From an uncultured Pedosphaera sp. (lineage in GTDB: Bacteria; Verrucomicrobiota; Verrucomicrobiia; Limisphaerales; Pedosphaeraceae), in assembly GCA_903918755.1 (NCBI GenBank), contig CAIXFN010000040.1:62001-126000 (forward strand): a stretch of DNA of 64,000 nucleotides, given 5' to 3'. Position numbers and translations under genes: made by a program. Each line of letters starts with the position of its first letter. Position 1 is the stretch's first letter. Below are positions 1-64,000 of the stretch, piece after piece. The notes beneath the pieces are model-generated. The model worked only from the letters and a program-made list of their open reading frames with translations, had not been told where the DNA came from and did no database searches.

Positions 1-1352
1 AGCACACTCTCCGCGGTGGCCAGAATCGTGTTGGAATTGATGTCCGAGCCGTAAAACACCCGGTGCATCAAATTAACATTGGTGCCGTCATTGTGCAGGA
101 TCAGCCGCATGGGATACGTGGCGGAGGAGGCCACCGCCCCCAAATTGGTGTTCACGCTCGTCACCACATAAGCACCGTTGCTGCCTTGGGCCAGGCTGCC
201 ATCGGGGTTGGCCTGAAAAGTTTTCAGGTAGTTCGACACCTGGGAAACCACCGCACTTCCCAACCAGAGCCCGGCATAGGACCCCGGTTGCGCCGAGGCA
301 GGCACGTCCACTTCCGTAAAATTGCCGGTGTCGGTGAAGCGGAGAATACCCGCATACAGCGCCCCGGCGTTGTTGGTCAACACGGCCCGGTTGACCCCCA
401 AAATGATGGCAATGTCGGAACCCGCCTGCCCTTGCGGCGGCAGCGTCCAACTCATCGGACTGGCGGCACTCAGCGTCGTGAAGGCATAAGAAAGGTTCGT
501 GGAATTCAGAGCGCCGCGCACAATCAAGGGTGGGACCCCCAGAATTGGCGTCTGGCCAGCCGGAGGCAATTCAGATGGCTGCAATGTCAACCGGACCGTG
601 ATGGCCGTTGGAGTGGTGTTCACCAGGCGGATCGTGGTGCTGCCGGAATTGGCACCGAAGGCGGTCGCATTGCCATTCACGACGACCTGGAAAGGCCCGA
701 AGTAGGTATTCACAAAATTGGTCTCATTGATCCAGAAGGCCTGTCCACGCGCGACTTTGACGGTATGCGGCGCAAAAACCGGCGCCGGATTAATGGCGGA
801 CAGGTCTCCCCCGGGATATTGATAAAACGTCGCCACGCTTTGAAAGGAAGGTGCCAGGGCGAGAAAATTATCCAAGGGAGGCGGATTGTTGGTGACCGTG
901 GGAAAACCAATGAGATTGATCGCGGAGGCGTTCCAAGCGTAGCTCGGAGAAACCGGCTGGCCTTTTACATTCCAGGTATAATTGGTGGTGGCGGTGGAAT
1001 GGATCAAGTAGGCCGCATTCGGCGCCAGCGATGCCAGGTTGCCCGACAAACCGGTATTGATCCGCGCCCAATTCGCCCATTGACTGCCGCCAGTGATGGG
1101 TGCCAGTGGATTGTTGATAAACTGCGCCGCCCCCGACGCCGGCTGCCACAGCCAGACCTCGGCGATGGGGTTGCCGGGATCACTTCCGACCAGGTAATCC
1201 AAATTTGTGTAGGAAGCGTCCACATATAGGTAAACGGCTGTCCATCCCGGTTTGATCACAATGGATTGGGTCTGCCATTGGGCCAGCGCGGGGCTGGCGG
1301 TGCCCAGCAAAACTGCGAACAGCGCCAGCAGGTTTAAAACACGTCTCTTCAT
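1..1352 (-). CDS. Secreted protein of unknown function, 3' end beyond window edge
   Basis: The minus-strand frame opens with ATG at 1352 and stays open for 450 codons to the left edge, so the C-terminus is missing. The product starts MKRRVLNLLALFAVLLGTA, a clear signal peptide with a likely cut after SPALA, so it is exported. The mature part is rich in Asn, Thr, Ser, Ala and Trp, with no Cys in the visible part and no catalytic motif I recognise. This composition is typical of beta-rich secreted surface proteins of Verrucomicrobiota. No Shine-Dalgarno sequence is visible. Long frames on the opposite strand here are shadows. The missing C-terminus could carry a sorting signal such as PEP-CTERM, which would matter given the exosortase elsewhere in the window. 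The function is unknown. Confidence 0.7.
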   Translation of the reverse strand, partial: MKRRVLNLLALFAVLLGTASPALAQWQTQSIVIKPGWTAVYLYVDASYTNLDYLVGSDPGNPIAEVWLWQPASGAAQFINNPLAPITGGSQWANWARINTGLSGNLASLAPNAAYLIHSTATTNYTWNVKGQPVSPSYAWNASAINLIGFPTVTNNPPPLDNFLALAPSFQSVATFYQYPGGDLSAINPAPVFAPHTVKVARGQAFWINETNFVNTYFGPFQVVVNGNATAFGANSGSTTIRLVNTTPTAITVRLTLQPSELPPAGQTPILGVPPLIVRGALNSTNLSYAFTTLSAASPMSWTLPPQGQAGSDIAIILGVNRAVLTNNAGALYAGILRFTDTGNFTEVDVPASAQPGSYAGLWLGSAVVSQVSNYLKTFQANPDGSLAQGSNGAYVVTSVNTNLGAVASSATYPMRLILHNDGTNVNLMHRVFYGSDINSNTILATAESV

Positions 1353-1773
1353 AATTCAAATTGTGGTCAGTCGAAATTCCCACGACCCTGGGCACTGAAC
1401 ATCTGCTGATTCATCGGCAAAAGACAACCCGGCAGCACACTGCAAAAGTCAAATCAGTTAAAAAAGGCCCTCAACGCCCTAAATTACAATGATTCAAAAG
1501 CATGCTGACCGCGAAATTCTTCAACCGCTACTTCACCCGTCGGCAAAAGCGCTGGTGCATCCCTGACAAAGCTGTTTCCTGTGGATGGTGCAGCAAGAAA
1601 GGGTGTAACGAGCAAGCTAAAAGTTTATTTTCTTGAACGCCAGTGACTTGCGCCGGTGAAAGGCATCCAAAAATCCAAATTCCTGCCGCCCGCGATCATG
1701 ATCGGAGAAATCACCGCCCAAATGCACCCGGCGCCGAAGTCGAGGCAGGATGCGCGGAATCATTTCCACCTTC
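1353..1773. other. Intergenic region, no gene recognised
   Basis: These 421 bases lie between the start of the secreted-protein gene and the end of the mutarotase gene, both read leftwards. The promoter of the secreted-protein gene should lie at the left end. A weak TTTGACT box is visible on the minus strand near 1446-1452, but no matching -10 is convincing. A 44-codon frame at 1502-1636 (+) has four Cys but no ribosome-binding site and is not called. Confidence 0.5.
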
Positions 1774-2676
1774 CTACGGCAAGTCCCCGGTGGAAATCCG
1801 CACGCGCAGCGTCGCCGTCTCACCCGGCGCAAGCAGGCGCCGATTCGGACCCACATTGCCCGATTCCACGCACACCATGCGGCGATATTCCTCATCGCCG
1901 AAGTCTTCCATTCGCCGCGACTTGGCGATCCACGGATTCCACACCACCGTGGAGGTGGACCCTTGCTTGGACACGATGATCCGGCGCCGTTCCGCGCGAT
2001 CATTAATTTCGACCGTTCCGGTGGTATCCAGGTACACCCGGTCCACTTCCCCCTTCACCGTAATGGCAGCGGCGGACTCCACGCAACGGGCGCCGCCCGC
2101 GACCTTGTCCAGGTAGGTCACGCCCTGCAATCCGTGGATGGACAGAGAATCAATTTCGCCCACCGCAAAATAGGTGTGGAGACAATCCTCCAAAAGGAGG
2201 TTCTCGTCGTTCGACAGGTTTCGGACCGTCAATTCCAAGTCCAGCGACCGGCCCACCGTCACCTGGAAAGTGGCAACGAGCGGGGCATACCCGGGAACGG
2301 TGGGACAATCGAGCTGAAAAGCCACCCTGATCTCCCCCGCTGGAAGCCACTCGACAGCGCTGACCGTCCAAGGCTGACTCCGCACCACGCCATGGGCCGG
2401 AAACCCCTCGCGCGGACCAAACCAGGGCAAAATGATGGGGATCCCGCCGCGGATGGGAATTCCGGCTTGAAAATGAGCTGCCTCGCTCAGGAACAGCACC
2501 GGTTTCCCTTCCGCCACCTGAAAATGAGTCACGTGCGCTCCCTGCAAATATATTTCCGCCACGCTAAACCCGGTGTCCACCCGGAGCTTGGGCAACTCAC
2601 CCTGGCCGGTCAAAAATCGAACTCCAGGCCGGGAACCGGATTCGGGGAGGTTGGAACTGACTGGTTTGTTATTCAT
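1774..2676 (-). CDS. D-hexose-6-phosphate mutarotase / aldose 1-epimerase family protein
   Basis: This 300-aa protein is predicted to interconvert alpha and beta anomers of a hexose (probably hexose-6-phosphate) in the cytoplasm. The family signature is clear: RGGIPIILPWFGPR near residue 80, then GVVRSQPW, LLLEDCLHTYF with the putative catalytic His, and VCVESGN with the putative catalytic Glu near the C-terminus. The length matches YeaD-type mutarotases. I start at ATG 2676 (MNNKPVSS) because the frame upstream is not protein-like. The gene diverges from the xylose isomerase-like gene, and a palindrome between them suggests shared regulation by a sugar-responsive LacI-type repressor. Substrate specificity cannot be read from sequence. 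Confidence 0.88.
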   Translation of the reverse strand: MNNKPVSSNLPESGSRPGVRFLTGQGELPKLRVDTGFSVAEIYLQGAHVTHFQVAEGKPVLFLSEAAHFQAGIPIRGGIPIILPWFGPREGFPAHGVVRSQPWTVSAVEWLPAGEIRVAFQLDCPTVPGYAPLVATFQVTVGRSLDLELTVRNLSNDENLLLEDCLHTYFAVGEIDSLSIHGLQGVTYLDKVAGGARCVESAAAITVKGEVDRVYLDTTGTVEINDRAERRRIIVSKQGSTSTVVWNPWIAKSRRMEDFGDEEYRRMVCVESGNVGPNRRLLAPGETATLRVRISTGDLP

Positions 2677-2763
2677 GGTGCGCGTGATTGGGCAGGACAC
2701 TAGCAACCGGGGCATTTTTGACCAACCATTTTTGCCCGCAACCACCGAAGTTTTAGTGATCAC

Positions 2764-2781
2764 ACCGGAACCGTTTCCGGT
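2764..2781. promoter_or_regulatory. LacI-family operator-like palindrome
   Basis: ACCGGAA, CCGT, TTCCGGT form an 18-bp near-perfect palindrome centred on CG, with 8 of 9 half-site positions matching. LacI/GalR-family operators are typically palindromes of this size with a central CG. It lies 88 bp upstream of the mutarotase start and 58 bp upstream of the isomerase start. A LacI-family regulator is encoded at 6727-7788. The regulator-site pairing is inference. Confidence 0.45.
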
Positions 2782-2838
2782 CCCGCCACATCTTTTCGCT
2801 TTCCCACCGGCCCGCAACGTCGCTAACGTGTGAAACCT

Positions 2839-3876
2839 ATGCCGCAAGATTACAAGTTTTGTTTTGGCCCCTGGAACCTCTCCGAGGGTCAGGACCCCTA
2901 TGGGCCGACCACCCGCCCCGCCCAAACTTTCGACTGGAAACTCGCGCAACTGAAGCAGCTCGGCTTCGATGCCATGATGTTTCACGATGATGATGCGGTC
3001 CCGGATATTGATGGCAAATCAGCCGCCCAAATCAATCGCGAAGCGAAGGAACTAGCCCGGCGGCTGGCCGGCGAAGGCGTCGCCGCCGAAATGGTTGCCC
3101 CCCGTTTATGGTTCAGCCCCAATACGATTGACGGGGCCTATACCAGCAATGATCCCAAACACCGGCGCTACGCCATCGACCGCTCCCTGCGGACGATCGA
3201 CATCGCCCGCATTCTCGGCACCGACTTGATTGTGCTCTGGCTCGCCCGCGAAGGCACCTACGTTCGGGAATCCAAGAACGCCGCCCGCGCGGTGGATCAC
3301 CTCGTCACGGCCCTCGATCGCATGCTGGCCCACGACAAAACCATCCGGCTGGCGATCGAACCCAAGCCCAACGAGCCGATGGATCATGCGTATATCCCCA
3401 CCATCGGCCATGCCCTGGCCCTGGCGTCCCTAACACGTGATCCCAAGCGCGTGGGAGCGCTGATCGAAAGTGCCCACTGCATTCTGGCCGGGCTCGATCC
3501 TGCGGATGAAATCGCCTTTGCCATGGCCTTCGGCAAGTTGTGGTCGTTGCATCTTAACGATCAAAACGGGCTGAAATACGATCAAGACAAGCCCTTCGGC
3601 AGCACCAATCTCCGCAGCGCGTTCGATCAGGTGCGGGTGCTGGAACAAAACCGCTATGGGCGCAAGGGCGAGTATGTTTGTTTTGACGTGCATCCCTTCC
3701 GCACCACCAAGCCGGAACATTGGCTCGCGCATCTGGACAACAGCCGCCGGACTTTCCTGCGGTTGGTGGAAAAAGTCCGTTCCTTCAATGAAACCAAAGC
3801 GAAGGAACTGATCGCCGCCCGTGATTACCAGGCGCTGGACCAGTTGGTGATTGAACATTTGCTGGGCCCCGCCTGA
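2839..3876 (+). CDS. Xylose isomerase-like (class I) sugar isomerase
   Basis: This 345-aa TIM-barrel protein resembles actinobacterial-type class I xylose isomerases, which convert aldoses to ketoses with two divalent metals. Visible motifs in order are MMFHDDDAVPD (catalytic His and Asp), EPKPNEP, IESAHCILAGLDP, SLHLNDQNGLKYDQDKPFG (Asp ligands), and FDVHPFRT where classical enzymes have a similar Asp-containing motif. It is about 40 residues shorter than typical class I enzymes and diverges in several loops, so another aldose may be the substrate. I chose ATG 2839; GTG 2830 is in frame and equally possible. No strong Shine-Dalgarno is seen. It pairs divergently with a mutarotase gene, consistent with a small sugar-use module. 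Confidence 0.85.
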   Translation: MPQDYKFCFGPWNLSEGQDPYGPTTRPAQTFDWKLAQLKQLGFDAMMFHDDDAVPDIDGKSAAQINREAKELARRLAGEGVAAEMVAPRLWFSPNTIDGAYTSNDPKHRRYAIDRSLRTIDIARILGTDLIVLWLAREGTYVRESKNAARAVDHLVTALDRMLAHDKTIRLAIEPKPNEPMDHAYIPTIGHALALASLTRDPKRVGALIESAHCILAGLDPADEIAFAMAFGKLWSLHLNDQNGLKYDQDKPFGSTNLRSAFDQVRVLEQNRYGRKGEYVCFDVHPFRTTKPEHWLAHLDNSRRTFLRLVEKVRSFNETKAKELIAARDYQALDQLVIEHLLGPA

Positions 3877-3921
3877 CCGCGGACCCCAACCCCCCGTCAA
3901 TTGCGCACCTTCTCCATGTTG

Positions 3922-3946
3922 CGGTTGTCGCCCATGGCGACAACCG
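3922..3946. repeat. Perfect 11-bp inverted repeat with CAT loop
   Basis: CGGTTGTCGCC, CAT, GGCGACAACCG forms a perfect 11-bp hairpin. It sits 46 bp after the isomerase gene and 57 bp before the cyclase-like gene. There is no T-tract, so it is not a standard intrinsic terminator. It could be an operator, a transcript-stabilising hairpin or a REP-like element. Confidence 0.6.
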
Positions 3947-4003
3947 ACTCCCACTTCCCACCGCCCTCGGAATCCCCTCTCCGTCTTTCTTTCCCACCTT
4001 GTC

Positions 4004-4720
4004 ATGAACCCCATCCAATTCAAACCCGAACCGGAATCCGCAAGAACTGCAGTCGCCGCGACTTTTGACCTCGTTGGCTTCACTCCTTTCTGCGAACAAG
4101 AGGTGTTCCCCAAACTGGTCAACCGCTACCTCAGCCACCTATTCCAAACTTTTGACCAGGCGTTTGTGGATCCCTGGCGGGATCATTTCAAGGCTCCCCA
4201 TGAACTGATCCAGGTGCGACGGCCGGACTTTGCAAAATTTACCGGCAATGGCGCACTGCTGCTCTGGTTTCGTAATGAGGAACAAGCGTTGGATGCTGCC
4301 TTCGCCGCTTCGCTGGTGACTGCCCTTCGAGACTTCCAACGGCGACTTCCGGCCGTCGTTTCCGACTGGGAGCAACTGTGGCAGTGCCCGCCCCTGCCCA
4401 AAACCGTCCGGATCGGAATTTCGGGCGGCTCCGTCCACCCGCTGCGCACCGCCGCCATCCGGATTTTTTCCGAAAGTGTGGATTACACGGGCGACTGTCT
4501 GAACCGTGCCTTCTGGCTCCAGAACCACTGCCCGGAGGTCGGATTCATCGTGGACGCGGCCCTGGAGCCCAAGGTCCCCGGACTCATTCCCTTGCTGGCG
4601 CGCCGGGTAAAAGAAACGCGCACAGCCCCCGTGTTCGTTTTTCAGGAAGATTACGAACGGGCGACCAAGGCCGCGACCGAACAAGTGGTCCAACGTTTCG
4701 CGGCGGGCGCGCCCGCTTGA
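4004..4720 (+). CDS. Class III nucleotidyl cyclase-like protein, substituted metal ligand
   Basis: This 238-aa soluble protein has the layout of a class III adenylate/guanylate cyclase homology domain. ATFDLVGFTPF near residues 20-28 corresponds to the first metal-binding Asp motif (Asp22). KFTGNGALLLWF near 78-89 corresponds to the KxxGDxxxAxF motif. RIGISGGSV and the following VDYTGDCLNRAFWLQ match the RIGIHxG and VNxAARL segments. The second metal-binding Asp appears replaced by Asn82, and the spacing between the two sites (60) is longer than the usual value of about 44. It may therefore be catalytically weak or act as a nucleotide-binding regulatory domain. No membrane segment or sensor domain is attached. 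ATG 4004 is chosen because homology begins just after it. Confidence 0.65.
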   Translation: MNPIQFKPEPESARTAVAATFDLVGFTPFCEQEVFPKLVNRYLSHLFQTFDQAFVDPWRDHFKAPHELIQVRRPDFAKFTGNGALLLWFRNEEQALDAAFAASLVTALRDFQRRLPAVVSDWEQLWQCPPLPKTVRIGISGGSVHPLRTAAIRIFSESVDYTGDCLNRAFWLQNHCPEVGFIVDAALEPKVPGLIPLLARRVKETRTAPVFVFQEDYERATKAATEQVVQRFAAGAPA

Positions 4721-4807
4721 AGCCGGCACCCGACCTCACCTTTGTCCGCCCACCAACCGGCTCGCCGGGATCGTTCCAGCTGGGAAATTCAGGCGAAAAA
4801 TTATCAT

Positions 4808-4836
4808 TTGACGCCTACGGCGGCCAGGGTTAAGAG
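4808..4836 (+). promoter_or_regulatory. Candidate promoter of the leu leader
   Basis: TTGACG at 4808-4813 is followed after 17 nt by TAAGAG at 4831-4836. Transcription would start about 6-7 nt further on, at or next to the GTG of the leader peptide (4843). The leader would then be translated from a leaderless or near-leaderless mRNA. The -10 match is weak, so this is tentative. Confidence 0.35.
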
Positions 4837-4842
4837 TAAGGC

Positions 4843-4917
4843 GTGATCAATCAGGCAAATCTCCGACTGCTGCTGGCCAACGCGCTGCGACTTCGCGGCG
4901 TGGCAGTTGGTGGTTGA
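4843..4917 (+). CDS. leuL: leu operon leader peptide (attenuation)
   Basis: A 24-codon frame (GTG to TGA) encodes a peptide containing LRLLLANALRLRGVAVGG. Six of its 24 residues are Leu, clustered just before the regulatory hairpins, and Val codons follow. The order LLLL-NA-x-RG-x-VGG closely resembles the E. coli leuL peptide (LLLLNAFIVRGRPVGG). An intrinsic terminator follows 20 nt after the stop, and leuA starts at 5009. Ribosome stalling at the Leu codons when charged Leu-tRNA is scarce would favour an antiterminator. No good Shine-Dalgarno precedes the GTG. The peptide acts only in cis and is too short for routine gene callers. Confidence 0.75.
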   Translation: MINQANLRLLLANALRLRGVAVGG

Positions 4918-4948
4918 TCCGAACTCGCTGATTTTCAACCCCGCTGCC
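4902..4948 (+). promoter_or_regulatory. Candidate antiterminator pairing of the leu attenuator
   Basis: GGCAG (4902-4906) can pair with CTGCC (4944-4948), and GGTTG (4912-4916) can pair with CAACC (4936-4940). Both partners lie in or next to the 5' arm of the terminator, so this fold excludes the terminator. The upstream strand overlaps the end of the leader peptide frame, as expected for attenuation. This is a hand-drawn fold; energies were not computed. Confidence 0.4.
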
Positions 4949-4968
4949 GAATGGCAGCGGGGTTTTTT
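4937..4968 (+). terminator. leu attenuator intrinsic terminator
   Basis: AACCCCGCTGCC, loop GAAT, GGCAGCGGGGTT is a perfect 12-bp GC-rich stem with a tetraloop, running into six T residues. It lies between the leader peptide and leuA, 40 bp before the leuA start, so it must be bypassed for leuA expression. Confidence 0.88.
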
Positions 4969-5008
4969 ATTTACCCGGCTGACCAAAGGCGCTAACTAAA
5001 ACAACAGC

Positions 5009-6667
5009 ATGCTCAAGCAGCCATCGACCAAATACCGCCCCTTCCCGTCGGTCAATTTACCCCAACGGCAGTGGCCGGGGCGCACCCTTACCACGGCCCC
5101 GATCTGGTGCAGCGTGGACCTGCGCGACGGCAATCAGGCACTGGCGGTACCCATGAACGTGGCCCAGAAATTGGAGCTTTTCCAAACCCTGGTCAAGTGC
5201 GGCTTCAAGGAAATCGAGGTGGGATTTCCCGCCGCGTCCAACACGGAGTTCGCTTTCAACCGCCGCTTGATCGAGGAGGAGCGCGCCCCCGCCGACGTCT
5301 GGCTCCAGGTGCTGGTCCAGGCCCGCGAAGAATTGATCGACCGGACGGTCGCCTCCCTGGTCGGGGCGCGGCGGGCCATCATTCATCTTTACAATTCCAC
5401 GTCCCCGGCCCAGCGACGGGTGGTCTTCGGCCTCTCCAAGGCGGAGATCATCCAGGTGGCCGTGCGCGGAGCGACCTGGATTCGCGACCGACTCCCGTTA
5501 TTGGCCGGGACGGAGGTCATGTTGCAATACTCGCCCGAAAGCTTCAGCGCCACCGAGGTGGAGTTCTCCCGGGACATCGCGCAAGCCGTCATGGAAGTCT
5601 GGCAACCCACGCCCGCGCGGAAGATGATCCTCAACCTCCCCGACACGGTGGAAGTGGCCACGCCCAATGTTTACGCCGATCAGATCGAATGGATGTGCAC
5701 CCACCTCAAAAACCGGGACTCCCTGATCATCAGTCTCCACACCCACAATGACCGTTCGACCGGGGTCGCCGCGACCGAGTTGGGCCTCCTCGCCGGGGCG
5801 GACCGCGTCGAAGGCACGCTGTTCGGCAATGGGGAGCGGACTGGCAACCTGGATCTCGTTACGCTGGCCCTCAATTTTTACGGCCAGGGAATCGACCCGG
5901 GACTGGACTTTTCCGATCTCAACGGCATCCGCGAAGTTTACGAGCGTTGCACCGGCATGGCCGTGCCGCCGCGCCAACCCTATTCCGGGGAACTCGTTTT
6001 CACGGCCTTTAGCGGTTCGCATCAGGACGCCATCAAAAAAGGTCTCACGGAGTGGCGGGACAAGAAAGTGACTCACTGGGACGTTCCCTATCTTACCATC
6101 GATCCGAATGACCTGGGCCGCGAATACAACGAAGTCATCCGGGTGAACAGCCAGTCGGGCAAGGGGGGAGTGGCCTACCTGTTGGAGAATGAATGTGGCA
6201 TCGAACTGCCCAAGGACATGCAGCGCGAATTCGGCCCTATTGCCAACGATGAAGTGGATCGGCTGGGGCGGGAAGTGAGTGCCGGGGAATTAAAAGCCAT
6301 GTTTTGGCGCGAATACATCGAACGACTCACCCCCTGGTCCCTCGTGGAATTCAGCTCCGAGGGCGGCGCCGGCGGGATGATCCGCTGCTTCGGCTCGCTG
6401 CGCAAGGCCGGCGAAACCATCGCCTTTGAAGGCAAGGGCAATGGTCCAATCGCTGGATTCGTCCATGCCCTGCAACTGATTGGGGCGCCAAAATTTGAAG
6501 TGGCTTACTACAAGGAGCACGCTCTGGGAGCGGGCGAGGAAGCCAGCGCCATTGCCTACATCCAACTGCGGCATCCTGACGGGAAAGCCCGCTGGGGAGC
6601 CGCCGTGGATACGAATATTGAGCGGGCTTCCATCAAGGCCGTGCTGTGCGCCTTGAACCGTTCCTGA
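5009..6667 (+). CDS. leuA: 2-isopropylmalate synthase (long form)
   Basis: This 552-aa cytoplasmic enzyme condenses acetyl-CoA with 2-ketoisovalerate, the first committed step of leucine synthesis. The N-terminal TIM barrel shows WCSVDLRDGNQAL (metal-binding Asp), KEIEVGFPAAS, and HTHNDRSTGVAATEL with the HxH-type metal site. LFGNGERTGNLDLVTLALN follows. The last ~120 residues form the regulatory LeuA dimer domain that normally binds leucine. The length and YRPFPSVNLPQRQWPG-type N-terminus fit the long LeuA class found in actinobacteria and yeast. The Leu-rich leader and terminator directly upstream indicate control by attenuation. No leuB/C/D lies alongside, so the rest of the pathway is elsewhere. 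Confidence 0.95.
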   Translation: MLKQPSTKYRPFPSVNLPQRQWPGRTLTTAPIWCSVDLRDGNQALAVPMNVAQKLELFQTLVKCGFKEIEVGFPAASNTEFAFNRRLIEEERAPADVWLQVLVQAREELIDRTVASLVGARRAIIHLYNSTSPAQRRVVFGLSKAEIIQVAVRGATWIRDRLPLLAGTEVMLQYSPESFSATEVEFSRDIAQAVMEVWQPTPARKMILNLPDTVEVATPNVYADQIEWMCTHLKNRDSLIISLHTHNDRSTGVAATELGLLAGADRVEGTLFGNGERTGNLDLVTLALNFYGQGIDPGLDFSDLNGIREVYERCTGMAVPPRQPYSGELVFTAFSGSHQDAIKKGLTEWRDKKVTHWDVPYLTIDPNDLGREYNEVIRVNSQSGKGGVAYLLENECGIELPKDMQREFGPIANDEVDRLGREVSAGELKAMFWREYIERLTPWSLVEFSSEGGAGGMIRCFGSLRKAGETIAFEGKGNGPIAGFVHALQLIGAPKFEVAYYKEHALGAGEEASAIAYIQLRHPDGKARWGAAVDTNIERASIKAVLCALNRS

Positions 6668-6688
6668 AGAGCCTGGCTGTGCCCGGAG

Positions 6689-6709
6689 GGGCGCGGCCAG
6701 TGCGCGCCC
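6689..6709. terminator. Hairpin between convergent leuA and LacI-family gene
   Basis: GGGCGCG (6689-6695) and CGCGCCC (6703-6709) form a 7-bp all-GC stem with a 7-nt loop between two convergent genes. There is no clear T-tract, so it may be a weak or factor-assisted terminator serving both directions. Confidence 0.4.
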
Positions 6710-6726
6710 GGGGGCGGGATCTTCGT

Positions 6727-7788
6727 TCAAGGGTTGCCAGCTATGGCCAATACCGGATCCCCCGCGAGTGCCTGGCCGTTGGCGGGGGGTGCGCCGGTGC
6801 TGCTGCGCACGATTAATTCGGCCTGCATTCTCCGTGCCTCCACCGGTTCGCCCCGCAGGAGTTTTTGCATCAAATCCATGGCCGCAATCCCGAGCCGGTA
6901 CTTGGGCTCCCGCAGCGTGGTCAACGGAACCCGGAAATACTCACTGGTCATGATATTGCCGAAACCCACAATCGAAAGTTCCTGCGGAATCCGGACACCC
7001 TGCTGCAGAAAGGTGGTCGCACAACCAATCGCCACCGTGTCATTCACGGCCTGGATCGCGGTCGCCTGGGTGGACTCATTCACGAATTGGAGGGCCGCCG
7101 CCGCCCCGTCTTCAATGGTGCTGCCCGCCTGGAAAACCAATCGCTCATCCACTTCGAGGTGCGCTTCCCGCAGCGCCCGACGATAGCCTTCGTAACGCTC
7201 CTGCGACCAGATGGCCGCATTGGGTCCCGTAAAATAGGCGATCTTCCGGTGCCCCAGTTGCAGCAGGTGCTGCGTGGCGGAGTAACTCGCCAGCAAATCG
7301 TCGGTTCCCACACTGACAAACTGGCGGCAGAAGGGCGCGGGCGGCCCCAAAATGACGACGGGTGTGCGCCGTTCCGCGAGGGTCTGGAAAATGCGCGCGT
7401 CCGGGCGCATGCGATGCGCCGGCCAGATGAAAATACCATCCACCCGGCGCGCGAGCAAACGCTGGATGCACACCTCCTCGCGCCCTTCCTGGTTCAAACT
7501 ATGGGAGAGGATTAATTCGATCCCCAGTTCAAAGGCCCGCTCCTCCAAGGCCAGCAAAATCCGGGCAAACGTGGGATCCGTGGCCGCCGGAATCACCACA
7601 CCAAAGAATTTGCTCGTCCGGGTGCGGAGGGATTGCGCCGTGGAATCGGGAACATAGCCCATCTGGTTCGCCAGGGCCCGGACCCGGGCCTTCGTCGGAG
7701 CCGAAATGTCCGGGGCGTCTCGCAACACCTTGGACACCGTCATCACCGAAACGCCCGCCTGCTGCGCAATATCCTTGAGTCGCACCAT
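6727..7788 (-). CDS. LacI/GalR-family transcriptional regulator
   Basis: This 353-aa DNA-binding regulator has an N-terminal helix-turn-helix (VRLKDIAQQAGVSVMTVSKVL) and a hinge helix near residues 45-60. A periplasmic-binding-protein-like effector domain begins at FFGVVIPAATDPTFARIL and includes DDLLASYSATQHLLQLGHRKIAYFTG. These proteins usually bind sugars and repress catabolic genes through CG-centred palindromes. ATG 7788 is preferred; a TTG three codons upstream is possible. The start lies 5 nt after the nadK stop, so it is probably co-transcribed with tlyA-nadK. The palindrome at 2764-2781 is a candidate target. The effector is unknown. Confidence 0.92.
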   Translation of the reverse strand: MVRLKDIAQQAGVSVMTVSKVLRDAPDISAPTKARVRALANQMGYVPDSTAQSLRTRTSKFFGVVIPAATDPTFARILLALEERAFELGIELILSHSLNQEGREEVCIQRLLARRVDGIFIWPAHRMRPDARIFQTLAERRTPVVILGPPAPFCRQFVSVGTDDLLASYSATQHLLQLGHRKIAYFTGPNAAIWSQERYEGYRRALREAHLEVDERLVFQAGSTIEDGAAAALQFVNESTQATAIQAVNDTVAIGCATTFLQQGVRIPQELSIVGFGNIMTSEYFRVPLTTLREPKYRLGIAAMDLMQKLLRGEPVEARRMQAELIVRSSTGAPPANGQALAGDPVLAIAGNP

Positions 7789-7793
7789 AATTC

Positions 7794-8678
7794 TCAAACG
7801 TTGGCTCCGCTCCAGTGAAGCTTGTTGCGAAGGGTTTCAAAAAATGAACTGCCTTGCAAGCGCAACAAGCGGACCGACTTTTGGCTCCGTCGGATGGTGA
7901 CGATCTCGCCTGGGCTCATCTCGCTCACCCCCTGCCCGTCCGCACTCAGCATCGTCTCGGGCTTGGGACTGACCACCCGCACTCCAATGGCGGAATTCAG
8001 GCTGACAATGACCGGACGGTTGGAAAGGGTGTGCGGACAGATGGGCGTGATTTCAAAGACTTCCGCGTCCGGATGCACAATGGCCCCTCCGGCGGAAAGG
8101 GAATACGCCGTGGAACCCGTGGGTGAACTGACGATCAACCCGTCACACCGATAACGCGTCAGCACCTCGCCCTCCACGCTCACCTCCAGCGTGATCAAGC
8201 GCGACGAAATCCCCCGGCTAATCACAAAATCATTCAAGGCACAGCGGTGCACTGGCTGCCCGTTACACAACCCGCTGGCTTCGATCAGGGGCCGGGATTC
8301 CAGGGTGAATTTGCCGGCCCAGACCTGTTCCATCGCCCGCGGCATCTCTTCGGCCGAGACCCCCGTGAGAAATCCCAACCCCCCGACGTTCACTCCCAAG
8401 ATTGGAGTCGGGGAACCGGCGGTCTCCGTGGCAACTCGCAACATGGTGCCGTCGCCACCAAAAACCAGCAGCAAATCCACCATTCCGGTGAGCGCCGCCG
8501 CGTCCGGCACCGTCGGTGATTTGAGTCTCGCCATCTGCGCGGTGATCTCATCGCTGAACACTTCGCGCCCCGCCCGCGCGATCAACCGGGCCGCCTGGCT
8601 GATGAGGCTGCTGCGCGACACCTTTTCGGAGTTCCCGATCAACCCGATCCGTTTGATTGTTTCAGCCTTTTTTTTCAA
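7794..8678 (-). CDS. nadK: NAD kinase
   Basis: This 294-aa enzyme phosphorylates NAD to NADP in the cytoplasm. Diagnostic motifs are LLLVFGGDGTMLRVA (GGDG nucleotide-binding motif) around residue 75, LNDFVISRG near 150, and SSPTGSTAYSLSAGG near 185. The length is standard. The start is TTG at 8678 and the frame overlaps the 3' end of tlyA by 17 nt, which implies translational coupling. No in-frame ATG precedes the conserved IGLIGN strand. A tlyA-nadK pairing is common in bacteria. Confidence 0.93.
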   Translation of the reverse strand: MKKKAETIKRIGLIGNSEKVSRSSLISQAARLIARAGREVFSDEITAQMARLKSPTVPDAAALTGMVDLLLVFGGDGTMLRVATETAGSPTPILGVNVGGLGFLTGVSAEEMPRAMEQVWAGKFTLESRPLIEASGLCNGQPVHRCALNDFVISRGISSRLITLEVSVEGEVLTRYRCDGLIVSSPTGSTAYSLSAGGAIVHPDAEVFEITPICPHTLSNRPVIVSLNSAIGVRVVSPKPETMLSADGQGVSEMSPGEIVTIRRSQKSVRLLRLQGSSFFETLRNKLHWSGANV

Positions 8679-9411
8679 TCAACGCCAAGAATTCTTTGTT
8701 GCCCGCGGGACCCAGGAGCGGTGACTCCGTCGTCCCGTGCCAAATCAACCCGGACTGCCGACCGGCAAACGACTCCAATTCCCGCAACACCCGTTCATGG
8801 ATCGCCGGATCGGTAATCACCCCGCGACCTTTGTCGGCTTCGGCTTTTCCCGCCTCAAACTGTGGTTTAATCAGCGCCGCGATCTTACCCGATGGCCGGA
8901 GTAATGCAACCGCAACAGGAAGAATTCGTGTCAGGGAAATGAAGGAGCAATCGATCACCACCAGATCCACCGGGACAAAGGGGGCGGGAAAATGCGCCAG
9001 CGTCAATTGCCGGGCGTTGGTGCGCTCCATCACCACCACCCGCGGATCCTCGCGCAGCTTCCAGGCCAACTGCCCCTGCCCCACATCCACCGCATAGACC
9101 CGCGCGGCCCCGTGTTGCAGCAGGCAATCCGTAAATCCGCCCGTGGAAGCCCCCAGATCGATCGCGGTCACGCCGTTGACCTCCAAGGCAAAATGCCGCA
9201 GCGCATGTTCCAGCTTGGTCCCGCCGCGACTCACATATTTTTCCGCCGTCAGCAGGGAAATACCATCCCCGGGACGGATCCGGTCACTCGCTTTGCGGGC
9301 CGGTTGCTGGTTCACCATCACCTGCCCGGCCATGATGGCACGCTGCGCCTTTTCCCGGCTCTCGCACAAGCCGCGCTCCACCATCGCCTGATCCAGCCGT
9401 AGGATTGCCAT
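8662..9411 (-). CDS. tlyA: TlyA-family rRNA 2'-O-methyltransferase
   Basis: This 249-aa protein has an N-terminal S4 RNA-binding domain (LRLDQAMVERGLCESREKAQ to about residue 60) and an FtsJ-like SAM methyltransferase domain. The SAM motif is AIDLGASTGGFTDCLLQHGA, followed by DLVVIDCSFISLTRILP and LIKPQFEAGK. Family members 2'-O-methylate cytidines of 16S and 23S rRNA; some were annotated as hemolysins. I start at ATG 9411 (MAILRLDQ) because homology begins there. It sits in a leftward group, 64 nt after rfbG and overlapping nadK. Confidence 0.92.
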   Translation of the reverse strand: MAILRLDQAMVERGLCESREKAQRAIMAGQVMVNQQPARKASDRIRPGDGISLLTAEKYVSRGGTKLEHALRHFALEVNGVTAIDLGASTGGFTDCLLQHGAARVYAVDVGQGQLAWKLREDPRVVVMERTNARQLTLAHFPAPFVPVDLVVIDCSFISLTRILPVAVALLRPSGKIAALIKPQFEAGKAEADKGRGVITDPAIHERVLRELESFAGRQSGLIWHGTTESPLLGPAGNKEFLALIEKKG

Positions 9412-9475
9412 CAGAAAGATCCAACCACAAATCCGTCGGAACAGCCATGCATTTGCGCCCTCCCCAATTCCACGC

Positions 9476-10576
9476 CTAAGCCACCGCCCAGGCAATGCCC
9501 AACTGGCGGGCTCGCTCGCTGTAAGCGGCGATTTGATTACTCGTCAGGGCGGCGGCGGATTCGGTCTCCCGGCATTCACGATACCACCGCGTGGTCTGCG
9601 CGATGGCTTCCGGAAAAGTCCAGACCGGCGCCCAGCGTAACAGGCTGTGGGCCTTGTCAGTGCTCAATTGCAGCAGGCCGGCCTCATGCACGGCGCGCGG
9701 ATCGCTTTGGTCCACCCACTCGCCCGGCCAATGTTGCAGCACCTCGTTAACCAATTCCAATACGGTGCGGTTGGACTCGTGGCCCGGTCCGAAATTGAAC
9801 GCCGGCGTGAAGCGGCGCAAGTCGTGGGCCGACAACGCGGGATTCGCGAGCACCGCCGCGAGCCAGAGGTAACCGCTCAATGGCTCCAGTACATGCTGCC
9901 ATGGCCGGGTGGCGGTTTTGTTGCGCACGGGGATCGGCCGCCCCGCTTGCAAGGCACGCACGCAATCGGGCACAATCCGGTCCGCTGCCCAATCCCCGCC
10001 GCCAATCACGTTGCCGGCCCGGGCCGTGGCCAGGGTCACGGGATGGCCGCCAAAGAAGGAGCGGCGATACGCGTTGGTCACGATCTCGGCCGCAGCTTTG
10101 CTCGAACTGTAAGGATCATGCCCCCCCAGCGGATCTTCTTCGCGATATCCGTGGACCCATTCGCGATTCTCGTAACATTTGTCCGTGGTTACCACCACCG
10201 CCGCACAGGGATGGGTGAGTCCCCGCAACGCCTCCAACACGTGCGCCGTCCCCATCACATTCGTCGCATAGGTGTCGACCGGTTGGGCATACGACAGCCG
10301 CACGAGGGGTTGGGCCGCCAGATGGAAAACAAAATCCGGGCGCGCGCGGGTAAGGGACTCCCGCACCGCGTCCCGATCACGGATATCGCCGGTTTCATGC
10401 GCGATTTTTTCGGCCAATCCCAGCTGGCGGAAAAGGGCCGGTGATTCCGGCGCCGCCAGGGCGAAGCCGCGCACGCGGGCACCCAGGAGGATCAACCAAT
10501 ATGCCAGCCAAGACCCCTTGAAACCCGTGTCGCCGGACAACCAGATCGTTTTCCCGCGAAAGGCGTCGGCGAACAT
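9476..10576 (-). CDS. rfbG: CDP-glucose 4,6-dehydratase
   Basis: This 366-aa short-chain dehydrogenase converts CDP-glucose to CDP-4-keto-6-deoxyglucose, precursor of 3,6-dideoxyhexoses and related surface sugars. The Rossmann motif is IWLSGDTGFKGSWLAYWL, FHLAAQPLVRLSYAQP is characteristic of the CDP-glucose type, and the catalytic YxxxK is in YSSSKAAAE. The ATG at 10576 overlaps the TAA of rfbF by one base (TAATG), so the two are translationally coupled. The next pathway enzyme (RfbH-type 3-dehydratase) is not in the window, so the final sugar is unknown. Confidence 0.93.
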   Translation of the reverse strand: MFADAFRGKTIWLSGDTGFKGSWLAYWLILLGARVRGFALAAPESPALFRQLGLAEKIAHETGDIRDRDAVRESLTRARPDFVFHLAAQPLVRLSYAQPVDTYATNVMGTAHVLEALRGLTHPCAAVVVTTDKCYENREWVHGYREEDPLGGHDPYSSSKAAAEIVTNAYRRSFFGGHPVTLATARAGNVIGGGDWAADRIVPDCVRALQAGRPIPVRNKTATRPWQHVLEPLSGYLWLAAVLANPALSAHDLRRFTPAFNFGPGHESNRTVLELVNEVLQHWPGEWVDQSDPRAVHEAGLLQLSTDKAHSLLRWAPVWTFPEAIAQTTRWYRECRETESAAALTSNQIAAYSERARQLGIAWAVA

Positions 10577-11352
10577 TACCAAACCTTCCAGGGAGCCTGC
10601 TGCCGGCTCCACATTTGGTTGAGCATTTCGAATTCCCGGAAGGTGTCCATCGGCTGCCAAAAGCCGTCGTGGGGATAACACATCAACTGCCGGTCCGCCG
10701 CGAGCTTGCGCAGCGGCTCCTGCTCCAGGATCAGTCCCTGGTCCGAACTGAGGTAACGAAAGACTTCCCGGGAAAACACAAAAAAACCGCCGTTGATGCG
10801 ACCACCACTGGTTTGCGGCTTTTCGTTGAACTCGGCAATCTCGGTGTCCTGCGTCACCAATTCGCCAAATCGTCCGGGCGGCCGCACTCCGGTCAAGGTG
10901 GCCAGGCGGCCATGGGCGCGATGGAATTTCACCAGCGCATCCAGATCAATATTGCCCACCCCGTCGCCATAGGTGAGGAGAAACAGGTCATCGGTGATGT
11001 GCTTTTCAATCCGACCCACCCGGCCGCCGGTCATGGTGTCTTCTCCCGTATTGACCAGGGAAACCCGCCAGTTTTCCGCCTGATTGGTCTCGTGAAAGGT
11101 GATCGAATGGTTCGCCCCCAACTGCACGGTGATGTCGTTGACCACCTGACGGTAGTTCAGAAAATAGTCCTTGATCACCTGCCCCTTGTAGCCCAGGCAG
11201 AGGATGAAGTCGGCGTGACCGTAGTGCGCATAGAGCTTCATGATATGCCACAAAATCGGGTAATTGCCGATCGGCACCATCGGTTTGGGCCGGTACTCAG
11301 TTTCCTCGCGGAGGCGCGTTCCCTTGCCGCCGCATAATATGACCACTTGCAT
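10576..11352 (-). CDS. rfbF: Glucose-1-phosphate cytidylyltransferase
   Basis: This 258-aa nucleotidyltransferase makes CDP-glucose from CTP and glucose-1-phosphate. The N-terminus MQVVILCGGKGTRLREETE carries the GGxGTR phosphate-binding signature, followed by YRPKPMVPIGNYPILWHIM. FLLTYGDGVGNIDL holds the metal-binding Asp, and GFWQPMDTFREFEMLNQMW matches the family C-terminus. Its length equals that of known RfbF proteins. ATG 11352 is the canonical start even though the frame extends upstream. A candidate promoter ends 5 nt before it, so the mRNA could be leaderless. Confidence 0.95.
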   Translation of the reverse strand: MQVVILCGGKGTRLREETEYRPKPMVPIGNYPILWHIMKLYAHYGHADFILCLGYKGQVIKDYFLNYRQVVNDITVQLGANHSITFHETNQAENWRVSLVNTGEDTMTGGRVGRIEKHITDDLFLLTYGDGVGNIDLDALVKFHRAHGRLATLTGVRPPGRFGELVTQDTEIAEFNEKPQTSGGRINGGFFVFSREVFRYLSSDQGLILEQEPLRKLAADRQLMCYPHDGFWQPMDTFREFEMLNQMWSRQQAPWKVW

Positions 11353-11357
11353 GGCGC

Positions 11358-11387
11358 AGTCTAATGAGCCGCGCCGGAGAATGGCAA
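11358..11387 (-). promoter_or_regulatory. Candidate promoter of the rfbF operon
   Basis: On the minus strand TTGCCA (11387-11382) is followed after 18 nt by TAGACT (11363-11358). The predicted start of transcription falls on or beside the rfbF ATG. No Shine-Dalgarno is seen, which is compatible with leaderless translation. Confidence 0.35.
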
Positions 11388-11451
11388 GCGTCTTGCGCAG
11401 CCGCCAGAAGCCCCGCAGCACCGGCGAAGTGGATTTAATCACGGCCGGAGA

Positions 11452-11481
11452 TTGACCACCCGGGTGGTTTCCGGCTTTAAT
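11452..11481 (+). promoter_or_regulatory. Candidate pgsA promoter overlapped by a palindrome
   Basis: TTGACC (11452-11457), an 18-nt spacer and TTTAAT (11476-11481, 5 of 6 to consensus) form a good promoter 30 bp before the pgsA ATG. A perfect 14-bp palindrome ACCACCCGGGTGGT (11455-11468) covers the -35 edge and spacer and may be an operator. Confidence 0.5.
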
Positions 11482-11511
11482 CTCCCCGATGACCCGGATG
11501 GCGGGAATTGC

Positions 11512-12102
11512 ATGAATGTACCCAACAAATTGACCTTGTCGCGCTTTGCGCTGACGCTGGCCTTCCTGGGGGTCATTTTTTCCCAAGTGCGATTCCGCGA
11601 AACGGTGGCGCTGCTTCTCTTCAGCATCGCAAGTTTGACCGATTATTTCGATGGCAAGATCGCCCGTCGGGACAAGCTGGTAACCAATTTTGGGATTTTG
11701 ATGGACCCCCTGGCGGATAAGATCCTGGTCTGTTCCGCCTTCATCGCCTTCGTTGGCTTGCAGTGGATGGAGGCCTGGATGGTGGTGGTGATTGTGGCCC
11801 GGGAGCTGGCGATCACCGGGTTACGGCTGCTCGCCGCCTCAAAAAACATCGTTCTCGCCGCGGAAGGTTTTGGCAAACATAAAACCATCGCCCAGATCGT
11901 GGCCATCATCGCCATCCTGGTCTTCCATAGTTACCGCGAATGGGGCACCTTCGGCACTTCCATCTTTGGCTTTCCCCTCTTCTGGGGTCCTTGGATCACC
12001 TGGTTCAAACCGCTGGCTGTCTGGGTGGCCGTGGGCTTGACCATGCTCTCCGGGTGGCTTTACCTGTGGCGCAATCGCGCGGTTTATTTGCAGGACTTGT
12101 AA
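11512..12102 (+). CDS. pgsA: CDP-diacylglycerol--glycerol-3-phosphate 3-phosphatidyltransferase
   Basis: This 196-aa inner-membrane enzyme makes phosphatidylglycerol phosphate. It opens with MNVPNKLTLSRFALTLAF, typical of PgsA. The CDP-alcohol phosphatidyltransferase signature is present: SLTDYFDGKIARR, then FGILMDPLADKIL, giving DxxDGxxAR...GxxxDxxxD. Several hydrophobic segments follow. ATG 11512 is chosen from homology and from the promoter ending 30 bp upstream. It diverges from rfbF. Confidence 0.93.
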   Translation: MNVPNKLTLSRFALTLAFLGVIFSQVRFRETVALLLFSIASLTDYFDGKIARRDKLVTNFGILMDPLADKILVCSAFIAFVGLQWMEAWMVVVIVARELAITGLRLLAASKNIVLAAEGFGKHKTIAQIVAIIAILVFHSYREWGTFGTSIFGFPLFWGPWITWFKPLAVWVAVGLTMLSGWLYLWRNRAVYLQDL

Positions 12103-12119
12103 TCCCCAGAACCCGGGAC

Positions 12120-12139
12120 AACCCACCAGCGGGTTTTTT
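12120..12139 (+). terminator. Weak intrinsic terminator of pgsA
   Basis: AACCC (12120-12124), loop ACCAGC and GGGTT (12131-12135) run into a stretch of T residues, 18 bp after the pgsA stop. The stem is only 5 bp, so the call is modest. Confidence 0.4.
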
Positions 12140-12153
12140 CACCACGTTTTCAT

Positions 12154-12183
12154 TTGACACCCCTCGGAGCGGTGGGATATTTA
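12154..12183 (+). promoter_or_regulatory. Candidate promoter with consensus -35
   Basis: TTGACA (12154-12159) is a perfect -35. At 17-18 nt spacing lies an AT-rich ATATTTA stretch (12177-12183), a poor but possible -10. It would transcribe the pseudopilin-like gene with a leader of over 200 nt. Confidence 0.3.
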
Positions 12184-12414
12184 TCCTACACAGCCCCGTT
12201 CCATGATGGTTATGAAACGATTGTCGCCAGCAGGCACACGTCACACGCACTCGCCCCTACCCGGGGCGGGCACGGGAGGTGTTTTGCCGGCCGCTATGCC
12301 ATTTCCTCGCACCAAATGGCAGAGTACATCGACTCTCAACCTCCTGACGGCGGGCGTTGCGCCAACCTGGTTCGACCACCAGTAGCAGCCCAACCCACAC
12401 GGTTAAGCACCCTT

Positions 12415-13299
12415 ATGAAACGATTCAAACTCCCAACCAATAGCCAGCCCAACCGCTCCCGAATGAGCGGGTTTACGCTGATTGAATTACTCGTGGTAAT
12501 CGCGATTATCGCCATCCTCGCCGCGATGATCCTTCCCGCCCTCGCCAAAGCCAAGGAAAAGGCCCAAGGCATTCAATGCGTCAATAACCAACGGCAACTC
12601 GGCATGGCCTTTCTGATGTATCCGGATGACAATAGCGGCAAACTGGTGCGCAACGGCAATGAAGGCAATGTGGCGTCCTCGCAAGGCGGACCGCCGATCG
12701 GTTCGTCCTGGGTGGAAGGCATCCTGGGTTGGGGCAACACCTATTTCCTGGACAACACCAACACGACCTACCTGACGGGCGGACTGCTGGGACAATATGT
12801 CAACAAAAACACTGGAGTTTACAAGTGCCCGGCGGACAAATTTGACCAGGCGAAATTCGCCGGATTTGGTCCCCGGGTGCGCAGCATTTCCATGAACGGG
12901 TTTATCGAGGGCGGGGTTTACAATAACAACGGCGTCGGTCACTCGACTTGGTATTCCGCCTGGGCCGCCTACAACAAGGTCAGCGACATCAAAAACCCCC
13001 GTCCCGTTGATCTTTGGGTCTTTGTGGATGAGCATCCAGACAGCATTAATGACGGCTGGTGCATTGTGGACGTGCAGAATTTCTCGACTTGGGAGGACCT
13101 CCCGGCGAGCTACCACAACAATGCCTGCGGCTACGCCTACGCGGACGGACATGCCGGCATCCACAAATGGCAGGACGCCAACACCCTCCAACCGGTGCGT
13201 TACCAGAATTTGAACGGGGGCTGGTACAATTCCACAAAATTGAGTCCGGATATCCAATGGGCCATTTCCCATTCGAGCGCGCCCTACACCTCGAATTAA
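12415..13299 (+). CDS. Prepilin-type N-terminal cleavage/methylation domain protein
   Basis: This 294-aa exported protein has a type IV prepilin leader: basic residues, then [20 protein letters not shown] with cleavage after Gly and Glu at mature position +5. The segment continues [12 protein letters not shown], as in the large pseudopilin-like families of Verrucomicrobiota and Planctomycetes. The C-terminal ~250 residues form the periplasmic domain, with KCPAD, a Cys in [18 protein letters not shown] and the recurring DGH motif of this family. Such proteins are abundant in these phyla and their roles are mostly unknown. ATG 12415 gives a leader of normal form. An intrinsic terminator follows. 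Confidence 0.9.
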
Positions 13300-13337
13300 T
13301 TTTCCAGCTTCGTTTTCTCAGATAATAATCATGCGCC

Positions 13338-13369
13338 ATGCGCCCGGCAACGGGCGCATTTCGCTTTTT
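13338..13369 (+). terminator. Intrinsic terminator after the pseudopilin-like gene
   Basis: ATGCGCCCG, a GCAA tetraloop and CGGGCGCAT form a 9-bp GC-rich stem, followed by TTCGCTTTTT. The GNRA loop adds stability. It ends 10 bp before the next gene. Confidence 0.75.
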
Positions 13370-13379
13370 GGAGTTCTGC

Positions 13380-14042
13380 ATGCGCTCCCTTGCCCAGACT
13401 AAAGTGCTTAGACAGGCTGGCCTGGCGGCCTTCGCCACGCTCGCCCTCGGGTATCCGCGCCTGGCCGCCTGGCCGCACCGCACCGAGGCATTGTTCATTC
13501 TCTGCCTGCTCCTGCTTTGGAGCGCCTTCGTCTTGTGGGCGTTTGTGTTTGCGTGGCCGGAGCGCGGCACGGCACCACGCCCCTTTGAATTTCCCCGTTC
13601 CGCCGGTCTTTGGGGATTGGCCACCGCCTATGCCGCTTTGGCAATCCTTTGGTTGCACTGGATCGTCGATCCCCGACTGCGCGTTGCCACCCCCGGAGAT
13701 TACCCGCAGGACTTGCCATCGTGGGCGGCCATGAGTCTGTTCATGCTGGCGTTTGAACCCCTGTTCCTTTACTTCGCGCCATTCGCCGTGTGGTCACGGC
13801 TCACCCGGCGACCCGCGATTGCCTGGTGGGGTACGGTCCTCTTCGGCGTCTTTGTCTTCCTGCTAAAACTCCAGTCGCTCCCGGTCCTCCCCCCACCCTC
13901 GCTTTTTGCCCTGATGATTCTGGTCCGGATAACCTCCGGGTGCCTCACGCTTTATTTTTATGTCCGGGGCGGGGTCTGGCTGGTCTGGTGGCTGATTTTT
14001 CTGACCCAATTGCGCCACCTCCCCGCCGTGTTTCCCGCTTGA
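13380..14042 (+). CDS. Polytopic membrane protein of unknown function
   Basis: This 220-aa protein is very hydrophobic, with about six predicted membrane segments, including EALFILCLLLLWSAFVLWAF, LWGLATAYAALAILWLHWI, and C-terminal LVWWLIFLTQL. A segment MLAFEPLFLYFAPFAVWSRL vaguely recalls the first motif region of CPBP intramembrane proteases, but the paired Glu residues and later His motif are not evident, so I do not assign that function. The start is ATG 13380, preceded by GGAG at 13370-13373. An earlier in-frame ATG (13338) lies inside the terminator hairpin and is rejected. tRNA-Val follows 58 bp after the stop. Confidence 0.7.
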   Translation: MRSLAQTKVLRQAGLAAFATLALGYPRLAAWPHRTEALFILCLLLLWSAFVLWAFVFAWPERGTAPRPFEFPRSAGLWGLATAYAALAILWLHWIVDPRLRVATPGDYPQDLPSWAAMSLFMLAFEPLFLYFAPFAVWSRLTRRPAIAWWGTVLFGVFVFLLKLQSLPVLPPPSLFALMILVRITSGCLTLYFYVRGGVWLVWWLIFLTQLRHLPAVFPA

Positions 14043-14062
14043 CGGATTACCGCGAAATGAGC

Positions 14063-14091
14063 TTGCGCGCAACCCCGAACCCAATGATGAT
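14063..14091 (+). promoter_or_regulatory. Candidate tRNA-Val promoter
   Basis: TTGCGC (14063-14068), 17 nt, GATGAT (14086-14091). The predicted start is near 14098, just before the mature tRNA at 14101. The -35 is identical to that proposed for tRNA-Arg. Confidence 0.35.
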
Positions 14092-14100
14092 GGGCTGGGC

Positions 14101-14175
14101 GGGCGATTGGCGCAGTGGTAGCGCAGCAGCTTTACACGCTGTGGGTCGGGGGTTCGAATCCCTCATCGCCCACCA
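14101..14175 (+). tRNA. tRNA-Val (anticodon UAC)
   Basis: The sequence folds as a cloverleaf. The acceptor stem is GGGCGAT with ATCGCCC, and the D arm is GCGC-AGTGGTA-GCGC. The anticodon loop TTTACAC places TAC at 34-36, and the T arm contains GGTTCGAATCC. A discriminator A is followed by an encoded CCA (14173-14175). It reads GUA and, by wobble, other valine codons. Confidence 0.95.
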
Positions 14176-14254
14176 TTGCCAAACTTCTTCCTTTGCGAAA
14201 GGCCGGTTCCCCCCTAACATCTCGCCCCAGCAAACAACCAAAAACCGGAAGACC

Positions 14255-15562
14255 ATGAAATTCACATCGATTGTATTAACGGTCGCCGGGCTCGCGGTTG
14301 GCGGCCCGGCTTTTGGCGGAGACTGGGCGCAATGGCGCGGCCCGCACTTCAATGGCGCCTCGGATGAATCCGGGTTACCCGCCACCTGGACCAAGGATTC
14401 CCCCACCTGGGCCACCGATATGCCAGGTCCCAGCGCCGCCACGGCGGTTACGTGGGGCGACCAGATTTTTCTGCCCGGCGTGGACCTCGCGGGCAAGACC
14501 TTGCGCGCGCTTTGCCTGGATCGAATCTCGGGCAAAATCCTCTGGAATAATTCCGTCGGGGAAGGTTTGGTGGCCCGCGACGAGCAGAGCAATTTCGCCT
14601 CTCCCTCCGCCATCGCCGACCAGGAACGCGCTTACTACTTTTACGGCAATGGAGACTTGGTGGCTTTTGATCACCAGGGCAAGTCGGTCTGGACCCGCAG
14701 CATCCAAAAGGATTACGGGGAATTTGCCTATCAATGGACCTTTTCCGCCAGCCCGTTGCTCTACGGGGGTAAATTATACGTGCAAGTCCTGCAGCGGAAC
14801 CAACCCGTCCATGGCCATGGTCAGCCCAACGGCGAATCTTATTTGTTGGCGTTGGACCCCGTCACCGGCAAGACCCTCTGGCGCCAGGTGCGCCCCGACG
14901 AAGCCGTCCAGGAATCCAAGGAGGCTTACTCGACGCCGATGCCTTTCACGGCCAATGGCCGCACGGAAATTCTCATCACGGGTGGTGATTGTCTCACCGG
15001 TCATGATCCTGCCTCCGGAAAGGAACTCTGGCGTTGGGCCACGTATAACCCGATGAAAATCGGTCATTGGCGCCTCGTGCCCTCCCCGGTCGCCGGCGCC
15101 GGGGTCGTGCTGGGTTGCGCTCCCAAAGGGGATCCGGTCTTCGCCATCAAACTCGGCGGGAATGGCGTGCTCACCGATTCCGCCGTCGCCTGGACCAGCG
15201 ACAAACGCGTCATTTCTTCGGACGTGCCGACGCCGCTTTTCTACCAGGGCGATTTCTTTGTCCTAAGCGACGGTCGGAAAAGCATCTCCCGCGTTGATCC
15301 CGCCACCGGTGCCGCCAAATGGACGACGCCGCTTCCCGGCCGCTCCAAATATGAGGCCTCACCCACGGCGGGTGACGGCAAGCTTTATATGATGAATTTT
15401 GCCGGCGAGGTGGTGGTTGTGAACTCCGCGGACGGGGCGATTCTCAGCACCGTCGCCATGGGTGAACCCGGGGATGATCGCAGCCGCGCCTCCGTCGCGA
15501 TCGCCCATAACGCCCTCCTCATTCATACCAACCACAAACTCTTTTGTGTCACCAAGAAATAG
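14255..15562 (+). CDS. PQQ-binding-like beta-propeller repeat protein, exported
   Basis: This 435-aa protein begins MKFTSIVLTVAGLAVGGPAFG, a signal peptide, then DWAQWRGPHFNGAS, the usual opening of periplasmic PQQ-like propeller proteins. Repeated blade motifs follow the pattern ALDPVTGKTLWRQV, GHDPASGKELWRW and RVDPATGAAKWTT (DxxTGxxxW). No dehydrogenase-specific catalytic residues are recognised, so it is more likely a scaffold or binding protein than an active quinoprotein. ATG 14255 is chosen because it gives the signal peptide. Genes of this type are numerous in Verrucomicrobiota and Planctomycetes. Confidence 0.88.
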   Translation: MKFTSIVLTVAGLAVGGPAFGGDWAQWRGPHFNGASDESGLPATWTKDSPTWATDMPGPSAATAVTWGDQIFLPGVDLAGKTLRALCLDRISGKILWNNSVGEGLVARDEQSNFASPSAIADQERAYYFYGNGDLVAFDHQGKSVWTRSIQKDYGEFAYQWTFSASPLLYGGKLYVQVLQRNQPVHGHGQPNGESYLLALDPVTGKTLWRQVRPDEAVQESKEAYSTPMPFTANGRTEILITGGDCLTGHDPASGKELWRWATYNPMKIGHWRLVPSPVAGAGVVLGCAPKGDPVFAIKLGGNGVLTDSAVAWTSDKRVISSDVPTPLFYQGDFFVLSDGRKSISRVDPATGAAKWTTPLPGRSKYEASPTAGDGKLYMMNFAGEVVVVNSADGAILSTVAMGEPGDDRSRASVAIAHNALLIHTNHKLFCVTKK

Positions 15563-15640
15563 CCGCGTGAGCGGCTGGTTGACACCAACGGGCACGCTCG
15601 TCCGGGCGACTCCGCATCGGCGCGGCAAACCCGGAAATCC

Positions 15641-18106
15641 ATGACCCCCTCCCCCACTAACACAGCGGCGGGGAGCACAGCCGGCCGGTGGCATCCGCTC
15701 CTGCTGCTCCTGTTTGTCGGGAGTGGCTGTGCGGCCCTGATCTATGAGATCGTCTGGTTCCAGTTGCTGCAACTCGTGATCGGATCTTCCGCGGTCTCGC
15801 TGGGCGTCCTCCTCGGCACCTTCATGGGCGGCATGTGCCTCGGAAGCCTCTGGCTCCCCCGTTTCGTCCCCCGCCACCTGCATCCGATCCGGGTTTACGC
15901 CCTCCTGGAGTTCGGCGTTGGAATTCTGGGGCTGTTGGTTTTGTTCGCCCTGCCGGCGCTGGCGCGGCTCTATACCGCGGCCGCCGTCCCGGGCTTCGCC
16001 GGGATTCTTTTGCGGGGATTGATGGCGGCCAGTTGCCTGCTCCCGCCCACGCTTTTGATGGGGGCCACCCTGCCCGCCATCGCCCGGTGGATCGAAACGA
16101 CCCCCCGCGGCGTTTCCTGGCTGGGATTCTTTTACGGCGGCAACATTGCGGGCGCGGTCTTTGGTTGCCTGTTTGCCGGATTCTATCTCCTCCGGGTCCA
16201 TGACATGGCTTTCGCCACCTGGGTGGCCATCGCGATCAATGCCGTTGTGGCAGCGATTGGCTTGCTGATCGCCGCCTTCACCCCGCATCAATTCGCCGGT
16301 GATGACGCCCCCGCCGCCACGACCGCCACGCCGGCGGTGATCGCACCCAAGATCCGCCTCATCTATGTGGCCATCGCCCTTTCCGGCCTGTCAGCACTGG
16401 GTGCGGAGGTGGTCTGGACCCGGCTTTTGTCGCTTTTGCTCGGCGGCACGGTTTACACCTTTTCCATCATTCTGGCAGTCTTTCTGGTCGGTTTGGGGCT
16501 GGGCAGCACTGTCGGCTCCTTTCTTGCAGGCACCCTCAAGAATCCGCGCCTGGCCCTCGGCGGCTGCCAATTGTTGCTGGCCGCCGGCATCACCTGGACG
16601 GGCATCATGCTGGCGGATTCACTCCCGTACTGGCCCATCGATCCGTCGCTTTCGAAAAATGTCTGGTTCAATTTCCAAATTGATCTGGCCCGGTGCCTCT
16701 GGGCCATCCTACCCGCCACCTTCCTCTGGGGAGCCAGTTTTCCGTTGGCCCTCGCCGCCGCCGCCTCGGGCGGCCAGGACGGCGGCCGGTTGGTCGGGCG
16801 CGTCTATGCCGCCAACACTGTCGGCGCCATTCTCGGCGCCATCCTGACGAGCGTGGTCTTGATCGCCTGGGTGGGGACCCAGCAAACCCAGAGAATCCTG
16901 ATCGGCATCGCCGCGCTTTCCGGCACCCTGATGTTGTTACCCAGCCTGCGCACCGGCGGCAACTCCGTCCGGCGCGTCCTCAGTCCCCCGCGCACCGTCG
17001 GCCTCCTCCTGGCCCTGGGCGTCGCCGCCGGATTGGCTTGGGTTCTCCCCGCGGTGCCCTGGCGGTTGATCGCGCATGGCCGCTATCTGGCCACCAAGGG
17101 GAATGAGGGCAAGGTGTTGTTTGTCGGCGAAGGCATGAATTCCTCCGTGGCCGTCACCGAACTCGGCACCGGCATCCGCAATTTCCACGTCAGCGGCAAG
17201 ATTGAGGCCTCCACGGAGCCCCAGGACATGCGCTTGCAAAGAATGCTCGGACACTTCCCCGCCCTGTTCCACCCGCATCCCCGCTCGGTCCTGATCGTCG
17301 GCTGCGGCGCCGGGGTCACGGCCGGTTCGTTCCTGGTTCATCCCGAAATCGAAAGAGTGACCATCTGCGAAATCGAACCATTGATTCCCCAGTTGGTGGC
17401 CACCTATTTTGGGCGGGAGAATTACAACGTGGTCAAGGACCCGCGCGTTCATGTGATTTATGACGACGCCCGGCACTTTGTCCGCACCACGCGGGAAAAA
17501 TTCGACATTATCACTTCCGACCCCATTCATCCGTGGGTCAAAGGCGCCGCCACCCTGTATACGGAGGAATATTTCAACATGTGCCGGGAGCATTTGAATC
17601 CCGGCGGTATGGTCACCCAGTGGGTCCCGCTTTACGAAAGCAACTTGAACGTCGTAAAGAGCGAGGTCGCCACCTTCATGGCCGCCTTTCCCCAGGGCAC
17701 CATCTGGAGCAACGACGAAAACGGCGGCGGTTATGATGTGGTGCTGCTCGGCCAGGTCGGAGCCTCCCGGATCAATATCGACGACCTGCAGCAACGGTTG
17801 GACCGTGTCCCTGCCGTGGCCCGCTCTTTGGAAGATGTGGGCTTTAGATCGGCCCTGGACGTTCTGGGCACCTACGCCGGTCAGGGACCCGATCTGACGG
17901 CGTGGATGAAATCCGCCGAGATCAACCACGACCGGAACCTCCGTTTGCAATATCTCGCCGGCATGGGCAACAATCTGTACGCGCAGGGGTTGATTTTTGA
18001 TGACATGGTGGTTTCCCGCCATTTCCCCGAGGAAATCATCCTCGGCTCTGCCGCCAACCGGCAGGCTTTACGTCTCCTCATCGACCATCCCAAAACATCG
18101 AAATAG
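15641..18106 (+). CDS. Fused MFS-type membrane protein / spermidine synthase-like protein
   Basis: This 821-aa protein has an N-terminal half of about a dozen hydrophobic segments in two repeats (LIYEIVWFQLLQLVIGSS near residue 37 and GAEVVWTRLLSLLLGG near 255). The C-terminal domain (about 490-780) is spermidine synthase-like. It shows SVLIVGCGAGVTAGSF (SAM-type motif), TICEIEPLIPQ, YDDARHFV and DIITSDPIHPWVKGAATLYT. Classical synthases use the Asp in that last region for catalysis. The family is widespread as fused MFS/spermidine synthase, but its reaction is not established, so an aminopropyltransferase role is only a possibility. The next gene, 69 bp on, encodes a dimethylarginine hydrolase. 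Confidence 0.88.
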   Translation: MTPSPTNTAAGSTAGRWHPLLLLLFVGSGCAALIYEIVWFQLLQLVIGSSAVSLGVLLGTFMGGMCLGSLWLPRFVPRHLHPIRVYALLEFGVGILGLLVLFALPALARLYTAAAVPGFAGILLRGLMAASCLLPPTLLMGATLPAIARWIETTPRGVSWLGFFYGGNIAGAVFGCLFAGFYLLRVHDMAFATWVAIAINAVVAAIGLLIAAFTPHQFAGDDAPAATTATPAVIAPKIRLIYVAIALSGLSALGAEVVWTRLLSLLLGGTVYTFSIILAVFLVGLGLGSTVGSFLAGTLKNPRLALGGCQLLLAAGITWTGIMLADSLPYWPIDPSLSKNVWFNFQIDLARCLWAILPATFLWGASFPLALAAAASGGQDGGRLVGRVYAANTVGAILGAILTSVVLIAWVGTQQTQRILIGIAALSGTLMLLPSLRTGGNSVRRVLSPPRTVGLLLALGVAAGLAWVLPAVPWRLIAHGRYLATKGNEGKVLFVGEGMNSSVAVTELGTGIRNFHVSGKIEASTEPQDMRLQRMLGHFPALFHPHPRSVLIVGCGAGVTAGSFLVHPEIERVTICEIEPLIPQLVATYFGRENYNVVKDPRVHVIYDDARHFVRTTREKFDIITSDPIHPWVKGAATLYTEEYFNMCREHLNPGGMVTQWVPLYESNLNVVKSEVATFMAAFPQGTIWSNDENGGGYDVVLLGQVGASRINIDDLQQRLDRVPAVARSLEDVGFRSALDVLGTYAGQGPDLTAWMKSAEINHDRNLRLQYLAGMGNNLYAQGLIFDDMVVSRHFPEEIILGSAANRQALRLLIDHPKTSK

Positions 18107-18175
18107 GCAGTCCTCCCGGGAACTCGACTCCGGATCTCCCGGATCTCGACGGAATGCACGCGATCCTGTTTCAAT

Positions 18176-18976
18176 GTGGGCGTGATCGCCCTGACCCACA
18201 CCCCTTCGCCGCGGCTGGTGGAATGTCAATTGACCCACCTTTCGCGGCAGCCCATCGACTTCGCCACCGCGCTGCGCCAACACGCCGGTTACTGTCGCAT
18301 GCTGGAAAACTGCGGTGCCCACGTCCGGGTTCTGGACGCGAACCGCGACTGCCCCGACGGGGTGTTCATCGAGGATACGGCGGTCATTTTGGAGGAAGTG
18401 GCCATCCTTACTTCGTTGGGCGCCGCTAGCCGCCGGCCGGAGTCCACCGCCGTCGAATCCGTTTTGCGGGAATATCGCCAAGTGGTCCGGATGGATCTCC
18501 CCGCGACCTTGGAAGGGGGCGACGTGCTGCGGGTGAATCGCCAACTCCTCGTCGGCATTTCTTCCCGTACCAACCGGGCCGGCATAGCCGCCCTGACTGA
18601 ACTCGCGGGGTCCCACGGTTACCGCGTAATTCCTGTACCCGTCCGAAACTGCCTGCATCTCAAGACCGCCTGCACCGCCCTGCCCGATGGCCGTCTCCTC
18701 CTCAACCCAGACTGGCTGGACACCGGGGTCCTTGCGGGATTCCGCCACATCTCCGTGCCCGAAGCTGAACCTTGGGCAGCGAACGTGGCGGTGGTCGGCC
18801 AGTTTGTGTGCGCCGCCGCGGGTAATCCCCGCACCGCGGAACTCCTCCTCTGCTCAGGTTTCGCCCTCGCGACCACCGAGTTGTCCGAGTTCGCGAAGGC
18901 CGAAGGGGGCATCACCTGCCTGAGTTTGCTGCTGGCGGACATTCCAAAGTTGACGCCACACTCCCCCCATCCCTAG
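18176..18976 (+). CDS. Dimethylarginine dimethylaminohydrolase
   Basis: This 266-aa enzyme of the guanidino-modifying superfamily should hydrolyse methylated arginines to citrulline and methylamines. Conserved motifs are [42 protein letters not shown] and the C-terminal [10 protein letters not shown]. Glu113, His161 and Cys248 match the catalytic triad of the Pseudomonas aeruginosa enzyme (Glu114, His162, Cys249) offset by one, so it is probably active. GTG 18176 is the start; GTG 18182 is an alternative. Its 3' end carries the likely acs promoter. Confidence 0.92.
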
Positions 18977-18979
18977 AGT
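18950..18979 (+). promoter_or_regulatory. Candidate acs promoter
   Basis: TTGACG (18950-18955), an 18-nt spacer and TAGAGT (18974-18979) lie inside the end of the preceding gene. Transcription would begin near 18986, about 20 nt before ATG 19008. This argues against an upstream in-frame GTG (18978), which falls inside the -10. Confidence 0.45.
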
Positions 18980-19007
18980 GTCGCCCGACAACCCTAGAGA
19001 TGAATTT

Positions 19008-21014
19008 ATGGACGTAAAAGCGAGTTCGGCAAACATCTCCTCCTTCCAGCAGGAGGACCGGATTTTCCCTCCGCCAGTGGAATTTTCCGCAGGTGCCCAC
19101 ATCAAATCGATGGCCCAGTACCGCAAGCTCTACCGCGAATCGGTGACGGATCCGGAGAAGTTTTGGGGCCGCCAGGCGGAAAATGAGCTGGTCTGGTTCA
19201 AGCCCTGGAAAAAGGTGCTGCAGTGGAAAGCCCCATTTGCCAAGTGGTTCGTGGGGGGAAAGCTGAATGTCAGTCACAATTGCCTGGATCGCCATCTCGG
19301 CACCCCCACCGCCAACCAGGCTGCAATCATCTGGGAAGGGGAACCCGCAGGCGCCGGTATCCATGGCGAAGTACGCACGCTGACCTACAAACAATTGCAC
19401 CGCGAAGTTTGCCTCTTCGCCAATGTGCTCAAGCGCCACGGTCTGAAAAAGGGCGACCGCGTGATCATCTACTTGCCGATGGTTCCCGAGGCCGCCATCG
19501 CCATGCTGGCCTGCACTCGCATCGGCGTGGTCCACTCGGTGGTTTTCGGCGGCTTCAGCGCGCAATCGGTGGCCGACCGGATTTTTGATTGCCAGGCGAA
19601 AATGGTCATCACGGCCGACGGTGGGTTCCGCCGCGGAACGGTGGTCCAACTCAAGAAAAACGTCGATGACGCCCTGGCCATTAAAGACGCCCAGGGTCAA
19701 CTCCTCGCCCGCACCATCGAGAAAGTGATCATTCTCCGCCGGGCCAATAACGATATTCGCGTCGAGGAAGGCCGGGACGTTTGGTGGCACCGCGAAATCG
19801 AACACGTCACCGCCGATTGCAAAGCGGAACCCATGGACAGTGAAGCCCCCCTGTTCATCCTCTACACCAGCGGTTCCACCGGCAAACCGAAGGGGATTCT
19901 CCACACCACCGGCGGCTACCTTCTCAGTGCCAAACTGACCAGCAAATACGTCTTCGATTTGCGGCCGACGGATGTTTATTGGTGCACCGCGGACGTGGGT
20001 TGGGTCACCGGCCACAGCTACGTTGTGTATGGTCCTTTGGCCAACGGCGCCACCAGCCTCATGTATGAGGGAGCGCCGAACCATCCCGAACCCGACCGCT
20101 TCTGGCGGATCGTGGCGCAGTATGGGGTGACGATTCTTTACACGGCGCCCACCGCCATTCGCGCCTTCATGAAGTGGGGCGAGCAATGGCCGAAGAAGCA
20201 TGATCTCAGTTCTTTGCGCCTGCTGGGTACCGTGGGCGAACCCATCAATCCGGAGGCCTGGATTTGGTATAACGAAGTCATCGGCGGCAAGCGCTGTCCC
20301 ATTGTCGATACCTGGTGGCAGACCGAAACCGGTGGCATCATGATCACCCCGCTGCCCGGGGCCACTCCGACCAAGCCCGGCACTGCGACCCTGCCCTTCT
20401 TCGGAATCGTTCCGGAAGTCGTGGATGATCAAGGCCAGGCGGTTCCCAAGCTGAGCGGCGGCAAACTGGTCATTCGCCAACCCTGGCCCGGCATGCTCCG
20501 CGGGATTTGGGGCGACCCGGAACGCTACAAGTCCACGTATTGGTCCGAAGTCAAAGGCAGCTATTTCACCGGCGACGGCTGCCGGCAGGACAAAGATGGC
20601 TACTTTTGGATCGTGGGCCGGATTGATGACGTGCTGAACGTCGCCGGCCATCGCATCGGCACCGCCGAGGTGGAAAGCGCCCTCGTCAGCAATCCCCACG
20701 TGGCGGAAGCTGCCGTTGTCGGCCGTCCGGATGAACTGAAAGGCCAGGCCCTGGTCGCCTTCGTAACCGTGAAGACCGGAGTGATCGCGGATCAGAAGCT
20801 CCGCGACATCCTCCGCAATCACGTCGCCAAGGAAATCGGACCGGTGGCCAAACCCGATGATATCCGATTCGCCGAATCGTTGCCCAAGACGCGCTCGGGC
20901 AAAATCATGCGGCGCCTGTTGAAACAGGTCGCCTCCGGCACGGAGATCAAAGGCGACACGACAACCCTGGAAGATTTCAGCGTGCTGGCCCGCCTCGGCA
21001 GCAGCGAAGAATAG
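19008..21014 (+). CDS. acs: Acetyl-CoA synthetase (AMP-forming)
   Basis: This 668-aa cytoplasmic enzyme activates acetate to acetyl-CoA via acetyl-AMP. The adenylate-forming signature is [20 protein letters not shown]. Other motifs are [56 protein letters not shown], and the C-terminal [14 protein letters not shown] with the catalytic Lys that is often acetylated. The length is standard. A frame starting at GTG 18978 would overlap the candidate promoter, so I use ATG 19008. A very long antisense open frame across this gene is a coding shadow. Confidence 0.96.
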
Positions 21015-21026
21015 TCCCCGGACGCA

Positions 21027-22307
21027 ATGAACTTCCCTCCGCGAGGCGCGCGGCTCGGTGTTGCGCTGCTCCTTCTGGGAGCAGCGCAGCGCGGCCCCGC
21101 CGCGGAACCGGGGAACACCGCCGCCACCAACAACACCATGACGATCGCCGACGTCCGACAACTCCTGCGCGCCGTCCCGCTGATTGATGGCCACAACGAT
21201 GTGCCCTGGCAATTTCGCAAGCGCACGAATGACAACATCAACGGCATCGACCTGCGGAGCGATACCCGGCAGTTGCATCCACCCATGGTCACCGACATTC
21301 CCCGGTTGCGGGCCGGGGGCGTCGGGGGCCAGTTCTGGTCGGTTTACATCCCGGCCACCCTGACCGGATCGCTGGCCGTTCGCGCCGTGATTGAGCAGAT
21401 TGATGTGGTCCACCAAATGGTGGCGAAGTACCCGGATACCTTCGAACTCGCCCTGACTGCCAACGACATCGAACGCATCCATCACCAAGGCAAAATCGCC
21501 TCACTCATCGGCATGGAAGGCGGCCATTCCATCGATAATTCCCTGGCCATCCTCCGCATGACCTACGCCTTGGGGGCCCGGTATATGACCTTGACCCATA
21601 CCAAAACGCTGGATTGGGTGGATTCGGCCAACGACGAACCCCGGCACCATGGATTAAGCCCATTCGGTGAGGAAGTGGTGCGCGAAATGAACCGCCTGGG
21701 CATGCTCGTGGATCTTTCCCATGTCTCCGCCGACGCCATGCGCGCCGCCATCCGCGTGAGCCAAGCCCCGGTCATTTTTTCCCACTCCTCCGCCCGCGGT
21801 GTTTGCGATGATCCGCGCAACGTCCCGGACGATGTCCTCCAACTGATTCCGGCCAACGGCGGCATCGTGATGATCACGTTTTTGCCGCAGTACTTGACCG
21901 AACGCGCCCGGGCCCACGCCCTGCTGAAAAAAGCCGAGCGCTCCCGCCTCGAACAATTGTTCCCTGAAGTCCCGGAAAAAGTTCGGGCGGAACTCACCGC
22001 TTGGGACACCGCGCACCCCCTGGCCCACCCGGCTACCCTGAACGATGTGGCCGACCATATCGACCATGTCCGCGCAGTGTGTGGCATCAACCACTTGGGG
22101 TTGGGTGGCGATTATGAAGGCTTTGAAGGCCCACCGGAAGGCTTGGAAGACGTTTCCTGCTACCCAGCCTTGCTGGCCGAACTGAGCCGCCGCGGCTACA
22201 CTGCGGACGATCTCAAAAAGGTGGCCGGTCAAAATCTGCTCCGGGTCCTCCGGCAGGCTGAAGCCGTGGCCAAGCGCCTCCAGACCGGCCGCAAAATCGG
22301 CGAATAA
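21027..22307 (+). CDS. Membrane dipeptidase (peptidase M19), exported
   Basis: This 426-aa zinc dipeptidase belongs to the renal dipeptidase family and cleaves dipeptides, including D-amino-acid-containing ones. An N-terminal signal peptide ([18 protein letters not shown]) points to the periplasm. Metal ligands are visible: [11 protein letters not shown] (HxD), [11 protein letters not shown] (bridging Glu), [11 protein letters not shown] and [12 protein letters not shown] (His), plus [30 protein letters not shown] carries the catalytic-site Asp. The length is typical. It starts 12 bp after acs and is probably co-transcribed. Recycling of cell-wall peptides is a plausible role. Confidence 0.92.
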
Positions 22308-22313
22308 AATAAC

Positions 22314-22342
22314 TTGCGCCCCACCCGTTCCGTTTGTAGCTT
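22314..22342 (+). promoter_or_regulatory. Candidate tRNA-Arg promoter
   Basis: TTGCGC (22314-22319), 17 nt, TAGCTT (22337-22342), with the predicted start about 10 nt before the mature tRNA. The -35 equals that of the tRNA-Val promoter. Confidence 0.35.
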
Positions 22343-22358
22343 CTCCCCCGCACTGAGC

Positions 22359-22435
<77 letters not shown>

Positions 22436-22444
22436 CTGCTTACC

Positions 22445-22478
22445 AAGGACTTCCGAAGTCGAATCCTGCGAAGTCCTT
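22445..22478. repeat. 9-bp inverted repeat downstream of tRNA-Arg
   Basis: AAGGACTTC (22445-22453) and GAAGTCCTT (22470-22478) can pair around a 16-nt loop, 10 bp after the tRNA. There is no T-tract. It may help end tRNA transcription or the opposing Wzc transcript. Confidence 0.45.
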
Positions 22479-22628
22479 CCCCCTTCCAACCGATCCAGCG
22501 TGATCGAACGGATCTTTAACCCACAGGGAATTTGGCGATTTGCATACGCTTTTTAAGCCCACTGGACGTCAACCAGGAATCTTCTTCCTCCCCACCGGAA
22601 GCTGCGGAGGGAACGTCAAAAAAGCCAA

Positions 22629-24764
22629 TTAGCCCTTTGCGGTGCCTGACGAAGTCGTGTCGCCGGCGGGAACCTTGGCGTAATAATCCTTGTATTTGTA
22701 GTAGTGGTAGTAGTCCAGGGTGGAGGGGCGGATGGAATTGAAGACCAGCCCGAGGACGCGCACTTGTCGCTGGTAGAGGGATTCCAAAGCGGAATGTGCG
22801 ACCCGGGCGGAGGTGTATTCCGCGCGCAGCACAAACAGGACGCCGTCGAAATGCGGAGCAAGCCCGGCCACATCGTCCGCCGCCATGACCGGAGCGGAAT
22901 CGAAGATGACAAAATCGAATTGGGCTATGGCTTCCTTGAGCAGGATTTCAATCGAGCTGATCGCAAAAAGGTCACTGGCCTCCTGGGTGGCGGCGCCACG
23001 GAGCAGCAAGGATAGGCGCGGTATCCCGGTGTCCTGCAGAAGTTCGGTCCATTTTCTGCCCTCCTTGAGGACTTCAAAAAAGCCCGGCAGGGATTTGAGG
23101 CCAAAACGGGTATGCAGGGAGCCCTTGCGCAGGTCACCATCCACCAGCAGCACGCGCGAGCCGGCGTTGGCCAGGGTGATGGCGAGGTTGGCGGAGGTGA
23201 TGGACTTGCCGTCATTGGGCACCGAGCTGGTCACCAGGATGGTCTTGGGCCGTCGTCCGGCTTCATGCATGTAAAGCAGGGAGGAACGCAGATTACGGTA
23301 AGCTTCGAGAAAGGCATGCCGTTCATCCCCGGGCTTGATCAACGGAATTTCACCATGCGGATCGGCCAGCTTTTCCCGGGGGATCTGACCAAGAACCTCC
23401 TCTTCGAACAGTTCCGTCAGTTCCGAGCGGGAGTTGATGCGGTCATCGAGGCGGTCCAGCACGATCAACAGGAGCAGACTGATGCCGATTCCCGCCAATG
23501 CCCCGATCAGCAGGGAGGAACGCAGTTCGCGCCGTTCCGGATAGGCGACCGAAGCCTTTTCCATGATGTTGACGCTCTCGGGACTGATTTCCTTGTTGAT
23601 GTCCAGGGTCTGCATGGTGGCCAAAAGCCGGTCATAAAGCGCTTGGATCCGCTGGGATTCCGATTTGAGTCGCTGAAACTCGGCCGTTTTGCCGCCGATC
23701 TCCAAGGTTTTGACATCCCACTCTTTGACATCCTTTTCCAGATTCTCAATTTGAATTTTCAAGGAGTTCTTGCGACTTTCCAATTGTTCGGCGCTTTGTT
23801 GCTGAAAAATCGTGAGGAGCCGCTCCCGGCGGGAAATCTCGTCGCTCAGCGCCATCATTTTGGGGTGTTTGGGCCGGAGATACCGGCCGAGATCTTCCCA
23901 CTCCGCCTTGAGCAGCATGATTTGCTGCCGGGCATGCAGATAATCGGAATTCATCCGCTCCCCTCCACTGGCGGCGGCGTCGGATCCATCGCCGGCCGCC
24001 CCCACCTGGCTGGCCGACTGCTGCTGCCGTTCCAGATTCTGGTTCAGGGAGAGCGCCTGCAACAGGGCGTATTCGGATTTGAGGGCGGCGAGCCGCTGGT
24101 TAAGCCCGGCCAGGTATTGGCCGGCGGTGTTGCCCTGCTCCTGCAGCAGCAGCACACTGTTGGTTTGCTGAAATGCCACCATTTCCTTGTCGCCGCGGAG
24201 CAACTCGGCCTTCAGGCGGAGGACTTCCTCGGTCAGGCCGGCGATGGTCGTATCCGATGTGCGCATGCGCATATCCTTCTTGAAGGTGACATATTCCTCC
24301 ATGCAGGCTTGGACAAACGCCTGGGTGGCGCGCGGTTCACTCCCGGTACCTTGCAGCAGGAAGATCGTGGTCTTGGGGAGGATGTTGACCCGGAGTTGCA
24401 CGGAAGTGGCGGGCCAATCCGGATGGGCGGCCCCCAACCGTTCGTACGCGCGATTGATCACCACGCCGCTTTGCATGAGGGCCGCCTGGGTGCCCAGGAA
24501 ATTATTCAGTTCCTCGTTGTAAACCGAACCTTCCGGAATGGAAAGCTTGATGCTGACGATCATTCTTCCGGCGGACGTGTACAAGGGCTTTTCGCCGCGC
24601 CATTTCCAGCCTTCAAACCCCAACCCCAGGAGCAGCCCCAGGACGGGAATCCACCACTTCGTGGTCAGTTGGTTCTTGAGCCGGTTAAGCCGGGCAACCA
24701 CCTGGGCGCGCCAGGCATAACGAACATACGTCGGGCCGCGCTCACTTTGCGGAGAGTCAGTCAT
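22629..24764 (-). CDS. Wzc-like polysaccharide co-polymerase with tyrosine autokinase domain
   Basis: This 711-aa inner-membrane protein controls polysaccharide chain length and export. A Wzz-type N-terminal region has a membrane segment at WWIPVLGLLLGLGFEGW, then a long periplasmic coiled-coil region (about 170-400) and a second membrane segment at LLIGALAGIGISLLLLIVL. The cytoplasmic BY-kinase domain has Walker A TSSVPNDGKS (Lys520), Walker A' VLLVDGDLRKG and Walker B FDFVIFDSAPV. The C-terminal tyrosine cluster (685-695) has seven Tyr in 11 residues, the expected autophosphorylation sites. It lies 12 nt after the wza-like gene in a leftward operon. No cognate phosphatase gene is visible nearby. 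Confidence 0.93.
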   Translation of the reverse strand: MTDSPQSERGPTYVRYAWRAQVVARLNRLKNQLTTKWWIPVLGLLLGLGFEGWKWRGEKPLYTSAGRMIVSIKLSIPEGSVYNEELNNFLGTQAALMQSGVVINRAYERLGAAHPDWPATSVQLRVNILPKTTIFLLQGTGSEPRATQAFVQACMEEYVTFKKDMRMRTSDTTIAGLTEEVLRLKAELLRGDKEMVAFQQTNSVLLLQEQGNTAGQYLAGLNQRLAALKSEYALLQALSLNQNLERQQQSASQVGAAGDGSDAAASGGERMNSDYLHARQQIMLLKAEWEDLGRYLRPKHPKMMALSDEISRRERLLTIFQQQSAEQLESRKNSLKIQIENLEKDVKEWDVKTLEIGGKTAEFQRLKSESQRIQALYDRLLATMQTLDINKEISPESVNIMEKASVAYPERRELRSSLLIGALAGIGISLLLLIVLDRLDDRINSRSELTELFEEEVLGQIPREKLADPHGEIPLIKPGDERHAFLEAYRNLRSSLLYMHEAGRRPKTILVTSSVPNDGKSITSANLAITLANAGSRVLLVDGDLRKGSLHTRFGLKSLPGFFEVLKEGRKWTELLQDTGIPRLSLLLRGAATQEASDLFAISSIEILLKEAIAQFDFVIFDSAPVMAADDVAGLAPHFDGVLFVLRAEYTSARVAHSALESLYQRQVRVLGLVFNSIRPSTLDYYHYYKYKDYYAKVPAGDTTSSGTAKG

Positions 24765-24776
24765 AACGCGGGGCGG

Positions 24777-25502
24777 CTATAAATTGATGAGGCGCGAAGG
24801 CACGATGATGAAATCATCTGGTTTCAGGATGATGTCCTTCTCCACCTTCCCCTGCTCCAGGATTTCCACCATGTTCAGCTCCACATTCTGGCCGGAGGCC
24901 GCGGAACTGTGGATCAGCTTGACGTGTTTCTTGTTGGCAAAATCACCAAACCCGCCCGCCCGCAGAATGGCTTTTCCCACCGTCAGATTTTCGTTGATCG
25001 CAATTTCAATGGGGCCCTGGGTGCGCACCTGACCGAGAATGTAAACCCGCCCCAGAACCCGGTTCGCCGCGTCCAGCGCGATGATCACCGTGGCCCGATA
25101 ATAGTATTCCTTTTCCAGCAGGGCTTTCAGTTCCGCCGCCAGTTGTTTGCAGGTTTTGTCGGCGGCGGCCACGCGGCCCAGGTAGGGAACCTCCAGTTCG
25201 CCGGAATCGGCCACCGTCAGGCTCCGGGGCAAATCCCGATCCTCCAGAATTTGTAAACTGACCCGGTCGCCGACCCGTAACTTGTAGCGGTCGTCCGGCA
25301 CATACCCAGCCAGACTCACGGGGGGCATATTGCTGCCAAGGTTGGTGCTGGTGACCAGGGCCGACGGCGGGGTGCCGCCCCGGTCGGGCAGGGTTTGCGC
25401 GGCGATTTCGCCGCCGCCCAAGGCCAGGAAGAGGCTGAGGATCAGCCCCCCGGTTTTGCCCCGCGCCAACGTGACCACCCCGAATTGGATCTTCCGTTTC
25501 AT
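24777..25502 (-). CDS. Wza-like polysaccharide biosynthesis/export protein
   Basis: This 241-aa exported protein has a signal peptide (GGLILSLFLALGGGEIAAQ), a Poly_export domain beginning YVPDDRYKLRVGDRVSLQILED, and a SLBB-type region (GRVYILGQVRTQGPIEIAINENLTVGKAILRAGGF). Wza-type proteins build the channel that passes polysaccharide across the outer membrane. E. coli Wza is a larger lipoprotein with a C-terminal membrane helix. This protein has no lipobox Cys and is about 130 residues shorter, so the pore may come from the adjacent beta-barrel protein, whose stop lies 4 nt upstream. Confidence 0.92.
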   Translation of the reverse strand: MKRKIQFGVVTLARGKTGGLILSLFLALGGGEIAAQTLPDRGGTPPSALVTSTNLGSNMPPVSLAGYVPDDRYKLRVGDRVSLQILEDRDLPRSLTVADSGELEVPYLGRVAAADKTCKQLAAELKALLEKEYYYRATVIIALDAANRVLGRVYILGQVRTQGPIEIAINENLTVGKAILRAGGFGDFANKKHVKLIHSSAASGQNVELNMVEILEQGKVEKDIILKPDDFIIVPSRLINL

Positions 25503-25506
25503 CGCA

Positions 25507-26775
25507 TTAAAATTGCCTCACGAATTGCAGAAACACTTCATTCACCGTGTAATCCCGGCCGGCCAGATCCGAATTGCGTTGCAGGTGGCGGTAACTGACC
25601 TTGCCCGACCATTTCTCCGTGATGGCCCGCCCCAGTTCCACCAACGGCCCAAAGTAATCAAAGGTCTCCGCCAACCCGGTATCGACCTGCCGGCCATGCT
25701 GCCAGTCAAATCCGGTGGTGAAGCTGAATTTGTGGAAAATCTTCCAGTTGGCCGAAATGTCAACTTTGTCCAATTCCATGTAGCCACCGTAAACATTGGC
25801 ATCCAGGCTATGGCCGCCGGAAAGGGTGTAATCCAGAAATTGGTTGACGCGGTGGTCCAGGGCGGCCTGGGCGTAAAAGCCGTTGAAATCCGCCAGTGGT
25901 TTGGCGCTCCCATTGGCTTCGGGCTGATTCGCCGCATACCCCGCGTGCAGGGAGAAATTGATGTGGTCGGTGATCCTGGTTTGGATGAAGGGACCCACGT
26001 TCCATTGCGAAGCCAACGAGAACGCCGCGTTGGTTCCCGGATTCGAATTCTGCAAAAGGCCCCCCCCCGCTTCCAGTCCCGCGACCATGGCCGGCAGGAT
26101 CGAATAACCGGCGGAAATTGAGAAAGTATCAGAACTCCGGTCGGGCAACCCATTGCCACCGTTCACGGCCAGATAGTCGGCATGATCGTAACCGGCCTTG
26201 AGGATGAGTTTGTTCAGATCCCAGATGACATTGAGTCCCACGGTATTCTGGAACTCCGCCAGCCCGCCGTTGCCCGCGATCGTGGGATCCAAAAACGTGC
26301 TTTCATCCAGGGAAAAACGGTCGTGCAGGTTGATCCGGAAATCCCCGGCAAACATGTTAAACGCGAGTTCCGAGTTGGGGGTGATGAAGGGACGGCTCAT
26401 GGAGGAATGCTCCAAGTAAGCCGAGTAGCCCCCTCCCAGATTCAGACTGAGACTTTGCCAGTCTGATACGGGCCACAAGACCCGGGCGTCCATCCGAGGG
26501 GAAAGGATCATATCCCACTCCCTGTTCAGGGGCACCAGGTTGATGTTATCGTCGAAACGAAATCCCATCCCGGCACCAACCCGCCACAGGGTCTGGCCAA
26601 GTTGGAGGTTATAAAATCCCGGGTTTGCGGTGGCCGCCGAGAGGCCTTCGGCGGCCGAAGCGCCCGCCAGAGACATTCGGATTGCCTCTTGTGCTTGCAC
26701 AGGTGCGATCTCTCCCAACGCCAGGCATGAAAGCACTGCCAGAATGCGGCGAACGGGCAGCCGGTGACCCGCCAT
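25507..26775 (-). CDS. Outer-membrane beta-barrel protein of the polysaccharide export operon
   Basis: This 422-aa protein has a signal peptide (RRILAVLSCLALGEIAPVQA) and then alternating amphipathic strands rich in aromatic residues. Examples are WRVGAGMGFRFDDNINLVP, LSLNLGGGYSAYLEHSS and WSGKVSYRHLQRNSDL. The C-terminus FLQFVRQF ends in Phe, the classical signal for outer-membrane assembly. It resembles barrel proteins found with exosortase and polysaccharide loci. I start at ATG 26775 because it gives a normal signal peptide; the frame is open to 26883. It is the first gene of the barrel-Wza-Wzc operon and may form the secretion pore. Confidence 0.83.
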   Translation of the reverse strand: MAGHRLPVRRILAVLSCLALGEIAPVQAQEAIRMSLAGASAAEGLSAATANPGFYNLQLGQTLWRVGAGMGFRFDDNINLVPLNREWDMILSPRMDARVLWPVSDWQSLSLNLGGGYSAYLEHSSMSRPFITPNSELAFNMFAGDFRINLHDRFSLDESTFLDPTIAGNGGLAEFQNTVGLNVIWDLNKLILKAGYDHADYLAVNGGNGLPDRSSDTFSISAGYSILPAMVAGLEAGGGLLQNSNPGTNAAFSLASQWNVGPFIQTRITDHINFSLHAGYAANQPEANGSAKPLADFNGFYAQAALDHRVNQFLDYTLSGGHSLDANVYGGYMELDKVDISANWKIFHKFSFTTGFDWQHGRQVDTGLAETFDYFGPLVELGRAITEKWSGKVSYRHLQRNSDLAGRDYTVNEVFLQFVRQF

Positions 26776-26968
26776 TGCCCTGAGTCCACCGCGGCGAATC
26801 CGGGTGGAAGTGAATGTGGCGTTCACAGAAATGCCACGCAAGCGAACTGACTGTTGCACGTTTTTGGAAGGAAATCCCACCATTGTGGCAGGAAACCATT
26901 ACTTTTGCAGCGCCGCGGATTGCCGCCAAAACCAACTGGCGCTGATCCTTAGCCGCTCTACCAGATCC

Positions 26969-26986
26969 GCAAACGTGGGCAAACGT
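26969..26986. repeat. Tandem GCAAACGT direct repeat, 10-bp period
   Basis: GCAAACGT occurs at 26969-26976 and 26979-26986, separated by GG. This puts the copies one helical turn apart, as in binding sites of OmpR/PhoB-type or other dimeric activators. It lies about 195 bp upstream of the barrel gene start. Confidence 0.45.
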
Positions 26987-27447
26987 TAATGGATCGACAA
27001 AGAACCGGGAAAATTGAACCAGCACCGCAGATTGGCCGCAGCGCACCCTGCATTCGATAGCAAAACAAATACACGACGAACCGGCCCTTCACAATACTTT
27101 TTGAAGTGGACCAGAACACCCGATTTTCCCCTTGGTTGGCGAAGCACGATCCCCCCGGCCCGCGACTCGGGCGCCTCGTGGGAGGACGATTTGCCTCCTT
27201 GCGGCAGGCAATCCGGTGGCTGCGAATCGATCCTCCGCCCGTCCCTTGCTGGATCGAGCAAAAAGGCGTCTACGGGCGCCAGTCTGCCAGCGGTTGGCAA
27301 CGAAGCGCCGATTTTAGCCGCCGATTAAAGTTGACGCAGCGGCATTTGCGGCGTTCAGTGTATTTGCCTTTTTGGCGCTTAAATGCGGGTCGCGGTTCCG
27401 GCCCAGATTTCAGTCTCGGTAAATATCTTTGTAAACGCTCTCAAGGT

Positions 27448-27468
27448 ATTGCCGCTTCGGCGGACAAT
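27448..27468 (+). promoter_or_regulatory. Leader hairpin with TTCG tetraloop
   Basis: ATTGCCGC, TTCG, GCGGACAAT pair over 8 bp with one bulged A (27464). UUCG-capped hairpins are unusually stable in RNA. It lies 124 bp before the first gene of the rightward cluster and would sit in its 5' leader if transcription starts upstream. Confidence 0.45.
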
Positions 27469-27473
27469 TGACC

Positions 27474-27493
27474 AAGTGCGGAGCATTGCACTT
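27474..27493. promoter_or_regulatory. AAGTGC/GCACTT inverted repeat
   Basis: AAGTGC (27474-27479) and GCACTT (27488-27493) flank an 8-nt spacer, 5 bp after the TTCG hairpin. It could be a second leader hairpin or a protein-binding site. Confidence 0.4.
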
Positions 27494-27591
27494 CGAATGG
27501 AGCTCGGTTTACGGTCCCTTTCTTTGGGCCGCTCCCCATCCGACGGACGATTTCAAATCACGGGCCGAGCCAGCCCGGCAGATGTCTAACC

Positions 27592-28701
27592 TTGAAGATT
27601 CTGGTTTTTCGCATCGGCCAATTGGGTGACACCCTGGTGGCACTGCCGGCCATGTGGGCGGTCCGGCGGCACTTTAACGAGGCGGCGCTTTCATTTTTGG
27701 GCGACAGCCATCCCGGGCGCAAATTGGTGGCGGCGGCGGATTTGCTCTCCGGGACGGGGCTTTTCGATAGTTTCCTCTCGTATCCGGCCGGGCGCGGAGC
27801 CTGGGGAATGCCGGTGCGCCCGTTGGCCATGTTCGCACTCTGGCGCGAATTACGCCGACGGAATTTCGACGCGTTGGTTTATCTCGCACCCAGCCTGCGG
27901 ACGGCCGGTCAGATCCAGCGTGATCGCGCCTTTTTTGCCGCGGCCGGCATCCGGAAATTCTATGGACTGACAAGTTTTCCGCGCTTGCCGGTGCGCCTGC
28001 CGGGCCAGCTGATGCCCGCCGTCGCCGCCGAGGCGGACCTGTTGCTTGCGCGGTTGGCGGCGGATGGCATCTTCGTGCCCGCGGGTTTGGATCGCTGCTT
28101 CAATTTGAACCTGGGGGAAGCCGAAACGCAGGCGGTGGCCGCTTGGCGAAGCGGCCTTCCCGCGGATGATGCCCGGCCATGGATCGGCGTCGGGCCGGGT
28201 TCGAAGATGCCCGCCAAGCGGTGGCCGGCGGATCGCTTTACCCGGGTGATTAAATCCCTTGTCGAGCATCAGGGCGTTTGGCCAGTCGTGTTTGGCGGGC
28301 CCGAGGATCAAGCCGTGGGCGCGGAAATGATTCGTCATTGGGGCTGCGGATACAACGCTGCGGGCGCGCTCGGCGTGCGCGCCGCCGCGGCGGCGCTTGC
28401 AAAATGTCGTCTTTACCTTGGTAACGACACCGGCACAATGCATCTGGCCGCCGCCGCGGGCGTCCGTTGCGTGGCCGTTTTTTCATCTCGCGATCACGCC
28501 GGTCGATGGTATCCTGCGGGTGACGGTCATCTTGTCTTTCGTTCCAAAATTGCCTGCGAAGGGTGTCGCCTCGTTGAGTGTGTGGAACGCCAAAATGAAT
28601 GCCTGCGGCTCATCTCCCCGGAAGCGGTATTGGCCGGTTGCGAAGCGGTCCTGGCTGGCCTCCCAATAAATTGTGATTCGCCCTGCCATGAATCCCGTTG
28701 A
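27592..28701 (+). CDS. Glycosyltransferase family 9 (heptosyltransferase-like)
   Basis: This 369-aa protein starts MKILVFRIGQLGDTLVALPA, the hallmark N-terminus of ADP-heptose:LPS heptosyltransferases. The C-terminal donor-binding half has WIGVGPGSKMPAKRWP, VVFGGPEDQ and YLGNDTGTMHLAAAAGVRCVAVF. The start is TTG 27592; an upstream ATG (27582) is out of frame. The C-terminal tail has a Cys-rich segment (CEGCRLVECVERQNEC). It is the first gene of the rightward cluster and overlaps the next. It probably transfers a heptose or related sugar at the cytoplasmic face. Confidence 0.9.
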   Translation: MKILVFRIGQLGDTLVALPAMWAVRRHFNEAALSFLGDSHPGRKLVAAADLLSGTGLFDSFLSYPAGRGAWGMPVRPLAMFALWRELRRRNFDALVYLAPSLRTAGQIQRDRAFFAAAGIRKFYGLTSFPRLPVRLPGQLMPAVAAEADLLLARLAADGIFVPAGLDRCFNLNLGEAETQAVAAWRSGLPADDARPWIGVGPGSKMPAKRWPADRFTRVIKSLVEHQGVWPVVFGGPEDQAVGAEMIRHWGCGYNAAGALGVRAAAAALAKCRLYLGNDTGTMHLAAAAGVRCVAVFSSRDHAGRWYPAGDGHLVFRSKIACEGCRLVECVERQNECLRLISPEAVLAGCEAVLAGLPINCDSPCHESR

Positions 28702-29332
28702 ACCCCGACCATCGAGCCCCCGGCCGCGTTGGCGGCGGGCACTGTATCTGATCGGAAGCCTCGGACTGCTGGCGGGGTTGCTATTCTGCTTTCGTTCTCC
28801 CCTTCTGGCTGGGACGGCACGGACGTGGATGGTCAACTCCCCTCCCGCCAAGTCTGACGCGATTGTGGTGCTGGGCGGGGATCCGAATTCGCGCGCTTTC
28901 GAAGCGGCAAAACTTTATCATGCGGGCTGGGCTCCCAGAATTCTGGTGATGAGTCCAAAACTCCGCGCAACCGACAGCCTGGGCATCACAATTTCCCAGG
29001 CAGAACTGACCCGCCGCATCTTGTTGTCCAATGCGGTGCCCGAGGCGGCCATCCAAATCCGCGGGACGGAGTTGACCAGCACCTTCTCCGAGGCCCTCAT
29101 TGCGCAAGCGTGGTTGCGGGAAACCGGGGGCGATTCCTTGTTGATCCCGACCGGACCGTTTCATTCGCGCCGTGTGCGCTGGGTTTTTCGCCGGACCCTC
29201 GGCCCGACAACCCGCCTCACGGTCACCAGCATTCATCCGGAGACGTGCGACCAATGGTGGCAGCATGAGGAATCGTTGATTGATTTCGCCAATGAAATCA
29301 TCAAATTCGCCTACTATCTGGCAAAGTACTGA
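28688..29332 (+). CDS. YdcF/DUF218-family membrane-anchored protein
   Basis: This 214-aa protein has one N-terminal membrane segment (ALYLIGSLGLLAGLLFCF). A DUF218 domain follows: SDAIVVLGGDPNSRAFEAAKLYHAG, then TSTFSEALIAQAWL and LIPTGPFHSRRVRWVFRRTLG. The family includes ElyC and SanA, linked to envelope and lipid-carrier metabolism, but the reaction is not settled. ATG 28688 overlaps the previous gene by 14 nt; a GTG at 28673 is also in frame. The gene is 2 bp from the ABC permease gene, so a role in polysaccharide export is plausible. Confidence 0.83.
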   Translation: MNPVEPRPSSPRPRWRRALYLIGSLGLLAGLLFCFRSPLLAGTARTWMVNSPPAKSDAIVVLGGDPNSRAFEAAKLYHAGWAPRILVMSPKLRATDSLGITISQAELTRRILLSNAVPEAAIQIRGTELTSTFSEALIAQAWLRETGGDSLLIPTGPFHSRRVRWVFRRTLGPTTRLTVTSIHPETCDQWWQHEESLIDFANEIIKFAYYLAKY

Positions 29333-29334
29333 CC

Positions 29335-30249
29335 ATGAGCAACCAAGGGCTGACGCCGGGAGCGACTGATTCGCCGGAGGCATCGCCGGACCCGGAATTG
29401 GGCGGGAAAGTGTCTTGGGATCTCGTGATCCGCCCCGCGGGCGGTTGGTTTGATTGGCGCTTGGGGGATTTTTTGCGTCACCGTGATTTGCTCTGGTTGC
29501 TGGTGTGGCGGGATTTTGTCACTTTACACAAGCAGACCATCCTCGGGCCGCTCTGGCATGTCATCAACCCCCTCCTCACGGCGCTGACCTACAGCCTGAT
29601 CTTTGGCCGGGTGGTCAAGATCCCGACGGATGGGCTGCCGCCGGTTCTGTTTTATCTGGCGGGAACGGTCGCGTGGAATTATTTCACCGCCTGCCTTTAC
29701 AAAACCGCGAACTCGCTGGCGGGCAATGCGGGTTTGTTTGGCAAGGTTTACTTCCACCGCCTGATCGTCCCCCTGTCGGCGGTCCTTTCCTCGCTGATTT
29801 CCTTCGGCATCCAATGCGCCATCTTCGCGTTGCTGGCCGTTTTTTTTGCCTGGCGAGGCTACCCCGTCCAGCCCAACTCCTGGCTGCTGGCCTGGCCCTT
29901 GTTGGTGGCGATGCTCGCCGGCTATGGTCTGGCCTTGGGCTTGATTTGCTCCGCCCTCACCACCCGCTATCGGGACCTCGGTCAAATCGTTGGGTTTGCG
30001 ACGCAGCTCCTGATGTACGCCACCCCGGTCATCTATCCCCTGGCCTACGCGCGGAAGGCGTCTTACGGCTGGGTCATGGAATGCAACCCGCTGGCGGCGG
30101 TCATCGAAACCTTTCGGCACGCCGCCCTCGGCCATGGCTCGGTCGAACTCATCTGGCTGGGCGTCAGCGCGGCCATCTTGGCGGGCCTGCTCCTGCTGGG
30201 TGTCACTCTCTTCACGCGCGCGGAGCGGACGTTCATTGACACGGTCTGA
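29335..30249 (+). CDS. Polysaccharide ABC transporter permease (Wzm-type)
   Basis: This 304-aa inner-membrane protein is the permease of an ABC-2 type polysaccharide exporter. LLVWRDFVTLHKQTILGPLWHVINPLLTAL is the characteristic N-terminal region. About six membrane segments follow, including VLSSLISFGIQCAIFALLAVF and the C-terminal AAILAGLLLLGVTLF, ending ERTFIDTV. It moves lipid-linked O-antigen-type chains across the inner membrane with the ATPase encoded 137 bp downstream. Confidence 0.93.
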   Translation: MSNQGLTPGATDSPEASPDPELGGKVSWDLVIRPAGGWFDWRLGDFLRHRDLLWLLVWRDFVTLHKQTILGPLWHVINPLLTALTYSLIFGRVVKIPTDGLPPVLFYLAGTVAWNYFTACLYKTANSLAGNAGLFGKVYFHRLIVPLSAVLSSLISFGIQCAIFALLAVFFAWRGYPVQPNSWLLAWPLLVAMLAGYGLALGLICSALTTRYRDLGQIVGFATQLLMYATPVIYPLAYARKASYGWVMECNPLAAVIETFRHAALGHGSVELIWLGVSAAILAGLLLLGVTLFTRAERTFIDTV

Positions 30250-30386
30250 AAGCAGCGGAGGATTGCAATCAACTAAAGAACGGATCGCCGTCGTCACCAA
30301 GGTCAATAAACCCCTGCGGGACACACCGACCTGGTGCCAGTAATTGTCGCATCCGAATTTCCCCTTTCCGCTTTCGGTTTTTTCCC

Positions 30387-31700
30387 ATGCCCCCCACTGC
30401 AATATCAGTCGCCAACGTCAGCAAAGTTTACCGCCTCGGCAGCGTCGGCTCAACGACGCTCAAGGAGGATCTCAGTCGCGCCTGGGCGCGTTTGCGGGGT
30501 CAGCCCGATCCCACCCTGAAGGTGGGCTCCCCTCATCACGACCGCCAGGAAGGGGGCGTTTTCTGGGCCTTGGACGATGTCAGTTTCACGGTGGAGCAAG
30601 GCGAAGTCTTGGGGATTATCGGCCGGAACGGCGCGGGCAAGAGCACGTTGCTCAAGATTCTCTCGCGGGTGACCGCGCCCACGCGCGGAGAGATCCGTAT
30701 GCGGGGCCGGGTGGCCAGCCTGCTGGAGGTTGGCACCGGATTTCACCCGGATTTGACCGGCCGGGAAAATGTCTTTCTCAACGGTGCGATTCTCGGCATG
30801 CGCCGGGCGGAGATCGCCGCGAAATTTGCCGAAATTCTTGCTTTCTCCGGAGTGGGGGAATTCATCGACACCCCGGTGAAACGCTATTCCTCGGGCATGT
30901 ATGTCCGGCTCGCGTTTGCGGTGGCCGCTCACCTGGATCCGGAAATCCTGATCCTGGACGAAGTCCTCGCGGTGGGGGACGCGGAATTCCAAAAGAAATG
31001 CCTCGGCAAGATGCAGCAATCCACCAGAGAGGGCCGCACCATTCTTTTTGTAAGCCACAACCTGCAAGCCATTTCAACGCTCACCAAGAACTCTGTCCTC
31101 CTGCAAGATGGAAAATGCGTGATGTACGGAAAAACCGACGCTGTCCTCGCGAAATATCTGAGTGGCAACGCGCCCAAACTTTTGACCTACCTCACCAACC
31201 CGTCGGGGAAGCTCCCGGAGGTGGTCGGGGTCAGGCTAACCACTTCCGAACCCGGGAATTTCCATAAACAGGGAAACCCCTTGCGTTTGACCTTTGACAT
31301 TTTTACGCCCCGGACTATCAAGGGCGCGGCGTTCTCCTTCAAAATCTTGAATTCGCACCAACAGCCCGTGGTGCACATGTGTCTTTTTGATTCCGCAACT
31401 CCATTTTGCCGCCAAGCAGGCCGGTTCCGCCTCACCTGCGAAATCCCCAACCTGCGCTTATACTGGGGTCAATATAGCGTTACCACCTACCTCGCTGAGG
31501 CCGAGGGAGGCCAACACTTCCAGACTTTGGAAAGCGTCTGCCATTTTGAAGTCGTGATGCATGGCAAAAAGCGCGACTGGTCCTGGCAACCGGGTGATTG
31601 TCAATACCTTGAGGAAGGGGCGTGGAGCGTTGCCTCCGGGGTCATCCCCGACCACGCGCGGAGTGAAATTGGCGTCCCGATCGTCGGCCCCGCCATTTAG
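30387..31700 (+). CDS. Polysaccharide ABC transporter ATPase (Wzt-type) with C-terminal extension
   Basis: This 437-aa protein powers polysaccharide export with the preceding permease. The nucleotide-binding domain (1-260) has Walker A IGRNGAGKSTLLK, signature KRYSSGMYVRLAFA, Walker B ILILDEVLAVGD and the switch FVSHNL. Residues ~265-437 form an extra beta-rich domain resembling the C-terminal carbohydrate-binding domain of Wzt, which recognises a modified non-reducing end in E. coli O9a-type systems. Two SAM methyltransferase genes follow immediately and may add such a mark. ATG 30387 is the start. Confidence 0.93.
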   Translation: MPPTAISVANVSKVYRLGSVGSTTLKEDLSRAWARLRGQPDPTLKVGSPHHDRQEGGVFWALDDVSFTVEQGEVLGIIGRNGAGKSTLLKILSRVTAPTRGEIRMRGRVASLLEVGTGFHPDLTGRENVFLNGAILGMRRAEIAAKFAEILAFSGVGEFIDTPVKRYSSGMYVRLAFAVAAHLDPEILILDEVLAVGDAEFQKKCLGKMQQSTREGRTILFVSHNLQAISTLTKNSVLLQDGKCVMYGKTDAVLAKYLSGNAPKLLTYLTNPSGKLPEVVGVRLTTSEPGNFHKQGNPLRLTFDIFTPRTIKGAAFSFKILNSHQQPVVHMCLFDSATPFCRQAGRFRLTCEIPNLRLYWGQYSVTTYLAEAEGGQHFQTLESVCHFEVVMHGKKRDWSWQPGDCQYLEEGAWSVASGVIPDHARSEIGVPIVGPAI

Positions 31701-31750
31701 CCTGTCCAGCACCCTGCCATCCTGGCGATCCGAGACCGCCAACCAACCAA

Positions 31751-32581
31751 ATGATGAACCCACTTAAAAAGCTTCTCCGGAAATTGCCGGGGCTGCATCG
31801 CCAACGGCAACCCATCCCTCGACCGGCAAGTCTGGCGGCCGCGGCCGCCGGTTTTGAGTTTGCCCGAAATTGGCCGGCCATCCCCGAAGCCCGGGCTTCC
31901 GAGTCGCCTTCAATGGCTCCCAACCTGGCCCCCAATCCCCTGAGGACGTACTTTGAGAAAAACAAGGTTGGCCGGGGAATCTGGAAGTGGGAGCATTATT
32001 TTGAAATCTACCACAACCATTTTCGGGAGTTTGTCGGGCGGGACGTTGGGGTCGTGGAAATCGGAGTTTACAGTGGCGGCAGCCTGCGGATGTGGCGAAA
32101 CTATTTCGGATCGCAGTCCCGGATCCATGGGGTGGACATCGAGGAGGCGTGTCGGGTTTACGAGGAGGAAGGCGTGCGGTTGCATATCGGCGACCAATCC
32201 GATCGCGCCTTCTGGCGCCGCTTCAAGCAGGCAGTACCCCTCCTCGATGTGGTTATTGATGACGGCGGACACACGGCGGAGCAACAAACCACCACCCTGG
32301 AGGAATTGTTACCCCACCTCCGCCCGGGTGGCGTTTATCTCTGTGAGGACATCCACCGCGACCATAACCAATTTGCGGCCTATCTCAGCGGTTATGCGAA
32401 TCACCTCAATTTCCAACTGCCAAAACCGGGCGTGCATTTGACCTCGGCCGTGTCCAACTTTCAGCGGGCGGTTTATTCGATCCATCTTTATCCCTTCGTG
32501 GGGGTGATCCAAAGATGCCGCCAATCCCCCACCGAATTTGTCGCCCCCAAAAACGGTTCGGAATGGCAGCCTTTCTTATAA
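31751..32581 (+). CDS. Class I SAM-dependent methyltransferase (sugar O-methyltransferase-like)
   Basis: This 276-aa cytoplasmic protein has a SAM-binding motif VVEIGVYSGGSLRMW, an acidic ribose contact IHGVDIEE, and LDVVIDDGGHTAEQQTTTLEELLPHLRPGGVYLCED in two parts of the Rossmann core. The IDDGGH segment resembles metal-dependent sugar O-methyltransferases of the MycE type. The N-terminal ~70 residues are basic and Pro-rich. It starts 50 bp after the Wzt gene, so it may methylate the exported glycan. Confidence 0.82.
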   Translation: MMNPLKKLLRKLPGLHRQRQPIPRPASLAAAAAGFEFARNWPAIPEARASESPSMAPNLAPNPLRTYFEKNKVGRGIWKWEHYFEIYHNHFREFVGRDVGVVEIGVYSGGSLRMWRNYFGSQSRIHGVDIEEACRVYEEEGVRLHIGDQSDRAFWRRFKQAVPLLDVVIDDGGHTAEQQTTTLEELLPHLRPGGVYLCEDIHRDHNQFAAYLSGYANHLNFQLPKPGVHLTSAVSNFQRAVYSIHLYPFVGVIQRCRQSPTEFVAPKNGSEWQPFL

Positions 32582-32591
32582 CTCCAGAGCT

Positions 32592-33398
32592 ATGCTGCAA
32601 AAATTGTTCCCCCACTTGCGCTCCGCCGGCCAACGCTCCCAGTCCGCCCCGGTCCTGCGTGATCCGGCAGCCGCCCACCCCGTCACGTCGGGTCAGGCTA
32701 TTGCGGAGGACCCATTGTCCGACTTTACCGAAGCCGACCGGCGGCTGGAGGCGCAGGTACGCCCGTACACGATGACGAGTTGCGAGCGCATCTATCAACT
32801 CGCGCGGGCGGTGGAGTATCTTGAGAAAAACGCGATTCCCGGCGCCATTGTCGAGTGCGGCGTCTGGCGGGGAGGCAGCATGATGGCCGCCGCCCTGACC
32901 TTGCTCCGCCTCGGTGCGACCTCCCGGGAAATTTACTTGTATGACACTTTTGAGGGCATGCCCCCCCCGAAATCCGTTGACGTCCGGCATGACGGCGTGG
33001 CGGCAAGCGCGATCTTAGATACCCGCGCGAAGTCGAAGGACGATACGTATTGGGCGTACGCGAGCTTGGAAGATGTCAAAGCCAATCTGCGATCCACGGG
33101 CTACCCGCCCGAACGCATTCACTATGTCCCCGGCAAGGTGGAAGACACGCTTCCCCAGACCGGGCCGGCCGCGATCGCGCTGCTTCGGTTGGACACCGAT
33201 TGGTACAGCTCCACCCAACACGAATTGTTGCACCTTTACCCGAGGTTGTCCCCGGAAGGGGTTTTGATCATTGACGACTACGGTTGGTGGAAAGGCCAGA
33301 AACAGGCCGTGGACGAGTATTTTGCCCAACTCCCGTTCCAACCACTGCTCCAACGCATTGACAGCGCCTCCCGGATTTGTATCAAACCCAGTCGCTGA
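32592..33398 (+). CDS. TylF/MycF-family O-methyltransferase
   Basis: This 268-aa protein matches macrocin O-methyltransferases, which methylate sugar hydroxyls using SAM and a divalent metal. Motifs are AIVECGVWRGGSMMAAALTLL, IYLYDTFEGMP, LLRLDTDWYSSTQHELLHLYP and GVLIIDDYGWWKGQKQAVDEYF. LDTD and IDDY supply the expected acidic metal ligands. ATG 32592 is chosen; the frame upstream overlaps the previous gene. With the preceding methyltransferase and Wzt it may form a chain-end methylation and recognition set. Confidence 0.9.
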   Translation: MLQKLFPHLRSAGQRSQSAPVLRDPAAAHPVTSGQAIAEDPLSDFTEADRRLEAQVRPYTMTSCERIYQLARAVEYLEKNAIPGAIVECGVWRGGSMMAAALTLLRLGATSREIYLYDTFEGMPPPKSVDVRHDGVAASAILDTRAKSKDDTYWAYASLEDVKANLRSTGYPPERIHYVPGKVEDTLPQTGPAAIALLRLDTDWYSSTQHELLHLYPRLSPEGVLIIDDYGWWKGQKQAVDEYFAQLPFQPLLQRIDSASRICIKPSR

Positions 33399-33450
33399 GT
33401 TGGGAGCGGCAGAATCACCCCGCCAGTCGCGAACGATCCATGGCGCAACC

Positions 33451-34635
33451 ATGAAACTATTGGTCATCATCGGCACCCTGGCCCACATGGGGGGTGCCGA
33501 GCGGCAGGCGCTGCATCTGGTCGAGCACTTGGCTAAGTGCCCCGGTTGCTCCGTGGAGGTGCTGGCGTTCGAGGACGGCGAGGTGTTGCGAACCACGCTG
33601 GCGGCCCTCCGGGTGCGGACGCACGTTTTTCCCTATTATTTTCGCTGGCCCCGGGGCCGTCGTTTGCGTGGATTGGCCCGCCTGGCCTGGCTCCTCCGCT
33701 CCCAAATTCGTCCGACTGCCCTGCTGCCCTTTGTCGGCGTCCACAGCAAAACTGCGGCCCTGGTGTGGCATTACTCGGGCGCTCGGTTTTGCTGGTGGAA
33801 TCAACAGGACGAAGGCCGCGACCTCTCGGGAACCCCCACGGAACGGCGGATTCTCCAGCAACTGCCCTGCATCACCTCCAATTCGCTTGTGGGTCGGGAT
33901 TTTCTGGCCAAAACCTACGGGCTCGCCCCGGAGCGCATCCGGGTTTACAACAATGGCACCCCCCTGCCGGAATTGGACAAGTCGCCCCGCGCCGGCCATT
34001 GGCGGAGGGAATTTGGCAGCCGACCGATTATAACCATGTTAGCCAATGTGACGGCCTTCAAGGACCACGGTACGCTGGTGGCGGCGTGGCAAATCGTCCG
34101 GCGACGGATTCCCGCGGCCGATCCCGTCCTCATTCTTGCCGGGCACTTGAAGGAGACAAAGACGGTCACGGAACTTAAGCTCCAAGCCTTCAGCCTTGGG
34201 TTGTCCGGTGAAAACGTGCGTTTGGTTGGACCCGTAAAGAATTCCACCGAGCTGCTGCTCGATTCCGATCTCGTGGTTCACAGTTCCCTCACCGAGGGTT
34301 GCCCGAACGCCGTTTGCGAGGCCATGGCCCTGGGTCGGGCAGTCGTGGCCACCGATATCCCCGGTTGTCGGCAGGCGCTCGGCCCGGGCGGAAATGAATG
34401 GTTGGCGCTGCCCGGCGACGCGCCGGATCTGGCGGAAAAGATTCTCCATCTTCTCGCCGACGCACCCTTGCGTCACCGGGTCGCCGCCGCTAATCGGGAA
34501 CGCATTCGGACCGAGTTCTCCATTGCGGCAATGAACCAGTTTTTTCGCCAATGCATTGGCGATGGACTTGGCTGTCCACTCCCGGCCCCGTCCGCAAATG
34601 CCGCGGATGAGCAATACCACAAGAACCTGAACTAA
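33451..34635 (+). CDS. Glycosyltransferase, GT4 type
   Basis: This 394-aa GT-B fold enzyme starts MKLLVIIGTLAHMGGAERQALHLVEHL, a typical acceptor-domain opening. The donor half shows NGTPLPE, ITMLANVTAFKDHGTLVAAW and LTEGCPNAVCEAMALGRAVVATDIPG with the conserved EG...E motif. It transfers a nucleotide sugar to a lipid-linked or nascent glycan at the inner membrane. ATG 33451 fits homology; the longer upstream frame overlaps the preceding gene. Donor and acceptor are unknown. Confidence 0.88.
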   Translation: MKLLVIIGTLAHMGGAERQALHLVEHLAKCPGCSVEVLAFEDGEVLRTTLAALRVRTHVFPYYFRWPRGRRLRGLARLAWLLRSQIRPTALLPFVGVHSKTAALVWHYSGARFCWWNQQDEGRDLSGTPTERRILQQLPCITSNSLVGRDFLAKTYGLAPERIRVYNNGTPLPELDKSPRAGHWRREFGSRPIITMLANVTAFKDHGTLVAAWQIVRRRIPAADPVLILAGHLKETKTVTELKLQAFSLGLSGENVRLVGPVKNSTELLLDSDLVVHSSLTEGCPNAVCEAMALGRAVVATDIPGCRQALGPGGNEWLALPGDAPDLAEKILHLLADAPLRHRVAAANRERIRTEFSIAAMNQFFRQCIGDGLGCPLPAPSANAADEQYHKNLN

Positions 34636-34748
34636 CCTGGCCCGCCAGTCAGCCGCGTGAAAGTTCTTAAACTCTTCGAAGCGTCTGCCACCGTGGTTGA
34701 CAACCTGTTCGCCCGCAACGCGCCCGGTTGCTTCGCCCCGCCCCCGTA

Positions 34749-36740
34749 ATGTCCAAGTCCATCGAAAGCTTTCCTTACCGACCCGAGATTGACGGTCTCC
34801 GCGCCGTCGCCGTTTCGTTGGTGGTGCTGTTTCACGCCGGTTTTGGGTTTCCCGGGGGCTATGTGGGAGTGGACGTGTTTTTCGTCATCTCCGGCTACCT
34901 CATCACTGCGCTGGTGCGGCGGGAATTCGAACGCGGGCAATTTAGTTTGGCCGGGTTTTGGGAGCGCCGGGCGCGCCGTATTCTCCCGGCCCTGGCGGCG
35001 GTGGTGGTGGCCACCCTGGTCGCCGGCTGGTTTCTGCTCCTGCCGCGGGAGTATGCCGCTTTGGGCAAATCCGCCGCCTTTCAAGCGGTGTTCGCCGCTA
35101 ATTTTTATTTCTGGCGCACCAACCTCGGCGGCTATTTCGCTGGCGACGCCAACGAAATGCCCCTGCTCCACACCTGGTCCCTGGCGGTGGAGGAGCAGTT
35201 TTATGTTTTGCTCCCCATTACTTTGCTGGGACTCGCCCGTTTCTCCCCTCGACGCCAGGGACCAATTTGGTTGATCCTTTGCGCCGCAGGGGGCGCGGCT
35301 AGCCTTTTGGCCGGTTGGTATTGGCTGCGGACAGGTCATCGGGTGTTGGCTTTTTATCTGCTCCCCGCGCGTGCTTGGGAATTATTGCTGGGCTCCGCGT
35401 TGGCAGTCCTGCCCGCGATCCCGGCCCGGCCATGGTTCCGGGAGCTCCTGGCCTGTCTGGGGCTGGCCGGAATCCTGCTCCCGGCCTGCTGGTACTCGGA
35501 CAAGACGCCTTTCCCAGGGCTGGCCGCCCTGCCGCCTTGTTTGGGCGCAGCGGGCATCATCTGGGGTACCACTCCGGGCACTCTCCCATCACGCAACGCC
35601 AGCTTGGGCCGGCTGCTGGCGCTGCCGCCGCTCGTATTTGTCGGACTCATTTCCTACTCCTTATACCTGTGGCATTGGCCGATCTTCGCCTTCGCCAAAT
35701 ACCGCGCGGCCGGCGAACCGTTGTCCCCACCCACCCGGGCACTCCTGTTGCTCCTGGCGGGCGTTCTCGCCGTGCTTTCCTGGCGGTGGATCGAAACGCC
35801 CTTCCGCCGCCGAAGAATCTGCGCCAGCCAACCTGGCATTTATGCCTTTGCGGCGCTGAGCCTCCTCGCCGTTTTGCTGGGGGGTGGTGCCATCCTGTTG
35901 CTGCATGGCCTGCCGGGGCGCCTGCCCGCCGCCTTGCGGAACGCGCTCGCCACCAACCCGGAGGATGATTTGCTCTTTGCCCGGGAGATGACCACGGAAG
36001 ACATCGCGGCGGAAAAGCTTGTCCCTTTCGGTAAAATCGATCCCACAGCGCCCGTCGATGTGCTCGTGTGGGGGGATAGCCACGCCATGGCGGCCCTGCC
36101 GGCTTTCGATTTGGCGCTCCGCCGCCGGGGCTTGTCCGGACGGGCAGCCTTGCATTCGGCCACCGCTCCACTGCTTGGCTATTGGCTGGAAACCCCCTCG
36201 GGGCTGGGCCGGGAAGCTCCGCGGTTCAATGAAAGTATTCTCTCCTACCTCCAAAAGAAAAAGATCCGCCATGCGGTCCTGATAGCCCATTGGATTGGCT
36301 ACCAAACCGCGTGGAACTCGACCAATCCCGTTTCCACCATTACGTTGGAGCAAGGATTGCTTTCCACCATTTCCCGATTAGCTTCGCTGGGCTGCCAGAC
36401 CTGGATCATGTTGGATGTCCCGCATCAGCAGTTGAATGTGGGCTTGCTGCTGCGCTCGCGCCAGCTCGAACTTCCGGATCTCAACCAGCCCCGTTTTTGC
36501 GCCAAGCCCACTCGCTGGAACGGCCTTTCTGGGGAGGGAGAAGACTTTCCGGCCCGACTGACGGCCGCGGGTGCCCGATTGCTGGATGCCCGGCGGCCGT
36601 TTTTGGACGAAAAAAAGGAACTCTATCGAATTGTCGTCAATGAAGTCGTTCTTTACCGGGACGAGCACCATCTGACCAAGCGGGGCGCGGAACTGATGCT
36701 GGTTCCGGTTCTTGAGCAGTCCTTCCTGCCTTTTTTGTGA
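34749..36740 (+). CDS. Acyltransferase 3 (OafA/YrhL) with C-terminal SGNH domain
   Basis: This 663-aa membrane enzyme probably O-acetylates polysaccharide. The acyltransferase-3 domain opens YRPEIDGLRAVAVSLVVLFHAGF, then GGYVGVDVFFVISGYLIT and LHTWSLAVEEQFYVLLP, with about ten membrane segments to residue ~385. The C-terminal extracytoplasmic SGNH hydrolase domain has VLVWGDSHAMAALP (Ser nucleophile) and DEHHLTKRGAEL (Asp-x-x-His). This two-domain plan is that of OafA. ATG 34749 overlaps the TAA of a possible 30-codon frame. Confidence 0.93.
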   Translation: MSKSIESFPYRPEIDGLRAVAVSLVVLFHAGFGFPGGYVGVDVFFVISGYLITALVRREFERGQFSLAGFWERRARRILPALAAVVVATLVAGWFLLLPREYAALGKSAAFQAVFAANFYFWRTNLGGYFAGDANEMPLLHTWSLAVEEQFYVLLPITLLGLARFSPRRQGPIWLILCAAGGAASLLAGWYWLRTGHRVLAFYLLPARAWELLLGSALAVLPAIPARPWFRELLACLGLAGILLPACWYSDKTPFPGLAALPPCLGAAGIIWGTTPGTLPSRNASLGRLLALPPLVFVGLISYSLYLWHWPIFAFAKYRAAGEPLSPPTRALLLLLAGVLAVLSWRWIETPFRRRRICASQPGIYAFAALSLLAVLLGGGAILLLHGLPGRLPAALRNALATNPEDDLLFAREMTTEDIAAEKLVPFGKIDPTAPVDVLVWGDSHAMAALPAFDLALRRRGLSGRAALHSATAPLLGYWLETPSGLGREAPRFNESILSYLQKKKIRHAVLIAHWIGYQTAWNSTNPVSTITLEQGLLSTISRLASLGCQTWIMLDVPHQQLNVGLLLRSRQLELPDLNQPRFCAKPTRWNGLSGEGEDFPARLTAAGARLLDARRPFLDEKKELYRIVVNEVVLYRDEHHLTKRGAELMLVPVLEQSFLPFL

Positions 36741-36788
36741 ACCCTTGACCACTTTGCAGGTTATGCCGGCAAGATTTTGGGAGGATCC

Positions 36789-37964
36789 GTGCTAAAACGC
36801 CTGGTTCGCTCCACGCTGCGGGGCACGCTGGTGCCGGGAATCCGGGCCAGGGCCACAGAAGTCTGGACGCGCGGGCGTCAGGCTGCGGAGCGGCAGCGAA
36901 AGACCAAGGCGTTGGATCTTTGGCTGGCCCGCTTGGGAGCGCAGCGGCCGGACGTCATCATTGGGGCGAATTTGGCGTGGGGCGGCGTGCGGCAACATAT
37001 CCACGCGCTCCGAAATTATTCCGCCCTGCGCTTGGAGCCCGCGCCCCCCGACGAGTTGCTGGAAGACTTTGGCCCGGAATTGCAAAGTTTGTTCGCTCAG
37101 TTCGTTCCGCTAGGCGCCCGCGCCATCCATTCTCATGTGTTCCCCTGGTTCATTCAGTGGTGCCGCCAAAGACAGAGTGCGGGACTCCGCTGGCTGCATA
37201 CTTACCACCTCAATTATTTTCCGGAGCACGCCCGGACGGAATTGCAGCCGTGGCAGCGGGCGATTAACGCGGCGCTGCTGGGGGAGGCCCGACTGGCGGA
37301 CGTTCGCATTTCCGTTTCGCGCTGGCAGCGGGAGTTTCTTGCCCGAACACACCAAATCGAAACAATCTACCTGCCCAACGGCGTGGACGTCGCGGAGTGC
37401 GACCGAGGTCAGGCCAGCCGTTTTCGGAGCCGGTTCGGCGATCGGCCGTTCCTGCTTTACGTGGGCCGCAACGACCCCGTCAAAAACCCGGCCGATTTTG
37501 TGCGACTGGCACAACGATTGCCCGGCCAGGCTTGCGTCATGATCGGTCACGGATTGAGCCCGGAAATTCTGCGGACGGAGTGGCTCGTGCAACTCCCTGA
37601 CAATCTTGAGGTCCGCGGCGACGCGACACATGGGGAGGTGCAGGACGCACTGGCAGCCTGCGCCGCCTTGGTGGTGACCAGCAAACGGGAGGGCCTGCCC
37701 ACCCTGGTTCTGGAAGCTATGACCCACGGAAAACCCATCGTCGTGCCGGACGAAGCCGGCTGCAGAGAGGCGATCCATGACGGAGAATTCGGGTTTATTT
37801 ACCAACCGGACCAGCTCGACCATTTCGCGGAACAGTCCCAGGCCGCCCTCGCGGATAAGCAAAAACCGCGGGGAGCCCGTGACCGGGTCTTGTCGCATTA
37901 CGACTGGCGGGTGGTGGCGCCGCAGTTGGACCAGTTGTACCGCGGTGGCGGGGAAGGCTTATGA
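36789..37964 (+). CDS. Glycosyltransferase, GT4 type
   Basis: This 391-aa GT-B enzyme has an N-terminal acceptor domain including RPDVIIGANLAWGGVRQHIHAL and LRWLHTYHLNYFPEHART. The donor domain has IYLPNGVDVAE, FLLYVGRNDPVKNPADFVRLA and SKREGLPTLVLEAMTHGKPIVVPD. The start is GTG 36789, preceded by GGGAGGA 3 nt upstream; a TTG at 36777 has no ribosome-binding site. Its last four bases overlap the start of the next gene (ATGA). Confidence 0.87.
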   Translation: MLKRLVRSTLRGTLVPGIRARATEVWTRGRQAAERQRKTKALDLWLARLGAQRPDVIIGANLAWGGVRQHIHALRNYSALRLEPAPPDELLEDFGPELQSLFAQFVPLGARAIHSHVFPWFIQWCRQRQSAGLRWLHTYHLNYFPEHARTELQPWQRAINAALLGEARLADVRISVSRWQREFLARTHQIETIYLPNGVDVAECDRGQASRFRSRFGDRPFLLYVGRNDPVKNPADFVRLAQRLPGQACVMIGHGLSPEILRTEWLVQLPDNLEVRGDATHGEVQDALAACAALVVTSKREGLPTLVLEAMTHGKPIVVPDEAGCREAIHDGEFGFIYQPDQLDHFAEQSQAALADKQKPRGARDRVLSHYDWRVVAPQLDQLYRGGGEGL

Positions 37965-38587
37965 ACCGGCCCAATTTATTTACGAAAACCTGGCACTGGC
38001 TGCGCCTGGGTGCGCGCTTTCTCCGGACGATGCCCGCGGTGTATTACGCGGTGCTGCCCGAAATCGAAAAGCAAGCCACCATTGCCCGCTTGAATCAACG
38101 GTTTGGCAGTCACATTCACCGCGGTGCGGTTTTGAACTTGGAGTATGAGGAGGATTTTCAGTTGGCGCCGGGCGTGATGATTGGAGCCCTCAGCTACGTA
38201 ATTGTCGAGAACGAGCGCGCTGGGTTGCGAAACTCCAAATTGGTGGTGGGCGAAAACACCCGCATTTTTGAGCAGAACAACATCCGGGCCTGTGGCGGCG
38301 AAGTGCGCATCGGGAAGAAATGCCTCATCGCCCAACAAGTCAGCATTATCGCGTCCAATCATCTGCTTCGCAATGGGGTCCCGGTCCAGGACCAGGCCTG
38401 GGATACGGAGCGGAGTGGCGTCGTGATCGGGGATGACGTCTGGATCGGCTGCGGAGCCATCATTCTGCCGGGCACGTCCATTGGTAATGGAGCAGTGATT
38501 GCCGCGGGGAGCGTGGTCAATGGGGAGGTGGCGGGCAACTCCATCGTGGCGGGGGTTCCCGCCCGCCTGCTAAAAATGAGGCAATGA
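37961..38587 (+). CDS. Hexapeptide-repeat acyltransferase
   Basis: This 208-aa protein has a C-terminal left-handed beta-helix. Repeats include VVGENTRIFEQNNI, VRIGKKCLIAQQVSIIASNH, VVIGDDVWIGCGAIILPGTSIGNGAVIAAGSVV and NSIVAGVPARLL. This is the signature of sugar O- or N-acetyltransferases. ASNHLL contains the likely catalytic His. The first ~60 residues are basic and helical. It overlaps both neighbours by 4 nt (ATGA), so translation of all three genes is coupled. The acetyl acceptor is unknown. Confidence 0.9.
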   Translation: MNRPNLFTKTWHWLRLGARFLRTMPAVYYAVLPEIEKQATIARLNQRFGSHIHRGAVLNLEYEEDFQLAPGVMIGALSYVIVENERAGLRNSKLVVGENTRIFEQNNIRACGGEVRIGKKCLIAQQVSIIASNHLLRNGVPVQDQAWDTERSGVVIGDDVWIGCGAIILPGTSIGNGAVIAAGSVVNGEVAGNSIVAGVPARLLKMRQ

Positions 38588-39864
38588 GCGGCCTGCCGAA
38601 AATCACCATTTGCGTCCATGATCAGCCGGGCAATGTCGGCGGGCCGGTGGTCTGGATCCGGCGCCTCCTGCCCGAATTGCGGCAGCGGGGCTTTGAAACG
38701 CGTTGTCTTTTCCTGACCTGGGGCGGCCTGGGTGCCACCGGTCTGAGCCTGCAGGCGGAAGGATTCGATTGCCCATCGGTGGAATGCCCAGCCACGACCG
38801 AGGAACGCATCCGCTGGATCCTGTCCCGGTTGCAGGAAAACCCGCCCGATATCTTTGTTTCCAATGTCGTGGTGGCGGCCTACTTCGCCAGCCGCTGGGT
38901 GATGGCTGCGGGAATCCCTGCCCTCGGAGTTTTGCACTCGGATGACGCGCACCACCAGGCGCTGCAGGCGCAATTCCTGGCGGGCGACCCCGCGAATCGC
39001 CTCACCGCTATGGTCTGTGTCTCTCACGAACTGGAGCAGCAAGCCCGGGGGCGGAGCCGGGGACAAACCCTGGTGCGACGGATTCCCTACGGCGTTGCCG
39101 TGCCTTCGGAACCGGTGCGCCGAAAAGCCGGCCGATTTCGCCTGGCCTATGTCGGGCGGCTGGTGGAGGAGCAGAAGCAGATCTCCGCCTTGACGCGCGC
39201 CCTGTGCCGGGTGGTCCGGATGTTGCCGGGCACAGATGCCCTCATCATCGGAGACGGGCCGGATCGGAACGCGGTCGAACGCGTGCTGGCGACTGAAGGT
39301 GCCGGACTCCCGGTGATTCTGGCTGGTCGCGTGGACAGCGAGGTCATCCAGGATCGCTTGTTGGATTGCGATGTAATTGTTTTGCTTTCGGACTATGAGG
39401 GGCTTCCCATCGCCTTATTGGAGGGCATGGCCTGTGGTTGCGTGCCGGTGTGTCTGCAGATGCGGAGCGGCATTCCCGAACTGGTGCAACCCGAGGTCAC
39501 CGGCTTGATTGTCCAGAACCGTGACGAGGACTTCCTCACGGCGATCCGACGCCTCCAGCAGGAGCCGGGGCTGTGGGAACGGCTTTCCCAGGCCGCCCGC
39601 GCCCGGGTTGCCGCCACCTATTCGAGCGAGTCTTCGGCCGTCCAATGGGCCGGTTTACTGGGCGAGTTAAGCAACCCTGGTTCATCCAAGGCGCGGATCA
39701 ACATCCCCGCTCAATTTGACTTGCCGCCGGTCCATCCCGGTCTGGCCAGGGAAGACCTGCGAGCTCCCCTCCCCGACTCATTTGCTCGAAAAGTCATGCT
39801 GCGGGGCAGGCGGTTCGCTGGTCGGATTCGTCGGCGTATCGTAGGGAGCGGTTCGCTCTCCTAG
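38584..39864 (+). CDS. Glycosyltransferase, GT4 type
   Basis: This 426-aa GT-B enzyme opens KITICVHDQPGNVGGPVVWIRRLLPEL, with the Gly-rich loop typical of acceptor domains. The donor half contains RLAYVGRLVEEQKQISALTRAL, ALIIGDGPDRNAVE and SDYEGLPIALLEGMACGCVPVCL. A ~50-residue C-terminal tail rich in Arg and Pro follows the catalytic core and could attach it to the membrane. Its ATG overlaps the previous stop by 4 nt. The sugar specificity is unknown. Confidence 0.88.
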   Translation: MSGLPKITICVHDQPGNVGGPVVWIRRLLPELRQRGFETRCLFLTWGGLGATGLSLQAEGFDCPSVECPATTEERIRWILSRLQENPPDIFVSNVVVAAYFASRWVMAAGIPALGVLHSDDAHHQALQAQFLAGDPANRLTAMVCVSHELEQQARGRSRGQTLVRRIPYGVAVPSEPVRRKAGRFRLAYVGRLVEEQKQISALTRALCRVVRMLPGTDALIIGDGPDRNAVERVLATEGAGLPVILAGRVDSEVIQDRLLDCDVIVLLSDYEGLPIALLEGMACGCVPVCLQMRSGIPELVQPEVTGLIVQNRDEDFLTAIRRLQQEPGLWERLSQAARARVAATYSSESSAVQWAGLLGELSNPGSSKARINIPAQFDLPPVHPGLAREDLRAPLPDSFARKVMLRGRRFAGRIRRRIVGSGSLS

Positions 39865-39898
39865 TTTCGGCGGCAGTCAGGAGTTTTCATTTCCAATC

Positions 39899-41050
39899 AT
39901 GGGTGCCATTTGCATCATCAACGGGTCGAGCAATGCGGTCAGCGAGACCTTTATTCAGGCTCACCTTGAGCATCTTCCCGGTCCGCCGGTGGTCCTTCAA
40001 AATTATTATCCCGAATACGTATTTAACGGCCGCCAGATTCGCTACTTCCACAGCCGTCACCCTTGGTTGCGACGGTGGCAGAAATTGCTGCCGCAATTCC
40101 TCTATCAACGGCTGATAACCCGCCACCAGAATTCCCCGCAAGCGGTTCAGGACTTTTTGGCGGGCTTTGTCCGGGATCACAATATTGATGTGATCCTGGC
40201 CGAATACGGATTCAATGGCGCGGATATCTGCGCTGACGCCCAGGCACTGCGGCTTCCGCTGGTGGTGCACTTTCACGGGCACGATGCGCATCGTGAAGCG
40301 GAGCTTGCCCCCTACCGGGAACGGTACCAGCGGATGTTCGACTACGCTTCGCGCCTTATCAGTGTCTCGCGGTTCATGACGAAGAAGCTGGTCGCCATGG
40401 GCGCGAATCCCGAAAAAATCATCTACAATCCCTACGGCCCGCGGGAGTACTTTTATGAGGTTGCCCCGGATTATGCCGACACGATTCTGGCGGTGGGACG
40501 GTTTGCTGATATCAAGGCGCCCTACCTGACGCTGCTGGCCTTTAAAATGTTACTGGAGGAAATGCCCCACGCCCGCCTGGTCATGGTGGGCGACGGTCCC
40601 CTGCGGGAGGCCTGTCTGAACCTGGCCACGGTTTGGGGAATCGGTGCCAGCGTTGCTTTTCCCGGGGCGCTGCGGCATGAAGAAAGCCTTCCGCTGTTCG
40701 CCCGTGCGTGCTGTTTCGTGCAACACTCCATCACCACCTCTGGTGGTGATGCGGAAGGGACACCCGTGGCGATCCTGGAGGCGGGTGCGGCCGGTCTTCC
40801 AGTCGTTTCCACACGGCACGCGGGTATCGTCGATGAGGTCATCCATGGGCACACCGGATTCCTGGTGGAGGAACGGGATGTTTCAGGGATGAAAAATCAT
40901 CTTCGTCAATTGCTGCTGGACAAGGCGCTTTGCCGGAGCCTGGGAACGAATGCGCGGATCCATATCCGGAAGAATTTCTCCCTTGCGGCGCACCTCAGCC
41001 GCTTGCAGGAAGCGATCACCGTCGCGCGCAAATCCGCCGGCAAGCACTGA
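39899..41050 (+). CDS. Glycosyltransferase, GT4 type
   Basis: This 383-aa GT-B enzyme has an N-terminal domain with NGSSNAVSETFIQAHLEHL and LVVHFHGHDAHREAEL, a motif common in colanic-acid-type transferases of the WcaL/AmsK kind. Donor motifs are ILAVGRFADIKAPYLTLLAFKML, LVMVGDGPLREAC and AEGTPVAILEAGAAGLPVVSTRHAG. It lies 34 bp after the previous gene. The reaction is probably addition of one sugar to the repeat unit. Confidence 0.89.
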   Translation: MGAICIINGSSNAVSETFIQAHLEHLPGPPVVLQNYYPEYVFNGRQIRYFHSRHPWLRRWQKLLPQFLYQRLITRHQNSPQAVQDFLAGFVRDHNIDVILAEYGFNGADICADAQALRLPLVVHFHGHDAHREAELAPYRERYQRMFDYASRLISVSRFMTKKLVAMGANPEKIIYNPYGPREYFYEVAPDYADTILAVGRFADIKAPYLTLLAFKMLLEEMPHARLVMVGDGPLREACLNLATVWGIGASVAFPGALRHEESLPLFARACCFVQHSITTSGGDAEGTPVAILEAGAAGLPVVSTRHAGIVDEVIHGHTGFLVEERDVSGMKNHLRQLLLDKALCRSLGTNARIHIRKNFSLAAHLSRLQEAITVARKSAGKH

Positions 41051-41080
41051 ATGCTCCCCCTTCGCCGACCGGCAAATTAA

Positions 41081-42169
41081 ATGTCCCACCCCGTACAAAT
41101 CAGCGTCTGCATGGCGGCCTATAATGCGGCCTCCTTTGTGGGCGCCGCTATTACCAGCGTGCTGGGCCAGTCTTTTCGGGATTTTGAACTGTTGATAGTG
41201 GATGATGGCAGTGGCGACGGGACGCTGGAGATTCTCCGTCAATTCGCCCGATTGGATCCACGCGTGAAGCTCTTGCGGAATGATGGAAATCGCGGACTGG
41301 TCTACTCGCGGAACCGGCTGCTGCAATGCGCCTCGGCGCCGTTTGTCGCGATCGCCGATGCGGACGATATTTGTGAGCCCACGCGGTTGGAAAAGCAAAT
41401 CGGGTGGCTGCTGAATCACCCGGAAACCGGGGTTTGTGGCGCGGCGGTCACCTTCATCGGCGACAGTCCGCCCGGTCGGCGGGACGATGTTGCGGTGTAT
41501 GGGGAAGCGCAAATTCGCTTTTTTATGCGCCTCCTGCCCTGTTTTTGGAATACGACCACCATGTATCGGCTCGGATTGCTGAAGCAGGCTGGGAGTTATC
41601 GGGCGGGGTTTGACGCCGGGGCGGAGGATTATGATCTCTGGTCCCGGCTCCTGCCGCTGACCCGTTTTGCGAACCTGCCCGAACCGCTGGTCAAGGTCCG
41701 GGTGCATGCGGCCTCCGTCACGGCGCAGGGAAGCCGTTGCTTCGAAAACGTGTTAAGCGTATCCGCCCGCCTGCTGGGCGATTATTTGCAACAACCCGTC
41801 CCCCTCGCAATCAGGACAGATTTCCATGCCTTTCTGATGCGGGGAACCATTGAAGCAACGGCTTGCGAACGTGCTTTTCGATTCGCGCTGGCTTTGTATC
41901 GGCAAGCCCGCCGCTTGGAAACACCGGAAACTCTTCGGGCTTTCACTCAGTTGCTCGCACCGGCCGCCTGGACCCACGCGCGCAACCTCGTTTACTCGGC
42001 TCCCGGCCTGAGCCGGGAAATGGCCCGATCGGCCTTCCGGATGCAACCGTCCCTACTGGCCAGGGGCGAAGCTTGGGGATACGTGATCCGGACCGGGATG
42101 CCCCGCACGGCCACTCGCTGGATTAGCCAGTGGCGGCGTCCGGCTCGGACCGGCGGCAAGCCCGTCTAA
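41081..42169 (+). CDS. Glycosyltransferase family 2
   Basis: This 362-aa GT-A enzyme opens ISVCMAAYNAASFVGAAITSVLGQ, followed by LLIVDDGSGDGTLEIL. The metal-binding DxD-type motif is in VAIADADDICEP. EDYDLWSRLLPL near residue 185 fits the catalytic-base region of GT2 enzymes. The C-terminal third is basic and helical. It is an inverting nucleotide-sugar transferase of unknown specificity. ATG 41081 lies 30 bp after the preceding gene. Confidence 0.9.
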   Translation: MSHPVQISVCMAAYNAASFVGAAITSVLGQSFRDFELLIVDDGSGDGTLEILRQFARLDPRVKLLRNDGNRGLVYSRNRLLQCASAPFVAIADADDICEPTRLEKQIGWLLNHPETGVCGAAVTFIGDSPPGRRDDVAVYGEAQIRFFMRLLPCFWNTTTMYRLGLLKQAGSYRAGFDAGAEDYDLWSRLLPLTRFANLPEPLVKVRVHAASVTAQGSRCFENVLSVSARLLGDYLQQPVPLAIRTDFHAFLMRGTIEATACERAFRFALALYRQARRLETPETLRAFTQLLAPAAWTHARNLVYSAPGLSREMARSAFRMQPSLLARGEAWGYVIRTGMPRTATRWISQWRRPARTGGKPV

Positions 42170-42209
42170 CAGAATCAATTCCCGACCAACTTCGCCGCTC
42201 CCGATCTTC

Positions 42210-43616
42210 ATGCCAAAGCGTGCCCGCATTCTCTTTGTCTCGCCGGAGACTCCCCGTCCCACCGGAACCGGTGGCCGGGTTCGCTCCTGGCATTTGTTGC
42301 GGGCCCTCGGCAAGGATTTCCAAGTCACGGTCCTGCTTCTGAACCGGGATGAGCAGGAAATGGATGCGGAATTGGCGCGGAATTGCGTGCGGCTCATTCG
42401 CCCCGCCGCCGGGGCCAAAAAGACTCCCGTATCCGCCTGGAAAAGCCGGCTCAAATCGGTGGGTGTGCTGGCCTTCCCCTGGCAACAGGATTGGACAACG
42501 CTTGCGTCCTACGCCGGACAATATTGCCCAGGACGCGGCGGGAATGGGAGACCGCGATCCACCCGGATACTTTCGACGCTGCTGGGTTGGGAAATTCAGG
42601 CGGCAGCCCGTTTCTTCGCCGTCCCCCCGATGTTGACACTTTACTTGCGCCATGGGGCGGCCGCGCTGGCCCCGCAAGTGAAGGCTTCTCTGGCGGGGGA
42701 GAACTATGAAGTCCTGTGGTATGAGCACAGCTTTTGTCATCCGGTTGCCGTTGACCTGCTGCCGGTAAATCAGCGTCCCCTGGTGGTGTGCAGCACCCAA
42801 AATGTCGAATCAAAACTGCAGCTTCGCTGCGCCGCGATTGCAAGGACGACGCCGGAAGAGCGCTGGCTGTCACTGCAAAGTCAATTGCTCCAAAAGGTCG
42901 AAGCCAAAGCCTTTGCGGACAGCCAGCTCGCGGTGGCCTGCTCCGAAGACGATGCCTCGCTCATTGCCAACCTCGCCCCGGGGACGAATACCCTGGTGCT
43001 GGCCAACGGTGTGGACACCAGCTATTTCCGTCCCCCGCCCGGCTCGGCGCGCAATCCCCTCCCCACCATTCTGTTTACCGCGGGTTTCGCCTACCAGGCG
43101 AATCACGATGCCATCGACTGGTTCATCCGCCAGATATTCCCGCTGGTCCGGCAGGCGGTGCCGCAAGCTCGCTTCGTTTTCGCCGGGCTCGCGGCCCAGG
43201 CGGCCTTTGACCGGATGCAAGATCGACCCGATGGGGTAAGTTGTGTTTCGGATCCGGCGGATATCCGGCCCCAGTTCCAGGACGCGTGGGTATTCGTGGT
43301 TCCGTTGCGCGCCGGGGGCGGGACCAGGCTAAAAATCCTGGAAGCCATGGCGATGGAACTCCCAGTGGTGTCCACCCGCATCGGCGCTGAGGGCGTTCCT
43401 TACCAGGATGGCGAGCACCTGCTACTGGCGGATTCGCCGCCGGAATTCGCGCAGGCGGTTGTCCGCCTGCTGCAAAGCGCTGACCTGCGCTGCCGAATCG
43501 CCGAAACCGGCGCCCGGTTCGCCCGGGATCATTATGATTGGACTGCCCTCACGGCGACGATCGGAAGCAAATTGAATTCAATGCTGTCTGGTGACCAGGG
43601 GGCGGTGGCGGCGTGA
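42210..43616 (+). CDS. Glycosyltransferase, GT4 type (tandem paralog 1)
   Basis: This 468-aa enzyme starts ARILFVSPETPRPTGTGGRVRSWHLLRAL. The acceptor half is long; the donor half has LVLANGVDTSYFRP, ILFTAGFAYQANHDAIDWFIRQI and VPLRAGGGTRLKILEAMAMELPVVSTRIGAEG. The layout resembles sugar transferases reported with exosortase (PEP-CTERM/EpsH) systems, which fits the exosortase gene 17 kb downstream. It is followed by a clear paralog with a 4-nt GTGA overlap, so the pair probably arose by tandem duplication. Confidence 0.87.
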   Translation: MPKRARILFVSPETPRPTGTGGRVRSWHLLRALGKDFQVTVLLLNRDEQEMDAELARNCVRLIRPAAGAKKTPVSAWKSRLKSVGVLAFPWQQDWTTLASYAGQYCPGRGGNGRPRSTRILSTLLGWEIQAAARFFAVPPMLTLYLRHGAAALAPQVKASLAGENYEVLWYEHSFCHPVAVDLLPVNQRPLVVCSTQNVESKLQLRCAAIARTTPEERWLSLQSQLLQKVEAKAFADSQLAVACSEDDASLIANLAPGTNTLVLANGVDTSYFRPPPGSARNPLPTILFTAGFAYQANHDAIDWFIRQIFPLVRQAVPQARFVFAGLAAQAAFDRMQDRPDGVSCVSDPADIRPQFQDAWVFVVPLRAGGGTRLKILEAMAMELPVVSTRIGAEGVPYQDGEHLLLADSPPEFAQAVVRLLQSADLRCRIAETGARFARDHYDWTALTATIGSKLNSMLSGDQGAVAA

Positions 43617-45028
43617 TCACCAACCGGAAACCACGCGTGCTCATGCTCTCCCCGGACCCACCGGGACCTTATGGCGCGGCCGTAAGGCTGTATCATTTCG
43701 CCCAAGCCCTGGCGGCTGAGGCGGAATTGCACCTGGTGGTTTTGGATCAATCGGAATTCCATCCTGTCCCCGCTGAATTTCGCAGTCGCCTCGCCTCATT
43801 CCTGGAATTGCCGCGGGACACCACCCAGCAGGTAAGGTCGGAGACAGCTCTGGGGAAAATACTCAAGGTTGCTGCCGTCGTCGGCTTGCCGTGGCGCAAA
43901 GGCGGCCGGGATCTGCTCCACTCGGCCTTGTTTCATGCGTGCCGGTTGAACGATGGCAAGGTTATTGGTTCCGGCGGGATCGCGCGCAGCCTTTATGCGC
44001 GCTGCCTTTTGACCGAGGTGGCGCTGGGCACCCGCTGGTTGGGATTGCAACCGGCGCGCTCCGTGGAGCGCGCCCTGGCATTTGAGCGCATGCTCCCGTT
44101 GATCCTCCAACGTTATTCCGGAATGCGATTTGATGTGTTGTGGTTCGAGAACAGCTACCTGCTGCGCGAGGCGCGCCAATTGCAGGCCGCCTTTCCCGGG
44201 AGCGTGTTGATGTGCAACGCCAACAACGTGGAGTATTCGCTCCATGAAAGACTCGCCGGAATCGCTGTAACCGGAGTCATGCAGCGCTGGTTCCGGACGC
44301 AGGCCGACGCCTTGCGGCGCCTCGAGCGCCAGGCCTATGCCCAGTCACGGATCACGTTCGCCTGTTCGACGGAGGATGATCGGCTCATTCGCGAACTGGC
44401 TCCCGGGGCGACCACAGTTGTCATATCGAACGGCGTGGATGTGGAATTTTTCCAGCCGCGAAAACGGCTCCGGAGCGAACCGCGTCTGTTGTTCACCGGC
44501 ACCATGGGTTACGAGCCAAACCGGGATGCTGTGGAGTATTTTCTGCAGGACATCCTGCCCTTGATCCGGAAGCAGGTTCCGGATTGCCAGTTCTGTATTG
44601 CCGGTCGTTCCGCGCGCGATTACTTCGGTGCACGAACCGCCACTGTCTCCGGCTTGGAGATCGCCTCGGATGTTCCCGACATGCGGCCCTATTACGAGCA
44701 GGCTTCGGTGGTCGTGGTTCCACTGCGGGCCGGCAGCGGGGTGCGCACCAAAATTCTGGAAGCGATGGCCATGGGCCGGGCGATTGTCTCAACCACCGTC
44801 GGGGCGGAGGGGATCGAATTGCAACGGGACCACCACGCCTGCCTCGCGGATGGACCGGAGGAGTTTGCCACCCAAGTAGTGTCGCTCCTGCTGAATCCCG
44901 ACCGGACGCGCAAAATGGAACTGGCCGCTCGTGAACTGGTCTGCGCGAAGTATGATTGGAAATCTCTCGGCAACCGTGCGTTGGCGACGTTTCAAGCTAG
45001 CCTCGAGCCGGCCCGGGATCAAAACTAA
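43613..45028 (+). CDS. Glycosyltransferase, GT4 type (tandem paralog 2)
   Basis: This 471-aa enzyme is a paralog of the preceding one. Shared features are RVLMLSPDPPGPYGAAVRLYHFAQAL, CNANNVEYSLHERLAG (versus CSTQNVESKLQLR), VISNGVDVEFFQP, LLFTGTMGYEPNRDAVEYFLQDI and VPLRAGSGVRTKILEAMAMGRAIVSTTVGAEG. The start is GTG 43613, overlapping the previous TGA. The N-terminal halves differ more than the donor halves, suggesting different acceptors and possibly the same donor class. Confidence 0.87.
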   Translation: MITNRKPRVLMLSPDPPGPYGAAVRLYHFAQALAAEAELHLVVLDQSEFHPVPAEFRSRLASFLELPRDTTQQVRSETALGKILKVAAVVGLPWRKGGRDLLHSALFHACRLNDGKVIGSGGIARSLYARCLLTEVALGTRWLGLQPARSVERALAFERMLPLILQRYSGMRFDVLWFENSYLLREARQLQAAFPGSVLMCNANNVEYSLHERLAGIAVTGVMQRWFRTQADALRRLERQAYAQSRITFACSTEDDRLIRELAPGATTVVISNGVDVEFFQPRKRLRSEPRLLFTGTMGYEPNRDAVEYFLQDILPLIRKQVPDCQFCIAGRSARDYFGARTATVSGLEIASDVPDMRPYYEQASVVVVPLRAGSGVRTKILEAMAMGRAIVSTTVGAEGIELQRDHHACLADGPEEFATQVVSLLLNPDRTRKMELAARELVCAKYDWKSLGNRALATFQASLEPARDQN

Positions 45029-45066
45029 GCTAACTTTACCGGGGGTTGCCCTCCGCTCCGCCAACC

Positions 45067-45849
45067 ATGCCAAAGCCGAATTCTCGCAGCCTCCTGAACC
45101 GAATCGCCGCCCGGCTGCGCTCCGCAAACGAACGCCTCCGACGCTGGGCCGCAACCTCTTCTTTTGCGATTCCCGGACGGGCGCAGGTCGAGTGCAATAT
45201 CTGCCAGTGGCGCGGCCGCCGATTTGCGGACTATGATTGCGGCTTTGGCCACATCTACCCCCAGGCGGCCTGCCCTCGCTGCGGAGCGCATCCGCGGCAC
45301 CGTTCCCTGCAGCTTTTTCTCCAACAGGCCATCCCCCGGGGGAAACCACAACGCGTGCTGCACTTCGCGCCCGAACCCGCGCTGACCCGGTTGTTGCAAT
45401 CGTTTGCCAACGTGGATTATCTCAGCGTGGATATTCACCCCGGCGCGGCCATGCAGCAGGAGGACATCACCCGTCTCTCGTTTACGGACGAATTCTTTGA
45501 TGTGATTGTCTGCATTCATGTGCTGGAGCATGTGGAGAAGGATCGGCAGGCCATGGGCGAACTGTTGCGCGTGTTGAAACAGGATGGCGTTGCGATCCTG
45601 GATGTGCCCCTCGATTACCAGCGGGAGATGACTTACGAGGATTCGTCCATCCGCACGCCGGAGGCCAGAACCCGGGCTTTCTGGCAGTCGGACCACGTGC
45701 GGTTGTATGGGCGGGATTTCGGCCGGCGCCTCACGGATGCGGGGTTTCAAGTGACGGAAGACCCGTTCATCGCCTCCCTGGGCGCGGAGGTCATGCGGTT
45801 TCACGGGCTGCAAAGTTCGCCTTTGTTCCTTTGCCGTCGTGGTGAATAA
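45067..45849 (+). CDS. SAM-dependent methyltransferase with N-terminal zinc-ribbon-like motif
   Basis: This 260-aa protein has two CxxC pairs (CNIC near residue 45 and CPRC near 70), a probable zinc-ribbon. A class I methyltransferase domain follows with VLHFAPEPALTRLLQ, YLSVDIHP, FFDVIVCIHVLEHVEKDRQAMGELLRVLK in parts, and VAILDVPLDY. Proteins of this architecture occur in sugar and lipid modification loci. The target is unknown. ATG 45067 is chosen; a TTG at 45046 is also in frame. The 3' end overlaps the next gene by 11 nt. Confidence 0.82.
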   Translation: MPKPNSRSLLNRIAARLRSANERLRRWAATSSFAIPGRAQVECNICQWRGRRFADYDCGFGHIYPQAACPRCGAHPRHRSLQLFLQQAIPRGKPQRVLHFAPEPALTRLLQSFANVDYLSVDIHPGAAMQQEDITRLSFTDEFFDVIVCIHVLEHVEKDRQAMGELLRVLKQDGVAILDVPLDYQREMTYEDSSIRTPEARTRAFWQSDHVRLYGRDFGRRLTDAGFQVTEDPFIASLGAEVMRFHGLQSSPLFLCRRGE

Positions 45850-46981
45850 GGTGAAAATCAACTTTATCACCAGCGAATCCCGGGAGCGCACCAGTGGTGG
45901 TTGGAGCGGGCTGTCCTTTAATATTTTTTCGCATCTGGAGGCCCGGCGGGAGCTCCAGATAAATTACGTGGGGCCAATTTACCCACCGGTCAGCCGCCTG
46001 GCGAAACTGGTCTCCAAGACCTGCCGCGTGCTCGGCGGAAAGGGCCGCTTTTTTGCCTTCTCCGAGGGCCGGCTCCAGCGGGTCCGACGGCAGGTGGAGA
46101 CCGCCCGAATTCCGGTGGACTATGATTTTTTTCTGGGGGTGACCCCCTGGGTCCGCTGCCGCTTCGCTCCGCCGTACGGCGCCTATTTGGACGCCTGCTT
46201 CCGCACCTACTTCGAAAACAACCTCCCCACCCGGGAGTTTTCCGCCACTGATATTCGGCGCATTGAAAGCGCGGAGAAGGCCTGGCTGGAGGACGCACGC
46301 CCCATATTCTGGGCGTCCGCCTGGTCGCGCGACCAGGCCGTGCGGCATTATGGACTGGCTTCCGGGAATCATGAAGTGGTGGGCATCGGCGGCAATTTGG
46401 AAGTCCCCGCCGCCGACACCTACACGAGTGGCGCCGGATTCATTTTTATCGCCCAAAATTTCGCCCTCAAAGGTGGTCCGATCGCCTGCACCGCCCTGCA
46501 GACCGTGCGTCGAAAATATCCTGAGGCCACGCTGACCATCCTGGGACAGGAACCGCCGGCCGAATGGCTGCGCCTTCCCGGTATCCATTATGCGGGCTAT
46601 TTCCGGAAAAGTGTGCCCGCGGAATTGGCCCGCTTCCGGGCCCTTTTGGCGGAGTCGTTTTGCCTCCTGCATCCGACCCAGTCCGACATGGTTCCCCAAG
46701 TAATTATTGAAACCGCTTACTTCGGTGCGCCGGCAATCGCTCCCAAGCGATTTGCCATCCCGGAATTGATTCGGGATCGGCAAACTGGGGTGCTGGTGGA
46801 GGCGGGATTTACCGCGGCAGATTTTGCGCGGGAAATGCTTTGGCTCCTGGACGATGCGGCCCGCTACCGGGAAATCCGCCGGGCCGCCCGGGACCACTCA
46901 ACCACCCGGTTCACCTTTGCTTCCGTCACGCGCAAAATCGTGACTTGTGTCGCGGCAGCCACCGTCGAGCGCCGTTCATGA
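45839..46981 (+). CDS. Glycosyltransferase, GT4-like
   Basis: This 380-aa protein opens VKINFITSESRERTSGGWSGLSFNIF. Donor-domain features are FIFIAQNFALKGGPIACTALQTV, LTILGQEP and LLHPTQSDMVPQVIIETAYFGAPAIAPKRFAIPEL. The last replaces the usual EG...E loop with TQSDMVPQVIIE, so it is a divergent family member. There are three in-frame GTG candidates (45839, 45842, 45851). Its end overlaps the next ATG by 4 nt. The sugar is unknown. Confidence 0.8.
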   Translation: MVNKVKINFITSESRERTSGGWSGLSFNIFSHLEARRELQINYVGPIYPPVSRLAKLVSKTCRVLGGKGRFFAFSEGRLQRVRRQVETARIPVDYDFFLGVTPWVRCRFAPPYGAYLDACFRTYFENNLPTREFSATDIRRIESAEKAWLEDARPIFWASAWSRDQAVRHYGLASGNHEVVGIGGNLEVPAADTYTSGAGFIFIAQNFALKGGPIACTALQTVRRKYPEATLTILGQEPPAEWLRLPGIHYAGYFRKSVPAELARFRALLAESFCLLHPTQSDMVPQVIIETAYFGAPAIAPKRFAIPELIRDRQTGVLVEAGFTAADFAREMLWLLDDAARYREIRRAARDHSTTRFTFASVTRKIVTCVAAATVERRS

Positions 46982-47952
46982 AAGCCAGCGTCATCATCCC
47001 GCTTTATAACAAGCAATCGCTTATTCGGCGGGCGGTCGCATCCGTGCTCGCCCAAAGTGAGCCGGATTTTGAGTTAATTGTGGTGGACGACGGTTCGACC
47101 GATGCCAGCGTCGGGGTAGTCCGCGGCATCGCCGACCCCCGACTGCGGCTCGTTTCCCAAAGTAACCAGGGTCCGGGCGCGGCGCGCAATCGCGGTGCCG
47201 GCGAAGCACGGGCGGGTTATTTGGCGTTCCTCGACGCGGACGATGAGTGGCTGCCGGAATTTCTCGCCCAATCCTTGGCGGCGCTGGACCGGAACCCCGA
47301 TTGTGGATTCAGCATGAGCGCTTTTTTCGACGGCCCGGAGCGGCGCAACAGCCAGGCGCATCTGGATAAGCGGGGTTACCGGCCCGGACGCTACGCGGTG
47401 GGACCAGCCACCCGGCCCGACAGTTTTGATTGGTTGCTCCATGCTTATCTCCCCTCCACCTCCGTGTTCCGCCGCCGCCCCTTCCAGGAATGCGGTGGGT
47501 TTTACTCGAAAGACCGTTGCCGCTTGGGCGAGGACATGTACCTTTTCGTTGCCGCCTCACTGCGTTATCCATTCTGGCGGCTCGGTGAGCCCCTGGTTTG
47601 GTACCATAGCGAGGACTCCGCGCTGGCCCGGCAAAAGCATCTGCTCACTCCGCTCCTGCTGGACCCGGAACCCGTGTTCGAGCTTTGTCCGCCACCGCAT
47701 TTGGACATCCTGCGGGGCTTGCTCGCGGACCGCGCCATCCAGGAATCGCTGACCATGGCCTATTACGGAGAATTCGCCAAGTGGCGTTCGCTCTTTGAGC
47801 GTTTCCAATGCGAGCGCTATGCCGGCCACCGCGGTCGGAATTCCCGCCGCCAGATCATGACCTTGCGCGCCCTTCCGGCGTTCGCGCGCGACCAGTTCCC
47901 TGGGGCGGTGCGCCGGATTTTGAACCGTCTGTTTCCGCTCCGGACGGCCTGA
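46978..47952 (+). CDS. Glycosyltransferase family 2
   Basis: This 324-aa GT-A enzyme opens MKASVIIPLYNKQSLIRRAVASVLAQ, then ELIVVDDGSTDASV. The metal-binding motif is LAFLDADDEWLPEF, and LGEDMYLFV fits the catalytic-base region. The C-terminal ~60 residues are basic. The start ATG 46978 overlaps the previous stop (ATGA). It probably adds one sugar to the growing unit; the donor is unknown. Confidence 0.9.
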   Translation: MKASVIIPLYNKQSLIRRAVASVLAQSEPDFELIVVDDGSTDASVGVVRGIADPRLRLVSQSNQGPGAARNRGAGEARAGYLAFLDADDEWLPEFLAQSLAALDRNPDCGFSMSAFFDGPERRNSQAHLDKRGYRPGRYAVGPATRPDSFDWLLHAYLPSTSVFRRRPFQECGGFYSKDRCRLGEDMYLFVAASLRYPFWRLGEPLVWYHSEDSALARQKHLLTPLLLDPEPVFELCPPPHLDILRGLLADRAIQESLTMAYYGEFAKWRSLFERFQCERYAGHRGRNSRRQIMTLRALPAFARDQFPGAVRRILNRLFPLRTA

Positions 47953-48061
47953 CCCAACCTGGAAATCGATCGCCTCCGCTCGCGAAGCTATACTTCCTCA
48001 GCCCCGGCCGCTAATTTCCCCATCGTCAACCGCAATGCGGGGCTGGTGCCCTTCTAAAAAT

Positions 48062-48775
48062 ATGAGCCTGCTTGAAGAAAGTCCCGTCTTGCGGGAAATG
48101 TTGGCGACGGGCGAAATCGTCGGCGCCACTGGTGAACGTATCAAAGTGCGTTCGCAAATCAGCCTGGTTTTCGCCGAGGCGCTCTACCGGACCGTGCTCC
48201 AATTTCAACCGCGCGTGGTGCTGGAGGTCGGCATGGCGTATGGCGTTTCCACCCTGGCAATTCTCGCCGCCCTCCAAAAGCTGGGATCCGATGGGCGCCT
48301 GGTCTCGATCGATCCGCACCAGACGATTTATTGGCACAGTGGCGGGCTCCTCAATGTCTCCCGGGCCGGTCTCCAATCCCGGCATCAATGGATCGGGGAA
48401 TCGGACTTTCTCGCCCTGCCCCGGTTGTTGGCGGAAGGCTTCCAGCCCGGATTGGCCTACATTGATGGCTGGCACACCTTTGATTACACGCTGCTCGATT
48501 TGTATTATATCGACAAAATGTTGGGCGTCGGTGGGGTGGTTGGCCTCAATGACTGCGGCTTCCCGGCCGTCCACAAGGCGATCAATTTCTTCCTCAGTCA
48601 CCGGCGCTACGAGGAAATCACGGTCGGTTTGCCGACCGTGTATTCCCGCAAACGGGAGATCTTCCGCCGCTTGGCCGGCGATTTCTCCGCCCGCGGACGC
48701 AGGCTTTGTCAGGATCGCTACTTCAAGAAACTTGAAGTCTGGGAACCCACCCATGACTTCTTCGCCGATTTTTGA
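48062..48775 (+). CDS. Class I SAM-dependent methyltransferase (CmcI-like/Methyltransf_24)
   Basis: This 237-aa protein has VVLEVGMAYGVSTLAILAALQKL (SAM-binding loop), RLVSIDPHQ, and LAYIDGWHTFDYTLLDLYYIDKML with the DGxH metal-site motif of metal-dependent O-methyltransferases. GVVGLNDCGFPAVHKAINFFLSH follows. The start is ATG 48062; an upstream frame start lacks homology. Among glycosyltransferases it most likely methylates a sugar hydroxyl. The 109 bp before it hold no other gene. Confidence 0.82.
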   Translation: MSLLEESPVLREMLATGEIVGATGERIKVRSQISLVFAEALYRTVLQFQPRVVLEVGMAYGVSTLAILAALQKLGSDGRLVSIDPHQTIYWHSGGLLNVSRAGLQSRHQWIGESDFLALPRLLAEGFQPGLAYIDGWHTFDYTLLDLYYIDKMLGVGGVVGLNDCGFPAVHKAINFFLSHRRYEEITVGLPTVYSRKREIFRRLAGDFSARGRRLCQDRYFKKLEVWEPTHDFFADF

Positions 48776-48800
48776 ACAGGATTAGCGATTGTCTTCCCCC

Positions 48801-49715
48801 ATGTCACAACCTCCGTCCGCAACTTTGCCAGCACCCCTGGTCAGTGTCCTGATCACCGTTTACAACCGGGAGCAGCATCTCCGTGCCTGTCTGGCGAGCG
48901 TGCTGGCGCAAACCTGGCGTGATTTTGAAGTCATCATCGTGGACGATGCTTCGACCGATGGCTCCCTGGCCTTGGCGCGGGCCCTGGCGCGGGAGGCGGG
49001 GGACGCGCGGGTGCAAGTTCACGCCAACGAGCGCAACTTGGGGGATTATCCGAACCGCCACCGCGCGATTGAACTGGCCCGCGGCCGCTATCTAAAATTC
49101 GTGGACTCGGACGACCTGATCTACCCCCATAGTCTGGCCATTATGCTGGCGGCCATGCAGGCGCATCCGGACGCCGTTATGGGTCTGTGCCAGTCTGCGC
49201 CGGAGTTGGAACAGCCTTACCCGTGGAAACTTGCCCCGGAAGCAGCGTGGCGGCGGCAATTCCTGGGGCGGGGTTGTCTTGATTGCGGCCCCACCGGCGC
49301 CATCTTCAGCCGGGAAGCTTATTTCGCGGCCGGCGGATTTGGCCATTGGGGGGTGCTGAGTGACACGGATTTCTGGTATCGCCTGAGCGCCCGCCGGCCC
49401 GTGGTTTTGCTGCCCCCCGGTTTGGTCTGGTGGCGGCGCCACGAGCAACAGGAATTCCGGCGGGACAATGCGGCCATGGTCTATCTCGAACGCGGCTTCG
49501 CGCTCACCGTGGCCGCTCTGAACTCTCCGGAGTGTCCGTTGTCGGCGGTCGACCGCCACGCGGCCTTGCGGCGCGCCCGCCAGCACCATGCCCGTCGGCT
49601 GCTGGCCTTGGGTTTGCGCGCCCGCCAGCCCGCCGTGGCCTGGCGACTGTGGCGGGCGTCGGGATTGGGCGCTGCCGGACTCTTGCAAGGACTGCGGCCA
49701 TACCTGGTGCTTTGA
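48801..49715 (+). CDS. Glycosyltransferase family 2
   Basis: This 304-aa GT-A enzyme opens LVSVLITVYNREQHLRACLASVLAQTW, then VIIVDDASTDGSLALA. The metal-binding motif is YLKFVDSDDLIYPHSLAIM, and LSDTDFWYRL lies in the catalytic-base region. The C-terminus (from ~230) is Arg- and Ala-rich and helical. ATG 48801 is preferred over a TTG at 48789. The specificity is unknown. Confidence 0.9.
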   Translation: MSQPPSATLPAPLVSVLITVYNREQHLRACLASVLAQTWRDFEVIIVDDASTDGSLALARALAREAGDARVQVHANERNLGDYPNRHRAIELARGRYLKFVDSDDLIYPHSLAIMLAAMQAHPDAVMGLCQSAPELEQPYPWKLAPEAAWRRQFLGRGCLDCGPTGAIFSREAYFAAGGFGHWGVLSDTDFWYRLSARRPVVLLPPGLVWWRRHEQQEFRRDNAAMVYLERGFALTVAALNSPECPLSAVDRHAALRRARQHHARRLLALGLRARQPAVAWRLWRASGLGAAGLLQGLRPYLVL

Positions 49716-49760
49716 ATCTTCGTTGGGGCACCCGATTGACAGATAACATTCAAACCAAGA

Positions 49761-50558
49761 ATGAATTTAATGACACCATTCCTGAAATTTGTTGGCCGTG
49801 CCTTTTTGCCCGCGCCCTGGCGATTCCGCCATTGGGTGCCGCAGAGCCTCAAAAAACTCGTGGCGAAGCAATGCGGTAATCAGGTTGCCACGGGGCCGTT
49901 TGCGGGACTGCGCCTGCCCGATGAATCCTATTGCAGCGTTCATACGGCCAAGTTGATCGGCTGCTACGAACGGGAATTGAATCCGAGCATCGAGGCGATC
50001 ATTAGTTGGCAACCGGACCTGGTGGTTAATATTGGCGCGGCGGAAGGCTATTACGCCGCAGGTTTCGCAATCCGCCTTCCGAATGTTTCCGTTCGGGCTT
50101 TCGAGTATGCCCCCGAAGCCCGCCGCTTACTCGAGAAGACGATCCAATTGAACGACTTGACCGGGCGGGTGGCCATCGCGGGGGAGTGCACGATCCCCGG
50201 GTTGCGGGAATGCCTGCAGCAGACTTGGCTCAAACGGGTCGTGGTTTGCGATTGTGATGGACCGGAACGCTTTTTGTTGAATCCGAGCGAACTGCCCGAA
50301 CTGGTGGGTTGCGCCATTCTGGTCGAGACTCATGAGTTTCTCGACGCCAGAATAAACGAGGATCTCAAAGCTCGCTTCGCCCCCACTCACCAGATCATTG
50401 CCCTCGGCCAAACCCCGCGATCCGCGGCAGATTTTCCTTTTCGCTCCTGGGTTACCGTCTTGGCGCCCGCTGGCTACCGCCTGGCCGCGGTGAGCGAACA
50501 ACGCCCGGCCAAGAACGAATGGTTGTTCATGCAGCCGCTCGCCGTCGCCAAAATTTGA
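49761..50558 (+). CDS. FkbM-like SAM-dependent methyltransferase
   Basis: This 265-aa protein contains DLVVNIGAAEGYYAAGFAIRLPN (SAM-binding loop, here NIG in place of the usual D/EIG), VRAFEYAPEARRLLEKTIQLNDL and VVVCDCDGPERFLL. The pattern of a GAxxGYYA loop followed by an acidic ribose contact resembles FkbM-type enzymes of glycan loci. ATG 49761 is the start; the N-terminal 30 residues are hydrophobic and basic. The target is unknown. Confidence 0.72.
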   Translation: MNLMTPFLKFVGRAFLPAPWRFRHWVPQSLKKLVAKQCGNQVATGPFAGLRLPDESYCSVHTAKLIGCYERELNPSIEAIISWQPDLVVNIGAAEGYYAAGFAIRLPNVSVRAFEYAPEARRLLEKTIQLNDLTGRVAIAGECTIPGLRECLQQTWLKRVVVCDCDGPERFLLNPSELPELVGCAILVETHEFLDARINEDLKARFAPTHQIIALGQTPRSAADFPFRSWVTVLAPAGYRLAAVSEQRPAKNEWLFMQPLAVAKI

Positions 50559-50715
50559 GGGAATCCAATTTTGACTCCTGCAATATTTCCTCCAGCCGGC
50601 CACTTCCGGTCAAACTGGTGAGAGCCGACCGTCGTCCACCCGCGAACGAGAAGGCTGGAGCACTTGATCCTGGCGCGGCGGAAAAAACCCCATCAATTTT
50701 TCTCCCCGGCATTCT

Positions 50716-51621
50716 ATGACCAGCGCCAAGCCGAACCAACCCCACGACCAACCAGATCAAAACATTCATCTGCTTTGCTCGTGCGACCATAAATTCATCA
50801 AACTTGCGGCGGCTATGCTTAAATCGGCCGAAGTTAATATGAATCCCGGCGAACGGTTGACGGTCCATTTCATGGACCTGGGAATTCTCAGCCGGGCAAG
50901 AAAAATGGTCATCCGCACGCTTGATCCGGACAAGGTTCAGGTTAAATGGTACCCCGTTCGGCGGCCCCTGCTGCGTCAGCTCGAAAAAGAAATGACCGTC
51001 ATGGGACACCCGTCCTTCCAAAAAATGGTTTTTACCGAGGTGTTGCCCAAAAGCGTGAACAAATTGGTTTACGTGGACGTGGACGTGCTCGTGCTCTCCA
51101 GCCTGCAAGCGCTTTACGTGACCGATCTGGGCGGGAAAACCATTGGGGCCGTGCAGGACCGGGCCGGCACCGTGGACTGTCCCTGGGCGGGCATCCCCAA
51201 TTACGCCGCCCTCGGCATTCCGGCCAAGACCCCCTATTTTAACGCGGGAATCATGCTGATCGATTGTGCTCGCTGGCGGGCCGGGGCAGTCACCCAGCGG
51301 GTTATTCAGATCAGCCGGGAAAACCGGCCACACGTACGTTTTGCCGAGCAGTACGGGCTGAATGTGCTGTTGCGAGACGATTGGAAAGAACTAGACCCCG
51401 CTTGGAACTGCGGCGACGACCAAGCCCCCCAGCCAAAGCTATTTCATTTTCTGAACCGAAAACCAACCGCGCTTGATTACGCCGGACAAAAGGGCGGTCT
51501 CTTTTACCATTATCTTGATCAGACAGCGTGGGCTGGCTGGCGTCCAAAGGCTGGCTCCAACCGACTGCGTTTTTTGAGGGAAATAATTATCAAGAAACTG
51601 TTGGTCCCGCTGGGGTTTTGA
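50716..51621 (+). CDS. Glycosyltransferase family 8-like
   Basis: This 301-aa GT-A enzyme resembles retaining transferases such as glycogenin and LPS galactosyl/glucosyltransferases. It opens IHLLCSCDHKFIKLAAAMLKSA, carries the DxD metal motif in KLVYVDVDVLVLSSLQAL, and has TPYFNAGIMLIDCARWR, AEQYGLNVLLRDDWKELDPAWN and LFHFLNRKPTALD. It is the only GT8 member in the cluster. A 157-bp gap precedes it, with no gene seen there. Confidence 0.87.
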   Translation: MTSAKPNQPHDQPDQNIHLLCSCDHKFIKLAAAMLKSAEVNMNPGERLTVHFMDLGILSRARKMVIRTLDPDKVQVKWYPVRRPLLRQLEKEMTVMGHPSFQKMVFTEVLPKSVNKLVYVDVDVLVLSSLQALYVTDLGGKTIGAVQDRAGTVDCPWAGIPNYAALGIPAKTPYFNAGIMLIDCARWRAGAVTQRVIQISRENRPHVRFAEQYGLNVLLRDDWKELDPAWNCGDDQAPQPKLFHFLNRKPTALDYAGQKGGLFYHYLDQTAWAGWRPKAGSNRLRFLREIIIKKLLVPLGF

Positions 51622-51694
51622 ACCCCTCGCCGACCCTGGCGCACCGGCGGGCGCCGTGCCCCCTCGCCCAAATGCGGCCAACCCAATCCAATCC

Positions 51695-52711
51695 ATGACC
51701 ACAAATCACCACCGGTCGGAGTTGTTGGTCTCTGTTATTGTCCCGGCGTTCAACGCGGCGGAGTACCTCCCCGTGACGCTGGACTCGGTGCTGGCGCAGA
51801 CGTGTTCGGCCCTGGAGGTTATCGTGGTGGATGACGGCTCCGCCGATGACACCTCCGCCGTGGCCCGGTCGGTGTCCGATCCGCGCGTCCGCTGGCTCCG
51901 CCAGGAGCACCGCGGCGCGGCCGCCGCCCGCAACCGCGGCTTGGCCGCCGCCCGCGGCAAGTTTATTCAGTTCCTCGACGCCGATGATCTGCTCGCCACC
52001 GACAAGCTGGAACGCCAACTCACCGCCCTGGCCGCCGCGCCGGCGGGTGCCGTGGCCTCCGGCCCCTGGTACCGGTTCAACACGGACGTCCGCTCGGCAA
52101 TCATCCAAACCGAGCCGGTCTGGACGGTGCGCGAGCCCGTGGAGTGGTTGATTGCCTCACTTTGCGGCAACGGCATGATGCAACCCGGCGCTTGGTTGAC
52201 GCCGCGGGAGATCATCGCCGCCGCGGGCCCATGGGAGGAATCGCTCAGCCTGCATGATGATGGGGAATTCTTTACCCGCGTTTTACTCAAGGCAACGGGC
52301 AATATCTTCGTTCCCGGGGCGACGGTGTTTTACCGTGAGGTCGCCGGGAGTCTGAGCCGCAAGCGGAGTCGCCGGGCGATTGAGTCAGCGTTGGCCGTTT
52401 GCCGCTCGCGCCATCGGCACCTGCTTGCCGTGCGCGATGATCCTTTGGCACGCCGGGCAATTGCCACGCAGTACGCCCAATTCGCTTACGAATTTGCCGC
52501 AGCTGCACCGGACCTTGGCCGGCAGGCGCTGCGTGCGATGCGGGAACTGCGAACCGCTCCTGCGTTCGTTATCGGCAGCCCGGCGTTCCGCTGGCTGTCG
52601 CGGGTGTTTGGGATGAGATTGGCTTTGCTCACGCGCCACCTGCTCGGGGGCGCCAACGCCGCCGCGCACCCCACGAAAGCATCGGACGCCCCTTCGTCAT
52701 TCGGAAAATAG
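51695..52711 (+). CDS. Glycosyltransferase family 2
   Basis: This 338-aa GT-A enzyme opens LVSVIVPAFNAAEYLPVTLDSVLAQT, then EVIVVDDGSADDTSAV. The metal-binding motif is FIQFLDADDLLATDKLERQ, and LHDDGEFFTRVLL supplies the catalytic-base region. The C-terminal ~90 residues are Ala/Arg-rich and helical. ATG 51695 is chosen; a GTG at 51656 is in frame but extends into sequence without homology. Confidence 0.9.
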   Translation: MTTNHHRSELLVSVIVPAFNAAEYLPVTLDSVLAQTCSALEVIVVDDGSADDTSAVARSVSDPRVRWLRQEHRGAAAARNRGLAAARGKFIQFLDADDLLATDKLERQLTALAAAPAGAVASGPWYRFNTDVRSAIIQTEPVWTVREPVEWLIASLCGNGMMQPGAWLTPREIIAAAGPWEESLSLHDDGEFFTRVLLKATGNIFVPGATVFYREVAGSLSRKRSRRAIESALAVCRSRHRHLLAVRDDPLARRAIATQYAQFAYEFAAAAPDLGRQALRAMRELRTAPAFVIGSPAFRWLSRVFGMRLALLTRHLLGGANAAAHPTKASDAPSSFGK

Positions 52712-52742
52712 GCGCGCGCAACTGAACCCGATTGACCGAATT

Positions 52743-53951
52743 GTGGAACCGAACCTCGATGCCCTGCTGGTGCTGCGCTCCTGCGCCGAGCACTACCCTC
52801 CGACCGTCAACCAGGCCAATTTGCTGGCCGGGGCGGGTTTGCGGGTGGGAGTGATTGATTTGAGCTTCGCCGGCAGCGTCAACGCTCTGACCCCGGACAT
52901 TCAACGTTGGCGGGTGCATCCCATGTGGAACTCCAAGCTGGAGCCTCCCTATCCGGTCTGGCGGCGCTGGACCAACTGGCTGCGGTTCCGGCAAACTTGC
53001 CGGCGGGTGATCCGGACTATGCGCCCTGGGGTCGTGATCGGCTATGACACACTGGGCAGCCTGTTTGTGCCCCCTGCCCTGGGCCGGTACCGCACCATCT
53101 ATCATTTCCACGAACTGTCCGGACCAGAGGCCGGGGAAGGCTTCGGCCCCCGCCGCGCCCGGTTGCAGGCGGCCCGGAACAGCCGGCATGCGGATTTGGT
53201 GGTGTTTCCCGACACCCAACGCGCGCGAATTTTTCAAACCCGCGTCGGTTTGCCCACGCCCCCGTGGATCGTGATGAATTGTCCCCGCCAAATGCCGACG
53301 GTGCCCCCCTCTCCCTTGCGGCAACGGCTGGGAGAAACTGGCGCGGCCGGCGGCCCTTTGGTTTGCTACCTCGGCAGCATCGGCGCCGACCAGGGCCTGG
53401 TGGAAGCCGCCCGCTCCCTTCGCCACTGGCCGGCAGAAGCCCGGTTGGTTCTCATCGGCGGCGCGGCCGATTCCATGAAAAATTTGATTCTTGCGGCCGC
53501 GGCCGAAGTGAACGCCGCCGGGCGTCTGGTTTTCCTGGGACCATACCCCCACACGGAGGCCCTGGCCCTGGCCGCCGGCGCCGACTTGGGGCTTGCACTC
53601 ATCCAACCCAACAACGAAAGTTGGACCTATTCGGCGGGGGCCATTAACAAACGCTTCGAATACATGGCCCTCGGTTTGCCGCAAGTGACGAACGACGGAC
53701 CGGGTGTCCGGGAAATAATCGAAGCCAACGGTTGCGGTCTCTGCGTTGATCCGCGGAATCCTGCAACCATCGGGGCAGCGATCCGGCAGTTGCTGAATTC
53801 CCGGGAAATGCGCCAACAAATGTCAGTGGCCGCGCGGACGCGGCATCTGGAAACCTACAATTACGAAACCCAGTTCGCCGGAGTCCTGGACTGGATTCAT
53901 AACCAATGCCGGACCTCCCGGGCGGAAGGCCGGGGACTGCCCCTTCCGTGA
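52743..53951 (+). CDS. Glycosyltransferase, GT4-like
   Basis: This 402-aa GT-B protein has PTVNQANLLAGAGLRVGVID in the acceptor domain and IYHFHELSGPEAGEGF. In the donor domain are LVCYLGSIGADQGLVEAARSL, RLVLIGGAADSMKNL and KRFEYMALGLPQVTNDGPGVREIIE, where the usual EG...E is changed to NKRFEYMALG. The start is GTG 52743. The stop overlaps the GTG start proposed for the next gene by 4 nt. Confidence 0.84.
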   Translation: MEPNLDALLVLRSCAEHYPPTVNQANLLAGAGLRVGVIDLSFAGSVNALTPDIQRWRVHPMWNSKLEPPYPVWRRWTNWLRFRQTCRRVIRTMRPGVVIGYDTLGSLFVPPALGRYRTIYHFHELSGPEAGEGFGPRRARLQAARNSRHADLVVFPDTQRARIFQTRVGLPTPPWIVMNCPRQMPTVPPSPLRQRLGETGAAGGPLVCYLGSIGADQGLVEAARSLRHWPAEARLVLIGGAADSMKNLILAAAAEVNAAGRLVFLGPYPHTEALALAAGADLGLALIQPNNESWTYSAGAINKRFEYMALGLPQVTNDGPGVREIIEANGCGLCVDPRNPATIGAAIRQLLNSREMRQQMSVAARTRHLETYNYETQFAGVLDWIHNQCRTSRAEGRGLPLP

Positions 53952-54727
53952 TCCTGCTTTACCATCATATCGCCCCGCCGGAGGACCTCCCGCGCGACCC
54001 TGAAAGGCTGCGCTCCGAAGGCTGGGCATTTGTGCATTCCCCGGCGGAGTTCCAGCGCCAATTGGAATTTTTGCGCCGGCGCGGCTATCAATTCGTTTCG
54101 TTGGGCGAACTTCTCGGCCAGATCGAGGATCAGGGCCAGGAGCATCCGCAATCGGTGGTGGTCACTTTTGATGACGGGTGGATCGATAACTGGGTGCATG
54201 GGGCACCCGTACTCGAGAAACTGGGAATTCCGGCGACGTTCTTTGTCACCACTGGCCACTTGCGGAGCGGCCAGCCGGATTCGACGCGCCTGAGCGGTGG
54301 GCAACTGCGCAGTTTGGCGGACCGGGGCTTCACCATTGGAAGCCACACCCGCAATCATGCGGATCTGGCGCGCGTGCGGGTGGAGGTGGCGCGGGAGGAA
54401 TTACAAGGCTCCCGGCTGGATCTGGAGCGCGTGCTCGGCAGACCGGCGGATTTCCTTGCCTACCCCGGGGGATCTTTCAATGCGCGGGTGGTGGACTTGG
54501 CGCGCCAGACCGGATACCGCGCCGCGTGTTCGGTGCTCGGCCCTGACCGGAACACGTCGGACTCCCGGTATTGGCTCTTCCGGGATGTGCTGTCGCCCGG
54601 CTTGAACACCTTGGGCGATCGTTATCGCCTGTCCCCGCTTACTCGACGAATGTTCTCGTTCCGCGTCCGTGACAAATTGCGGAAACGACTGGCGGGGGTG
54701 GGCCCCGGACCGGATGAAGAACCATGA
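53948..54727 (+). CDS. Polysaccharide deacetylase family protein
   Basis: This 259-aa NodB-homology (CE4) protein removes N-acetyl groups from glycans. The core starts at once with ILLYHHIAPPEDLP, then VVVTFDDGWIDNW (catalytic Asp and metal-binding Asp), GIPATFFVTTGHL, IGSHTRNHADLARV (HxxxH metal site) and FLAYPGGSFNARV. No signal peptide is seen, so it may act on cytoplasmic, lipid-linked intermediates. I choose GTG 53948, which gives a 4-nt GTGA overlap like many junctions here; ATG 53906 is an alternative. Confidence 0.88.
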   Translation: MILLYHHIAPPEDLPRDPERLRSEGWAFVHSPAEFQRQLEFLRRRGYQFVSLGELLGQIEDQGQEHPQSVVVTFDDGWIDNWVHGAPVLEKLGIPATFFVTTGHLRSGQPDSTRLSGGQLRSLADRGFTIGSHTRNHADLARVRVEVAREELQGSRLDLERVLGRPADFLAYPGGSFNARVVDLARQTGYRAACSVLGPDRNTSDSRYWLFRDVLSPGLNTLGDRYRLSPLTRRMFSFRVRDKLRKRLAGVGPGPDEEP

Positions 54728-56949
54728 ACTCTGGAAGCGAAATGGCATTTACCGCGGGCAAACAGCATCCGCAGCGTCTGATTCTGTTCCTGGGCGCAAA
54801 GTGGTGGGGCTCGGACTCCCGGGCGCTGGCTTCCGCCTTGCGGCGGCTGGGGCACATCCTGATTGAGGTGGATGCGGAAGATTATGTGCCGGTGCAATGG
54901 TCATCGCCCGTCCTGCGGATTGCCCGCCGGGCTTTGTCGCCGTGGTCGGTGCGGGAATATAATCGCGTGATCCGCCGGCACGCGGAAAATCCCGGCCTTG
55001 ATTTCATGCTCGTGTTCAAAGGCAAGCATCTGGCGCCCGAGACGCTGGAAATGTTCGTGAACTCCGGCCGGCCGGCTTATTGCATGTATCCGGATGTGAG
55101 CTTCCTCGATCACGGGCCCGACATTTGGAACTGTCTGCCGCTTTACGATTGCCTGTTCACCACCAAATCCTTCCACCTGCAAGATTCGCGACTGCGGGAG
55201 CGTGTCCGCCGGCTGGAACTGGTCTCCCACGGTTTCGATCCTGAAGTACACCGTCCCGTTGCCGTGGAGAAATCGGAGTTGCCGGCTTATGCGTGCGAAG
55301 TTTCGTTCGTGGGTTGCTGGTCTCGCAAGAAACAAAGCATCCTGGAGGACCTGCTGACCCGACGTCCCGGGCTTGCGCTTCGTATCTGGGGAAACGGCTG
55401 GAACCGGGCCTCCAAACACTTGACACCGTTCTGGCAGGGGCGCGGCGCATTTGGTGATGAATTGTCCCTCATTTACAGGTATTCCCGAATCAATCTGGGC
55501 TTATTAAGCGAAGCCGGCGGAGGAACCATGGTGGGAGATCAGGTGACCGCCCGGACCTGGCAAATTCCCGCCGCAGGTGGATTTCTGCTGCATGAATCCA
55601 CCGCGGAGTTGGCACGGTATTTTTCCCCCGGCCGGGAAGTCGCGGTTTTTGCCTCCGGAGAGGATTTGGCGGAGAAAACCGCCCGCTACCTCGCCGATGA
55701 ACCGGAGCGCCTTGCCGTGGCCACCGCGGGGCATAACCGGTGTCTGGCGGCGGGGTATACTTATTTGGGGGCGGCGCAACAGATCCTGGGGTTTCATGAA
55801 TCCCCGCGCGTCGTCCCCGCCCAGCCACCAGCAGTTGCGCCGCGCCCCCGGCCAGCGCCGCCCTCGTCCAACTTGCCGGTTCTGGAGCAACGTCCGCTGT
55901 CCATCCTGTTTGTCGGCCCGCTGGTGGCCGGCGGCACCGCCGCGCAGCGCCTGGAGGCATTCAAGTCATTGGGCCATGCCCTGACCCCCGTCACCACCAG
56001 GCTCGGCGGGCCGTACACCGGGGAAAATCCGCCCCTGCTCCGCCGGGTCCGCAACAAGCTGTTCGGCCCCGCCGATCTGGCGGGCGCCAACGAGCAGATT
56101 CTGGCCCGGGTCCGCACCACGACATTTGACGTTGTTTGGATTGAAAAGGGGTTATCCATCGCCCCCGCCACTCTGCGGGGCATTCATGAAGCTCAGCCAG
56201 CTTGCCACCTTGTTGGATTTTCTCCCGACGACATGTCCAACCCGGCCAACCAGTCCCATCATTTCCTGGCTGGTCTGCCGCTTTATGACTGCTTTGTGAC
56301 GAACAAGAGTTTCAATGTGGCCGAACTCAAGCAAATGGGCTGCGCCCAGATCCTTTTCGTTGACAATGGATTTGACCCCAACACCCATCGGCCCGTGGAA
56401 CTTACCCCGGAATTGCGCCGGCAATTCGGTGGTCCGGTGGGTTTTATCGGTCAGTGGGAGCCGGAACGCGCAAATTCCTTGCGGCGACTCGCCCAAGCCG
56501 GAATGCCGGTCCGGGTTTGGGGTTATACCTGGGAGCGCATGCGCGACATCCCGCCCAATCTGACCATCGAGAACCGGCCGCTGTGGGGGGATGATTATGC
56601 CCGGGCGTTGTGCGCCTTCGATATCAACCTTTGCTTCCTGCGGAAATGCAACCGGGACCGGCAGACCACCCGCTCGATTGAGATTCCGGCTTGTGGCGCG
56701 TTTATGCTCGCCGAACGCACCGATGAGCACCTTCAGCTATTTGCCGAAGGCAGGGAAGCGGAGTTTTTCAGCGATGACCGGGAACTGCTGCAGAAAGTCA
56801 GGCACTATCTGGCGCATCCGGAGGAACGCTTGCGCCTTGCGCGGCAGGGATTGCAACGCTGCCGGCAGAGTGCCTACAGTTACCGCGAGCGATTGCGGGA
56901 CGTGTTGCTGCGTCTGGACAAGTCTCCGCTCGGGCGGGTGACACAATAA
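54724..56949 (+). CDS. Tandem CgeB-like glycosyltransferase with two modules
   Basis: This 741-aa protein contains two homologous modules of about 340 residues joined by a Pro-rich linker (about 361-388). Module 1 has LPLYDCLFTTKSFH, SHGFDPEVHRPV, VSFVGCWSRKKQSIL, LRIWGNGW and AAGGFLLHESTAELARYF. Module 2 has LPLYDCFVTNKSFN, DNGFDPNTHRPV, VGFIGQWEPERANSL, VRVWGYTWERM and ACGAFMLAERTDEHLQLF. Each resembles the single-module spore-maturation CgeB/GT1-like family. The protein probably adds two sugars or the same sugar twice. The start overlaps the previous stop (ATGA). Confidence 0.85.
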   Translation: MNSGSEMAFTAGKQHPQRLILFLGAKWWGSDSRALASALRRLGHILIEVDAEDYVPVQWSSPVLRIARRALSPWSVREYNRVIRRHAENPGLDFMLVFKGKHLAPETLEMFVNSGRPAYCMYPDVSFLDHGPDIWNCLPLYDCLFTTKSFHLQDSRLRERVRRLELVSHGFDPEVHRPVAVEKSELPAYACEVSFVGCWSRKKQSILEDLLTRRPGLALRIWGNGWNRASKHLTPFWQGRGAFGDELSLIYRYSRINLGLLSEAGGGTMVGDQVTARTWQIPAAGGFLLHESTAELARYFSPGREVAVFASGEDLAEKTARYLADEPERLAVATAGHNRCLAAGYTYLGAAQQILGFHESPRVVPAQPPAVAPRPRPAPPSSNLPVLEQRPLSILFVGPLVAGGTAAQRLEAFKSLGHALTPVTTRLGGPYTGENPPLLRRVRNKLFGPADLAGANEQILARVRTTTFDVVWIEKGLSIAPATLRGIHEAQPACHLVGFSPDDMSNPANQSHHFLAGLPLYDCFVTNKSFNVAELKQMGCAQILFVDNGFDPNTHRPVELTPELRRQFGGPVGFIGQWEPERANSLRRLAQAGMPVRVWGYTWERMRDIPPNLTIENRPLWGDDYARALCAFDINLCFLRKCNRDRQTTRSIEIPACGAFMLAERTDEHLQLFAEGREAEFFSDDRELLQKVRHYLAHPEERLRLARQGLQRCRQSAYSYRERLRDVLLRLDKSPLGRVTQ

Positions 56950-56950
56950 C

Positions 56951-58516
56951 ATGGGCACTTCTCCAACCAAACGACGGGTCGCACCCGGCGCTTATCCGTT
57001 AGCCGCGGGCCTGATCACGGCGGCCGCCACCTGGTGGTGGTGGCGCGGGGTGTCCGGCTGGCTGGGTTTCGTGGTCGCTTTGGTGGTGGCCACGGTTGCC
57101 GATATGATCCGTGCCTCCCGGTTTTATGTGCCACTCCCGCATATCGTGGTCTTCATTGCCGGATTGCAATACGGCCTGGCTGCCTGGGCGTCCAATTTTT
57201 ACCCATCACTCTATCCCGAGTATCAGATTGAGGATATCCACCGGTATTTTGCCTACATCGGGCCTGCCTTGGGGGCCGTGGCGCTTGGATTCCTGTTTGC
57301 CGCCATGGCCATGCCCCGCGAGCCTCGGGAATCCGTGCCGATCCGTCAAAATGCGCGCTTGTTGGGCGAATTGGATTGGATGCTCTGGGGTGGCCTGGTA
57401 ATTGATATTTTTGTCCCGAACCCGCCGGGCGGACTGGCTTTTGTTGTGTTCCTCCTGGCGGGCTTGCGTTTTGTGGGTGCCATTGGCTGGATGATAACGC
57501 AGGCCGCGGGCTGGAAATGGCGCCTGGGTCTGCTCCTGATCCATGAAGTTTACGTGGCCACCCGCATCGGGATGTTCCATGACCTCATCCTCTGGAGCCT
57601 GAGTCTGCTGGCGATTTATGTGTCCCTGCATCGTCAACGGCGCCTGGCCATGGTGGGCGGAACGGTGGGACTGGTTCTGGCCGTATTTGTCCTCCAGGAC
57701 GCCAAGTGGACGCTCCGCCAGGGAATTTGGAATGATCGGAATGAGGCGGTGGTCTTTGGCCGCACCGTGACCTTCTCGGACTGGAGCCGGCCGCTGGTGA
57801 CCAGTTTGTGCATTGTTGACAGCACGACCAAACTGGTCCGCGGTGGCTTTACCGATGAATCACTGGGAAATTCCATCACCCGGTTCAACCAGGGCTGGAT
57901 CATCGACCGTGTGATGACGCATGTGCCGAACGATGAACCCTACGCCCGCGGCGAAACCATCTGGGCCGCTTTGGAAGCCACCTTGCTGCCCCGCGTGCTC
58001 GTCCCCGACAAACTCCGGATTGATGGCAAGGCCAACATGGAACGTTTCGCCGGGCACATCCTGGAAAGCAATGTGACGATGAACCTCGGATTCGCCGGCG
58101 AGATGTACGCGAATTTTGGCCGCGGGGGAGGAGTCGCCGGCTGCGCGGTTTACGCGCTGGTACTGGGCTTGTTTTTCCGGCAGGCCGCCATTCTCGCGCG
58201 GCGATCCCCCTTCTGGTGGGCCTTCGCGGTTTACGCGGCGCACTGGGCACTCAAGGCGGAGACCGATGTCGCGGGCGTGCTGAATTACCTGGTGAAGGCC
58301 ATCTTCCTGATCTGGATCCTCACCTTTTTCCTGCCCGCTCTCCGCGTGGAACTCAAAGGTGGGCTGGGCGCATCCCAGCGGGAGACCCGTCACCCGGGTC
58401 GTCGTCGGCCGCGCTCTCCTTTGCGCCGTCGGGGGAGACCGTTTCCCGCCGCTGAATCCTTGTCGCCCGCGCCTCGGCTGGACCGGTTGCCCGCGCCAGG
58501 AAAGCACGGAATTTGA
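56951..58516 (+). CDS. Wzy-like O-antigen/exopolysaccharide polymerase, multi-pass membrane protein
   Basis: This 521-aa protein has about ten membrane segments, for example LGFVVALVVATVADMI, IVVFIAGLQYGLAAWA, LGLLLIHEVYVATRIGM and LILWSLSLLAIYV. A large soluble loop between ~265 and 380 includes TRFNQGWIIDRVMTHVPNDEPYARG and is followed by AGEMYANFG and GGVAGCAVYALVLGLFF. The FNQGW-loop-AGExYxNFG arrangement is typical of Wzy-type polymerases. It ends with an Arg/Pro-rich cytoplasmic tail. It is one base from the CgeB-like gene and probably joins repeat units at the periplasmic face. Confidence 0.78.
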   Translation: MGTSPTKRRVAPGAYPLAAGLITAAATWWWWRGVSGWLGFVVALVVATVADMIRASRFYVPLPHIVVFIAGLQYGLAAWASNFYPSLYPEYQIEDIHRYFAYIGPALGAVALGFLFAAMAMPREPRESVPIRQNARLLGELDWMLWGGLVIDIFVPNPPGGLAFVVFLLAGLRFVGAIGWMITQAAGWKWRLGLLLIHEVYVATRIGMFHDLILWSLSLLAIYVSLHRQRRLAMVGGTVGLVLAVFVLQDAKWTLRQGIWNDRNEAVVFGRTVTFSDWSRPLVTSLCIVDSTTKLVRGGFTDESLGNSITRFNQGWIIDRVMTHVPNDEPYARGETIWAALEATLLPRVLVPDKLRIDGKANMERFAGHILESNVTMNLGFAGEMYANFGRGGGVAGCAVYALVLGLFFRQAAILARRSPFWWAFAVYAAHWALKAETDVAGVLNYLVKAIFLIWILTFFLPALRVELKGGLGASQRETRHPGRRRPRSPLRRRGRPFPAAESLSPAPRLDRLPAPGKHGI

Positions 58517-58545
58517 AACAGCGGTCTGCGCCAAGCGAATATCTG

Positions 58546-59718
58546 ATGCCGGAAATCGCCCATTTTATTGCCTACCTCGGAACCGCCATGGGTGGCCCCG
58601 TACACGGGATGGCGGCCTATGCGAACATTTTGGCCGGTCGCGGCGGCAAGGTCACCGTTTTCAGTCCATCCAGGTCGTCCGATGGCCCGGGTATCCGGCT
58701 GGATTCCCGGGTCCGCTTGGCGCGGAGTTCGCCGCCGGCCCGGAGTCCGTTCCGGCACAGTGCCGCTTTGCGCCGGGAAGTCCAGGGATCGTCGATCGAA
58801 CTCATCCATTCGCACGGACTCTGGACTGACATTCATCGACTGGCAGGCCAGGTGGCGCGCGAACGTTCTCTTCCGCATCTGCTCGCTCCTTGTGGAATGC
58901 TCGAGCCGGGCGCCCTGCGGCATCACCGCTGGCGCAAAATGGGAGTGCTCCTCTGGTTTCAGCTGCGGGCACTGCGGGAATGCCGCTGCCTTCATGCCAA
59001 GTCCCTCAAGGAATTGGCGGACATTCGCCAGTTTGGTTTGCGCAATCCGGTTGCCGTCTTCGGCAATCCCATTCCCCTACCACCCCCGGAACGGCGCAAA
59101 ACTGCCGCGGATTTCCGGAACCGGCTGCAGCTTGCCGGTAATTCCAAGATCCTCTTGTTTCTTGGCCGGTTGCACCCCATCAAGGGCTTGCCCCGACTCT
59201 TTCAAGCCTGGTCTGGACTTTGCGGGCGGCATCCGGAGTGGGTGCTGGTGGTCGCCGGGCCGGAGGAAGCCGGCCATGGCGCGGTGTTGCGCGCTGCGGC
59301 CGCCGTTTTGCCGGATCAGGGACGGATTCACTTCACCGGTGAATTGGACGAGGCCTGGAAATGGGCGGCCCTCGCGGCGGCGGACTTGTTCGTCCTGCCC
59401 AGTGATTTTGAGAATTTCGGCAATGCCATTGTGGAAGCCATGTTTTGCGGCGTCCCCGCCATCACCACCACCGGCACACCTTGGAAGGAACTGCCGGGCG
59501 CGGGGGCCGGTTGGTGTGTGGCCCCGACCGCGGACGCGCTGGCAGAAGCCCTGGGACAGGGGCTGTCCCTGTCCGACCAGGAACGCAAAAGCATGGGCGA
59601 GCGGGCGAAGACCGTGGCCGCGCCCTTCAGCGTGGAACGAACCACGGCCGATCTGCTCGCGGTCTATGAATGGTTGCTGGGCCACGGGACGAAACCGAAA
59701 TGTGTACATGAGGACTGA
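58546..59718 (+). CDS. Glycosyltransferase, GT4 type
   Basis: This 390-aa GT-B enzyme has an N-terminal domain with GTAMGGPVHGMAAYANILAGRGG and IHSHGLWTDIHRLAG. The donor half shows LLFLGRLHPIKGLPRLFQAW, WVLVVAGPEEAGHG and LPSDFENFGNAIVEAMFCGVPAITTTGTPW with the conserved EAMxxGxP. ATG 58546 is chosen; a TTG at 58513 would give a 4-nt overlap with the polymerase gene. The next gene follows without any spacer. Confidence 0.88.
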   Translation: MPEIAHFIAYLGTAMGGPVHGMAAYANILAGRGGKVTVFSPSRSSDGPGIRLDSRVRLARSSPPARSPFRHSAALRREVQGSSIELIHSHGLWTDIHRLAGQVARERSLPHLLAPCGMLEPGALRHHRWRKMGVLLWFQLRALRECRCLHAKSLKELADIRQFGLRNPVAVFGNPIPLPPPERRKTAADFRNRLQLAGNSKILLFLGRLHPIKGLPRLFQAWSGLCGRHPEWVLVVAGPEEAGHGAVLRAAAAVLPDQGRIHFTGELDEAWKWAALAAADLFVLPSDFENFGNAIVEAMFCGVPAITTTGTPWKELPGAGAGWCVAPTADALAEALGQGLSLSDQERKSMGERAKTVAAPFSVERTTADLLAVYEWLLGHGTKPKCVHED

Positions 59719-60300
59719 ATGCCGGAATTGAACTCATTGGAAGTAAACCTCGCGAATTATTCGCCGGGAAATTTTGATCGGGGCGCGAGCCGTTGGCGGG
59801 AAGCCGCCTGGGTGCTGACCGGCCTCCTGCTCTTCCGTCTTTGCCCGTTGAAGCTTTCGGGATTGAAGGCCTTGGTTTTGCGTTGCTTCGGCGCCCGGGT
59901 GGGCCGCGGAGTGGTGATCAAGCCCGGTGCCCGGATCACCTTTCCGTGGAAATTGACCCTCGGTAACCACGTCTGGCTGGGGGAGGATTGTTGGCTCCTC
60001 AACCTGGATCAGGTGGTCATTGAGGACCATGTCTGCATTTCGCAACGCGCTTTTCTTTGCACGGGGAGCCATGATTACCGACAGCCCACGTTTGATTTGC
60101 TGATTCAACCGATCCGGGTGGAAAAAGGCGCCTGGATCGGCGCCGGGGCGTTTGTGGGTCCGGGAGTGACCGTGGGCTCCCATGCGGTGGTCACGGCCGG
60201 TTCGGTGGCGACGAAGGATCTGGCCGCCTTCGGAGTCTTCCGGGGAAACCCGGCCGTGTGGATTCGCCAGCGGGTGCTCACGCCACAACCCAGGGGCTGA
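59719..60300 (+). CDS. WcaF-like hexapeptide acetyltransferase
   Basis: This 193-aa protein matches colanic-acid-type acetyltransferases. It opens LANYSPGNFDRGASRWREAAW, has a short hydrophobic segment (LTGLLLFRLCPL), then left-handed beta-helix repeats: RVGRGVVIKPGARITFP, VWLGEDCWLLNL, VVIEDHVCISQRAFLCTGSHDY (catalytic His) and WIGAGAFVGPGVTVGSHAVVTAGSV. It acetylates a sugar of the repeat unit using acetyl-CoA. Its ATG follows the preceding stop directly. Confidence 0.92.
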   Translation: MPELNSLEVNLANYSPGNFDRGASRWREAAWVLTGLLLFRLCPLKLSGLKALVLRCFGARVGRGVVIKPGARITFPWKLTLGNHVWLGEDCWLLNLDQVVIEDHVCISQRAFLCTGSHDYRQPTFDLLIQPIRVEKGAWIGAGAFVGPGVTVGSHAVVTAGSVATKDLAAFGVFRGNPAVWIRQRVLTPQPRG

Positions 60301-60303
60301 TTG

Positions 60304-61905
60304 ATGCTTTCCCAATCCCTTGCAATCCCGGGCCCCCGGGGGTGGCTTCCCATCTGGCTGGGAGCTTTCCTGGTGGGCTGCTTTTGGCTGGTGGTCCTGC
60401 GCCAACTTGGCGCCCAATGGTCCATCTACGAAAGTTATCACTTCGGCTGGGGCATGCCCTTTCTGTGCGGCTTTCTGGTTTGGCGACGCTGCCGGGGCAA
60501 GGTCATGTCTTCCGTGCCCGCGCGCGGGGCCCCCAGCGCGGGGCTTAATCCCACGGCTGCCGGTTGGATTGTGGTCGGCATCGCCCTCCTCTACGCACCC
60601 ACCAGGTTTCTTCATGAGGCCAACCCGATCTGGCGGTTGACCAGTCTCTTGCTGACGCTGGAAGTCATCGCGCTGACCCTCGTCATCATCACCCTGGCCA
60701 AAGGTCCGACGGGTTTCCGGAATTGGCTATTTCCCTTGCTGTTCTTCCTGGTGGCGGTTCCCTGGCCCTCGAGCCTCGAGAATTTCCTGGTCCGCTCCTT
60801 CACCAGCGCCGATGCCTCGGCTACGGTCGGTTTGCTGGGAATGCTCGGGATTCCCTCCCTGCAGCATGGGAATGCGATCGAGGTCGGCACCGGGTGGGTG
60901 GGGATCGACGAAGCTTGTAGTGGCATTCGCTCTTTTCAGGCCACCGCCATGATCGCGCTGTTTTTAGGCGAGTTTTACCGTCTGGGATGGTCCGCCCGCT
61001 GCTGGTGTCTCCTGGCGGGTGTGGGCTGGGCCTTCGGCTTGAACCTGCTCCGCACCACCCTGCTCGTCTGGTTGGAGGCGACCCGGGGCACCCGGGTAAT
61101 GGAGCAATGGCATGATCCGGCCGGAGTGACAATTTTGCTGGCTGGCTTTTTGGGGCTCTGGAGCACTGCCCGGCTGCTCGCCGGCCCCCCGCCAGCGGTA
61201 AAGGATGAAAATCTTCCCCGCTCCCGCAGCGATCCTCTACCCCGGCAACTTCCGCTTGCCCTCACGGGCGGGTTGCTCGCCTGGCTGATTCTGGTGGAGG
61301 CCGGAACAGAAGGTTGGTACCGCGTCCACGAAACGCCGCCTCCCGGCGCGGTTCCGTGGGATTTGCGCGCCAATAGTTCCCTGCCCGGATTTGCCCGGGT
61401 CGGAATTCCCCGCGAGGTGTTGGGCCAGTTTCGGGCTGATCGTGCGATGGAATTTCGCTGTCCCGATGCGTCCGGAAATCAATGGCAGGTTTACTACTTC
61501 CGCTGGTTTCCCAGCCGCACATTGGCTCACCGCCTGGCGGTCCAGATTGCCAAGACTCACGGGCCGGAGAAATGCCTGCCGGCCATGGGAATGAGTCTGG
61601 TTTCCCATCCCGGACTCTTCACCGTTTCGGCCGGCTCCCTCACCCTGGCCTTTCAGCATTATCTGTTTGCCGATCAAGGCCGGGTTGTGCATGTTTTTTA
61701 CGCCCTTTACGAAGATCCCTCCGGGACCGCGCAATTGGCCAATCGTCGCACCGATATGGCGGGGCGGATCGACGCGGCGTGGGCGGGCAGCCGCAATTAT
61801 GGCCAACGTCTCCTTGAGATCGCCGTCTCCGGTCCGGAGCGGCCGGCCGATGCGCGCGCCGCGCTCGCGCGTGAGTTGCCGGCCTGGATCGGCGCCGTCG
61901 AATGA
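60304..61905 (+). CDS. Exosortase fused to EpsI-type C-terminal domain
   Basis: This 533-aa protein has an N-terminal exosortase domain of about eight membrane helices (1-300). Conserved active-site residues are Cys205 in GIDEACSGIRSF, Arg250 in LNLLRTTLLVW and His270 in EQWHDPAG. Exosortases are transpeptidases that cut and transfer proteins bearing a C-terminal PEP-CTERM-like signal. Residues ~320-533 form a periplasmic EpsI-type domain (GIPREVLGQFRADRAMEF, YYFRWFPSRTLAHRLAVQIA, CLPAMGM) preceded by another membrane segment. The start is ATG 60304, preceded directly by an in-frame TTG. No substrate with a recognisable sorting tail is complete in this window. Confidence 0.92.
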   Translation: MLSQSLAIPGPRGWLPIWLGAFLVGCFWLVVLRQLGAQWSIYESYHFGWGMPFLCGFLVWRRCRGKVMSSVPARGAPSAGLNPTAAGWIVVGIALLYAPTRFLHEANPIWRLTSLLLTLEVIALTLVIITLAKGPTGFRNWLFPLLFFLVAVPWPSSLENFLVRSFTSADASATVGLLGMLGIPSLQHGNAIEVGTGWVGIDEACSGIRSFQATAMIALFLGEFYRLGWSARCWCLLAGVGWAFGLNLLRTTLLVWLEATRGTRVMEQWHDPAGVTILLAGFLGLWSTARLLAGPPPAVKDENLPRSRSDPLPRQLPLALTGGLLAWLILVEAGTEGWYRVHETPPPGAVPWDLRANSSLPGFARVGIPREVLGQFRADRAMEFRCPDASGNQWQVYYFRWFPSRTLAHRLAVQIAKTHGPEKCLPAMGMSLVSHPGLFTVSAGSLTLAFQHYLFADQGRVVHVFYALYEDPSGTAQLANRRTDMAGRIDAAWAGSRNYGQRLLEIAVSGPERPADARAALARELPAWIGAVE

Positions 61906-61948
61906 TCGACCTCGTTCTTGTTCAATTTTGTCCCGCCCCTTTTCTGCT

Positions 61949-63166
61949 TTGAAATTTTTGCTGCTCAACCAGGCGTTTTATCCCGACGTCGTTTCCACCG
62001 CCCAACACCTCCAAACCGTCGCCTTGGAGTTGGTCCGGCGCGGGCATGAAGTTACCGTAATCTCCAGCCGGCGGGCTTACGACCATCCCGGGCGAAAATT
62101 TCCCGCGTTTGAATGCTGGCGGGGCATTCACATCTACCGGGTTAATTCGACCGGATTTGGCAAGGCGGCCAAATGGCGCCGGGCGGTGGATTTTGGCTCG
62201 TTCATCCTGGGCTGTGCGGTTCGAATGCTCTTGCTGCCACGCCATGACGCGATCCTGGCCCTCACCAGTCCGCCCTTGATCTCCTTCCTCGGCGCCTGCT
62301 TGTCCGTGCTTCAACGCCGTCGCTTTTTTTACTGGGTGATGGATTTCAATCCGGATGAAGCCATCGCGGCCGGTTGGTTGCGGCCCGGTTCCCCGGTCAC
62401 GCGCGTTTTGGAATGGATGTCGCTGTTCAGTTTCCGGCGGGCAACCAAGATCATTGCCCTGGACCGCTTCATGCACGAGCGGATTGTGGCCAAGGGGATC
62501 GCCGCGGAAAAGATCGTGACCATCCCCCCCTGGTCGCATGATGATGAGATCAGCTTCGACCCGGACGGGCGGGCGCGCTTTCGCCAGGCGCACGGGCTGG
62601 ACGGCAAGTTTGTCGTGATGTATTCCGGCAATCACAGTCCCTGTCACCCCCTGGAGACATTGTTGCAGGCCGCCGAGGGTTTGCTGGATCAGCCGGAAAT
62701 CGTATTTTACTTTGTCGGCGGCGGAAGCGAGTTCCACAAGATCAAGCAAAAAGCGTTCGCTTCGGGAGGCGGAACACAGCCCGGCGCCAATCTGCGCTGC
62801 CTGCCCTATCAACCTTTATCGGAACTGTCCGGTTCCCTCTCCGCTGCCGATTTGCACGTGGTGGTGATGGGCGACCCGTTCGTCGGCCTGGTGCATCCCT
62901 GCAAAATTTATAACATCCTGGCCGTAGGCTCCCCTGTGCTTTGCATCGGTCCGCGGCCCAGTCATTTGTCGGAATTGCTTGATTCCTTGGGTGATCATTC
63001 GCACGCCATTGTTTCCCATGGCGACGTCGCCCAGGTCAGGACTGCCATTGTCCAGCTGCGGGAGCAAACGCGAAACCATCGAACGCGCCCTCCAGCGCCG
63101 GCCGGCTTGTCCCATCGGCAGGAAAGTGCCCTGCCGAAATTTGTGGGCATTCTGGAAGCCTGTTAA
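61949..63166 (+). CDS. Glycosyltransferase, GT4 type
   Basis: This 405-aa GT-B enzyme starts at TTG 61949 with MKFLLLNQAFYPDVVSTAQHLQTVALEL, as in WbuB-like transferases. Other motifs are GHEVTVISSRRAYDH, FFYWVMDFNPDEAI, VVMYSGNHSPCHPLETLLQAAEGL and VMGDPFVGLVHPCKIYNILAVGSPVLCIGP. The last has H-PCKIYNIL in place of EG...E, typical of this subgroup. The longer upstream frame overlaps the exosortase gene in another frame and is rejected. It lies one base before the TPR gene. Confidence 0.87.
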   Translation: MKFLLLNQAFYPDVVSTAQHLQTVALELVRRGHEVTVISSRRAYDHPGRKFPAFECWRGIHIYRVNSTGFGKAAKWRRAVDFGSFILGCAVRMLLLPRHDAILALTSPPLISFLGACLSVLQRRRFFYWVMDFNPDEAIAAGWLRPGSPVTRVLEWMSLFSFRRATKIIALDRFMHERIVAKGIAAEKIVTIPPWSHDDEISFDPDGRARFRQAHGLDGKFVVMYSGNHSPCHPLETLLQAAEGLLDQPEIVFYFVGGGSEFHKIKQKAFASGGGTQPGANLRCLPYQPLSELSGSLSAADLHVVVMGDPFVGLVHPCKIYNILAVGSPVLCIGPRPSHLSELLDSLGDHSHAIVSHGDVAQVRTAIVQLREQTRNHRTRPPAPAGLSHRQESALPKFVGILEAC

Positions 63167-63167
63167 C

Positions 63168-64000
63168 ATGAAAAAAACTGCCCTGCTGCTGTTGCTGGTG
63201 GTCGCCGGGATGCTGGGTCTTTGGCATTTCGGCCGCCCGGCCTACCGGAATTATCGCGAACAGCAATCCGCCCAGCGCGCCCGCGCGTTCCTTTCCTCCG
63301 GGGCCTATACCAATGCCTCCTTATCCGCGCGTCAGGCGTTGCTCCTGAATTCGAACAATCTGGCCGCGTGCCGGGTGATGGCGGAGTTGGCTGCCTTGTC
63401 CCACGCTCCCGCCGAACTGGATTGGCGGCGGCGCGTCGCGGAACTGGCTCCGACCATCGAAAACCGGCTTCTTTTTGTTGCGACCTGCCTCCGCGTGGAG
63501 GCGCCACCCTATTCCCTGGCGGTCCAACGCCTGGCGGAGCTGGCGGCCACGGCGCAAAATTCCGCGGCCTATCACGAACTGGCCGCCCAATTGGCCTTGA
63601 AACTGGGCCGCCGGGATGAGGCGGCGTTGGAATTCGCGGCGGCGACGCGGCTGCAACCCACCAACCAGTTCAATCAACTGAATCTCGCCGTCTTGCGCCT
63701 GGCTTCGCCGGACAAAAATGTGGCCGCGACCGCATTGACGACGTTGCAAAACCTGTCCTCCGATCCCGCCCTGGGGGTCGTGGCGCTGCGCTGGCAGGTG
63801 GCCGAGTGCCTGCGACGGGGAGACCTGGCCGGCGCGGCGCTCAACTCGGATCGGCTCCTGACTAATCCGGGCGCGGACCAATTCGATCAGTTGGAACAGT
63901 TGCATATCCGGCTGCAAAGTCACCGCCCGGATTTTCGCAGCTATCTCGCCGTCCTCCAGCAGCGTTGTGCCACGAATGCGAACATGACCTATAACCTGGC
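63168..64000 (+). CDS. TPR-repeat protein with N-terminal membrane anchor, truncated by window edge
   Basis: The frame opens at ATG 63168 and runs 277 codons to the right edge without a stop. The N-terminus KKTALLLLLVVAGMLGLWHFG is a membrane anchor or uncleaved signal. Helical repeats follow with TPR-like spacing: ARAFLSSGAYTNASLSARQALLLNSNN, AYHELAAQLALKLGRRDEAALEFAAATRLQP in parts, and ALRWQVAECLRRGDLAGAALNSDRLL. Exosortase loci often carry a TPR protein (PrsT-like), so a scaffold role in glycan or protein export is plausible. The C-terminus is outside the window. Confidence 0.75.
   Translation, partial: MKKTALLLLLVVAGMLGLWHFGRPAYRNYREQQSAQRARAFLSSGAYTNASLSARQALLLNSNNLAACRVMAELAALSHAPAELDWRRRVAELAPTIENRLLFVATCLRVEAPPYSLAVQRLAELAATAQNSAAYHELAAQLALKLGRRDEAALEFAAATRLQPTNQFNQLNLAVLRLASPDKNVAATALTTLQNLSSDPALGVVALRWQVAECLRRGDLAGAALNSDRLLTNPGADQFDQLEQLHIRLQSHRPDFRSYLAVLQQRCATNANMTYNL

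Follow-up and report, generated by a model that had tools for sequence, protein, structure and literature searches.

Gene Organization Around the Fused Exosortase

The DNA analysed here, called the window, is a stretch of 64,000 nucleotides (C40:62001–126000) of a 7.19 Mb assembly. Close to its right edge, an open reading frame encodes an exosortase (EpsH) joined to an EpsI-type domain. The gene, its parts and its neighbors, including one that lies outside the window and is numbered in the same frame, are as follows.

59719–60300, plus strand: hexapeptide acyltransferase, directly upstream of the fused gene (PF00132, E 4.9e-10)
60304–61905, plus strand: exosortase-EpsI fusion protein, 533 aa from ATG
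60367–61176, plus strand: exosortase (EpsH) membrane domain, residues 22–291 (PF09721, E 6.3e-37)
60916–60918, plus strand: codon of Cys205, the predicted nucleophile (EACSG), invariant in 46 homologues
61051–61053, plus strand: codon of Arg250 (NLLRTT), invariant in 46 homologues
61111–61113, plus strand: codon of His270 (QWHDPAG), invariant in 46 homologues
61255–61329, plus strand: extra transmembrane helix, residues 318–342 (secondary structure of the model and positive-inside loop 294–317)
61333–61902, plus strand: EpsI-type domain, predicted to be periplasmic, residues 344–533 (invariant W401, H419, P421, C424, and G429)
61943–63166, plus strand: GT4-type glycosyltransferase, directly downstream, start inexact (PF13579, E 9.8e-13; also PF13439)
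63168–64000, continuing to 64844, plus strand: PrsT-like TPR protein, truncated by the end of the window (TIGR02917, E 1e-15)
67050–67766 (C40:129050–129766; L025:7050–7766), minus strand, outside the window: P-domain protein with a PEP-type tail

One additional in-frame TTG is found at 60301, just before the ATG from which residues are numbered. The fusion reported in the preliminary description is borne out by the PF09721 match, by matches of EpsI models to homologues, and by a shared HxPxxC motif. Its placement between an acetyltransferase and a glycosyltransferase likewise agrees with the Pfam matches on the two sides. The TPR gene, which sits between the fused exosortase and the gene of the P-domain protein, scores 56.7 bits against TIGR02917 (PrsT) and does not reach the cut-off of 312.2, so that it is called PrsT-like only. 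Glycosyltransferases like the downstream GT4 are found near 13 of about 40 fused exosortases, and TPR genes of a similar kind in 18 of about 40 homologous loci. At the loci of three of the closest homologues (L099, L100, and L090), the gene directly after the fused exosortase encodes a polytopic protein that by eye is O-antigen ligase-like.

Cys205, Arg250, and His270 are intact as previously described, and in an alignment of 46 full-length fused homologues from Verrucomicrobiota none of the three is lost. The invariant residues of this alignment are A204, C205, G207, S210, N247, R250, L254, H270, and D271 in the membrane half, and W338, W401, H419, P421, C424, and G429 in the C-terminal half. 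An AlphaFold2 model of the fusion protein has a mean pLDDT of 90.6 and a pTM of 0.90. Because a basic loop (residues 294–317) and then the helix 318–342 precede the EpsI domain, the positive-inside rule would place this domain in the periplasm together with Cys205, Arg250, and His270.

Relation to Known Exosortases

Exosortases are common among biofilm-forming bacteria. The fusion protein passes the family cut-offs of PF09721 (127.8 bits, cut-off 25.7) and TIGR04178 (50.9 bits, cut-off 23), and scores under that of TIGR02602 (80.1 bits, cut-off 105.55). Classification thus confirms the exosortase family and yields no subfamily, as the protein stays far below the cut-off of every named NCBIfam exosortase subfamily. 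The top-scoring ones by sequence are XrtA, XrtD (VPLPA-CTERM), and XrtW, for which 73.1, 70.2, and 58.9 of the required 208, 400, and 425 bits are reached, respectively. These models align to the exosortase half only, although those of XrtD and XrtW, with 486 and 494 positions, are about as long as the fusion protein. Since none of the cut-offs is reached, the gene would represent an unnamed subfamily of Verrucomicrobiota, an accessory exosortase carrying its EpsI partner at the C-terminus.

The locus is similar in many respects to the PEP-CTERM/EpsH system (TIGR02602/TIGR02914) of Haft et al. (2006): the EpsH-type membrane domain with conserved Cys, Arg, and His, the C-terminal EpsI homology, the exopolysaccharide gene setting, and a nearby PrsT-like TPR gene are common to both. 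In contrast to that system, no dedicated model covers the fusion, and EpsI models miss the window member. It was already reported that 90% of EpsH homologues are located near exopolysaccharide genes, and that EpsI regions, whose function was then not known, are fused or adjacent to EpsH (Haft et al., 2006; PMC1569441). The link to a glycan cluster is therefore present here without being specific to this locus, which belongs to an already known system. The sequence evidence supports the earlier interpretation of the gene as an intact fusion of exosortase and EpsI that lies in a glycan cluster and presumably acts on proteins with a sorting tail, and the fusion is a true member of this system and probably active. 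While the glycan setting and the EpsI fusion are thus familiar, the predicted fold of the EpsI domain and its invariant HxPxxC are less expected.

Sequence and Predicted Fold of the EpsI Domain

EpsI models give no match to the window fusion protein itself. Among the 46 full-length homologues, 16 are matched by PF11984/DUF3485 (best E 5.5e-7), 12 by NF045608, and 6 by TIGR02914. The HxPxxC...G motif of the C-terminal part, HGPEKCLPAMG, is common to the two stand-alone, PF11984-positive EpsI proteins of the genome (HDPLYCFRGAG and HKPQFCLVGHG). Profile-to-single-sequence comparison of the domain with these two proteins gives weak, motif-centred alignments (probability 4.0 and 2.7).

No relative came up when solved structures were searched by sequence. 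Structure matches fall nearly all on the EpsI half, which says nothing against a known fold for the membrane half. With the EpsI domain alone, Foldseek retrieves DcrB (E 1.2e-4) and EagT6 (7.4e-4), then MTC28, SciW, PsbP, and LpqN, and VIA-align ranks DcrB (Z 8.0) and SciW (Z 7.8; rmsd 3.5 over 114 residues) above Mog1 and PsbP (near 6.5). A Z near 8 may reflect a common arrangement; nevertheless, the list of matches is coherent. The domain is thus predicted to adopt a DcrB/PsbP/Mog1-like fold, which is common to chaperones binding transmembrane helices. Identity to the DcrB, Eag, PsbP, and Mog1 proteins is about 5–15% with TM-scores of 0.3–0.4, the invariance of HxPxxC is a property of the fusion alignment, and likeness in fold does not amount to likeness in function.

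The structures of SciW and EagT6 are complexes with client transmembrane or N-terminal segments, which suggests, without proving it, a tail-holding role for the modelled EpsI domain. A bolder version, to which we give a rather low probability, is that EpsI, as a domain of the DcrB/Eag kind, takes hold of the hydrophobic PEP-CTERM tail and passes it on to the active site of the exosortase, and that HxPxxC may join in the transfer. If true, the fusion would show EpsI and exosortase acting as a single machine. In the literature searched, no paper connected exosortases with DcrB.

A Candidate Substrate Beyond the Right Edge

In the preliminary description, no substrate was visible in the window. 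Indeed, when every ORF of 100 aa or more was scanned, no sorting tail was detected there. As a puzzle, however, the absence probably does not persist: the P-domain protein with the PEP-type tail is encoded 5.1 kb from the fused exosortase and 3.05 kb beyond the right edge, so the apparent lack of a substrate comes from the placement of the window, and looking past the edge probably resolves it. This tail had escaped an earlier scan that tightly restricted how many residues may follow the motif, while a scan with a relaxed limit over C40:46001–180285 detects it as the only one in that stretch of the contig.

The P-domain protein has a GTG start, a signal peptide, and a P-domain (PF01483, E 4.7e-10), and ends with VPEPVNAALLIFGGMVAGGWGWGKLRK. 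Its tail consists of VPEP, a hydrophobic stretch, and K/R residues, reading VPEPVNAALLIFGGMVAGGWGWGKLRKSWGAASK plus an extension. The signal peptide, PEP motif, hydrophobic helix, and basic residues by which PEP-CTERM proteins are recognized are therefore all present. A search of the genome with a profile built from aligned tails of relatives, encoded no more than 3 kb from a fused exosortase, matched the tail at C40:129161–129238 (minus strand, E 7.2e-5, rank 4 in the genome), and the remaining five matches below 1e-4 are PEP-CTERM tails that PF07589 detects, too. In genome G053, which also has a fused exosortase, a homologue with 62% identity keeps the tail. Furthermore, the stop codon of the gene overlaps the ATG of a WecA/MraY-like gene (ATGA; CCATGA), the product of which matches PF00953 (E 1.5e-36).

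Against its being a substrate, the tail scores 12.0 bits with TIGR02595 and does not reach the cut-off of 16, it runs on for an unusual 30 residues or so beyond the helix, and one tail gene within 5.2 kb has a chance of about 4% in this genome. The protein is nevertheless, on sequence grounds, the most likely local candidate.

Two other secreted proteins were considered as substrates. The one cut by the left edge, proposed earlier, was read to its end (...AFTINRISSIPTLTRPR) and has no tail. A giant secreted protein, encoded by a frame of 5716 codons on the minus strand (C40:129960–147110; 67960–85110 in the window frame), adjoins the tail gene; it ends with YYRFKWQP, also without a tail.

Tail Genes Near Fused Exosortases in Relatives

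The surroundings of fused exosortases were compared at 47 loci, picked on the exosortase alone without consideration of tails. Tail proteins are encoded within 3 kb at 15 of them; at most loci a tail gene is absent from this distance, a point against the function proposed below. By distance, 12 tail genes are found at up to 1.5 kb, 6 at 1.5–3 kb, 2 at 3–6 kb, and 4 at 6–10 kb, corresponding to densities of 89, 48, 9, and 21 per Mb. Tail genes are therefore clustered, with 18 within 3 kb (0.26 Mb) versus 6 at 3–10 kb (0.42 Mb; binomial p 3e-4), and p is 0.003–0.007 once related loci are merged and two evident false matches are removed by eye. The curated PEP-CTERM model gives 4 matches within 3 kb, where about 0.5–0.7 are expected from its genome-wide density of 1.9 per Mb.

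This linkage also bears on the idea that the fused protein acts on the glycan itself, as a flippase or polymerase, and not on protein. Such a role was the first proposal for EpsH, cited by Haft et al. (2006; PMC1569441), and the position among glycosyltransferases would agree with it. The invariant Cys/Arg/His set and the linked tail proteins of relatives speak for a protein substrate instead, and Methylobacillus made methanolan as before when its epsH was disrupted (PMC1569441), so that we regard a direct action on glycan as very improbable.

At five loci from Opitutaceae and related organisms (L092, L094, L095, L096, and L098), a homologous tail protein of about 240–260 aa is encoded after or near the fused exosortase. 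These proteins are a possible dedicated substrate family.

Accessory or General Exosortase

Sorting tails, on which the preliminary description depended, are abundant in the genome. Profile searches, which give minimum counts, found at least 11 PEP-CTERM tails over the cut-off and at least 9 VPDSG-CTERM tails. The genome has six exosortases in total; among those other than the fused one, two are XrtC-like and two lie near an EpsI gene.

As the PEP-CTERM tails, at least 11, are scattered over other contigs, the fused exosortase could be of general purpose and serve every PEP-CTERM protein that the genome encodes, with the P-domain protein as just one client or, in view of the chance expectation given above, an accidental neighbor. 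We consider this the less probable explanation, albeit one of some weight. No fused homologue was found in five genomes of the same genus or family (G001 and G004–G007; in G001, of the same genus, at E 1e-10), and yet these hold 7–16 PEP-CTERM tails plus one or more other exosortases. Other exosortases can therefore serve such tails, and the fused enzyme looks accessory, not needed for PEP-CTERM proteins in general. That tail genes of relatives cluster around fused exosortases, at distances of up to 3 kb, is a second point against a general role.

The negative search for a homologue in G001, like the absence of a tail gene from the 64 kb window, would also fit an orphan or decaying exosortase without a client. 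This is quite unlikely in view of the open frame, the intact catalytic and EpsI residues, the tail gene 5.1 kb away, and the tail families present across the genome.

Proposed Function

Taken together, we judge it likely that the fused gene encodes an accessory exosortase, that the linked P-domain protein is its most likely local substrate, and that the outcome is an adhesive secreted protein holding glycan. By analogy with the family, the signal peptide would export the PEP-CTERM protein, and its C-terminal helix would hold it in the inner membrane. Cys205, aided by Arg250 and His270, would then attack close to the PEP motif, and the protein, now bound as a thioester, would be handed to an acceptor en route to the outer surface or exopolysaccharide. 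Tethered beside the active site, the EpsI domain would most likely hold the tail or take over the intermediate. The secreted adhesive protein could finally keep the glycan of the cluster on the cell.

The fusion offers one polypeptide with a high-confidence model, and a linked candidate substrate gene overlapping that of an initiating glycan enzyme; it adds a structural hint on the role of EpsI, and the question of how protein and glycan are connected becomes testable at a single locus. The main points of interest are thus the fold of EpsI and the overlapping pair of candidate substrate and WecA-like genes. In other systems, floc formation involves a PEP-CTERM protein and prsT (PMC9850573), and exosortase loss in the cyanobacterium Nostoc leaves PEP-CTERM proteins reduced or absent in the exoproteome (PMC12188702).

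Other Exosortases and Tails of the Genome

Contig C17 harbors five tandem paralogous PEP-CTERM proteins of 190–208 aa (L033:7691–10903), and no exosortase was found on this contig. An XrtC-like exosortase at C14:111866 (L028) has a VPDGG-tailed protein about 4.5 kb off (C14:117026), which fits VPDSG-CTERM sorting. The exosortase on C10 (L006:525–2406) adjoins an Npun_F0296-type surface protein with an APEPANVV tail, APEPANVVAIFTGI, and the two probably form a dedicated pair.
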